Below are positions 1-34,936 of a stretch of 34,936 nt of DNA, one piece after another. Each line of letters begins with the position of its first letter. The first letter of the stretch is position 1. The stretch spans positions 72,425-107,360 of the forward strand of contig MFRX01000009.1 of NCBI GenBank assembly GCA_001784725.1. The letters are read 5' to 3'. Source of the DNA: Candidatus Moranbacteria bacterium RIFCSPHIGHO2_02_FULL_40_12b. Lineage in GTDB: Bacteria; Patescibacteriota; Minisyncoccia; Moranbacterales; 2-12-FULL-40-10. Below the pieces are notes generated by a model. That model did no database searches. It saw only the letters and a program-made list of their open reading frames with translations, and was not told the DNA's origin. A program made the position numbers and the translations under genes.

Positions 1-1
1 T

Positions 2-415
2 ATTTATCTCAATGCCACCGTTTTGGGGCTATCGCGAAAACAAATTAACGAGAAATTTGATGAAATCGTGGCTTTTTCGGAACTGGAAAGATTCATTGAC
101 CAGAAATTAAAAAATTATTCTTCCGGAATGCAGGTGCGCCTGGCTTTTTCCGTGGCTATCCATGCCAATCGTGATATACTGCTGATGGACGAAGTCCTGG
201 CGGTGGGGGACTCAAATTTCCAAAAGAAATGCTACGACTATTTTAATTTCATAAAAGGCAAAAAAACAATTCTTTTTGTTTCGCATGACACGGAAAATAT
301 GAAGAAATTCTGTGAAAGAACGTTGGTTCTGGATGAAGGAAAAATTGTAGCGTTTGAGGAAACGAATTCAGCATTGGCAAAATATGAGGAAGTATTAAAA
401 AGATATCAAAGATGA
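2..415 (+). CDS. Polysaccharide ABC exporter ATP-binding subunit (Wzt/KpsT/TagH type), 5' partial
   Basis: The reading frame is open from base 2, so the gene starts upstream of the window; the TTG at 23 in the ORF track is not a credible start. The visible 137 residues are the C-terminal half of an ABC nucleotide-binding domain. They show the signature motif NYSSGMQVRLAFS, Walker B DILLMDEV followed by the D-loop AVGD, and the switch histidine in FVSHD. Walker A lies outside the window. This pattern is typical of the ATPases that energise export of lipid-linked glycans (O-antigen, capsule, teichoic acid) with a Wzm/TagG permease. The protein ends shortly after the ATPase domain, so it lacks the C-terminal carbohydrate-binding domain of long Wzt proteins. 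Its TGA stop overlaps the start of the next glycosyltransferase (ATGA), implying translational coupling. Confidence 0.9.
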   Translation: MYLNATVLGLSRKQINEKFDEIVAFSELERFIDQKLKNYSSGMQVRLAFSVAIHANRDILLMDEVLAVGDSNFQKKCYDYFNFIKGKKTILFVSHDTENMKKFCERTLVLDEGKIVAFEETNSALAKYEEVLKRYQR

Positions 416-1635
416 AAAATATCAGACATTTATTAAAAATGACCGTTAAAATTTATAACGAGCGCGGATTTATCAGTCTCATCCAGCGTATTTTTTTGTA
501 TTTAAATGATTTGGCAAGAGGACTGTTTTTTCTTATTAAGTACAACAAGAAAAAGGATATTTTGTATATTTCCGGCTGTCCGGGCAGCTCGCGATTCTAT
601 CGGTGTCTTAACCAATCCGAAGAACTTGCCAATTACGGATTAAAGACGGAAATTATCAATCAGAACAATCCGTACGTTAAATATATGCTAAGAAATTTCG
701 ATACTTTTATTTTTCAACGCGTGATTTATAATAAGCACATTAGTAATATTATTAAAGAGATAAAGAAACAAAAAAAAGAAATTATTTTTGAAACTGACGA
801 TTTGGTTTTTGATCCGGAATATATTCCGCAGATGCACTATTATAATTTTATGTCCGAGGAGGAAAAAGGATGGTATGAGAACGGCATCGGGCGGGAAGTT
901 TTGGAGGATTCCTATGTGAAAAAGTGCATTGTTTCCACAGAGTTATTGGGAAAAAAGTTAAAAGAAAAATATCCGGAAAAAAATGTTTATGTTTCCGAAA
1001 ACAAGCTTAATAAAAAACAAGCTTATTGGGCGGAAAAAGCGCTAAAGAAAAAAGAAAAAATAAAAGTAGGGGATGGTAAAATAAGAATCGGCTATTTTTC
1101 GGGATCAAAAAGCCACGATGCGGATTTTGAAGCTGTGTCAGACGTTATACTGAAAATTCTACAAGAGGATAGCAATGTGATTCTGATGGTTGTCGGTCAC
1201 TTGAATATTGACGGAAAATTTTCCGTAGTCAAAAATCAAATTGAAAGGCATTCTTTTGTTCCACTAAGAAAATTGCCGCAGCTGATTTTACTGGCTGATA
1301 TTAATATTATCCCTCTGGAGATTGATAATCCTTTTTGCCAGGCGAAATCGGGACTCAAATTTTTTGAAGCGGGACTAGTGGAGGTTCCGACAATAGCCAG
1401 TAGTACTGAGCCATTGAGGCAAATTATTGAAAATGAAAAAAGCGGCTTTTTGGCAGAAACGGAAAATGATTGGGAAAAATATCTGAAATTGCTTATTGGT
1501 GATCAGGATTTAAGGATACAAATCGGAAGTCAGGCTAAAATTGATTCTCTGGAGAAATATACGACGCAAAAAATTCATCCTGGAACTGAAAAACTTGCAA
1601 AATACATGAGTCGTAAAATTAAAAAATCTTTCTAA
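412..1635 (+). CDS. Glycosyltransferase, GT-B fold (GT1/GT4-like)
   Basis: A 407-residue protein whose ATG overlaps the stop of the ABC ATPase by four bases, so the two are co-translated. The C-terminal half reads as a GT-B nucleotide-sugar-binding domain: KIRIGYFSGSKSHDADF opens it (about residue 225), and KSGLKFFEAGLVEVPTIAS matches the acidic donor-binding region of the glycosyltransferase group 1 family. The N-terminal half contains ILYISGCPGSSRFYR, as in GTs attached to O-antigen or capsule loci. No membrane segment is obvious, so it probably acts at the inner face of the membrane on a lipid-linked acceptor. Donor and acceptor cannot be read from the sequence. The last 17 bases overlap the 3' end of the convergent gene. 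Confidence 0.82.
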   Translation: MKNIRHLLKMTVKIYNERGFISLIQRIFLYLNDLARGLFFLIKYNKKKDILYISGCPGSSRFYRCLNQSEELANYGLKTEIINQNNPYVKYMLRNFDTFIFQRVIYNKHISNIIKEIKKQKKEIIFETDDLVFDPEYIPQMHYYNFMSEEEKGWYENGIGREVLEDSYVKKCIVSTELLGKKLKEKYPEKNVYVSENKLNKKQAYWAEKALKKKEKIKVGDGKIRIGYFSGSKSHDADFEAVSDVILKILQEDSNVILMVVGHLNIDGKFSVVKNQIERHSFVPLRKLPQLILLADINIIPLEIDNPFCQAKSGLKFFEAGLVEVPTIASSTEPLRQIIENEKSGFLAETENDWEKYLKLLIGDQDLRIQIGSQAKIDSLEKYTTQKIHPGTEKLAKYMSRKIKKSF

Positions 1636-2281
1636 CTAGAATAATTATAATTATTATATTTAGAAACGCATACAGTGAAAAAGTAAATGGCATGCCATAT
1701 CCCTTAAACCAAATTGCTTTATATTGAGACATTCTATTGAGGAGTTCCTTTGTATTTGAAAGAATATTATTTTGTGAATATTTTTTAATTATTAAAAAGT
1801 CGGCTGGTCCATTTTTTTTGTCTTGAGTGTGCAGGATGCCTTCATAGCAGTTGTTTTTTGTTGTCCAAAATCCAAGCAAGTGGCTGGGAGCTTTTATGTA
1901 TTCAATTGAAACAGAATATAAGCTATCTTTTTTGAGCATGCTGATGGGTATGTGTAAATTATAAAATTCGTTATCCCCAAACCAATGCGTTGAAGCTTCT
2001 TTTGAAAATATATGTTCATTGTTGCTGTCTGTAATTGTAAGCTTAACTGTTCCATGAATAAAGAATCGCTTATAGGTAGCAGTTTTTATAGAAAGGATAG
2101 TTAGATTATCGGTTGTTGGTATAAATGATTGAGAAATATGTTGATTTTTATGAAGCGGAATTGCGTTGCCTTGCGGACATGAAAAAGATTCTGAAAATGC
2201 AAGATTTTTTAACAACACCAGGGCAGGAAGTGCAAGTATTGCCAAGACAGAAATGGTTATAAATGTGTAATGTTTTTTCAT
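1619..2281 (-). CDS. Hypothetical protein with two terminal membrane segments and an extracytoplasmic beta-rich domain
   Basis: A 220-residue protein of no recognised family. It has a hydrophobic N-terminal segment (TFITISVLAILALPALVLL), about 150 residues predicted to lie outside the membrane, and a C-terminal hydrophobic segment (LYAFLNIIIIIILVRKIF). The middle part is rich in short alternating beta-like stretches (HISQSFIPTTDNLTILSIK; GTVKLTITDSN), which suggests a small beta-sandwich. The gene follows the DUF2142-like gene by only 12 bases on the same strand, so the two are likely one operon, and the domain may present or recognise glycan for its neighbour. That role is inference. The start is the ATG at 2281; there is no clear Shine-Dalgarno. 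Confidence 0.6.
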   Translation of the reverse strand: MKKHYTFITISVLAILALPALVLLKNLAFSESFSCPQGNAIPLHKNQHISQSFIPTTDNLTILSIKTATYKRFFIHGTVKLTITDSNNEHIFSKEASTHWFGDNEFYNLHIPISMLKKDSLYSVSIEYIKAPSHLLGFWTTKNNCYEGILHTQDKKNGPADFLIIKKYSQNNILSNTKELLNRMSQYKAIWFKGYGMPFTFSLYAFLNIIIIIILVRKIF

Positions 2282-2293
2282 TGCAAAACTAGC

Positions 2294-3850
2294 TTATAAA
2301 TAATAATGGGGGATAATACAATTAAATAACGCAATTGAATTTAATAATATCATCAAAATAAGCAAAGCAAAAATAATTTTTTTGTGCGAAACATTTCCAA
2401 AAATAGTTGAAAATCCGACTGTAATAAGCGCGAACTTTGCTCCAATAACTGGAAGAAAATATCGCCCAGGTGTTCCAATGGAAGAAAATGGAGCAGCAAA
2501 ATTACTCGAATTGGCTCCGAGAAAATTCACATAATGCATCATAAAATCAAGTCCAATAACCATAAAGAAAAGAAATAATAATTGAAAAAAAAGTATTTTT
2601 TTCTGAAAATCGAGTTCGTGATAATTTTTTAGCATTAAAAATATTTTTAAAATTATCCCAAGTGCGGCAACAACAAGAATGAGCCAAATAAAATAAATGC
2701 AGACCTGGTTGATTGGGACATTTGGGCTGCCGAAATTTCCCCAGTATGAAAGAGACCTGTCCAACATTATATTTGGTTGTAGTTGGTATAAAATGTAATC
2801 TTTAAAAATGAAAAATGGCCTTATGGCAAACTCAAAGTATCTATGAATTTGATTAAAAATTAAAAATCCCGCAGTTGAAATAATCAATACTATTGAAGTA
2901 AAAAAAACCAATAATAGAAAAAAACTTCTTTTAATAATTGAAAAATATGAGCAAATCATTTCTTTTTGATGAAGAAAAAGAGAAAAGATTATTAATAATA
3001 GCGATGCAACAGCAAGAAAATATCCTGTAGGCTTGGTATTTATTGCCAAAAACGTGCTTCCCAGAAGCAATGAAGCGTTTTTTACCGTCCAGCTATTTTT
3101 TAGCAAATGCAAAGCCCCAAGCAAAAAGATCCCGAAGGATAAGATCAATAAAGCATCAACATTTATTATTGAAAAGATAAATGTTAACATTGGTTGAAAA
3201 GATATTGCGCCAGCCATCGCTGCTGATTCTATAGGGGTAAAAGACAGTTCCTTGAATGAAAGGTATGAAATAATAATAAAAAGAAGAAGTATAAAAACGG
3301 AAATAATTCTTATAACGGTGACTTTTTCGATTATATTCGCATTTTTTATTGAAAGTTGGTTCTCTATGAAGGCAGTTATTTTATAATAAAGCGGCGAGTA
3401 GTTTATTATTTGTGGCGGATATTTTTCTACAAAACGGGAACCTTTAAAGTTTCTAATGTTGTTTTCCCGAGGTCCAAAAGATGAATTCTCCGAGAAAGAG
3501 TCCTTGAAATTTGTATCATTAATCAAATTTTGAGTAGACAAATTTTGAGTTGCATTGGATAGCTCTGGAGACAGGTTGTGAGTATTAAAGTCAAAAAAAT
3601 TCCAATTTTCAAGAGGAAAATCATGCGACATTGGTTTGTAATTTTTTGGTTCGGCGTAGTACTGAATTGTGGCGTAATGCCTGTGCTCATCTGGTGCATG
3701 AAGCAAGGGTATTGCGTAAACCCAAACGATTCCTTTAATAAAAGATACTAACAGAATCAGCAATATTAAATAATTTTCTTTAATCCAAATCTTAAGGCGA
3801 GTATTGTTGGATGCGTTAGTATGTAAATTACGGGATTGATTTTTTAGCAT
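2294..3850 (-). CDS. DUF2142-like polytopic membrane protein (putative GT-C glycosyltransferase)
   Basis: The ORF track begins at 3940, but the ATG at 3850 (MLKNQSRN, residue 31 of the track ORF) is the better start. A TATAAT box sits six bases upstream of it, and the extra N-terminus looks non-coding. From there the protein is 518 residues with about ten or eleven hydrophobic helices. After the first helix comes the loop PLLHAPDEHRHYATIQYYAE. An acidic motif of this type (PDE..HY) after TM1 is the hallmark of DUF2142 proteins, which are thought to be polyprenyl-phosphate-sugar-dependent GT-C enzymes. A long polar external loop follows (about residues 80-160). The C-terminal helices include a conserved-looking GTPGRYFLP stretch. 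The donor is unknown. Confidence 0.72.
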   Translation of the reverse strand: MLKNQSRNLHTNASNNTRLKIWIKENYLILLILLVSFIKGIVWVYAIPLLHAPDEHRHYATIQYYAEPKNYKPMSHDFPLENWNFFDFNTHNLSPELSNATQNLSTQNLINDTNFKDSFSENSSFGPRENNIRNFKGSRFVEKYPPQIINYSPLYYKITAFIENQLSIKNANIIEKVTVIRIISVFILLLFIIISYLSFKELSFTPIESAAMAGAISFQPMLTFIFSIINVDALLILSFGIFLLGALHLLKNSWTVKNASLLLGSTFLAINTKPTGYFLAVASLLLIIFSLFLHQKEMICSYFSIIKRSFFLLLVFFTSIVLIISTAGFLIFNQIHRYFEFAIRPFFIFKDYILYQLQPNIMLDRSLSYWGNFGSPNVPINQVCIYFIWLILVVAALGIILKIFLMLKNYHELDFQKKILFFQLLFLFFMVIGLDFMMHYVNFLGANSSNFAAPFSSIGTPGRYFLPVIGAKFALITVGFSTIFGNVSHKKIIFALLILMILLNSIALFNCIIPHYYL

Positions 3851-3856
3851 AACTTT

Positions 3857-3885
3857 ATTATAATTAAAAAGCGCAAAAAGGTCTA
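3857..3885 (-). promoter_or_regulatory. Sigma70-like promoter for the DUF2142-like gene, predicted leaderless
   Basis: On the minus strand a TATAAT (-10, plus coordinates 3857-3862) is preceded at 17 bases by TAGACC (4 of 6 to the -35 consensus, 3880-3885). Only six bases (AAAGTT) separate the -10 box from the ATG at 3850, so transcription would start at or next to the start codon. There is no Shine-Dalgarno. Confidence 0.55.
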
Positions 3886-4157
3886 ATAATAATGAATGAA
3901 GTCGCCAAAAGTGAGTTAAAAGATGTGAGTAATATAACAAGTATAAACAGGTTATTACTCGCTTAGTTCTATGAGATTATTAACAAAAACGCTATGAATA
4001 TAATAATACTTTGCGTGATTAATTTTAAAAATAGCATTATTACAAGAGCGAATATTTAAACAGGTTTATTTTATCAAAAAAGATAGAGCTAATAATTTTT
4101 CTTTTATGTCTTCCGTGGTGGGGGGGATAATTTTTTGATTGAGAATAATTAAAACTT
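3886..4157. other. Divergent intergenic region, no gene seen
   Basis: With the revised DUF2142 start, about 307 bases separate that gene from the epimerase on the opposite strand. No convincing ORF, RNA gene or terminator is visible. The region is AT-rich and holds a 10-bp direct repeat, TAAACAGGTT, at 3944-3953 and 4057-4066, and a run of seven G at 4120-4126. No strong promoter for the epimerase was identified. Confidence 0.6.
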
Positions 4158-5111
4158 ATGACCAGAATATTGATTACAGGAGGCGCGGGATTTATTGGAT
4201 CGGCTGTCGCTAAAAAATTAATGGACAGGGGATACAAAGTTGTCCTGTTAGATAATTTTAATGATTATTACAATCCGCGGCTCAAGCATGACCGCATCAA
4301 AAAATTTCTCAAGGGCCATAAATTCAAATTATACAAAGGCGACATACGGGATTATAAGTTGCTGGAAAAAATATTCCGGAAGGAAAAACCGGACAAAATA
4401 ATCCATTTGGCGGCGATGGCGGGAGTGCGCAGCTCTCTTTCAAATCCGAAACTTTACGCGGACGTAAATATTATGGGAAGCATAAATCTTTTGGAGCTGG
4501 CAGTGAAATATAAAATCAAAAATTTCGTTTTTGCCTCGTCTTCTTCCGTTTACGGCAACAATAAAAAAGTTCCCTTTTCCGAATCAGATCCAGTGGATAA
4601 TCCTATTTCTCCGTATGCCGCCAGCAAAAAAGCGGATGAGCTGATTGCCTATGTCTATCATCATATTTATGGTTTGAATATAACAGCGCTCCGTTATTTC
4701 ACCGTTTACGGTCCTTGGGGACGGCCGGATATGGCGTTATTTTTATTTACTGACGCCATAATCAAGGGCGAGCCGATCAATGTCTATAATTACGGAAAAA
4801 TGAGCCGCAACTTTTCTTACATTGACGATATTGTTTCCGGAACAATCACCGTTTTGGATAAATGCAAGGGCTATGGCGTAATGAATATCGGCGGTGACCG
4901 CGAAGAAACGCTGACGCGCTACATTGAAGTGTTAGAAAATTGTTTGGGTAAAAAAGCCAAGAAAAAAATGATGCCGATGCAGCCGGGCGATGTCCCGTCC
5001 ACAGTCGCGAATATCCGTAAGCTCAAAAAACTCGGATGGAAACCTACGACCAGGATTGAAAAGGGGATTAAGAATTTCGTGGAGTGGTATAATGAGTATT
5101 ATGGTATTTAA
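4158..5111 (+). CDS. NAD-dependent epimerase, UDP-glucuronate 4-epimerase-like
   Basis: A complete 317-residue extended SDR enzyme. The Rossmann motif GGAGFIG is at residues 8-14, the serine-rich catalytic region FASSSSVYG near 127-135, and the catalytic pair in SPYAASKK (Y154, K158). The substrate-side signature LRYFTVYGPWGRPDMALFLF and the following YGKMSRNFSYIDDIV are typical of UDP-glucuronate 4-epimerases, which interconvert UDP-GlcA and UDP-GalA; UDP-glucose 4-epimerase is the main alternative. Ugd at 27609 would provide UDP-GlcA, so the pair gives a route to galacturonic acid for the surface glycan. The gene is richer in GC-ending codons than the flippase that follows five bases later, suggesting a different history. 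Confidence 0.85.
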   Translation: MTRILITGGAGFIGSAVAKKLMDRGYKVVLLDNFNDYYNPRLKHDRIKKFLKGHKFKLYKGDIRDYKLLEKIFRKEKPDKIIHLAAMAGVRSSLSNPKLYADVNIMGSINLLELAVKYKIKNFVFASSSSVYGNNKKVPFSESDPVDNPISPYAASKKADELIAYVYHHIYGLNITALRYFTVYGPWGRPDMALFLFTDAIIKGEPINVYNYGKMSRNFSYIDDIVSGTITVLDKCKGYGVMNIGGDREETLTRYIEVLENCLGKKAKKKMMPMQPGDVPSTVANIRKLKKLGWKPTTRIEKGIKNFVEWYNEYYGI

Positions 5112-5116
5112 ATTAA

Positions 5117-6421
5117 ATGATTAATGTTGTGAAAAGAAAAATTATGTCCATCGCGGAGATTTTGCATCTTAGGATTTTTGGGCATGAAATGAGTGATGAA
5201 ATGAGAAAATTTCTTGGAAATCTTTCTTGGTCTTTTTTTGGTGGTGGGATAGCTTCTGTGGCGATGCTTGCTATAAATATCATAGCAGGAAGATATATTG
5301 GACCGGAAGGATATGGAAAATATGTGCTTGTTCTTACATTGAGTCAGATATTTTTAATTCCCATCATGTTTGGTCTAGACATCGTTAGTGTAAGATCTAT
5401 AGCTAGAAGCAAGGATGAAAAAGAAAAAACAAAAAATATCTCCAGCACATTATATTTCGTTTTAACTACTCTGATTTCCTTTTCTTTACTTTTTGTTTTT
5501 ACATATAAGTTATTTGCATATAAATTTTCTATTAGTACTGCTTTATTGGAGGTTTGCTTTATTTTTACGATATTTTCTGCAATCAAGTTAGTCTCCGACT
5601 GCTTCATAAGAGGATTATATTTGTTTAAGCATCAATTTATTGGGCGAATTATTGAGGTTTGCGCGATTATTGTTGCATTTTTTATTTTTTTTATTATTAT
5701 CAAACAGCAAGATTACATGTCTTACATCTGGACGCTTATAATAGGTGCAGCGTTTTTAATAATTTTTTATTTTAAAAGTTTAATCCCATTTTTTTCCGAG
5801 TTTGATTTCAATTTACTTAAAAAACAACTTTCTTACGGAAAAATTATTTTTATTGGAACTATACTAGGAACCGGGTTTAATTCATTGGATAAATTTATTA
5901 TTACAAAAGAATTAAATATTTATCAATTAGGTATATATGGGGCTTATTTTATGGCATCAACAAATCTAATCGCTCAAGCAACTCAGATGTTTATTAATAT
6001 TTTTTTCCCAGTGGCTTCAAAATTTGAAAATAGATCTTTTTTGAAGAAACTTGATAAAATTTTTTTTATTGCGTTTATTCCTCTTTTTCTAATAATTTCC
6101 GGAATGATATTTATAATTATGAAATTATTTGGAGAGAAATATGGAGTAAATTTAAATTATGTGTTAAGTTTTGGCATTTTAGCGACTTTGCAAATTATTT
6201 TGACAATTAATGCCTCCACAATTACCGCAATTTCAAAAAAGCTTTTTAAAAAATATATTGCTTATTCTACGGCTATTAATGCTGTGCATATCGTCGCATA
6301 TGGAGTCATAATTTATTTAAAAATAGTTTCTATCCAATTAATAGTAATTCTTTTGATTGCCAATGTTTTGGTGACAATTTTTATTCAAAAAAAGATAATG
6401 AAGTTGGCCTTAAATAGCTAA
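5117..6421 (+). CDS. Oligosaccharide flippase, Wzx/MVF family
   Basis: A 434-residue, strongly hydrophobic protein with about twelve predicted helices. Near the N-terminus it carries NIIAGRYIGPEGYGKY followed by GLDIVSVRSIAR, the usual early motif of polysaccharide-biosynthesis flippases (MATE/MOP superfamily), which move undecaprenyl-linked repeat units across the membrane. Length and helix spacing fit the family. The ATG at 5117 is five bases after the epimerase stop; a second in-frame ATG at 5147 is possible. There is no Shine-Dalgarno at either. Codon use is very AT-rich compared with the preceding gene. No Wzy-type polymerase is obvious beside it. Confidence 0.85.
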   Translation: MINVVKRKIMSIAEILHLRIFGHEMSDEMRKFLGNLSWSFFGGGIASVAMLAINIIAGRYIGPEGYGKYVLVLTLSQIFLIPIMFGLDIVSVRSIARSKDEKEKTKNISSTLYFVLTTLISFSLLFVFTYKLFAYKFSISTALLEVCFIFTIFSAIKLVSDCFIRGLYLFKHQFIGRIIEVCAIIVAFFIFFIIIKQQDYMSYIWTLIIGAAFLIIFYFKSLIPFFSEFDFNLLKKQLSYGKIIFIGTILGTGFNSLDKFIITKELNIYQLGIYGAYFMASTNLIAQATQMFINIFFPVASKFENRSFLKKLDKIFFIAFIPLFLIISGMIFIIMKLFGEKYGVNLNYVLSFGILATLQIILTINASTITAISKKLFKKYIAYSTAINAVHIVAYGVIIYLKIVSIQLIVILLIANVLVTIFIQKKIMKLALNS

Positions 6422-6430
6422 GAAAATTGG

Positions 6431-6459
6431 TTGACTGCTTATTTTTAAGATGATAAAAT
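6431..6459 (+). promoter_or_regulatory. Sigma70-like promoter of the sugar-nucleotide operon
   Basis: TTGACT (6431-6436), a 17-base spacer and TAAAAT (6454-6459) form a good consensus promoter. Transcription would start near 6466, leaving a leader of about 26 bases before the ATG at 6492. The SIS gene and its downstream partners therefore probably form a transcription unit separate from the flippase. Confidence 0.65.
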
Positions 6460-6491
6460 AAAAGAAATAAATTAACTAATTCAATCCAGCA

Positions 6492-7046
6492 ATGATTAAA
6501 AGTAATATTGAAAAAATATTAAAGGAAGTGTCCACAGTGCTTGATTTCGTGAATGAATCACAAGTAGAAATGCTAATCAGTGAGATATTAAAGGCAAAAA
6601 AAATAGTTGTTTGTGGAGCTGGTAGGGTTGGAATGGCCGTTAGAGGTTTCGGGATGCGGCTGGGACATTTAGGGTTAAATGCATATACACTTGGCGATTC
6701 TGTGGTTCCATCAGTTAGGGGTGGAGATTTATTTTTGGTCGCGTCTGGATCAGGCGAAACGCAAACGATTTATGATTTAGCAGAAATTGCAAAGAAGAAT
6801 GGCGCGCGAATAGTATTAGTGACGGGAAGTCCGGAATCTAGAATGGGAAAATTAGCTGATGTTATTGTACAACTAAGGGCGCCATCAAAAACTAATCCTA
6901 TTGAAGGTTTTTCTTCAATTCAGCCGATGACGACTTTAAATGAACAATGCTTAGGGATTTTTTTTGACGCAGTGGTACTTCTTCTTATGGAAAAAATGGG
7001 AGAAACGCACGATACGATGTGGGCAAGGCATTCTAATTTGGAATAA
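6492..7046 (+). CDS. SIS-domain sugar-phosphate isomerase, 6-phospho-3-hexuloisomerase-like
   Basis: A 184-residue single-domain SIS protein. It shows the phosphosugar-binding pattern KIVVCGAGRVGMAVRGFGMR (residues about 37-56) and VASGSGETQTIYDLAEIAKK, closest in style to 6-phospho-3-hexuloisomerase (HxlB/PHI), which interconverts hexulose 6-phosphates. GmhA and KdsD, which make the starting sugar phosphates for heptose and Kdo, share the fold. It is first in the operon after a good promoter and is followed within 20 bases by an Rpe-like epimerase, then a nucleotidyltransferase-kinase and a HAD phosphatase. I infer that it makes the sugar phosphate for a nucleotide-sugar pathway and is not part of formaldehyde metabolism. 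No hexulose-phosphate synthase is present in the window. Confidence 0.82.
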   Translation: MIKSNIEKILKEVSTVLDFVNESQVEMLISEILKAKKIVVCGAGRVGMAVRGFGMRLGHLGLNAYTLGDSVVPSVRGGDLFLVASGSGETQTIYDLAEIAKKNGARIVLVTGSPESRMGKLADVIVQLRAPSKTNPIEGFSSIQPMTTLNEQCLGIFFDAVVLLLMEKMGETHDTMWARHSNLE

Positions 7047-7065
7047 TAAGAAAAAAAATAAAAAA

Positions 7066-7746
7066 ATGGCACAGAGAAAATTTAAAATAGCTGCATCATT
7101 AATATGCGGCGATCACGCCTCAATTAAAGATGATATAGCTGTTCTGGAAAAAGGAAAAGTTGATTACCTTCATTTTGATGTGATGGATGGTGTGTTTGTT
7201 CCAAGATACGGGCTTTACCCGGAATTATTAAAGGGCATAAAAGAAATAACGGCTATTCCCATTGATGTTCATATGATGACAGAAGAGCCGGCAAGATATA
7301 TTAAGGAATTTGCCGAAGCAGGAGCTGATATCATTGCCGTGCATATTGAAGCATGCAAGCACCTTCATCATACGTTAAAACTTATTCGAGACGCGGGAGT
7401 AAAGGCCGGAGTGGTATTGAATTACGCGACTCCATTAAGTGCTTTAGATTATATTATGGATGATATAGATATGGTTGAATTAATGGCTATAAATCCCGGA
7501 ATTGTCGGCCATAAATTAATTACAGGAACTATGAAAAAAATTGCCGATTTGCGCAAGAAGATAGACGAGTCAGGTAAAAATATTTTTATTGAGATTGATG
7601 GCGGCGTCACTCCGGAAAGTGCCCCAGAAATGGTTCGTGCCGGAGCTGATGTGCTTGTGTGCGGAACATCCGTAATATATAAAAAAGAAAAACCGTTAGA
7701 TGAAAAAATTAAAGAATTGCGGGAGTTGATAAATAGCAAACAATAA
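7066..7746 (+). CDS. Ribulose-phosphate 3-epimerase-like enzyme (divergent)
   Basis: The ORF track starts inside the SIS gene; the real start is the ATG at 7066 (MAQRKFKIAASLICGD), giving 226 residues, the normal length for this TIM barrel. Metal- and substrate-binding motifs are present: HFDVMDGVFVPRYG, DVHMMTEEP, and the catalytic aspartate in EIDGGVTPE. The phosphate-binding loop is unusual. Standard enzymes have MSVNPGFGGQ, whereas this one reads MAINPGIVGHKL, and the final loop is VCGTSVIY. It may be a paralogue that epimerises C3 of a different ketose phosphate, such as allulose or fructose 6-phosphate, for the linked sugar-nucleotide pathway. It lies 20 bases after the SIS gene and 12 before the nucleotidyltransferase. 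Confidence 0.85.
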   Translation: MAQRKFKIAASLICGDHASIKDDIAVLEKGKVDYLHFDVMDGVFVPRYGLYPELLKGIKEITAIPIDVHMMTEEPARYIKEFAEAGADIIAVHIEACKHLHHTLKLIRDAGVKAGVVLNYATPLSALDYIMDDIDMVELMAINPGIVGHKLITGTMKKIADLRKKIDESGKNIFIEIDGGVTPESAPEMVRAGADVLVCGTSVIYKKEKPLDEKIKELRELINSKQ

Positions 7747-7758
7747 GAATAGTTTTCT

Positions 7759-9339
7759 ATGTATAAAGTCCTAATAACAACATCCGGAACAGGTTCGCGT
7801 TTGGGCGACTTGACTAAGTATACAAATAAGGGATTAGTCAGAATCGGAAAAAAACCGGTTTTGTCTTATATTATTGAAACTTATCCTAAAAACACGGAGT
7901 TTGTCATTACTCTTGGATATTTTGGAAATCAAGTCAGGGATTTTTTGGGATTAGCATATCCAGACAAAAAATTTACTTTTGTGAATGTGGATAAATATGA
8001 AGGTGCGGGAAGTAGTTTGGGATATTCTATGCTAAAAGCGGAAAAATATTTGCGTTGCCCTTTTATTTATCATGCTTCAGATACAATAATTACAGAATCC
8101 GTTCCTGCCCCGAGTCACAATTGGTCAGGAGGGTTTAAAGGAGAAGGATCTTCAAATTACGCCTCATTTGATACTCTCAATGGCAGAATTCAGCAGATAT
8201 ATTATAAGGGAGAATCAATTAGTCCTGATTTTCTACATATTGGATTAGTAGGGATAAAAAATTACGATAAGTTTTGGAGTGCAATGAAGGTTCTTTATAA
8301 AAAAAATCCAAATGATAGTACGCTTGGGGATGTTGGCGCTATCAATAAAATGCTAAAAGATGGAGTAGATTTTAAGGTTAAAAAATTTAAAGAATGGCAT
8401 GATACTGGAAATGTGGAAACACTACATGAAACCAAAAATAAAATACGGGATTCCTTTCGCATTTTAGATAAAGCGGATGAATCCATTTTTATTTTTGACA
8501 AGTTTGTGATTAAATTTTTTGCCGATGAGAAAATGGTCAGCGATCGTGTGGTAAGAGGTAAAATACTAAAAGGACTAGTGCCGGAGATAGATGGTCATAA
8601 GAAAAATTTTTATAAGTACAAGTATGCCGACGGCCATCTTTTTTCAAAGGTTGCGACGCCTTATAATTTTGAAGATTTTCTTAAATGGACCGAAAGGGAA
8701 TTATGGAAGAAAACTAAAGAAATAAGCCCGCAAAAATTCAGAAAAATATGCTACGATTTTTATTACAAAAAAAGCATCGAAAGAATAAATAAATTTCTTT
8801 CTTCTAGATCAGTCAAAGACCAAAGTAATATCATAAATGGAGAAAAAGTTCCTTCAATAAAAGATATAATAAAAGAAATTAATTTTCTTTGGTTGTGTGA
8901 TGGAGAACAAAGTAATTTTCACGGAGATTTTATATTGGATAATATAATCAAGACAAGAAATGGATATGCTTTATTGGATTGGAGACAAAATTTCGGAGGA
9001 TTATTGAGGTCAGGAGATAAATACTATGATTTATCAAAATTAAACCATAATTTAACCGTTAACCATGGAATTATAAATAGAAACTTATTCACCATAAATA
9101 TAAAAGGCAATATTATAGAGTGTGATATTTTACGCAAAGATAATCTAGTCCAATGCCAGAATGTTTTATTTGAATTTTTAGCGAAAAAAGGCTATGATAT
9201 GAAAAAAGTCAGATTGTTAACCGCTCTGATTTGGCTAAATATGTCTCCATTGCACCACCATCCATTTGACTTGTTTTTATTTTATTTTGGGAAATTAAAT
9301 TTATGGCGAGAATTAAAAAAAATAAAGCAAAGAAAATAA
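7759..9339 (+). CDS. Bifunctional sugar nucleotidyltransferase-kinase (NTP_transferase + APH/choline-kinase-like)
   Basis: A 526-residue two-domain protein. Residues 1 to about 235 form a GT-A nucleotidyltransferase: TSGTGSRLGDLT is the nucleotide-binding loop, GKKPVLSYIIE follows it, and YHASDTIIT supplies the acidic metal ligand. From about 240 to the end it resembles aminoglycoside/choline kinases, with the Brenner-type motif HGDFILDN (H388, D390, N395) and the metal-binding aspartate in YALLDWR (D407). The pairing of kinase and nucleotidyltransferase activities parallels HldE in heptose synthesis and LicA/LicC in phosphocholine addition. Here it most likely phosphorylates a sugar at C1 and transfers NMP to it. 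The substrate cannot be read from the sequence. The 3' end overlaps the HAD phosphatase gene by 37 bases. Confidence 0.8.
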   Translation: MYKVLITTSGTGSRLGDLTKYTNKGLVRIGKKPVLSYIIETYPKNTEFVITLGYFGNQVRDFLGLAYPDKKFTFVNVDKYEGAGSSLGYSMLKAEKYLRCPFIYHASDTIITESVPAPSHNWSGGFKGEGSSNYASFDTLNGRIQQIYYKGESISPDFLHIGLVGIKNYDKFWSAMKVLYKKNPNDSTLGDVGAINKMLKDGVDFKVKKFKEWHDTGNVETLHETKNKIRDSFRILDKADESIFIFDKFVIKFFADEKMVSDRVVRGKILKGLVPEIDGHKKNFYKYKYADGHLFSKVATPYNFEDFLKWTERELWKKTKEISPQKFRKICYDFYYKKSIERINKFLSSRSVKDQSNIINGEKVPSIKDIIKEINFLWLCDGEQSNFHGDFILDNIIKTRNGYALLDWRQNFGGLLRSGDKYYDLSKLNHNLTVNHGIINRNLFTINIKGNIIECDILRKDNLVQCQNVLFEFLAKKGYDMKKVRLLTALIWLNMSPLHHHPFDLFLFYFGKLNLWRELKKIKQRK

Positions 9340-9806
9340 ATCCCAAGTTTTTGGTTTTTGACGTGGATGGTGTTTTTACAACCGGCCCTTTTTTATATAC
9401 GGTTAACGGAAAATTTGCCAAGACATTTGGTCCTCATGATAATGACGGGATAAAGATGATTAAAAATAAAATTAAAATTTGCGCTATTTCGGCTGACAAG
9501 AGGGGGTTTGAGATAACAAAAAAAAGAATTCAGGAGGACATGAAAATACCCCTAATCCTAGTAAATGAAAAAGAGCGACTGGATTGGTTTAAGAATAATT
9601 TCAAAAATCTAAAAGAAGAAGTTATCTATATGGGAGATGGAATCCATGATGCAGAAATTTTTGAGTATGTTTGTTATAGCATTGCTCCAAATAACGCTTT
9701 CTATTTGGCAAAAAATAAAGCCAGTTATGTTACTAATGCCAAGAGCGGAGAAGGCGCAGTGGCAGAAGCCTGTATTCATGTATTAAAAATATTTTTATCA
9801 ATTTAA
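9303..9806 (+). CDS. HAD-superfamily phosphatase, KdsC-like
   Basis: A 167-residue, capless HAD phosphatase. Motif I is FDVDGVFTTG (nucleophile and acid-base aspartates), motif II is the serine in AISADKRG, and motif IV is MGDGIHDAEIF. The SGEGAVAEAC ending resembles KdsC (Kdo 8-phosphate phosphatase). No KdsA or KdsB homologue is in the window, so the KdsC label describes the family, not the substrate. In the operon it would remove the terminal phosphate from a sugar bisphosphate or a phosphorylated nucleotide sugar, as GmhB does in heptose synthesis. The ATG at 9303 lies inside the preceding gene (37-base overlap) and is the only good start. Confidence 0.82.
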   Translation: MARIKKNKAKKINPKFLVFDVDGVFTTGPFLYTVNGKFAKTFGPHDNDGIKMIKNKIKICAISADKRGFEITKKRIQEDMKIPLILVNEKERLDWFKNNFKNLKEEVIYMGDGIHDAEIFEYVCYSIAPNNAFYLAKNKASYVTNAKSGEGAVAEACIHVLKIFLSI

Positions 9807-9820
9807 TTTTTTAAAAAACA

Positions 9821-10798
9821 ATGGAAGAAATAAATATTACTGAAGGGTTAATCAATATGAATGATTCTGTATCAGCGAAAGAAACTGATTGGGTTCAATC
9901 ATGCGAAGATGCGGCTCAAAATGACGAGTTTTTTAAGACATTTCGATCTTCAAAGGCCTTTCAGCGTGTAATTGAGGGAACACCAAGAGTTGGTGGTATT
10001 TGGAACTTAAAAAGGTTATTGAAAGATAAAAATTTTTTAAAAACCCTGCCATTACTTCAAAAATCTGACATTATTGGACTTCCATTAAATACAATACAAT
10101 TTAAATTTAATGAAAAAAGCTACAATCTTTCCCCAACAACTATTCGATATGCAAATAATGCCTCGAACTGCGTATCTTTTTTTGGCAAAGATATTTTTTT
10201 AGGGAATACCGATATTTTTGAAATTGGCGCTGGATATGGAGGTGAATTTAAGGTTTTTAATGATTATTCAGTAGCTTTATTTAATAAAAAATTAGATACA
10301 AAATGGCATATATATGACCTTCCATCCTCAATCGCCGTTATTAAAAAATTTCTATCACATTTTAATTATCTGCCAAATTTTAATGAGTTAAAAAAGGATT
10401 CAACAGAAAAAAACTCTAACAGCCTAGTTATTTCAAACGGAGCTTTTTCTGAAATGACGGGGTCATTGCTAGATGAATATTTTGAAGCTGTTATTTCGCC
10501 TGCAAAATACGGCTATTTTATTTCTAATTTTGAGATCCAGTCAGAACCTTTTGGCGGTTGGAATACTAAAAAATTTATTATGCGCTTAAAAAAGTGTGGG
10601 AAGAATGACGTTGCTATTTTACCTGCTGAAAAATATTTGAGCTACTTCGATCAACAAGCTGGGAGTAAACTAATTGTTTTTGGGCACACTGCCTTAAAAG
10701 ACGATAAATCGAAAATTAAAGACATAATTTTAATAAAATTTATAGAATTTCTAGATAGTTGTGAGGATTTTTTTAAAAATAAATTTTTAAAAAACTAA
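9821..10798 (+). CDS. Putative sugar O-methyltransferase (NanM-type)
   Basis: A 325-residue protein of the putative sugar O-methyltransferase type found in polysaccharide loci. The SAM-binding loop is DIFEIGAGYGGEFKVF (about residues 130-145), followed by IYDLPSSIAVIKKFL, a stretch I associate with that family. The N-terminal third is helical and carries FQRVIEGTPRVGG, also typical. It probably caps or modifies a sugar hydroxyl on the nucleotide sugar or glycan made by this operon. An alternative start is the in-frame ATG at 9857. The gene follows the HAD phosphatase by 14 bases and precedes another methyltransferase by six. Confidence 0.75.
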   Translation: MEEINITEGLINMNDSVSAKETDWVQSCEDAAQNDEFFKTFRSSKAFQRVIEGTPRVGGIWNLKRLLKDKNFLKTLPLLQKSDIIGLPLNTIQFKFNEKSYNLSPTTIRYANNASNCVSFFGKDIFLGNTDIFEIGAGYGGEFKVFNDYSVALFNKKLDTKWHIYDLPSSIAVIKKFLSHFNYLPNFNELKKDSTEKNSNSLVISNGAFSEMTGSLLDEYFEAVISPAKYGYFISNFEIQSEPFGGWNTKKFIMRLKKCGKNDVAILPAEKYLSYFDQQAGSKLIVFGHTALKDDKSKIKDIILIKFIEFLDSCEDFFKNKFLKN

Positions 10799-10804
10799 CT
10801 TGGT

Positions 10805-11938
10805 ATGAAGAAAATATTAAGAAATAAAAGTATTCTAACTGGAAAAAATAAGCTAGAACAACTTTATGAATTTAAGAAGTTTCCTGTTTTTATGGGTTGC
10901 GTAGATAATTTAGATGATAAAAACGATATCAATGTTGATATGAGCTTTAGTATTTGTAGAGATACTGGGATAATTCAATTAGATGAATTATTACCGCTCG
11001 ATTTGATTTACCAAAATCAACATAACGATGGCGTAGGTAAAATTTGGCAAGAACATTATGTTTCTTTTGCAAAATTTTTAGAAAAATTTAATCCTAAGGA
11101 AGTATTGGAAATTGGAGGAGCTAATGATTTTATTGCAAATTATTATTTAGAGCGAAACCCAAAAACCACCTGGACAATTATTGAGCCCCATCCGCTTTTC
11201 AAAAATAAAAAAATAAAAATCATAAAAAGGTGGTTTGATGAATCGTTTGTGCTAAAATCAAAAAAAATTGATACAATAATGCATTCTCATGTATTAGAGC
11301 ATACATACGAACCAATAAAATTTATTAAGCATATCGCAAAATTCTCAGAAGAAGGGTCGCGACATATTTTTACAATCCCCAATATGGTTGAACAACTTTC
11401 TAGAAAATATACTAATTGCTTGAACTTTGAGCATACATTATTTTTGGCAGAGCCATTTATAGATTATATTCTAAGAATTAATGGCTTTAAAATATTAAAA
11501 AAAAGTTATTTTCAGGATCATAGTATATTTTATGCCACTGAAAAAATTAAATTAAATAAAGAAAAAATAACTTTACCAAAAAAATATTCTCAATACAAGA
11601 AACTTTTTTCCGAATTTGTTAAATATCATCAGGATTTAATTAATTCTCTTAATAAAAAAATAGACAAATTTGACGGAGATATTTATTTATTTGGGGCCCA
11701 TATTTTCTCCCAATACTTATTAGAATTTGGATTAAATAAGAAAAAAATCAAGGGGATTTTAGACAATTCAGATCTAAAAAATGGAAAAAGACTATACGGC
11801 ACCAATTTAATAGTTAAAAAACCAGAAACATTAAAAGGAAGAAAGAATGTCGCGATTATTTTAAAAGTTGGAGCCTATCGAAATGAAATTATAAAACAAG
11901 TAAAGAAAATTAATCCGAATATTGTTATTTTTGAATAA
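10805..11938 (+). CDS. SAM-dependent methyltransferase, sugar C-methyltransferase-like three-domain architecture
   Basis: A 377-residue protein. The N-terminal part contains two cysteines in FMGCVDNL and SICRDTGIIQLDELLP, a reduced form of the zinc-binding domain that precedes sugar C-methyltransferases such as TylC3 and NovU. The central SAM domain has VLEIGGANDFIANYYLE and the post-motif HSHVLEHTYEP. The C-terminal domain, beginning IYLFGAHIFSQYLLEF, matches the extra Rossmann-like domain of the same family. It likely methylates a carbon or oxygen of a keto-deoxysugar. The Gmd-like dehydratase two genes downstream would supply such a 4-keto intermediate. The loss of zinc-ligand cysteines is worth noting. 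Confidence 0.75.
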   Translation: MKKILRNKSILTGKNKLEQLYEFKKFPVFMGCVDNLDDKNDINVDMSFSICRDTGIIQLDELLPLDLIYQNQHNDGVGKIWQEHYVSFAKFLEKFNPKEVLEIGGANDFIANYYLERNPKTTWTIIEPHPLFKNKKIKIIKRWFDESFVLKSKKIDTIMHSHVLEHTYEPIKFIKHIAKFSEEGSRHIFTIPNMVEQLSRKYTNCLNFEHTLFLAEPFIDYILRINGFKILKKSYFQDHSIFYATEKIKLNKEKITLPKKYSQYKKLFSEFVKYHQDLINSLNKKIDKFDGDIYLFGAHIFSQYLLEFGLNKKKIKGILDNSDLKNGKRLYGTNLIVKKPETLKGRKNVAIILKVGAYRNEIIKQVKKINPNIVIFE

Positions 11939-11941
11939 AAT

Positions 11942-13084
11942 ATGGTTACTGCAATTTGCAATATATACATTAATTCTGAGGCAAAATTAGGTCTTTTTAA
12001 AGAGACCTTTCCTTTTGTTTATCCTATTAGTGATAATTGGCTTGTTTATATTAGGGGAAAATTTAAGCAAGAAGCAATCGAGCATATCAGAAGCTCATTT
12101 AACGATGTCGAGGACAGGTGTATATTCTTTGAAAGTCTTTATGATGATGATTGGGCGAAAAGCACTACGAGGATGCTGGAAAAATCCAAATACGATTACA
12201 TATATGTTTTTTTAGAGGATCATTTCTTATTAAAACCCATTGATCATTTTAAGAAGGTGATACGAGATATGATAAAAAATAATATAGATTATTTCCAATA
12301 CTCTTTTTTTAACATTGGACTACCCATTTATTCTATAGAACACTTATATCCTGATGTGACAGACTATCTTTGCGCATTTGAGTTTGATTCAGAAAAATTA
12401 CCAGTATTGCGAAAAACAAACAAGGCATTTTATCCATATTCACTCACTAGCGTTTCGTCGAAAAAGTATTTTAATCATCTTTTAAGCATTGAAAATAAAT
12501 ACATTATCAAGGTTCCGATTTTAATACAGGCTTTAATGGAGAATATCTTCTTTTTCTATCCAAGGAATCGTGTTTTTTGGCTTACGATAAATAAATTATT
12601 CTCAATTATCAATATTCGGTTTGTTATTTATCCCCGTGCCACCCCGTTTAATTTAGAAAAATCATTATTTGATTGTGATGAAGAATTATTGCCGATTAAG
12701 GTGGGCGGACTGAAAGAAGAAATTTTTGCAAATTGGGATGATGACAACAAATTAAGCAATTCATCCTTAATTAAACGTGGTTTATATCCTAAATACTTCC
12801 GTATTGACAGTCAGGAAAAGCCAAAAATTAACGAGGGTAGAGAATATATTCTAAATCAGGGTCAGAACAGTAATCATCAATATTGCCCTGATGTCAGCAG
12901 GGTTATGAAAATACCAAAAAAACATATTTACGTCAAAAAAGGAACTCTTAAAATATCATCAGAAAATGAATCATTTATATTAAATTCGGGGCAGTCAGTA
13001 TGGGTTACTGCAAACATTCCCCACTCTTTTTTTGCTTGTGAAGATTGTGTTTTTCATTTATATTTAGATAGTGGTTTACAGTAG
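11942..13084 (+). CDS. Unknown protein: glycosyltransferase-like N-terminus fused to a C-terminal cupin
   Basis: A 380-residue protein of no family I can name. The N-terminal part (VTAICNIYINSEAKLGLFKE; then KYDYIYVFLEDHFLLKPIDH near residue 90) looks like a nucleotide-sugar transferase fold with an EDH acidic motif where DxD usually lies. That reading is tentative. Residues from about 325 on form a small cupin barrel: KKHIYVKKGTLKI, then LNSGQSVWVTANIPHSFF, with a PHS/F metal-site-like position but few other histidines. The gene starts three bases after the methyltransferase stop and precedes gmd by 35 bases, so it belongs to the sugar operon. It could transfer the sugar made here, with the cupin binding sugar or acting in isomerisation. 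Confidence 0.5.
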   Translation: MVTAICNIYINSEAKLGLFKETFPFVYPISDNWLVYIRGKFKQEAIEHIRSSFNDVEDRCIFFESLYDDDWAKSTTRMLEKSKYDYIYVFLEDHFLLKPIDHFKKVIRDMIKNNIDYFQYSFFNIGLPIYSIEHLYPDVTDYLCAFEFDSEKLPVLRKTNKAFYPYSLTSVSSKKYFNHLLSIENKYIIKVPILIQALMENIFFFYPRNRVFWLTINKLFSIINIRFVIYPRATPFNLEKSLFDCDEELLPIKVGGLKEEIFANWDDDNKLSNSSLIKRGLYPKYFRIDSQEKPKINEGREYILNQGQNSNHQYCPDVSRVMKIPKKHIYVKKGTLKISSENESFILNSGQSVWVTANIPHSFFACEDCVFHLYLDSGLQ

Positions 13085-13119
13085 AAAAATATAAAATTCA
13101 ATTTTTAAAGATAAAAAAT

Positions 13120-14097
13120 ATGAAAAAAGTAGCACTTATAACAGGTATCTTAGGTCAAGATGGTCCCTATCTCGCGAAACTTCTTCTGAAAAATAATTAT
13201 GAAGTTTATGGATTAATTAGGCGATATACGAATCCAAATTTCAGTAATTTAGATTATTTGGGAATTACAGATAAAGTTAATTATATATCGGGCGATATGA
13301 CTGACGAAGCATCTTTAATTAATATCATTAAAACAGTAAGGCCTGATGAAGTATATAATCTCGCAGCGCAGTCATTTGTTGGAGCATCATGGGATCAGGC
13401 AAAAGTGACTAGCGAAATAAATGCCCATGGAGTATTATATTTGCTAAATGCTATAAAGAATTTTGCGCCTAGTGCGAAGTTTTATCAAGCGTCAACTAGT
13501 GAAATGTTCGGGAATAGCCATAAAAATGGGCTTCAGACAGAAGAGACACCATTTCATCCACGAAGTCCGTATGCAATTTCGAAATTATATGCATATTGGA
13601 TGGCGATAAATTTTAAAGAAAGTTACGGAATGTTTTGCGCAAATGGAATACTTTTTAATCACGAGTCTCCAATTAGGGGCATAGAATTTGTTACACGAAA
13701 AATAACTGATGGGGTAGCAAGAATTAAGCTTGGATTAGCAAATGAGATTAGACTGGGAAATTTAGATAGTAAAAGAGATTGGGGGTTTGCCGGAGATTAT
13801 GTTGAGGCAATGTGGTTGATACTTCAGCAAAAAGAGCCAGACAATTATATAATTTCAACTGGTGAAACCCATTCAATTAGAGATTTCCTCGACGCTGCCT
13901 TTAATCATGTCGGAATTAAAAACTGGAAAAAGTATGTTAAATTAGACCCGAGATTTAAACGCCCAGCAGAACTTTTTGCATTGCACGGAAAATCAGATAA
14001 GGCGAGAAGAAAACTTAACTGGAAACCAAAAATCAAATTTGAAAAATTAGTTAAAATGATGATAGATGCGGATATAAAAAGATTGTCGAAAAAATAA
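13120..14097 (+). CDS. gmd: GDP-mannose 4,6-dehydratase-like SDR enzyme
   Basis: A 325-residue extended SDR. It has the family's NADP-binding loop TGILGQDGPYLA, active-site residues T126 and E128 in STSEMFG, and Y151/K155 in SPYAISK. The Gmd signatures FNHESPIRG, FVTRKITDGVARI and GNLDSKRDWGFAGDYVEAMW are near-canonical. Gmd converts GDP-mannose to GDP-4-keto-6-deoxymannose. The protein is somewhat shorter than many Gmd proteins (about 340-370), and the RR.TNPNFSNL segment is compact. Given the upstream isomerase-kinase-nucleotidyltransferase genes, the real substrate may be another GDP-sugar, as in Campylobacter where a Gmd homologue acts on GDP-heptose. No GDP-fucose synthase (WcaG) is seen nearby. 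Confidence 0.87.
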   Translation: MKKVALITGILGQDGPYLAKLLLKNNYEVYGLIRRYTNPNFSNLDYLGITDKVNYISGDMTDEASLINIIKTVRPDEVYNLAAQSFVGASWDQAKVTSEINAHGVLYLLNAIKNFAPSAKFYQASTSEMFGNSHKNGLQTEETPFHPRSPYAISKLYAYWMAINFKESYGMFCANGILFNHESPIRGIEFVTRKITDGVARIKLGLANEIRLGNLDSKRDWGFAGDYVEAMWLILQQKEPDNYIISTGETHSIRDFLDAAFNHVGIKNWKKYVKLDPRFKRPAELFALHGKSDKARRKLNWKPKIKFEKLVKMMIDADIKRLSKK

Positions 14098-14100
14098 ATT

Positions 14101-14934
14101 ATGAATTTTAGAGACAAGACAATTATAAAAACCGACCCTTTTTTATCCGTTGTTATGGCGGTGCATAATAGAGAAAAATATTTGCGAGAAGCTATTGAGA
14201 GTGTCTTGAATCAAACATATGAAAATTTCGAATTTTTTCTTATAAATGATGGATCAAATGATAATTCGTGGGAAATTATCAAATCATATGCAGAAATTGA
14301 CAGTCGAATAGTGTGCATAAATAATCATAAAAATCTCGGACAATCATTAGCAAGAAATGTGGCAATTAAAAAAGCACAGGGTGAATATGTTATCATTGCA
14401 GATTCCGATGATATTTGTTTGCCAAGTCGTTTTGAAAATCAGTTAAAATATTTCAAAGAACACAGTTTAGAAGTTGATGTTTTAGGTTCTTTCTTTTGTC
14501 TATTTACTGATGGTGACATCAATAAATGCGAATCAGTACCAGTAAGTATTTCTGATTTAAATGACGGTAAGCCGCCGGTTCATAATCCAACGTGTATGAT
14601 TAAACGAAGTATTTTTTCTAATAATGGCTATTATGACTCTAAATATGATAACGCCGAGGATTATGAATTGTGGTCACGTTGGTCTTCAAGAGGTGTTCGT
14701 TTTCATAATCTCCATGAAGTTTTATATAAAAAAAGAAATCACAGTGGTTGCGTGAGTACTGAAAGGATAAGGCATCAAAATTATCTAATGACTAAAATAA
14801 ATATAATCGCAATAATTAAATATCATAGGCGATTTACAATAGCTGGATACCTGCGCATTCTTGAGCAGCTATTCTATTTTATTTATTTATTGCTAAGATT
14901 AGATAAGGTATACAAAAAGAGTGGAAAATATTAA
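14101..14934 (+). CDS. Glycosyltransferase family 2
   Basis: A 277-residue GT-A enzyme starting three bases after gmd. The N-terminal motif FLSVVMAVHNREKYLREAIE, the NDGSNDNS loop, and the metal-binding ADSDD (DxD type, about residue 102) place it in GT2. The acceptor-side histidine and acidic region appear as DNAEDYELWSRW. There is no clear transmembrane domain, although the C-terminus is hydrophobic (LEQLFYFIYLLLRL) and may associate with the membrane. The natural guess is that it adds the deoxysugar made by this operon to a lipid-linked acceptor. Confidence 0.87.
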   Translation: MNFRDKTIIKTDPFLSVVMAVHNREKYLREAIESVLNQTYENFEFFLINDGSNDNSWEIIKSYAEIDSRIVCINNHKNLGQSLARNVAIKKAQGEYVIIADSDDICLPSRFENQLKYFKEHSLEVDVLGSFFCLFTDGDINKCESVPVSISDLNDGKPPVHNPTCMIKRSIFSNNGYYDSKYDNAEDYELWSRWSSRGVRFHNLHEVLYKKRNHSGCVSTERIRHQNYLMTKINIIAIIKYHRRFTIAGYLRILEQLFYFIYLLLRLDKVYKKSGKY

Positions 14935-14951
14935 AAAACATAATTATTCTC

Positions 14952-15689
14952 ATGGATAATAAAAAAATATTTGATAATTATTTAACGAATCATTATTCTA
15001 AGTGTGAAAAAACAGATTTCAACAACGATAATGAGGTGCTTGTATTACTTGATAAAAATAAGATTCCAATAGATTATAATCTAGGGTCGTTATTTAAGGA
15101 AAAAATAAGCAAAAAAAGCAAAATCCTTGACTTAGGATGTGGCTATGGAAGTTTTTTGTATTTTTTGCGATCGCATTATTATGAAAATGTGACTGGCATT
15201 GACATATCAACTGAAGAAATAGCAATTTGCAAGAAACTTTTCAAGACATATGAATTTTATCATGAGGATATTTTTGCCTATATTCAGAATACTAAAGAGA
15301 GATTTGACGTACTTTATTTGTCACACGTTCTAGAACATATTGATAAAAAACAACTTTTTGAATTTTTGGAAGGCGCAAATAATATTTTAAATGATAATGG
15401 CTTTTTTATTCTCGTGGTTCCAAATAGTGCTGCTTACTTCAATTCTGCGGCAAATCGATACGGAGACCTAACTCACGAGGTCGGGTTTACTGATAAGAGC
15501 TTAAGGCAAGCACTGATGGTAACAAAATTTGATAATATTAAAATTAAAAATTATTTTGGTGTTGGAAATTTTTGGTTGAATATTGTGAGAAAAGTGGCAC
15601 TTTTTTTATTTGAACTATTTATTCAGATTTTAGGTTATGAAAAGCAAGAAATACACACACCAAGCATTCTAGTTATCGCTAGGAAATAA
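14952..15689 (+). CDS. Class I SAM-dependent methyltransferase
   Basis: A 245-residue methyltransferase with the SAM motif ILDLGCGYGSFLYFLR, the ribose-binding acidic residue in VTGIDISTEE, and motif post-I YLSHVLEHI. It ends the plus-strand operon, 17 bases after the GT2, and its stop lies only ten bases from the convergent stop of the next gene. The substrate is unknown. By context it probably methylates a glycan residue, perhaps terminating chain growth. No terminator hairpin is visible in the ten-base convergent gap. Confidence 0.82.
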   Translation: MDNKKIFDNYLTNHYSKCEKTDFNNDNEVLVLLDKNKIPIDYNLGSLFKEKISKKSKILDLGCGYGSFLYFLRSHYYENVTGIDISTEEIAICKKLFKTYEFYHEDIFAYIQNTKERFDVLYLSHVLEHIDKKQLFEFLEGANNILNDNGFFILVVPNSAAYFNSAANRYGDLTHEVGFTDKSLRQALMVTKFDNIKIKNYFGVGNFWLNIVRKVALFLFELFIQILGYEKQEIHTPSILVIARK

Positions 15690-15699
15690 GATATATTCA

Positions 15700-16734
15700 T
15701 CAATCTTTTATCATAAGATTATATACGTCTACTGCCGCGGATCCCCAATCAAAATATTTAGCCCTTTCTAGGCTGTTTTTAATTGCAGTATCTCGATACT
15801 TTTCGTCAAGTATAATTTTTTTACACTCTAATGCCATTTCAATCGGATCAAGTGGGTTCACGGTAGTTTGACTTAGCCCAATTAGTTCTTTCATTGGATC
15901 TCGATTAGATGTCACCACCGGACATCCACATGCCATAGCTTCTGCTATTGGAATGCCAAAACCCTCAAGTAGGGAGGGGAATAATAGAAGTTTTGCGCCA
16001 GAGTATATTTGTGGTAATTTTTTTTCATCTATGTAATCCGTAAAAACAACACTATCTGTAAGTTGTAACTTTTCTATATAGCAAAGTGTTTGCTTTCTGT
16101 TTGTAGGATTTACTCGACCAATTTTTAATAACTTTAAATTTGGGAAATCCTTTTTAAGTATTTGAAAAGATGCTAAAATATTCTCCATATTTTTCCTTGG
16201 CTCCTCAGACCCAACAGAAAGAATGTAGTCAAATAAATACAGTTTTTTCTTAGAAGGCGTGAATAGATCGTGGTCTAATCCACCATATACAACTTTACAT
16301 TTCTTTGTGTCAACGCCCAATGAAGCAAGTTGCGATAAGGAAAAATTAGAAATACATATAATGCCATCAAGTTTATTTAAAACATTTTGATAGGATATGA
16401 ATGGAAGGTATTTATAATAAAAAGGATCTTGCTCGTAGTGATAAAAAATAACAAATTTTTTATTGGGGATAATTATTGACCCAAGTAAATTGAACGATAA
16501 TGGATCTGTAAATAAAACAATATCATCATGCCTAATCATGCACGTTGCCTTGATAGTATTGATTATTTCTGAAATGAAATTAATTAGAGAGTTTTTAAAA
16601 GGCTTGTTATCCAAGAGAATAACTCTTACAGCAACACCTCCTTTTTTTAGATTAAGGATAATAGACTCACTATATTTATTTATAGCGTCTGTCCTTTTTT
16701 CAACGATCACTGTTATCTTTTCTCTGCTAGGCAT
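15700..16734 (-). CDS. Glycosyltransferase family 4 (GT-B)
   Basis: A 344-residue GT-B enzyme. The C-terminal domain has DYILSVGSEEPRKNMENIL, then LLLFPSLLEGFGIPIAEAMACG, the EX7E-type donor-binding motif of GT4 with E in EGFG and E in AEAM. Usual members transfer mannose, rhamnose or similar sugars to lipid-linked acceptors. It is the last gene of the ten-gene minus-strand run and is separated from the preceding methyltransferase by 51 bases, the second-largest gap in that run. Codon use is very AT-rich, like the facing operon. The start is the ATG at 16734. Confidence 0.87.
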   Translation of the reverse strand: MPSREKITVIVEKRTDAINKYSESIILNLKKGGVAVRVILLDNKPFKNSLINFISEIINTIKATCMIRHDDIVLFTDPLSFNLLGSIIIPNKKFVIFYHYEQDPFYYKYLPFISYQNVLNKLDGIICISNFSLSQLASLGVDTKKCKVVYGGLDHDLFTPSKKKLYLFDYILSVGSEEPRKNMENILASFQILKKDFPNLKLLKIGRVNPTNRKQTLCYIEKLQLTDSVVFTDYIDEKKLPQIYSGAKLLLFPSLLEGFGIPIAEAMACGCPVVTSNRDPMKELIGLSQTTVNPLDPIEMALECKKIILDEKYRDTAIKNSLERAKYFDWGSAAVDVYNLMIKD

Positions 16735-16785
16735 AGCTATATTGATAAACGGATTATATTGTTCCTCAGTACTTCCATTAGCTTA

Positions 16786-17625
16786 TTAGTTTCTAGTGAT
16801 TTTAATAAATAAAAACTCATTGCATCCTATGCTTCTTGCGGGTATGGTTTTGGCGCACATAAAATCAAGATTCTTAAAATGATTAACAATAGTTTCAGTA
16901 CTTGCATATTCGTACGGATATCCGCCCAGCCAGTCTTTGATATCTGTAAAAAAATTCATCCCCCGTAGTGATTGATAATTACGAATATAAGTTATCGGGT
17001 TAATGAAGTGAGAGGCGAGCCCACAAACAAAGTAAGCGATATATATTCCCTCCATTATTCTTTTTGTTATCCGGGAACTCTTGTTATATAACCGTTTAAC
17101 TTTTAGCCAAAAAGATGACGATCCTTCGAAAAAAAGCTTATTATCATTATATATGGCTAAATAAAGCTGGCTTAATTCATGCGTCAGAAGAGTTATATTT
17201 TCAAAAGCTTTATGCATATCCCCAGTATGATGCAAAACTCCCCATGAATAAACAATATCAAATTGTCCCAATGATTTTATAAAATTTTCATCCAGAGCGG
17301 ATCCCTTTATAATTTCCCAACGCGGAGGATTATTTTGTTTTTCTTTAAGATGCTTCACGCAGGTAACTGAAAAATCATCTACATCCACACTGACTACTTT
17401 GGAAGCGCCAATGAGATAAGCCGAAAGGGAAAATAATCCGCTGCCGCAACCAATATCCACAAAAGTTTTACCTTTTATTTTTTCCTCTCCGCCAAGGAAA
17501 TTAACCAATGATTTTTTGGCTTCATTGATTCTTTTATCATCCAATGTTTTCAAAAAGGATTGCCAATTTTTTCCAAAGCTGAAGTGATTTTTATTATTAT
17601 ATGAATTTTCGTATAGCTCAGCCAT
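16786..17625 (-). CDS. Class I SAM-dependent methyltransferase
   Basis: A 279-residue protein with a complete SAM-binding motif I (FVDIGCGSGLFSLSAYLIG), the acidic loop VSVDVDDFSV, and the post-motif YSWGVLHHTGDM, as in UbiG-like and glycan-modifying methyltransferases. The C-terminal third has hydrophobic and aromatic stretches (YIAYFVCGLASHFINP) that may touch the membrane. The start at 17625 is two bases after the stop of the upstream GT4, so they are translated together. The target hydroxyl or lipid cannot be told from sequence. Confidence 0.8.
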   Translation of the reverse strand: MAELYENSYNNKNHFSFGKNWQSFLKTLDDKRINEAKKSLVNFLGGEEKIKGKTFVDIGCGSGLFSLSAYLIGASKVVSVDVDDFSVTCVKHLKEKQNNPPRWEIIKGSALDENFIKSLGQFDIVYSWGVLHHTGDMHKAFENITLLTHELSQLYLAIYNDNKLFFEGSSSFWLKVKRLYNKSSRITKRIMEGIYIAYFVCGLASHFINPITYIRNYQSLRGMNFFTDIKDWLGGYPYEYASTETIVNHFKNLDFMCAKTIPARSIGCNEFLFIKITRN

Positions 17626-17627
17626 TT

Positions 17628-18740
17628 TTATATTTTAATCAAATAATTTATTGTGTTAGAAAATTTTTGCGCGATTTTATTTAATCCAAACTGGTTCTGG
17701 ATTTTTTCTTTGGAGTTTTGTCCTATTTTTATTCTAATTTCCTGATTTTCAATTATTTTTTTCAATGAGTTTTTAATCTCCGCGCTATTTTTTATTTGAA
17801 CCAGAATTCCTGTTTTGTTATCCTCAATTAAGCCCTTATTTTCCGGAATGTTGGTTGTAATAATAGGCAATCCGCTTGCCATTGCCTCCATAATCGCATT
17901 ACTCATTCCCTCAAATAGGGTTGGAAAAACAAAAATATCGGAAATTTTTAGCAATTTTGGAACATCATTTCTTTTGCCTAGAAATAGTATATTATTTTTT
18001 GACTGGTAATTTTCTATTTGTTTTAATAAATTTTCTTTTTCTTCTCCATCGCCAACAATCAATAACTTCACATTATTATTTTCTTTATAAATATTTTCAA
18101 ACGCCTCCAATAGATATTTATGTCCTTTGTTGATATGTAAATTAGCTACGCAAATTATGGCTGTTTCCTCCGGCCGTATGCCTAAATTTTCTCTCAAAAC
18201 CTCGTCCCTTTCAATTTTATCATAAAAATCAACATCCACTCCGTTCGGAATGACGGTTATTTTTTCCCGCTTGACCCCGATATTTTCCACATAAAAATTT
18301 TTGACGGATTCGGAATTTGCCAAATAATTTTTCACAAAATATTTTGTTAGTTTCTCAAAAAGGCGCGCCGGCCAGTAATTTCTATGATTATAAGTGGTTC
18401 GCAGAAAAGGAATTATTTTTATTTTAGTAGTGGCTTGTAAAAATATTCTTCCAATTGCATCGGCGTGGAATAAGTAAGTTATTATAACATCCGGATTTAT
18501 TTTTTTTATTTCTTTCAATAATCTTAAATATGCCGGCAAGTCAAAAAAACCGCCTTGTTGAATGTTTATGACGGAAATATTTTCATTTTCAAATTTACCG
18601 GCCAGTTCGCCGCGCTTTTTTAAAGTGATAATAGCGTGCTCAAAATCAGAAAGAAGCGGAAGTGTTCTAAGGAGCATATTCTCACATCCACCGTTATCTA
18701 AGGATTGAATCAAGTGAATTATTTTTTTCTTATTGCTCAT
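17628..18740 (-). CDS. Glycosyltransferase family 4 (GT-B)
   Basis: The track ORF begins with a TTG at 18749; the ATG at 18740 (MSNKKKIIHLIQSLDNGG) is the better start and gives 370 residues. The N-terminal SLDNGGCENMLLRTLP is the usual GGAE/GGxE-type loop of GT4. The C-terminal donor domain has PNGVDVDFYD, VGDGEEKENL, and FPTLFEGMSNAIMEAMASGLP (EX7E). Overall it resembles GalNAc/Glc/Man transferases of capsule loci. Its start overlaps the end of the upstream methyltransferase by 11 bases. Confidence 0.9.
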   Translation of the reverse strand: MSNKKKIIHLIQSLDNGGCENMLLRTLPLLSDFEHAIITLKKRGELAGKFENENISVINIQQGGFFDLPAYLRLLKEIKKINPDVIITYLFHADAIGRIFLQATTKIKIIPFLRTTYNHRNYWPARLFEKLTKYFVKNYLANSESVKNFYVENIGVKREKITVIPNGVDVDFYDKIERDEVLRENLGIRPEETAIICVANLHINKGHKYLLEAFENIYKENNNVKLLIVGDGEEKENLLKQIENYQSKNNILFLGKRNDVPKLLKISDIFVFPTLFEGMSNAIMEAMASGLPIITTNIPENKGLIEDNKTGILVQIKNSAEIKNSLKKIIENQEIRIKIGQNSKEKIQNQFGLNKIAQKFSNTINYLIKI

Positions 18741-19824
18741 AGTTTCCAATACAAGTTATCCCGGCTTCCGGATGTTCGGATGACTTTATATTTTTTAAAT
18801 TTGCATCTCGGAACCATTTTTCAATTTCTTCAAATTTATAATAATTGCTTTTTGGCGTGGCGATTATGTCAAAAGTGTCATTAAGCTTCATATTAAAAGG
18901 AAAATTGGCGTAATAAGAGAAGGGAACAGCGCGGGCAATTTTTTTAAATCCCAAAAAATTAAAAAAGTGAGTTATCCAATTTAAACCCTCCGCGATTATT
19001 GCCGGTAAATAAGAGAATTTGTACAAAACCGGCTTAGGAAGTCCTTTCAATAAGTCCCTGGCGGGTTCATAAAAATAAATCGCACGCTTATTATTTCTGC
19101 GATTATAAACCCAAATCGCCATAATTCCGCCACTTTTTAAAGTTTTAGGCAGTTTAGAAAAACCCTCTTGCGGTTTAGGCAGATGATGAAGAACTCCAAT
19201 TGAATAAGCTAAATCAAAAACTCCTGAAAAAGGCATATTATAAATATCCGCTTGAATTATACAAGCATTCCCCAAACCCTTTGTTAATTTATAAGCAAAT
19301 TCAACGCTTTCTCCTAAATCAGAACCAAATGCTAGTTTCGCGCCACAGCTAATTGCATGTTTGGTAAATCTGCCAGAACCACATCCTATATCAAGAGTCA
19401 TTTTCCCTTTAATATCCTCCTCTTTGATATTGGGACCAATAAAGTGCAGAAAGTTTTGTTTCTCGAAATTACTTTCTTTGTAAATATTATTCCACTCATA
19501 AGCGAAACTCTCCGCTGTTTTCTCCTGATGGTCCAAAAATTTATCCAAATCATTTATTTTATCAATTTCCTTCTTCCAGTCAATTTTTATTTTTTCCGGT
19601 AATTTTTCTTCAAATTTTTTGAAAAATTCATAATGCGATTGAAGAAGATTTGTCTTGAGTTTATTAACTAGAATACGCGGGATTCCATTGATAATTGGAT
19701 ACCAATTCTCATTGTTATATAAAATTCCGGAAGTTACATGGCCATTTTCCTCCGTAAAAATACTTAACTCAAATTTTTTTAAGTTAAGCGGGTCTATTAA
19801 ATATTCTACAAATTTTTTTCTCAT
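18730..19824 (-). CDS. Methyltransferase with N-terminal Trm112-like domain
   Basis: The track ORF (to 20070) runs into asnB in another frame. The true start is the ATG at 19824 (MRKKFVEYLIDPLN), four bases after the asnB stop, giving 364 residues. The first 60 residues look like a Trm112-type module (ending in YPIINGIPRIL), though without obvious zinc cysteines. The SAM domain follows: MTLDIGCGSGRFTKHAI, then FGSDLGESV and YSIGVLHHLPKP. The C-terminal 120 residues are partly hydrophobic. This layout is common among methyltransferases in polysaccharide loci; the substrate is unknown. Confidence 0.82.
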   Translation of the reverse strand: MRKKFVEYLIDPLNLKKFELSIFTEENGHVTSGILYNNENWYPIINGIPRILVNKLKTNLLQSHYEFFKKFEEKLPEKIKIDWKKEIDKINDLDKFLDHQEKTAESFAYEWNNIYKESNFEKQNFLHFIGPNIKEEDIKGKMTLDIGCGSGRFTKHAISCGAKLAFGSDLGESVEFAYKLTKGLGNACIIQADIYNMPFSGVFDLAYSIGVLHHLPKPQEGFSKLPKTLKSGGIMAIWVYNRRNNKRAIYFYEPARDLLKGLPKPVLYKFSYLPAIIAEGLNWITHFFNFLGFKKIARAVPFSYYANFPFNMKLNDTFDIIATPKSNYYKFEEIEKWFRDANLKNIKSSEHPEAGITCIGNYEQ

Positions 19825-19828
19825 TTTT

Positions 19829-21718
19829 TTATTCAAAATATTCCCGAAACCACAGCTCCAGCGTGAGTAATGCCCAGATGTGCGGAGAATAATTGACATC
19901 AGTAGAAGAATGGGCGGAAAGTAGTTTTTCAACTTCTTCTTTCTTAAATAGTCCGCGCGCCAAAGATTTTTCTGAAAGCAGAATATTTTGGGCGTAATCT
20001 TTGAGCTCTCCGCGGAACCAGACATCAATCGGCACGCCAAAACCCATTTTAGGCCGATACATAACTCCATCCGGAATGAAACTGCTCAAGGCTTCTTTTA
20101 AAATGTATTTTTTATCATTCCATCTTTTAATTTTTAAATTAAAAGGAATCTTGGCGGTAAGCTCAAGAAACTCATGATCCAGAAAAGGTGAACGGCCTTC
20201 CAGAGCCACGGCCATAGAATCTATGTCCACTTTCACCATCAAATCGTCCGGAAGATAAGTGGAAAAATCGGCGTAAAGCGTCTGATCCATCTTATCATCA
20301 GTTCCAGATTCGTTAAATCTTTTTGCTATTAGATCATAAGTATCTTCTTTCCAAACTTTATTTTTAAATTCTTCCGTATATAATTCAGATTTTTGTTCGT
20401 TGGTGAAATACGCGGTATAGGTCATATATCTTCTCCGATAATTTTCCGCCAAAGTTTTAGAAAAACGGTAGACCCTTTCAAAAAAAGTATTTTTAATGGT
20501 TTTGGCAAAAAATTTACTGATTGGTAGCGCTAATAATTTATTAAGCAATGAAAATTTTTCATAAAACAGTGAGAATTGAAAAGCGCTGTAACGGCTATAT
20601 CCGGCGAAATTTTCATCTCCGCCGTCGCCATTAAGCGCCACTGTCACATGATTTCTAGTTAGCTTACTAACGTAATAGGTTGGCAAGGCACTGGAATCGG
20701 CATATGGCTCTTCATATTGTCTAACCAGCATAGGAAGCAATCCAATCGCGTCCGGCTTAACAATGAATTCTGTGTGATCAGTTTTGAATTTTTCCGCCAC
20801 GATTTTAGCGTATTTCAACTCGTTGTATTTTTCTTCTTCAAATCCGATTGAAAAGGTCTTTATCGGTTTGTCACTCAATTTACTCATAAGCCCCACAATC
20901 GCGCTTGAGTCAATGCCACCGGAAAGAAAAGCTCCCAATGGAACATCGGAAATCATGCGAAGCTTTACGCATTCTTCCAGTTTTTCCATAATTCTTTTTT
21001 TCCATTCATCTTCTGATAAATCCAGTTTTTTAGAATAATCCAGTTTCCAGTATCTTTCTTTTTCAATTTTTTTGGTTTTTAAATCAATAAAAAGATAGTG
21101 GGCTGGCTCAAGTTTTTTAATATCCTTAAATCCGGTTAGGGGAGCGGGGCAGTATTGCAAGGTTAAATAATGATTAATGGCGATATAATCCGGCTCTCTC
21201 TTGTACTCTTTTTGGGTTAAAATAGCTTTCAATTCGGAAGCGAATATAAAAACATTTTCATCCAGATAATATTTAAAAGGTTTTTTTCCGACTCTGTCGT
21301 GGGCGCAGAAAATTGTCTTTTCCTGTTCATCATAAATGGCAAAGGAAAACATTCCGCGTAAATGTTCCAAGCATTTTTTTCCAAATTTATCATAAAGCGC
21401 CAAAATCACTTCCGTATCAGATTTTGATTTGAAGGTGTATCCTTCTTTTTCAAGCGTCCCCCGTTTTTCTTGGAAATTGTATATTTCCCCGTTGAAAACA
21501 ATCCAGTAGCGATCTAAATAATTCATCGGCTGATGAGCGAGAGGGGAGAGATCAATAATGGAAAGCCGGCGATGTCCTAGGCCGACTTTTTGGTCGGGAG
21601 AAATATAAATGCCGCCATCATCCGGCCCGCGGTGTCGGATTTTTTCGTTCATTGCCAAAATATCCGGTTCCGAAACAGCATTGTTATCAAAATAAATTTT
21701 TCCGGTTATTCCACACAC
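19829..21718 (-). CDS. asnB: Asparagine synthetase B-type glutamine amidotransferase
   Basis: A full-length 629-residue AsnB-family protein. Cys2 of MCGITG is the glutaminase nucleophile, RHRGPDDGG belongs to the N-terminal amidotransferase domain, and AFLSGGIDSSAIVG is the ATP-pyrophosphatase loop of the synthetase domain. Classic AsnB makes asparagine from aspartate. Homologues inside O-antigen loci (for example Pseudomonas WbpS) are assigned to amidation of uronic-acid sugars. Here it lies between a methyltransferase (4-base gap) and a GT4 (10-base gap), and the window also encodes Ugd and a UDP-GlcA epimerase. Sugar amidation is therefore a fair inference, but ordinary asparagine synthesis cannot be excluded. 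Confidence 0.9.
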   Translation of the reverse strand: MCGITGKIYFDNNAVSEPDILAMNEKIRHRGPDDGGIYISPDQKVGLGHRRLSIIDLSPLAHQPMNYLDRYWIVFNGEIYNFQEKRGTLEKEGYTFKSKSDTEVILALYDKFGKKCLEHLRGMFSFAIYDEQEKTIFCAHDRVGKKPFKYYLDENVFIFASELKAILTQKEYKREPDYIAINHYLTLQYCPAPLTGFKDIKKLEPAHYLFIDLKTKKIEKERYWKLDYSKKLDLSEDEWKKRIMEKLEECVKLRMISDVPLGAFLSGGIDSSAIVGLMSKLSDKPIKTFSIGFEEEKYNELKYAKIVAEKFKTDHTEFIVKPDAIGLLPMLVRQYEEPYADSSALPTYYVSKLTRNHVTVALNGDGGDENFAGYSRYSAFQFSLFYEKFSLLNKLLALPISKFFAKTIKNTFFERVYRFSKTLAENYRRRYMTYTAYFTNEQKSELYTEEFKNKVWKEDTYDLIAKRFNESGTDDKMDQTLYADFSTYLPDDLMVKVDIDSMAVALEGRSPFLDHEFLELTAKIPFNLKIKRWNDKKYILKEALSSFIPDGVMYRPKMGFGVPIDVWFRGELKDYAQNILLSEKSLARGLFKKEEVEKLLSAHSSTDVNYSPHIWALLTLELWFREYFE

Positions 21719-21722
21719 AAAA

Positions 21723-21750
21723 TAGTATTTAGTATTTAGTATTTAGTATT
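21723..21750. repeat. Heptamer tandem array (TAGTATT)4 spanning a stop codon
   Basis: Four perfect 7-bp copies lie between asnB and the upstream GT4 gene. The GT4 stop codon (plus 21729-21731) and its last codons lie inside the array. See the findings for other 7-bp arrays in the window. Confidence 0.95.
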
Positions 21751-22889
21751 TCTAAAAATATTTTTAGATATTTTTCTATAGAATTATTCCAATTGAATTT
21801 GTCTTTTACTTTTTTATAAGCATTATTGCCGAAATTTTCTCTTACGCCTGTATTATTTACTAAAATTTCCAGTTTTTCTTTTAATGTTTCTATATTTTTT
21901 GGCTCAATAAGGAATCCGTCATTCTCCCCCAAAATAATTTCCGGAGTCCCGCCGACATTGGTGGCAATAATAGCTTTCTTGCACAAAGCGGCCTCAATTA
22001 CAGAAGTGGGAAGACCTTCGGTATAACTGGGGTTAACTATAACATCTGAAATTTTAAGTATTCCAACGGCATCATTAAATTTTTTATAACCTAAAAATTT
22101 AATTTTATTATTAATATTTAATTTTTCTGATAGCGATTTTAGAAAATTTACTTGAGGACCATTGCCAATTATTAGGCAAATTATATTTTTATTCTCTAAT
22201 ATTTTAATTGCTTCAAATAAATCAGAAATTCCTTTTCCGTCAATTAGGCGACCAATAAATGCGACTATTGTTTTTCCGATGTATTTATTTTTAGTTTCCA
22301 TGTCAGGCGGAATGCTTTCTATTTTTTCAATTTCTATCCCGCGGTAAATCACCTCGCATTTTTTATTTTTCGCGAGTTTCTGGCAAAATTCCGCCGAGGA
22401 TTTAGAATTAGCAATGTTTTTATCCGAAAGTTTTAAAATTAATTTTCCAAAGGTATAATCGTAAATACGCGCGATGGCAGTTGAAAATTTTCCTCCTGAC
22501 TTAACAAAATCAGATCCATGTTCAATATGGATCCATTTTACTCTTTTTATTTTAGCATAAATAAGCGCTAAAAGCGAGGTGTTGAAAAACCGCGTGCGAG
22601 AAATCGCAATGTCATATTTTTCCTTAAATAATCCAAGAAAAAGTTTCCAAAATTTAAAACTCCAAAATTTCGGCAGGGGATAGTTGGAAATAATTTCAAA
22701 AGCCGGAAACCTTATTATCTTGACGTTTTCGTACCTTGTTTCACTTTCCGGAGCGTCTTTTGGCAAGCGGGGCGTAAAAACAGTAATATCCACCCCCCTT
22801 TGAGATAGATATTTATTAAACTCGTCAGCGTGTGATTCCAGTCCGCCGATGTGCGGAGGATAGTATGGAGAAAAAACTAAAATTCTCAT
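21729..22889 (-). CDS. Glycosyltransferase family 4 (GT-B)
   Basis: The ATG at 22889 (MRILVFSPYYPPHIGG) is chosen over the TTG at 22901 because it overlaps the preceding stop as ATGA, a coupled start. The protein has 386 residues. The N-terminal PPHIGGLESHADEFNKYL is the standard GT4 loop. The donor domain shows VAFIGRLIDGKG and NPSYTEGLPTSVIEAALC (EX7E). It is likely a mannosyl- or glucosyl-type transferase of the inner membrane face. The last codons and stop lie in the (TAGTATT)4 array, so the C-terminus NTKY may be repeat-derived. Confidence 0.9.
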   Translation of the reverse strand: MRILVFSPYYPPHIGGLESHADEFNKYLSQRGVDITVFTPRLPKDAPESETRYENVKIIRFPAFEIISNYPLPKFWSFKFWKLFLGLFKEKYDIAISRTRFFNTSLLALIYAKIKRVKWIHIEHGSDFVKSGGKFSTAIARIYDYTFGKLILKLSDKNIANSKSSAEFCQKLAKNKKCEVIYRGIEIEKIESIPPDMETKNKYIGKTIVAFIGRLIDGKGISDLFEAIKILENKNIICLIIGNGPQVNFLKSLSEKLNINNKIKFLGYKKFNDAVGILKISDVIVNPSYTEGLPTSVIEAALCKKAIIATNVGGTPEIILGENDGFLIEPKNIETLKEKLEILVNNTGVRENFGNNAYKKVKDKFNWNNSIEKYLKIFLEILNTKY

Positions 22890-25006
22890 AATATTTTCCA
22901 AATAATTATATCACCGACATTATCTACATAAACCCTTTGAAATTTTTCTAGTTGCTGATCAAAAATGAAATTATTTTGCGTCGATTTTTGGTAATACGGA
23001 CGCGATAAATAAGGGTTATTTTCATTTTCATCAGTGTAATAAATATACAGTGAATATGCATTGGGCTTATTATAATTAGCTAGCTCCATTGATATTTTTT
23101 CAGTTTCCGCTGTGATTGAATTTACAATTGGAATTATTTCCGGCACCAGGAGTATCTCTTTTTGCTTAAGCTGATTGAAATTTTGCTCAAGAGTACTTAA
23201 ATAGGCATCATATTCAAGTTGAATATTTAGTGGGCGATTTTCGAAGGCGGCTAATTCTGCTCCGAAAGCTTCTTGGTTACTGTAAAACTGGGAAGTAACC
23301 GAAACTGTCTTTGACTGAGAATGAACTTTTAAAAAATTGGTTTTTTTGTTTGAAAAAATAACGCGATTTTGAGGAAGATTAGTTTTTATCCATTCCGCTG
23401 ATCCCGTATGTTCCTTAGTGGTGACAAATTTTTTCAAATCATTGATATAAAGAGCACCAGTGAGATTCATTAGGAGGGAAAAAATGATTAAATAATAAAT
23501 AATTTTTAGCTTATCATCGAAATATTTGAAGATTAAAATTATAAATATAAAGGCAAATATTCCTCCAAATGACCATGCTCTTTCTGGAAGCATAGCCAAA
23601 CTAAAAAGTCGCGGAAATATTTCGGCAATGGAAAAAAATATTAAAAAAAGAAGGATAATTGTCACGATTGATCTACTTTTCATTGTTTCGTTTTTAATAT
23701 AATCTCTAAAATTCTTTCGGAAATATATAAAATAAGCTAGACAGGTTAAGATTAGAATAACTACTGGTCCAACATAATATCCATAATATTTAATTATGCC
23801 ATCCAACCCTAGCCAACCCATCTGATTTCCATCAACATTTGCATATTGAGCTGGAAAGTAAAAATTTAAATTAATAGAAGCAGAAGCAATTAATATTTTT
23901 TGTATCCATACTGTAGGAAAAGAGAATATATTTTGAATCGAGGAATAAAAATTGGTCAAAATTAAAGCGAAAAAAAGAATTGATGATAATCGGTTAGATA
24001 TAATAATATTCCTTAATTTTTTCCAATCAAAAATAAGAAATACTAAAAACCATACAATGAAAATAATGGCCGATGCCTCATGGTAGAAAATGGAAAAAAA
24101 GGCGACGACCCCCCCTAGATAGAAAAAAAACTCTTCTTTTTTTATCCAGGCATAGGTCAAAAAAATAAAAAAATAAGCCAAGGAAATTGTTAGGATGGCC
24201 TGTGGAATAGGAAATTGTAAATAAAGAATTGAAGAGGCACTGGTGAATGGAATTAAAAGGATTAATGTTTTCTGAATATTTGATTTAAACTGGCTGGCTA
24301 ATAAGGTAGCGGGAATAAGAATTAATCCGGATAAAATTGGCAAGACATATTTAAAATAAGCATATGTATCAATATGGGATGACTTTACGAAAATATAAGC
24401 CAGTGCGGAAAAGAGAGGTCGGTATCCATTTATTTCCGGCAGGTGATTAATCGCGAAATTTTTTGAAATTTCCTCTAGCCAATAATAGGGGTCGAGTTCC
24501 GGCAAAACATAATATGCTCCAAAAATAATGAAAACAAAAGAAAAATATAAAACATAAGACAAAAAATAGGGGGTTTTTATGAAATTCCCGATAATTGCAA
24601 GTATATCTAGCTTCTTACTTTCAATCTTTGGTGGATGAATAATAATCTCAGGTTTGGATGAAAAATAAAAGAAAACTAATGGAAAAAGAGTGGCGGTAGT
24701 ATTTAAGAAGGGAAGCCACTCTATGGTTTCGCCCAAGATATGGTATTCAATCAAAAGTGTAAAGGGCATGATAATTAAAGCAAAGATGGAAGCGATACTT
24801 AGCGATTCAAGTTTTGTGAATTGTTGCCTTGTTTTAATTTGCAATAGTGCTGTCAAATTAAGTCCGCTTAAAACCAAGAAAACAATTAGTTCAATTATTG
24901 ATCGTACGTATCTAATGATTGAATAGTCTAAATATTTTTCCGGAAAAATATAGAAAAGGAAATAGATAATAACGAAGTAAAGATTTACTTTTAGGAGGTT
25001 TTTCAT
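22886..25006 (-). CDS. Large polytopic membrane protein, putative GT-C glycosyltransferase
   Basis: A 706-residue protein with about a dozen or more hydrophobic helices over residues 1-530, then a soluble C-terminal domain of about 180 residues. The loop VLPELDPYYWLEEISKN (about residues 167-183) carries a DPYYW motif similar in position and character to the catalytic acidic motif of oligosaccharyltransferase-like GT-C enzymes (STT3, PglB: ..DPYY..). I therefore read it as a polyprenyl-linked sugar transferase or a glycan ligase/polymerase acting outside the membrane. The DPM-like GT2 and DUF2304 protein encoded just upstream could supply polyprenyl-phosphate sugar. The stop (TGA) overlaps the next GT4 start. 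I do not recognise a named family. Confidence 0.65.
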   Translation of the reverse strand: MKNLLKVNLYFVIIYFLFYIFPEKYLDYSIIRYVRSIIELIVFLVLSGLNLTALLQIKTRQQFTKLESLSIASIFALIIMPFTLLIEYHILGETIEWLPFLNTTATLFPLVFFYFSSKPEIIIHPPKIESKKLDILAIIGNFIKTPYFLSYVLYFSFVFIIFGAYYVLPELDPYYWLEEISKNFAINHLPEINGYRPLFSALAYIFVKSSHIDTYAYFKYVLPILSGLILIPATLLASQFKSNIQKTLILLIPFTSASSILYLQFPIPQAILTISLAYFFIFLTYAWIKKEEFFFYLGGVVAFFSIFYHEASAIIFIVWFLVFLIFDWKKLRNIIISNRLSSILFFALILTNFYSSIQNIFSFPTVWIQKILIASASINLNFYFPAQYANVDGNQMGWLGLDGIIKYYGYYVGPVVILILTCLAYFIYFRKNFRDYIKNETMKSRSIVTIILLFLIFFSIAEIFPRLFSLAMLPERAWSFGGIFAFIFIILIFKYFDDKLKIIYYLIIFSLLMNLTGALYINDLKKFVTTKEHTGSAEWIKTNLPQNRVIFSNKKTNFLKVHSQSKTVSVTSQFYSNQEAFGAELAAFENRPLNIQLEYDAYLSTLEQNFNQLKQKEILLVPEIIPIVNSITAETEKISMELANYNKPNAYSLYIYYTDENENNPYLSRPYYQKSTQNNFIFDQQLEKFQRVYVDNVGDIIIWKIL

Positions 25007-25085
25007 GATGTGATCTACTTATCTTGATTAAATTACGATGTCTATTGTTTATTGAAAGAAGTTTTATATTAAATGATTAATAATA

Positions 25086-25436
25086 TTATTTTTCTAAATT
25101 TTTCAACGATTCTTTTCTTGTTACTTCAGAAATATCCTGCTCTAACCTTTCAATTGCTGAAAGTAATTTGAATATCATTAAAAATATCAGCAGGAATGCT
25201 GTTAAGATTACCGCGTTTATATTTCCTTCTAATCCAACCAGTCCTGCTAATATATTTGTGGCTTGCGGAAAGATTGCAATGATCGACATCCCGCCCCATA
25301 CTGCGATTCTAATTATAAGTTTATAAAAAGTTTGCCCGCCTTTTCCTCGAATAAAATTTTTTATTCCCTGAAAAATCATTATCGAGGAAACAATTAGCAC
25401 GATAATCTGGTACAAATGAAATTTTAATTCCATCAT
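25086..25436 (-). CDS. DUF2304 small membrane protein
   Basis: A 116-residue protein with three hydrophobic segments (LYQIIVLIVSSIMIFQGI; VWGGMSIIAIFPQATNILAGLVG; AVILTAFLLIFLMIFKLLSAIERLE) and a charged C-terminal tail that may form a short helix. Size, WGG and the trailing E-R-L-E region match DUF2304, which is very often encoded next to dolichol-phosphate-mannose-synthase-like GT2 genes, as here (ten bases downstream of one). A role in membrane anchoring of the GT2 or flipping of polyprenyl-phosphate sugar is a guess from context. Two adjacent ATG codons (25436, 25433) could serve as the start. Confidence 0.78.
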   Translation of the reverse strand: MMELKFHLYQIIVLIVSSIMIFQGIKNFIRGKGGQTFYKLIIRIAVWGGMSIIAIFPQATNILAGLVGLEGNINAVILTAFLLIFLMIFKLLSAIERLEQDISEVTRKESLKNLEK

Positions 25437-25446
25437 AGTATTATGA

Positions 25447-26142
25447 TTAATGTATTAATTTCCAAATCATTTTATACAGTGTTTTAAATCCGTTTATGAA
25501 ACCTTGTTTATGAATTTTGCCCATAGAGTATTCGGTATACCTAACTTTGATTGGCACTTCTTGATACTTTAACTTATAAAGATAAATTTCTCGCAGAACC
25601 TCGCTGTCGTATTCATAGCGGTCGCCTTTGGTATTAATTACATCGGCGGCTTTTATTGAATAAGCCCGAAAACCTGATTGACTGTCGGTAACATATAATC
25701 CAAACAAATACCAAGTAATTATGTTTCCAATTTTATTATGCAGTATTTTATGCCAAGGCATACCTTCTGGTTTATGTAGCCGGGAACCCAAAACCACATC
25801 TACTTGCCCGTTTAAAATCGGCCTTATTAGATTTGAAATATCAACCGGGTCATGCTGTCCGTCGCCGTCCATTGTAACAATAATTTCCGCTCCCAGCAAC
25901 TTGGCAGCTTCAATTCCGGTTTTCGTCGCCGCGCCCTTTCCACGGTTGATTTTATGCTTTAAGGCCGTGACGCCGCTTACATTTTTTATTTTTTCAAAAG
26001 CGTTGTCGGAACTCCCATCATCAACCGCGATTATATTGGAAAATCCAGCGCTTTTTATTTCATTAATCACATCATTAATTACTTTTTCTTCATTGTAAAA
26101 AGGCATCACTACAAATATTTTTTCAAAATTATCTTTTTCCAT
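25447..26142 (-). CDS. GT2 glycosyltransferase, dolichol/polyprenyl-phosphate mannose synthase-like
   Basis: A 231-residue GT-A enzyme without C-terminal membrane helices. Motifs are VVMPFYNEEKVI, IIAVDDGSSDNA, the metal-binding DGDGQHDP, and DSQSGFRAYS. These are the hallmarks of DPM1-type enzymes, which transfer a hexose from a nucleotide donor to a polyprenyl phosphate. The product would feed GT-C enzymes such as the 706-residue protein two genes downstream. The gene heads the minus-strand operon and has a strong promoter back-to-back with one on the other strand. The DUF2304 gene follows by ten bases and may provide its membrane anchor. Confidence 0.9.
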   Translation of the reverse strand: MEKDNFEKIFVVMPFYNEEKVINDVINEIKSAGFSNIIAVDDGSSDNAFEKIKNVSGVTALKHKINRGKGAATKTGIEAAKLLGAEIIVTMDGDGQHDPVDISNLIRPILNGQVDVVLGSRLHKPEGMPWHKILHNKIGNIITWYLFGLYVTDSQSGFRAYSIKAADVINTKGDRYEYDSEVLREIYLYKLKYQEVPIKVRYTEYSMGKIHKQGFINGFKTLYKMIWKLIH

Positions 26143-26169
26143 ATACTAACTTTTTTTGCTTGTTTCTGT

Positions 26170-26198
26170 AGTATATAGAAATAATTTAGAAAAATCAA
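26170..26198 (-). promoter_or_regulatory. Sigma70-like promoter of the minus-strand glycan operon
   Basis: On the minus strand, TTGATT (plus 26193-26198), a 17-base spacer and TATACT (plus 26170-26175) precede the ATG at 26142, leaving a leader of about 20 bases. The -35 element lies two bases from the -35 of the divergent promoter. Confidence 0.65.
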
Positions 26199-26200
26199 CT

Positions 26201-26228
26201 TTGAAAATACGGGAAAATAATATATAAT
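26201..26228 (+). promoter_or_regulatory. Sigma70-like promoter upstream of the broken GT2 gene
   Basis: TTGAAA (26201-26206), a 16-base spacer and a perfect TATAAT (26223-26228) precede the ATG at 26265 by 36 bases. The promoter still looks intact although the gene it would drive is truncated. It could also transcribe the small membrane gene and ugd downstream. Confidence 0.65.
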
Positions 26229-26264
26229 TATTAACAAATAAAGATAATTAACACAATTATATTT

Positions 26265-26429
26265 ATGAAATTTAGAGAAATTCCAGTGGTTATCCCTTGT
26301 TTCAACGAAGGGAAGACCGTCTATCAGAACATCCTGAAAATTTACCAAAAATTATTTCTGATCCAGATTGGGAAATTCGTTCGGCAGTGTTTTTTAAAGA
26401 GCAGAATGTCGGAAAGTCCGACAAGTTAA
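26265..26429 (+). pseudogene. GT2 glycosyltransferase, 5' remnant (about 28 authentic codons)
   Basis: From the ATG at 26265 the frame reads MKFREIPVVIPCFNEGKTVY and a little further (about to codon 28), an unmistakable start of a DPM-like GT2 (VVIPCFNE). It then loses family resemblance and stops at 26427-26429 after 54 codons, so it is below the ORF-track cutoff. The DDGS and DxD regions are absent. The true gene appears to have been fused by deletion to the unrelated C-terminal fragment that follows in another frame. A strong promoter lies upstream. Confidence 0.75.
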
Positions 26430-26600
26430 AAAGTTTATCAAGTGATAAAGTTGAAAGTGAAAAATTGCCTGTGATTGAATTTAAAAAAATAAATCCCACA
26501 AAGTATCGGGTACGAGTACATAATGTGAGCGGAAAATTCCCGTTGGTTTTTTCGGAGTCGTTTCATGACGGTTGGAAAGCATACTTGGCAAAGCCAAGTA

Positions 26601-26628
26601 ATTTTCAATTTTCAATTTCTAATTTCCA
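26601..26628 (+). repeat. Heptamer tandem array inside coding sequence
   Basis: Four contiguous 7-bp units (ATTTTCA, ATTTTCA, ATTTCTA, ATTTCCA) followed by degenerate ones to about 26655. They are translated as part of the C-terminal fragment (FQFSISNFQ). Confidence 0.85.
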
Positions 26629-27049
26629 AACAAATTCCAATGATTTAATTTCCAAGTATAAGATTTTAGATGGCAATGAAGAAGACCAGGCATCAAAGGA
26701 TGAGTTAGGGGATTTTATTCAGAAGGGGTGGGTAGCTGATTTGGGCAATGGTAAAGAAAAAACTGTTGAGCATAAAAAATGGGAAGACAACAAGGAAAAG
26801 TTGGATTACGTGGAAAAATATAATATTGGTTTTATTTCCAAAAATTTTCAGGGGACGGTACAGAGTGATAATTTATCAAGCGGAAATATTTTTGAAACTT
26901 GGTTGCCTGCGAGCAAGATGAATGACCCCAAGAATAAATCAGGGATTTTTTCAGGGGCAGGTAAAGTAGTGGAGTTGACGGAGGAGGATCATCTGATGGC
27001 GAACGGGTACGCGAATAGTTGGGTAATTAATACGGAGGAAATTTGCAAG

Positions 27050-27081
27050 GGTAGATCCCTCGACTTCGCTCGGGATGACAC
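27050..27081 (+). repeat. Small partly palindromic element encoding RSLDFARDD
   Basis: The core CCCTCGACTTCGCTCGGG can fold into a short imperfect hairpin with a TTCG loop. From general experience, near-identical stretches ending in GGGATGACA recur across unrelated bacterial genomes. Here it lies in frame between two cysteines of the C-terminal fragment. Confidence 0.65.
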
Positions 27082-27268
27082 ATATTGCGTCAAAAATGAG
27101 GATGGATCGTATGATATGGAATTAGTGGTGGAATTTTGGCCCCAGCGATTATTTTACTTAGGATTAGGAATTTCTGGCGTGACTTTATTAGGTTGTCTAG
27201 TATATTTGGCATATGACTGGAAAAAAATAAAAAAAAATGTTATTTTGAATAATGAATGATTTAAGAAT

Positions 27269-27532
27269 ATGAATTTCAATGAATTTATAAAATTTGCTAA
27301 GAAAAATGTCCGCTATATCATCGCTGCGGCGGTTTTTTTGCTGGCGATTTTTTACAGCCAGCTTATTCCGGAGGTTCCCAAAATCAAGAAGAATAAATTT
27401 GTTTCCTACCAGTCCGGATGGAAAAACGAAAAAGCGGAGGAATTTGCCATCTACGCGTATTATTTTCTGGCTATGGCGGTTTTTATGGGGATATATGAAA
27501 TCAGAAAAGATAGTGATAGTTCAAAGTTATAA
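27269..27532 (+). CDS. Small two-helix membrane protein, unknown function
   Basis: An 87-residue protein nine bases after the broken gene. It has two hydrophobic segments (YIIAAAVFLLAIFYSQLIP; FAIYAYYFLAMAVFMGIYEI) separated by a short basic and polar loop. No family is recognised. It may be a leftover subunit of the truncated membrane system upstream or an independent small protein. The overlapping 83-residue ORF in another frame has Arg/Phe-rich composition and no such structure, so I treat it as a shadow. The stop codon lies at the beginning of an AAAGTT-type repeat tract. Confidence 0.6.
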   Translation: MNFNEFIKFAKKNVRYIIAAAVFLLAIFYSQLIPEVPKIKKNKFVSYQSGWKNEKAEEFAIYAYYFLAMAVFMGIYEIRKDSDSSKL

Positions 27533-27547
27533 AGTTGTAAAGTAGAA
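27521..27547. repeat. Short degenerate tandem tract of TAAAGTT-type units
   Basis: About three 8-bp-like units (TCAAAGTT, ATAAAGTT, GTAAAGTA) beginning on the last codons and stop of the small membrane protein. It is comparable in placement to the 7-bp arrays at other junctions. Confidence 0.6.
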
Positions 27548-27608
27548 AATAAGATAATAAAAAATAACAAAAGCAGTTTTTTAACAAAAAATTTAAGGAG
27601 GTAAGAAA

Positions 27609-28916
27609 ATGAACATTTGCGTTATTGGAACGGGATATGTCGGGCTTATTACGGGCGCGTGTTTCGCGGAATTCGGGGTGAATGTCGTTTGTATTGATAA
27701 GGACGAGAAAAAAATTAGCCAGCTCAAAAAAGGGATAGTGCCGTTTTATGAGCCGGGAGCGGAAGAACTCCTGCAAAGAAATCTCAAAGCGAATAGGATA
27801 ATATTCACCACTAATGTCGCGGACGCGGTGAAAAATTCACTGGTGATTTTTATCGCCGTCGGCACGCCTCCGCGAGGAGACGGTTCGGCGGATATGAGTT
27901 ATGTAGAAGAAGTGGCAAAGGAAATTGGGAAGCACAGCGACGGCTATAAAGTCGTTGTGACGAAAAGCACAGTTCCGGTGGGAACCGGAGAAAGAATAAA
28001 ACAGATAATCTCCAAAAACCTGAAAAGTAAAGTAAAGTTTGACGTGGTGTCCAATCCGGAATTCCTGCGCGAGGGCTCGGCGGTGGAGGATTTTATGAGA
28101 CCAAATCGGGTGGTTATCGGAGCGGAAAATAAACAGGCGATAGCCATTCTTAAGGATCTTTACCGGCCTCTGTATCTCATTGAAACGCCATTTGTCATTA
28201 CAAATGTGAAAACCGCGGAACTCATTAAATACGCGTCTAACGCGTTTCTGGCTGTAAAGATTTCCTATATCAATGAAATAGCTAATCTTTGCGAGGCGCT
28301 TGGAGTCGATGTGCAGGTGGTGGCGAAAGCGATGGGACTAGATCAGCGAATCGGCCCGAAATTCTTGCATGCTGGTCCGGGATACGGAGGATCATGTTTT
28401 CCCAAAGACACTAACGCGCTGGCCAAAATAAGCCGGGGAAATAACATACTGCTAAACCTCGTGGAAGCGGCTATAAAGACGAATAGAAATCAGAAACAAA
28501 GAATGGTGGATAAGATAATGGCTGGTACCAAAGGAGTGAGAGGGAAAACGATTGCTATCCTGGGACTCTCGTTTAAACCCAATACCAATGACATTCGGGA
28601 ATCACCAGCCATGGAAATTGCTCAAGATTATCTAAGTTTTAAATTAGGCGCCAAGATTAGGGCTTATGACCCGGAAGCAATGCAAGACGCAAGAAAAGTA
28701 ATGCCAAAGGCGATCTACTGCAAAGACGCCTACGACGCGGTCAAAGGCGCGGACGCGCTGGTAATTGCCACTGAATGGAACCAGTTCCGGAATCTTGATC
28801 TGGCAAGGTTGAAGAAATTAATGAAGGGTAAGTTTTTCTTCGATCTCCGCAATATCTATGACCCGAAAAAAGCGAGAGAAGCCGGATTTGAATATTATTC
28901 AACCGGTCGAGTATAA
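27609..28916 (+). CDS. ugd: UDP-glucose 6-dehydrogenase
   Basis: A complete 435-residue UDP-glucose/GDP-mannose dehydrogenase family protein. The N-terminal NAD-binding motif is VIGTGYVGLITGACFAEFG. The STVPVGTGERI loop, the catalytic region PGYGGSCFPKDTNAL (active-site Cys in GSCFPKD), and the C-terminal ILGLSFKPNTNDIRESP with YDPEAM are all canonical for Ugd/TuaD. It oxidises UDP-glucose to UDP-glucuronate, which the 4158 epimerase can turn into UDP-galacturonate. It has the best ribosome-binding site in the window (AAGGAGGT, six bases before ATG), GC-richer codons than the glycan operons, and its own terminator. This looks like a stably resident gene, not a recent arrival. Confidence 0.95.
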   Translation: MNICVIGTGYVGLITGACFAEFGVNVVCIDKDEKKISQLKKGIVPFYEPGAEELLQRNLKANRIIFTTNVADAVKNSLVIFIAVGTPPRGDGSADMSYVEEVAKEIGKHSDGYKVVVTKSTVPVGTGERIKQIISKNLKSKVKFDVVSNPEFLREGSAVEDFMRPNRVVIGAENKQAIAILKDLYRPLYLIETPFVITNVKTAELIKYASNAFLAVKISYINEIANLCEALGVDVQVVAKAMGLDQRIGPKFLHAGPGYGGSCFPKDTNALAKISRGNNILLNLVEAAIKTNRNQKQRMVDKIMAGTKGVRGKTIAILGLSFKPNTNDIRESPAMEIAQDYLSFKLGAKIRAYDPEAMQDARKVMPKAIYCKDAYDAVKGADALVIATEWNQFRNLDLARLKKLMKGKFFFDLRNIYDPKKAREAGFEYYSTGRV

Positions 28917-28924
28917 AAACTAGA

Positions 28925-28955
28925 AATCCAAGCGGGATTCCGCTTGGATTTTTTT
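28925..28955 (+). terminator. Intrinsic terminator of ugd
   Basis: A perfect 11-bp stem (AATCCAAGCGG / CCGCTTGGATT) with a GATT loop, followed by a run of T, nine bases after the ugd stop. Confidence 0.93.
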
Positions 28956-28989
28956 ATTACAAGAATAAAAACAGATATACATCTAGAAC

Positions 28990-29062
28990 TTACGCGTTTA
29001 GTTTAGACATCCGATATCTTGCGACCATAGCGACCGAAAGACATCGGATGTCTTCCGCGTAA
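28990..29062. repeat. Nested inverted repeat between convergent genes
   Basis: Outer arms TTACGCG (28990-28996) and CGCGTAA (29056-29062) enclose inner arms GACATCCGAT (29006-29015) and ATCGGATGTC (29043-29052). The inner loop contains GCGACC twice. The right inner arm is itself close to a palindrome (GACATCGGATGTC). There is no T-run, so it is not a simple terminator. Confidence 0.85.
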
Positions 29063-29072
29063 ATCCCTGATG

Positions 29073-29585
29073 TTATTCTTTTCCATTTAATATTTCTTCC
29101 GTCACCCGGTTTTTGCAGGATTTTTTAATTCCTAAATCCCCAATCTGCTCGCAAATTTTAAAGTCCTTTTCGGAAATTGCCAAGTCCTTCAGGCAATAAT
29201 CTTTTTCCAGTCCCTCCAATTCGCCGCACGAACCGGCTGCTTTTTTTGCCGTAAAACCGCAAATTTCCCGGCAGTATTCCAGCTCGTCAGCGTCGCTTTT
29301 AAAATTTTCGCATTTGTTATCACAGTCGTTTTTGGTAATTTCCAAAAATTCTTCTTCCTCAATGGGTTCTTTGTTTTTTTCTTCTTCTTTCCCGACGGCA
29401 TCGCTAGCGCTTTCCGTATTATCTATTTTTTGCGGTTCTTCGTTCGGTTTGGGAATAGAGGATTCGGATTTTTTCGGTTCCGGTTTGGATAGATAACGTT
29501 TTTTTACGATTGGATAAGCGTAATAAACCAGTCCGGCGGCTGCCAGCGCGTAAATCAATAAAATTATTTTGGATTTTCTAAGCAT
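29073..29585 (-). CDS. Membrane-anchored acidic protein with a Cys-rich C-terminal domain
   Basis: A 170-residue protein of no named family. One N-terminal helix (IILLIYALAAAGLVYYAYPIV) anchors it with the bulk outside. Then comes a Pro/Glu/Lys-rich linker (residues about 35-80), followed by a domain with eight cysteines (CDNKC, CREIC, SC, YC, IC, SC), spaced as if for four disulfides. The helical DYCLKDLAISEKDFKICEQI pattern is similar to short Cys-paired repeats seen in CPR surface proteins. It is probably an envelope protein. The gene starts about 105 bases after the SpoIID-like gene's stop, with the 56-bp palindrome in between, so it may be transcribed separately. There is no Shine-Dalgarno. 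Confidence 0.7.
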   Translation of the reverse strand: MLRKSKIILLIYALAAAGLVYYAYPIVKKRYLSKPEPKKSESSIPKPNEEPQKIDNTESASDAVGKEEEKNKEPIEEEEFLEITKNDCDNKCENFKSDADELEYCREICGFTAKKAAGSCGELEGLEKDYCLKDLAISEKDFKICEQIGDLGIKKSCKNRVTEEILNGKE

Positions 29586-29612
29586 ATTTTTTATCTTTTT
29601 TACTTATTACCC

Positions 29613-29668
29613 AAGGTTCAACCTTGAGGAATTTCCCGGCTTGCCGGGAAAGGAAAAGGTTGAACCTT
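29613..29668. repeat. 56-bp nested palindromic element, copy A (intergenic)
   Basis: Perfect 13-bp outer arms (AAGGTTCAACCTT / AAGGTTGAACCTT) enclose an inner hairpin built on CCCGGC/GCCGGG. Its reverse complement matches the pheT copy (34797-34852) at 53 of 56 positions. Confidence 0.95.
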
Positions 29669-29690
29669 GAAAAAAATTAAAAATTTATTT

Positions 29691-31172
29691 CTAATACGCT
29701 TGGTGGAGATTGATGTTGTAAAAATAATAACCTAAAATATCATCCCAATCCCAGCCGTAATTAGTCGCCAGGTTAAGCGAGCCGTTGGCGATGAGCCCCA
29801 CCATATGATTTCCTTCATTTTCCAAGGTCGCAGTGCTTTTAGTCGCGTGCTTTCCGTATGGATCGTCAACGGAGCGGCACCAAGGATACGCGGTTGAGCC
29901 CCAGCGTTCTTCAAAGCTCCGGGTTCTCCCGTCGCTCCAGGAAGAATAGGGCGTAAGCGCGATTTCATTTGTGCTTCCGTTCAGATACATCACGATTTTT
30001 CCGCGCGTATCTTCAGCGGCGGTTTTGATATTGGTGTGCGCTGTTTCCCAGTCATAGCCGTAATACAGCTGGGAAGAAGTGGTGGCGGTAACCTTGAAGC
30101 CCTGCGCCGCGTATTTGGTGCTGAATTTTATTTTCCAGTATCCGTATGTCCTGAATGCCGTTACCATAGTGCGATTGTGGTCAGCGTCGCCCGTTCCGGT
30201 GATTTCGCCCATCCCCCAGATGTATTGCTCAAGAGGCAGTGTGTTAATGACCCAAATGCGATCATCGCTGGAACTAGAAGCGTCATAAAATGAAAGGCCT
30301 ATTGTTCCGCGATATTGGTCGTAAGAAGATCCCGGATTATTGATGTCAAAAATCAAATCGCTATTGTCGCCGTCAACCGCGTCAAAAGAGACAATGTTGG
30401 TGAAATTGGTTGCAGTTAGGGATTCGTAGGCCTGCAGTACACTGTCGGAGATGTATTTAACTTTCGTGTATGTCGCAGCCGGAATCTGCGCGATTATATT
30501 CCCATTATTGTCTTTGATATTGTAATCCTTATTGGCTTTTATCCTGAAGTAGCTGTCCTGAAGGTCGTTTTTGGTATAACCAAGAATGCCAACGGTAATA
30601 TTTGGTCCGTTTGCGCCGCCTCCCAGGTCAGCTTCTCCGATATTGGCGGCAATGGCGGCCTGGGCGGCCACATAGCGGTCATAGCCGGCCTTATTTTCAT
30701 CGGTGCCGTAGTTTTTGTAGTCGTTATATCTGTCTTTGTCGTATTTTTTATACTTTGAATACTTGCCGTATTTTTTGTAGGGAATAACGTATTTTTTATA
30801 TTTGCCGTATTTTTTGTATTCCGTCTCATAAATCCCATATTGGCGGTATTGGGTGGGATTTTTTTTGTAAAGCCGATATTTATCATATTTGTCTTTGTAT
30901 TCCGCCTTTTCTTTTGGGTCATCAAATCCGTATTTATCCTTGTTTTTCTTATATTTCTGGTATTTGTCGTATTTTTTCTTTTTCTCATATTTTTTGTATA
31001 AGCTGTATTTTTGAAAGGCAGTGTAATCATCCTGAAGAGTAGTTGTATCTTCAGCTTCGGCATTTCGAACAAAACTAATCCTTTCTCCTATTTGAAAAAG
31101 GCCTAATAAGAAAATCATCAATAAAATTCCGGTAATAGCGGTTTTTTTGATATTTTTTTTGTTTTTGATCAT
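29691..31172 (-). CDS. SpoIID/LytB-domain protein with Tyr/Lys-rich segment
   Basis: A 493-residue exported protein. The N-terminus MIKNKKNIKKTAITGILLMI is a signal peptide or anchor. Residues about 52-160 are dominated by K and Y in units such as KKYGKYKKY. The C-terminal half is a SpoIID-type domain: INTLPLEQYIWGMGEITGTG carries the conserved glutamates, followed by RTMVTAFRTYGYW and, further on, GNHMVGLIANG. SpoIID family proteins bind or cleave peptidoglycan (lytic transglycosylase or amidase activator). This bacterium probably does not sporulate, so wall remodelling is more likely. The gene starts five bases from a perfect hairpin and lacks a Shine-Dalgarno. Confidence 0.82.
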   Translation of the reverse strand: MIKNKKNIKKTAITGILLMIFLLGLFQIGERISFVRNAEAEDTTTLQDDYTAFQKYSLYKKYEKKKKYDKYQKYKKNKDKYGFDDPKEKAEYKDKYDKYRLYKKNPTQYRQYGIYETEYKKYGKYKKYVIPYKKYGKYSKYKKYDKDRYNDYKNYGTDENKAGYDRYVAAQAAIAANIGEADLGGGANGPNITVGILGYTKNDLQDSYFRIKANKDYNIKDNNGNIIAQIPAATYTKVKYISDSVLQAYESLTATNFTNIVSFDAVDGDNSDLIFDINNPGSSYDQYRGTIGLSFYDASSSSDDRIWVINTLPLEQYIWGMGEITGTGDADHNRTMVTAFRTYGYWKIKFSTKYAAQGFKVTATTSSQLYYGYDWETAHTNIKTAAEDTRGKIVMYLNGSTNEIALTPYSSWSDGRTRSFEERWGSTAYPWCRSVDDPYGKHATKSTATLENEGNHMVGLIANGSLNLATNYGWDWDDILGYYFYNINLHQAY

Positions 31173-31175
31173 ATA

Positions 31176-31204
31176 AAAACTGCTATCCTAATGATAGCAG
31201 TTTT
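31176..31204 (-). terminator. Hairpin between the two envelope genes, probable terminator
   Basis: A perfect 12-bp stem (AAAACTGCTATC / GATAGCAGTTTT) with a five-base loop. On the minus strand it is followed by T residues (TTTTTATAT) and ends only a few bases before the SpoIID-protein ATG at 31172. It follows the secreted-protein gene by about 28 bases. Confidence 0.8.
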
Positions 31205-31232
31205 GGGATTATCTCTCAAATCAGACATAAAA

Positions 31233-32264
31233 TCAGAATATTTTCAGTTCATTCAGCTTGAGATTGATAATATCTTTTAATAATATTCTGTTTTTATATC
31301 TTTTGGTAGTGTTGCCATTAATAACTTTTAGTTTCATTTTTGGTTTTTGCGCTTTTTGAATTTTATGAAATTTAAAGAAAGCAACAATCTTTGATCCCTT
31401 CTTATAAGATATTTTCAGGGGCTCTTTCCCTCCCAGCGTAACATCCGTACCTTTGTTAAAATAGTCTCCGCTGATTATGAATTTTAATCGTGTTTCTCCG
31501 GAATTACTGATATATTTTTGGATTTTCACTTTGGAAATTTTCGGGGTCTCGCTTGAGCCCTCTACCACTTCAAAAGTGGAAAAATGGGCGGCGTTGAAAG
31601 TGATAGTATGGGCGTCGCGGTCATAAACCAAGCCGGAAACCACTCCACCTGTATCTTCTTCGCCGTTGACTAAAATTTCCGGATCTTCAAAATCGTCCAC
31701 GTTATACATCGTCAGCACTGCTCCATAGCCCGCCATCCCGCCAACAATGTCAGCATCCAACCCGATTAATCCATCTCCGGTTTCCATGGCATTTCCGAAA
31801 TTCATCATAAAAGTCATGAAGTTATAACTCATAAAATCAATCGGAATGGTAAAGGCGATTCTTCCGTCCGCCACTCCGCCAGTACTGTGTTCAAAATACA
31901 AATTTTCCACACTATGCCAATTCGTCGCGTCCCAAAGATTGGTTTCAACCGATTCATCGCCTTGACCCATGCCTGATTCCATATTAGTTCTCATACTGGC
32001 TAATCCTTCACAAGCGCCATCCCTGGGCCCGGCAACGTTTTCCGCGGGAATTCCTCCCGCCAAAAGAGCCGCTTCCGCCACATCTTCGCAGTCCAGATCA
32101 TCCGGGGTCTGCATCTGCGCCATGACGTCCCAAATAAAATGGTTTTCATTATCCATTGGATCGCCATCCATTTCCGCTTCGGTGATTACAGCGCTGGCTT
32201 TTTTGGCTGGCGCAAAAAACAAAACTAGCCCGATAACAAGGCACGGTATAATTATTTTTTTCAT
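31233..32264 (-). CDS. Secreted protein of unknown function with IPT/TIG-like C-terminal region
   Basis: A 343-residue protein with a clear signal peptide (MKKIIIPCLVIGLVLFFAPAKKASA, likely cut after ASA). The mature N-terminal part is rich in Met, Asp and Gly and has two cysteines (LDCEDVAEAA; DGACEGLAS). A middle beta-rich part ends ITFNAAHFSTFEVVE, a motif I have seen at domain ends in CPR surface proteins. The last 110 residues (PKISKVKIQKYI, then LKFIISGDYFNKGTDVTLGG) read like an IPT/TIG immunoglobulin fold. No family is assigned. Upstream lies a G-rich possible ribosome-binding site (AAGGGGGG, 11 bases before the ATG). Confidence 0.7.
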   Translation of the reverse strand: MKKIIIPCLVIGLVLFFAPAKKASAVITEAEMDGDPMDNENHFIWDVMAQMQTPDDLDCEDVAEAALLAGGIPAENVAGPRDGACEGLASMRTNMESGMGQGDESVETNLWDATNWHSVENLYFEHSTGGVADGRIAFTIPIDFMSYNFMTFMMNFGNAMETGDGLIGLDADIVGGMAGYGAVLTMYNVDDFEDPEILVNGEEDTGGVVSGLVYDRDAHTITFNAAHFSTFEVVEGSSETPKISKVKIQKYISNSGETRLKFIISGDYFNKGTDVTLGGKEPLKISYKKGSKIVAFFKFHKIQKAQKPKMKLKVINGNTTKRYKNRILLKDIINLKLNELKIF

Positions 32265-32307
32265 TTTTTTATTTGCCCCCCTTAAATTACTAATTAATTA
32301 TGGTTTA

Positions 32308-32313
32308 ATTATA
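32308..32313 (-). promoter_or_regulatory. Possible -10 element for the secreted-protein gene
   Basis: A perfect TATAAT on the minus strand would give a leader of about 37 bases. No good -35 box is visible at 16-18 bases, so support is moderate. Confidence 0.4.
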
Positions 32314-32367
32314 TACCATTTACCGGAAAAAAGTTATCCACACCCCTGCGAAGCAATTTTATAAAAT

Positions 32368-32395
32368 TTGCTAATCGCTGATTTTTTGCTACAAT
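32368..32395 (+). promoter_or_regulatory. Sigma70-like promoter for the GT2-pheST segment, predicted leaderless
   Basis: TTGCTA (32368-32373), a 16-base spacer and TACAAT (32390-32395). Only six bases (GTTTTT) separate the -10 from the ATG at 32402, the same geometry as at 3850. There is no Shine-Dalgarno. Confidence 0.6.
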
Positions 32396-32401
32396 GTTTT
32401 T

Positions 32402-33397
32402 ATGAGTGAAAAGCCATATTTATCCATTATCGCGCCTCTTTACAATGAAGAAGGGAATGTGAAAAAGCTTCACGAAAAAATCGTCGGAGCTATGAATAAT
32501 TTAACCCTCTCTCCAGCTCTCTCCCTGCCTCGCCGGCAGGCGGACCAAAATGGGCGAGGGGGCGGGTTGTATGAGATTATTTTTATTGACGATGGTTCTG
32601 CTGATAATACGGTTAAAGAATGTGAGGGATTAATTCCTCTGAAACTGATAAAATTCCGGAAAAACTTTGGGCAGACCGCCGCGTTTGACGCGGGAATAAA
32701 GAATTCAAGCGGTGAAATTATCATCACGATGGACGGTGATATGCAGAATGATCCGAATGACATTAAACTTTTAATAGAAGAATTAGACAAAGGTTACGAT
32801 GTTGTTTCCGGCTGGCGCTGGAAAAGAAAGGACTCATTATTAAAAAAGATTTTTTCCCGCGGCGCCAATCTTTTGCGGAAAATTTTAGTCAAAGACAATA
32901 TTCACGATTCTGGATGCAGTTTGAAAGCGTACCGGCGGGAATGTTTTGAAGACATGGATTTATTCGGCGAAATGCACCGCTTTATTCCGGCGATGCTCCA
33001 ACTTCAGGGATTTAGAGTCGGGGAAGCGAAAGTGAACCACCTGCCTCGCGTTGCCGGAAAAACGAAATATAACTGGAAAAGATCAATTAAAGGATTTACT
33101 GATATGCTGGCGATATGGTTCTGGCGGAAATATTCCAGCCGCCCGCTGCATTTATTCGGCGGGGGAGGAATAATTTTTTCTTTGGCAGGCGTGGCGATTT
33201 TAATCTGGATGGCGGTTATCAAGATATTTTACGGAGCTTCGCTTTCGGAAAAAATCTGGCCGATGGTTGGAGTATTTTTAATGCTGGTTGGAATACAATT
33301 ATTCGTTTCTGGATTACTGGCGGACATCGCGATAAAAAATTATTACAAAAACCGGAATAGGATGAATTATACGATTAAAGAAATTAGGGAACAATAG
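32402..33397 (+). CDS. GT2 glycosyltransferase, GtrB/ArnC/DPM-like, with two C-terminal helices and an in-frame insertion
   Basis: A 331-residue membrane glycosyltransferase. Motifs are IAPLYNEEGNVKKL, IIFIDDGSADNTVKE, the metal-binding MDGDMQNDP, and DSGCSLKAYRREC. Two membrane helices follow (IIFSLAGVAILIWMAVIKI; GVFLMLVGIQLFVSGLLADI). This is the layout of enzymes that load a sugar on undecaprenyl phosphate for later transfer outside the membrane. Between the NEE motif and the DDGS motif lie about 22 extra residues (LSPALSLPRRQADQNGRGGG) encoded by a repeat-like 66-bp element; ordinary family members have only a short turn there. The protein probably still folds, since the element sits in a surface loop before strand beta-2. 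A leaderless promoter precedes it. Confidence 0.88.
   Translation: MSEKPYLSIIAPLYNEEGNVKKLHEKIVGAMNNLTLSPALSLPRRQADQNGRGGGLYEIIFIDDGSADNTVKECEGLIPLKLIKFRKNFGQTAAFDAGIKNSSGEIIITMDGDMQNDPNDIKLLIEELDKGYDVVSGWRWKRKDSLLKKIFSRGANLLRKILVKDNIHDSGCSLKAYRRECFEDMDLFGEMHRFIPAMLQLQGFRVGEAKVNHLPRVAGKTKYNWKRSIKGFTDMLAIWFWRKYSSRPLHLFGGGGIIFSLAGVAILIWMAVIKIFYGASLSEKIWPMVGVFLMLVGIQLFVSGLLADIAIKNYYKNRNRMNYTIKEIREQ
32503..32568 (+). repeat. 66-bp palindrome-ended element inserted in frame in the GT2 gene
   Basis: It begins AACCC and ends GGGTT (inverted ends), contains a CTGCC...GGCAG inner hairpin and a late GGGCGAGGG, and is far more GC-rich than its surroundings. Its length is exactly 22 codons, so the frame is preserved. 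Confidence 0.75.
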
Positions 33398-33428
33398 AAT
33401 TAAGATTTAAGATTTAAGAATTAAGTAG
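33395..33428. repeat. Heptamer tandem array filling the GT2-pheS junction
   Basis: The GT2 stop TAG begins a run TAGAAT, TAAGATT, TAAGATT, TAAGAAT, TAAGTAG that continues right up to the pheS ATG. The unit is 7 bp with small variations. Confidence 0.9.
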
Positions 33429-34451
33429 ATGTTGGAGCAGAAAATTTTAAACATCAAAACCCAGGCGCTGGAAGAAATAAAGAAGACACTCAATGAGAAA
33501 GATCTCTTTAATTTGCGCGTGAAATATCTGGGAAGAAAAAGCGAATTTAATGCGATCCTTAAAAATCTTAGGAATCTTTCGGGCGAGGAAAAAAGAAAAA
33601 TCGGCCCACTCGCCAACGCGGTGAAGAAAGAAATTGAAGATGAACTGAAAAGCGCGGAAAAATTGATAAAATCAAAAAAATTTGACCATCAGGCGGAAAA
33701 AATTGACATCACCGCTCCGGGAAATAAAATAAAGCGCGGGCATCTGCATCCGATTACTAAAATTCAAAATGAAGTAGAGGATATTTTCGCGCTTATGGGT
33801 TTTGAAATCGCGGAAGGTCCGGAAGTAGAAACTGATTTTTATAATTTTGATTCATTGAATATTCCCAAAGACCATCCGGCGCGCGATATGATGGACACTT
33901 TCCGGATAAAAGAAAAAAAAGATGTATTATTGAGAACGCATGTGAGCGCCATTCAAGTAAGATATATGGAAAAAAACAAACCGCCATTCAGAGTAGTGAT
34001 GCCGGGGAGGGTCTTCAGAAACGAAGCGACGGATGTCTCTCACGAACATACTTTTTACCAAATGGACGGGATGATGGCGGGCGAAGATGTATCGGCGGCC
34101 AATTATTACGCGATAATAGGCGAATTTTTGAAAAGATTTTTCGGAAAAAATATCAAGACCCGGATGCGCCCCAGCTTTTTCCCGTTCACCGAGCCCAGTT
34201 TTGAAATTGATTTTGAATGCCTGATTTGCAAGGGGAAAGGTTGCGCGGTTTGCAAAAATACCGGCTGGATTGAAATTATACCGGGCGGAATGATTAACCA
34301 GCATGTTTTTGTTTCCGCGGGTTATCCCCGCAACAAGTATCAGGGCTTCGCGTTTGACATCGGCATTACGCGCCTGGCGATGATGAAATATAAGATTGAC
34401 GACATCCGCTTATTTCACAGCGGGGATTTGAGGTTTATTAAACAATTTTAG
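33429..34451 (+). CDS. pheS: Phenylalanine--tRNA ligase alpha subunit
   Basis: A complete 340-residue class II synthetase subunit that charges tRNA-Phe as an alpha2beta2 enzyme with PheT. Residues 1 to about 90 form the tRNA-binding coiled coil (MLEQKILNIKTQALEEIKK). Motif 2 is RVFRNEATDVSHEHTFYQMD. The substrate pocket region CLICKGKGCAVCKNTGWIEI holds two CxxC pairs, found in many bacterial PheS. Motif 3 is FAFDIGITRLAMMKYKIDDI, where the more usual sequence is G.GIERLAM, so a threonine replaces the common glutamate. Length is normal. The start is the ATG at 33429, preceded by the heptamer array instead of a ribosome-binding site. Confidence 0.97.
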   Translation: MLEQKILNIKTQALEEIKKTLNEKDLFNLRVKYLGRKSEFNAILKNLRNLSGEEKRKIGPLANAVKKEIEDELKSAEKLIKSKKFDHQAEKIDITAPGNKIKRGHLHPITKIQNEVEDIFALMGFEIAEGPEVETDFYNFDSLNIPKDHPARDMMDTFRIKEKKDVLLRTHVSAIQVRYMEKNKPPFRVVMPGRVFRNEATDVSHEHTFYQMDGMMAGEDVSAANYYAIIGEFLKRFFGKNIKTRMRPSFFPFTEPSFEIDFECLICKGKGCAVCKNTGWIEIIPGGMINQHVFVSAGYPRNKYQGFAFDIGITRLAMMKYKIDDIRLFHSGDLRFIKQF

Positions 34452-34458
34452 CGGTCTT

Positions 34459-34534
34459 TACGAATTACGAATTTACTACGAATATACGAATAAATTTGAT
34501 GATTAGTATATTAGTATTTGATTAGTAATTAGTA
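34459..34534. repeat. Two heptamer arrays between pheS and pheT
   Basis: TACGAAT occurs four times (34459, 34466, 34477, 34485), followed by ATTAGTA four times (34502, 34510, 34521, 34528). Together they fill nearly all of the 92-base pheS-pheT spacer. Confidence 0.93.
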
Positions 34535-34543
34535 AATATTCAA

Positions 34544-34936
34544 ATGAAATTTTCATATAATTGGTTGCGAAAACTTAGTAGCACAAAGCTATCTCCGGAA
34601 AAACTAGCGGCGGCTTTGACGATGCGCGCGTTTGAGGCGGAAGGGATGGAAAAAGCCGGCAAGAATACTTTTATTGACATTAATGTCTTGGCCAACCGGG
34701 GACACGACGCGCTTTCTCATGTCGGAATGGCGCGGGAAATTTGCGCGCTGGAAAATAAGAAGTTGAAATATAAATTCGCGAAATTGCAATTTAAAAAAGG
34801 TTCAACCTTTTCCTTTTCCGGCAAGCCGGAAAATTTCTCAAGGTTGAACCTTTCCGTTAAGATTGAACATACCATGGTATGTTCACGTTATATCGGCGCG
34901 GTGATGGAAAATGTTGAAATTAAAGAATCGCCGAAG
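34544..34936 (+). CDS. pheT: Phenylalanine--tRNA ligase beta subunit (3' partial)
   Basis: The frame opens at the ATG at 34544 and runs to the window end (131 codons), so it is absent from the ORF track. MKFSYNWLRKLSSTKLSPEK and MRAFEAEG are the canonical PheT N-terminus, followed directly by INVLANRGHDALSHVGMARE. In standard PheT about 100 residues of an OB-fold tRNA-binding domain lie between these two parts, so that domain is missing here. Residues 85-103 (KGSTFSFSGKPENFSRLNL) are encoded by copy B of the 56-bp palindrome. The sequence then resumes with VKIEHTMVCSRYIGAVMENV, the B3/B4 domain start (C.RY motif). The frame is kept through the insertion. Confidence 0.93.
   Translation, partial: MKFSYNWLRKLSSTKLSPEKLAAALTMRAFEAEGMEKAGKNTFIDINVLANRGHDALSHVGMAREICALENKKLKYKFAKLQFKKGSTFSFSGKPENFSRLNLSVKIEHTMVCSRYIGAVMENVEIKESPK
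34797..34852. repeat. 56-bp nested palindromic element, copy B (inside pheT)
   Basis: The same architecture as copy A at 29613-29668 but in the opposite orientation, 53/56 identical. The inner stem has T-A where copy A has C-G at the same paired position. It is translated as part of PheT. Confidence 0.95.
34864..34885. repeat. 22-bp perfect palindrome inside pheT
   Basis: The core GAACATACCATGGTATGTTC with one further matching base on each side. It lies 11 bases after the 56-bp element and encodes part of IEHTMVCS. Confidence 0.9.

Follow-up and report, generated by a model that had tools for sequence, protein, structure and literature searches.

Probable insertion of nested palindromes into a glycosyltransferase gene, and a frame-neutral 21-bp palindrome in protein-coding genes of Patescibacteria

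A segment of a family-2 glycosyltransferase (GT2) gene in the stretch of DNA analysed here (34,936 nucleotides, henceforth the window) is very probably a mobile-type DNA insertion and not an ancestral part of the glycosyltransferase. It consists of nested palindromes, the inner one being a frame-neutral unit of 21 bp. The whole insert is a GC-rich composite of 66 bp on the forward strand (32503..32568) with AACCC/GGGTT ends, located in frame between the NEE and DDGS motifs, as the first-pass annotation of this DNA had claimed. The GC contrast described there was also found: 68% in the insert versus 36% in its flanks and 35% in the whole window, with 16 of about 34,900 windows of 66 bp being equally GC-rich. 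Three parts follow one another on the forward strand, namely the 5' part of the outer palindrome (32503..32523, AACCCTCTCTCCAGCTCTCTC), which resembles the CCCTC(A/T)CC...CTCTCC arm of copies elsewhere in the same genome; the inner nested element of 21 bp (32524..32544, CCTGCCTCGCCGGCAGGCGGA), read in the LPRRQA frame and containing the core CCTGCCTCGCCGGCAGG at 32524-32540; and the 3' part of the outer palindrome (32545..32568, CCAAAATGGGCGAGGGGGCGGGTT), in which 17 of 18 bases are identical to the first copy in ligA (CCAAAAGGGGCGAGGGGG). The segment had been regarded as belonging to one element family; a family is indeed present, but instead of a single element there are two, nested in each other.

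The host gene (32402..33397, forward strand) encodes 331 aa with a PF00535 domain (Pfam, E 6.7e-28). Judging from Pfam and PDB matches, the latter including 9hwj (E 1.6e-36) and 5ekp (E 3.4e-20), the product is a membrane-anchored family-2 glycosyltransferase of the polyprenyl-phosphate sugar transferase type. The nearest solved relatives found in the PDB search were an undecaprenyl-phosphate 4-deoxy-4-formamido-L-arabinose transferase and sll0501. The source bacterium is of the tiny-genome, Patescibacteria type, represented by a 0.94-Mb draft in 46 contigs, 94% complete. Just 3' of the GT2 gene (33397-33425) lies an AT-rich tandem stretch, gaattaagatttaagatttaagaattaag, resembling the AT-rich repeats of LigA loops. 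About 1.2 kb before the window begins, there is an IS200-like transposase gene with one internal TGA (L059, G000 C9:70898-71263), and in the only genome of the same family a RAYT-like gene directly precedes the GT2 orthologue (L072, G001 C58:4180-5665).

Matches to the GT2 protein at E <= 1e-30 were present in 50 of the 57 genomes searched, the source genome included. We aligned 30 fetched loci, i.e. the window gene and 29 orthologues from other genomes of the same order, and none of these 29 contained the inserted residues, in agreement with the earlier claim that the segment is foreign to GT2 proteins. In the orthologue from the same-family genome, which is 76% identical, ACQKIGRSFEII stands where the window protein has AMNNLTLSPALSLPRRQADQNGRGGGLYEII. 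Pairwise comparison showed the window protein to be 19 codons longer than nearly all orthologues, giving a net extra of 57 bp (T35-G53; 32504..32560, forward strand) whose exact edges depend on the alignment. The insertion had been put at exactly 22 codons; it does keep the frame, but this size could not be upheld, and if exactly 66 bp were removed, the loop would be three codons shorter than those of the relatives. The mismatch between the net 57 bp and the 66-bp composite means that the host gene has lost some codons or that the outer boundaries were placed wrongly. An AlphaFold2 model built on the aligned orthologues (mean pLDDT 78.3) fell below 50 only at residues 38-54 (32513..32563, forward strand), so that the insert is predicted to form a disordered loop between the helix 20-32 and the strand 57-63. 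A structure prediction to look for a loop extension had been suggested earlier. In another orthologue (L015 of G042), the palindromic insert at the same GT2 loop is a different one, about 36 bp long (KPARNDSRSDSGRP).

The inverted ends and the CTGCC/GGCAG hairpin reported earlier are present, though not striking when taken alone. The hairpin of the 66-mer (MFE -31.3) is weakly better than shuffled sequence (mean -26.6, z -1.53, 10 of 200 shuffles as good), and such 5-bp ends together with the hairpin could originate by chance in GC-rich DNA. The palindrome by itself would thus not carry the claim, and there was no Rfam match within the window. The insert is established as an element because its parts recur, not because of the strength of its own hairpin. 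A second copy of the whole 66-mer, for which a genome search had been suggested, was not found in the source genome, where a 23-bp pattern with three mismatches allowed also retrieved the window copy only; the components nevertheless recur. The pattern CCTCWCCN{4,34}GGGCGAGG, designed for the outer palindrome, gave nine overlapping matches in the source genome, corresponding to six further sites, against one control match. Of these sites, ligA accounts for three; two others are within ORFs of 456 aa and 407 aa, the latter glycosyltransferase-like, and the sixth is intergenic, upstream of a yebC-like gene. All five copies within ORFs, those in ligA included, are in frame. The second ligA copy is plain (PHPTLSPKGARG), while the first and third enclose further short palindromes, in both cases at one and the same internal position, which demonstrates nesting. 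As for the window copy, its outer palindrome has diverged, with one arm close to the ligA copies and the other arm poor: none of 1000 shuffles matched the first ligA copy as well as the 3' part does, and 0-3 of 1000 were as similar to the three ligA copies as the 3' arm is, whereas the best match of the 5' part, the C24 copy, was equalled by 18 of 1000 shuffles.

The inner element is far more widespread. Its family 21-mer is CCTGCCTCGCCGGCAGGCRGG, of which the window copy is a one-base variant departing from the RGG consensus at the last base. In the consensus CCTGCCTCGCCGGCAGGCRGGY, the arms CCTGCCT/AGGCRGG pair with R being either A or G (T-A or T-G), and the loop is conserved as well, since a pattern with a free loop still yields mostly the TCGC form. 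Other genera of the order also have the core CCTGCCTCGCCGGCAGG. Among 384 genomes of the class, 50 contained an 18-bp core, and a phylum-wide sample of 287 genomes included 28 with the full 21-mer; reversed controls gave no match in any of these searches. The carriers found belong to the window's own phylum, and one of them is named as a Patescibacteria bacterium. Copy numbers range from 1 to 23 per genome. Mostly a single variant prevails in a given genome (among the copies listed, all have A in G586 and nearly all have G in G504), and this uniformity suggests amplification. In several loci the element is itself nested in other repeats: CCCTCGACTCCGCT..TCGCTCGGGATGACA in L044, GATTGCCACGGTCGCT..CTCCCTCGCAATGAC in L047, and a CCTCACCC..CTCTCC repeat in L039, L043 and L053. 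In-frame copies occur in IscS, MurE, UvrD, ArgS, IleRS, RseP and others, and priA, dnaE and uvrA were recognized as further hosts from their sequences. Nine of ten host proteins scanned had a Pfam match, several of the matches spanning the insert. Together with the five outer copies, these cases bear out the earlier notion of a family of elements that leave the reading frame of their hosts intact.

A few other occurrences should be mentioned. The window itself contains an in-frame repeat encoding SLDFARDD (27056-27085, TCCCTCGACTTCGCTCGGGATGACA) in ORF 26297-27259, and in L044 (G128) the 21-bp element splits a repeat of this type. PASPAG is encoded at the same site of one gene in three genomes from two families (L101, L105 and L106), reflecting either an old insertion or a hotspot. 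The 21-mer is also present on four putatively viral IMG/VR contigs (L237-L240).

Comparison with empty sites revealed a gain of exactly seven codons in four genes: IscS, MurE (L181 vs L177), an ABC ATPase (L120 vs L098 of the source genome) and TsaE (L187 vs L188). For IscS, GCGA-CCTGCCTCGCCGGCAGGCAGG-TTCG in G181 is opposed to GCGATTCG in its genus relative G201, i.e. 21 bp are extra, and no target duplication is visible at this GCGA/TTCG site in the closest pair. The other three sites have flanking DNA too diverged to be read, so IscS is the main basis for the absence of duplication. No stop codon occurs in any of the six frames of the 21-mer, and all six phases are represented among the inner copies. 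In the class sample, 70 of 91 copies were located in ORFs of at least 150 aa, compared to 80% of random positions. We further compared 87 copies with simulated random insertion into the same loci. Of the observed copies, 68% were read through by ORFs of at least 200 aa, 5% had such an ORF on one side and none was shifted; the corresponding values were 68%, 7% and 0.2% for a simulated 21-nt insert, and 22%, 33% and 7% for one of 22 or 23 nt. This distribution fits a frame-neutral unit landing with little site preference, on which selection may still act. A plain tally of 71 copies in frame and none shifted was rejected as evidence for frame-keeping, because simulated out-of-frame inserts are also often read through, owing to the occurrence of spurious long ORFs. 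Intergenic copies were more frequent in a second set, drawn from other classes, where several of the ORFs reading through also looked spurious; the coding fraction of that set is therefore not counted as evidence. The frame-keeping of the inner element can be explained by its 21-bp, stop-free, apparently duplication-free design plus selection.

The following scenario would account for the GT2 segment. A GC-rich palindrome of the CCCTC(A/T)CC...GGGGCGAGGG family would have entered the loop between the first helix and the second strand of the GT2 domain, and a 21-bp palindrome of the CCTGCCTCGCCGGCAGGCRGG family would have been placed near the hairpin apex of the outer one, most simply by a later insertion; the outer element thus presumably preceded the inner. 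Being seven codons long, stop-free and without duplication where this can be read, the inner unit would enter genes in either orientation and any phase, adding seven residues, and copies in tolerant surface loops would survive. We infer that each element spreads as a whole, by transposition or by copying, and the GT2 protein presumably keeps its activity. Insertion via single-stranded DNA (HUH/Y1-type) or hairpin-primed repair ranks first as the most plausible mechanism, due to the hairpins and the apparent absence of target duplication. That the 21-bp palindromes insert throughout the phylum at any site, even within one another and within essential genes, by a mechanism not yet described, is a tentative and rather doubtful proposition.

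As regards other explanations, HUH chemistry of the IS200/IS605 type inserts DNA without target duplication and GTAG-REPs are thought to be moved by RAYTs, so the elements could be REP-like hairpins mobilized by a RAYT (Y1/HUH) transposase of the same cell. The source genome does possess four Y1_Tnp genes, several of which resemble RAYT genes and have their own palindromes around them; many carriers encode Y1 transposases, and duplication-free insertion would agree with this chemistry. On the other hand, no PF01797 match was found in G012, G167 and G394 (9, 8 and 3 copies, respectively), drafts of 95-97% completeness; the CCTGCCTCGCCGGCAGG element was present at none of the 27 Y1_Tnp loci examined, a set from drafts and so not exhaustive; and neither element carries a GTAG or CGTC tag. 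We consider RAYT mobilization in the same cell unlikely, albeit possible. The sole CCTGCC..GGCAGG match among the 27 loci is part of a GT2 gene and differs in its core. The RAYT-like genes in L067, L075 and L080 of the source genome and L072 of G001 are each surrounded by several copies of a gene-specific palindrome of 20-23 bp, which also occurs within the transposase ORF itself. Spread without any dedicated enzyme, by DNA uptake and homologous recombination or by template switching between hairpin-forming repeats, would explain why the 21-mer is near-identical across many families, why some carriers lack Y1 transposases, and why the element is often found inside other repeats, with a flank word of at least 8 shared across it in 13 of 88 copies versus 0.6% of controls. 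Yet clean 21-bp insertions at unrelated unique sites (IscS, MurE) need a step of unit insertion beyond homology, and we regard recombination, too, as an improbable sole route.

Two further alternatives dispense with mobility. An ordinary expanded loop, coded by divergent GC-rich low-complexity sequence that is palindromic by chance, would be in line with the modest hairpin score (z only -1.5) and with the length change tolerated at the same loop in L015, but it is already contradicted by recurrence: an exact 18-bp core in 50 genomes without reversed-control matches and in all six frames, and an outer arm found three times in ligA. It is accordingly hardly credible. The same low standing is given to a metagenome mis-assembly that put a repeat into the gene. 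Repeats do cause assembly chimeras and the source genome is a 46-contig draft, but the GT2 gene is open in the correct frame on both sides of the insert, and the pattern appears in many genes, genomes and families, including G663 with its 1.02-Mb contig. A mobile-type insertion of nested palindromes is therefore the preferred reading.

The elements work like several known repeats, but lack some defining features of each. REPs are mostly intergenic, whereas the frequency with which copies in the class sample fall within ORFs is close to that of random positions. MITEs end in terminal inverted repeats and are usually accompanied by a target duplication, while here the whole unit is a hairpin and the IscS site shows no duplication. 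Unlike GTAG/CGTC REPs, the inner consensus lacks either tag and copy numbers are low, and unlike GTAG REPs, no RAYT gene flanked by the element was found among the 27 Y1_Tnp loci. Since length, tag, transposase flank and target duplication all disagree, we do not file the elements under any of these groups. Similarities are nevertheless apparent. Rickettsia palindromic elements (RPEs) of about 105-150 bp and their Wolbachia counterparts occupy in-frame positions in conserved genes unrelated to one another and are found in intergenic DNA too (PMC2229807, PMC10969869), and a palindromic repeat in frame in several unrelated conserved genes is seen here as well. Our elements are set apart from RPEs by length (inner 21 bp, outer about 36-60 bp, both together 66 bp) and by host, Patescibacteria instead of Rickettsiales, as well as by nesting. 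Intragenic REPs are palindromes of 20-40 bp, many of them in replication and repair genes (PMC3733652), as are ours in ligA, uvrD, priA, dnaE and uvrA. MITEs with ORFs, such as ERIC and the 107-bp Correia type, are non-autonomous and able to form in-frame fusions with ORFs of the host (PMC2229807), and repeats joined in frame to a host ORF are likewise observed here.

New in relation to RPEs are the unusually small size of 21 bp, the nesting and the occurrence in Patescibacteria, from which our literature search retrieved no report of such elements, which is not proof of novelty. Protein-coding palindromes have so far been treated mainly as a peculiarity of Rickettsiales and intragenic REPs as scattered cases; here, a large radiation with streamlined genomes has them in core genes (ligA, iscS, murE, tRNA synthetases). 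If the 21-bp frame-neutral palindromes do insert anywhere throughout the phylum, few protein-coding mobile elements known would be as small, and they would keep supplying the proteins of Patescibacteria with loop extensions. So clean a unit makes selection for frame neutrality, mode of movement and enzyme tolerance testable. Apparent loop "innovations" in proteins of Patescibacteria may thus be repeats that were inserted, with consequences for alignments and for the prediction of structures.

Finally, three loops differ widely in both length and content among 31 LigA proteins (30 from the order and L151). Judged by eye, some of their segments (IPNSKFQIPNS, RPLSTKTTQRGQTS, LPTGRQV) look repeat-derived, so the insertion process is probably not special to one element. 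In comparison with E. coli LigA (2owo), two inserts of the source genome fall into alignment gaps and the third into a stretch that the alignment skips. The first-pass annotation had proposed a general in-frame-insertion process in this lineage; such a process is further supported by these loops and by the different insert in L015, but it is not lineage-specific, as the inner element is spread over the phylum. L151 (G122) and the source-genome ligA (L190), which come from different families, contain different repeats in the same three loops. A cca-like gene (L004, G000 C1:40263) harbours a short palindrome, CCGCCAGCTGGCGGACCAAA (DNPPAGGPKDWDVAT), which may be a further small insert.
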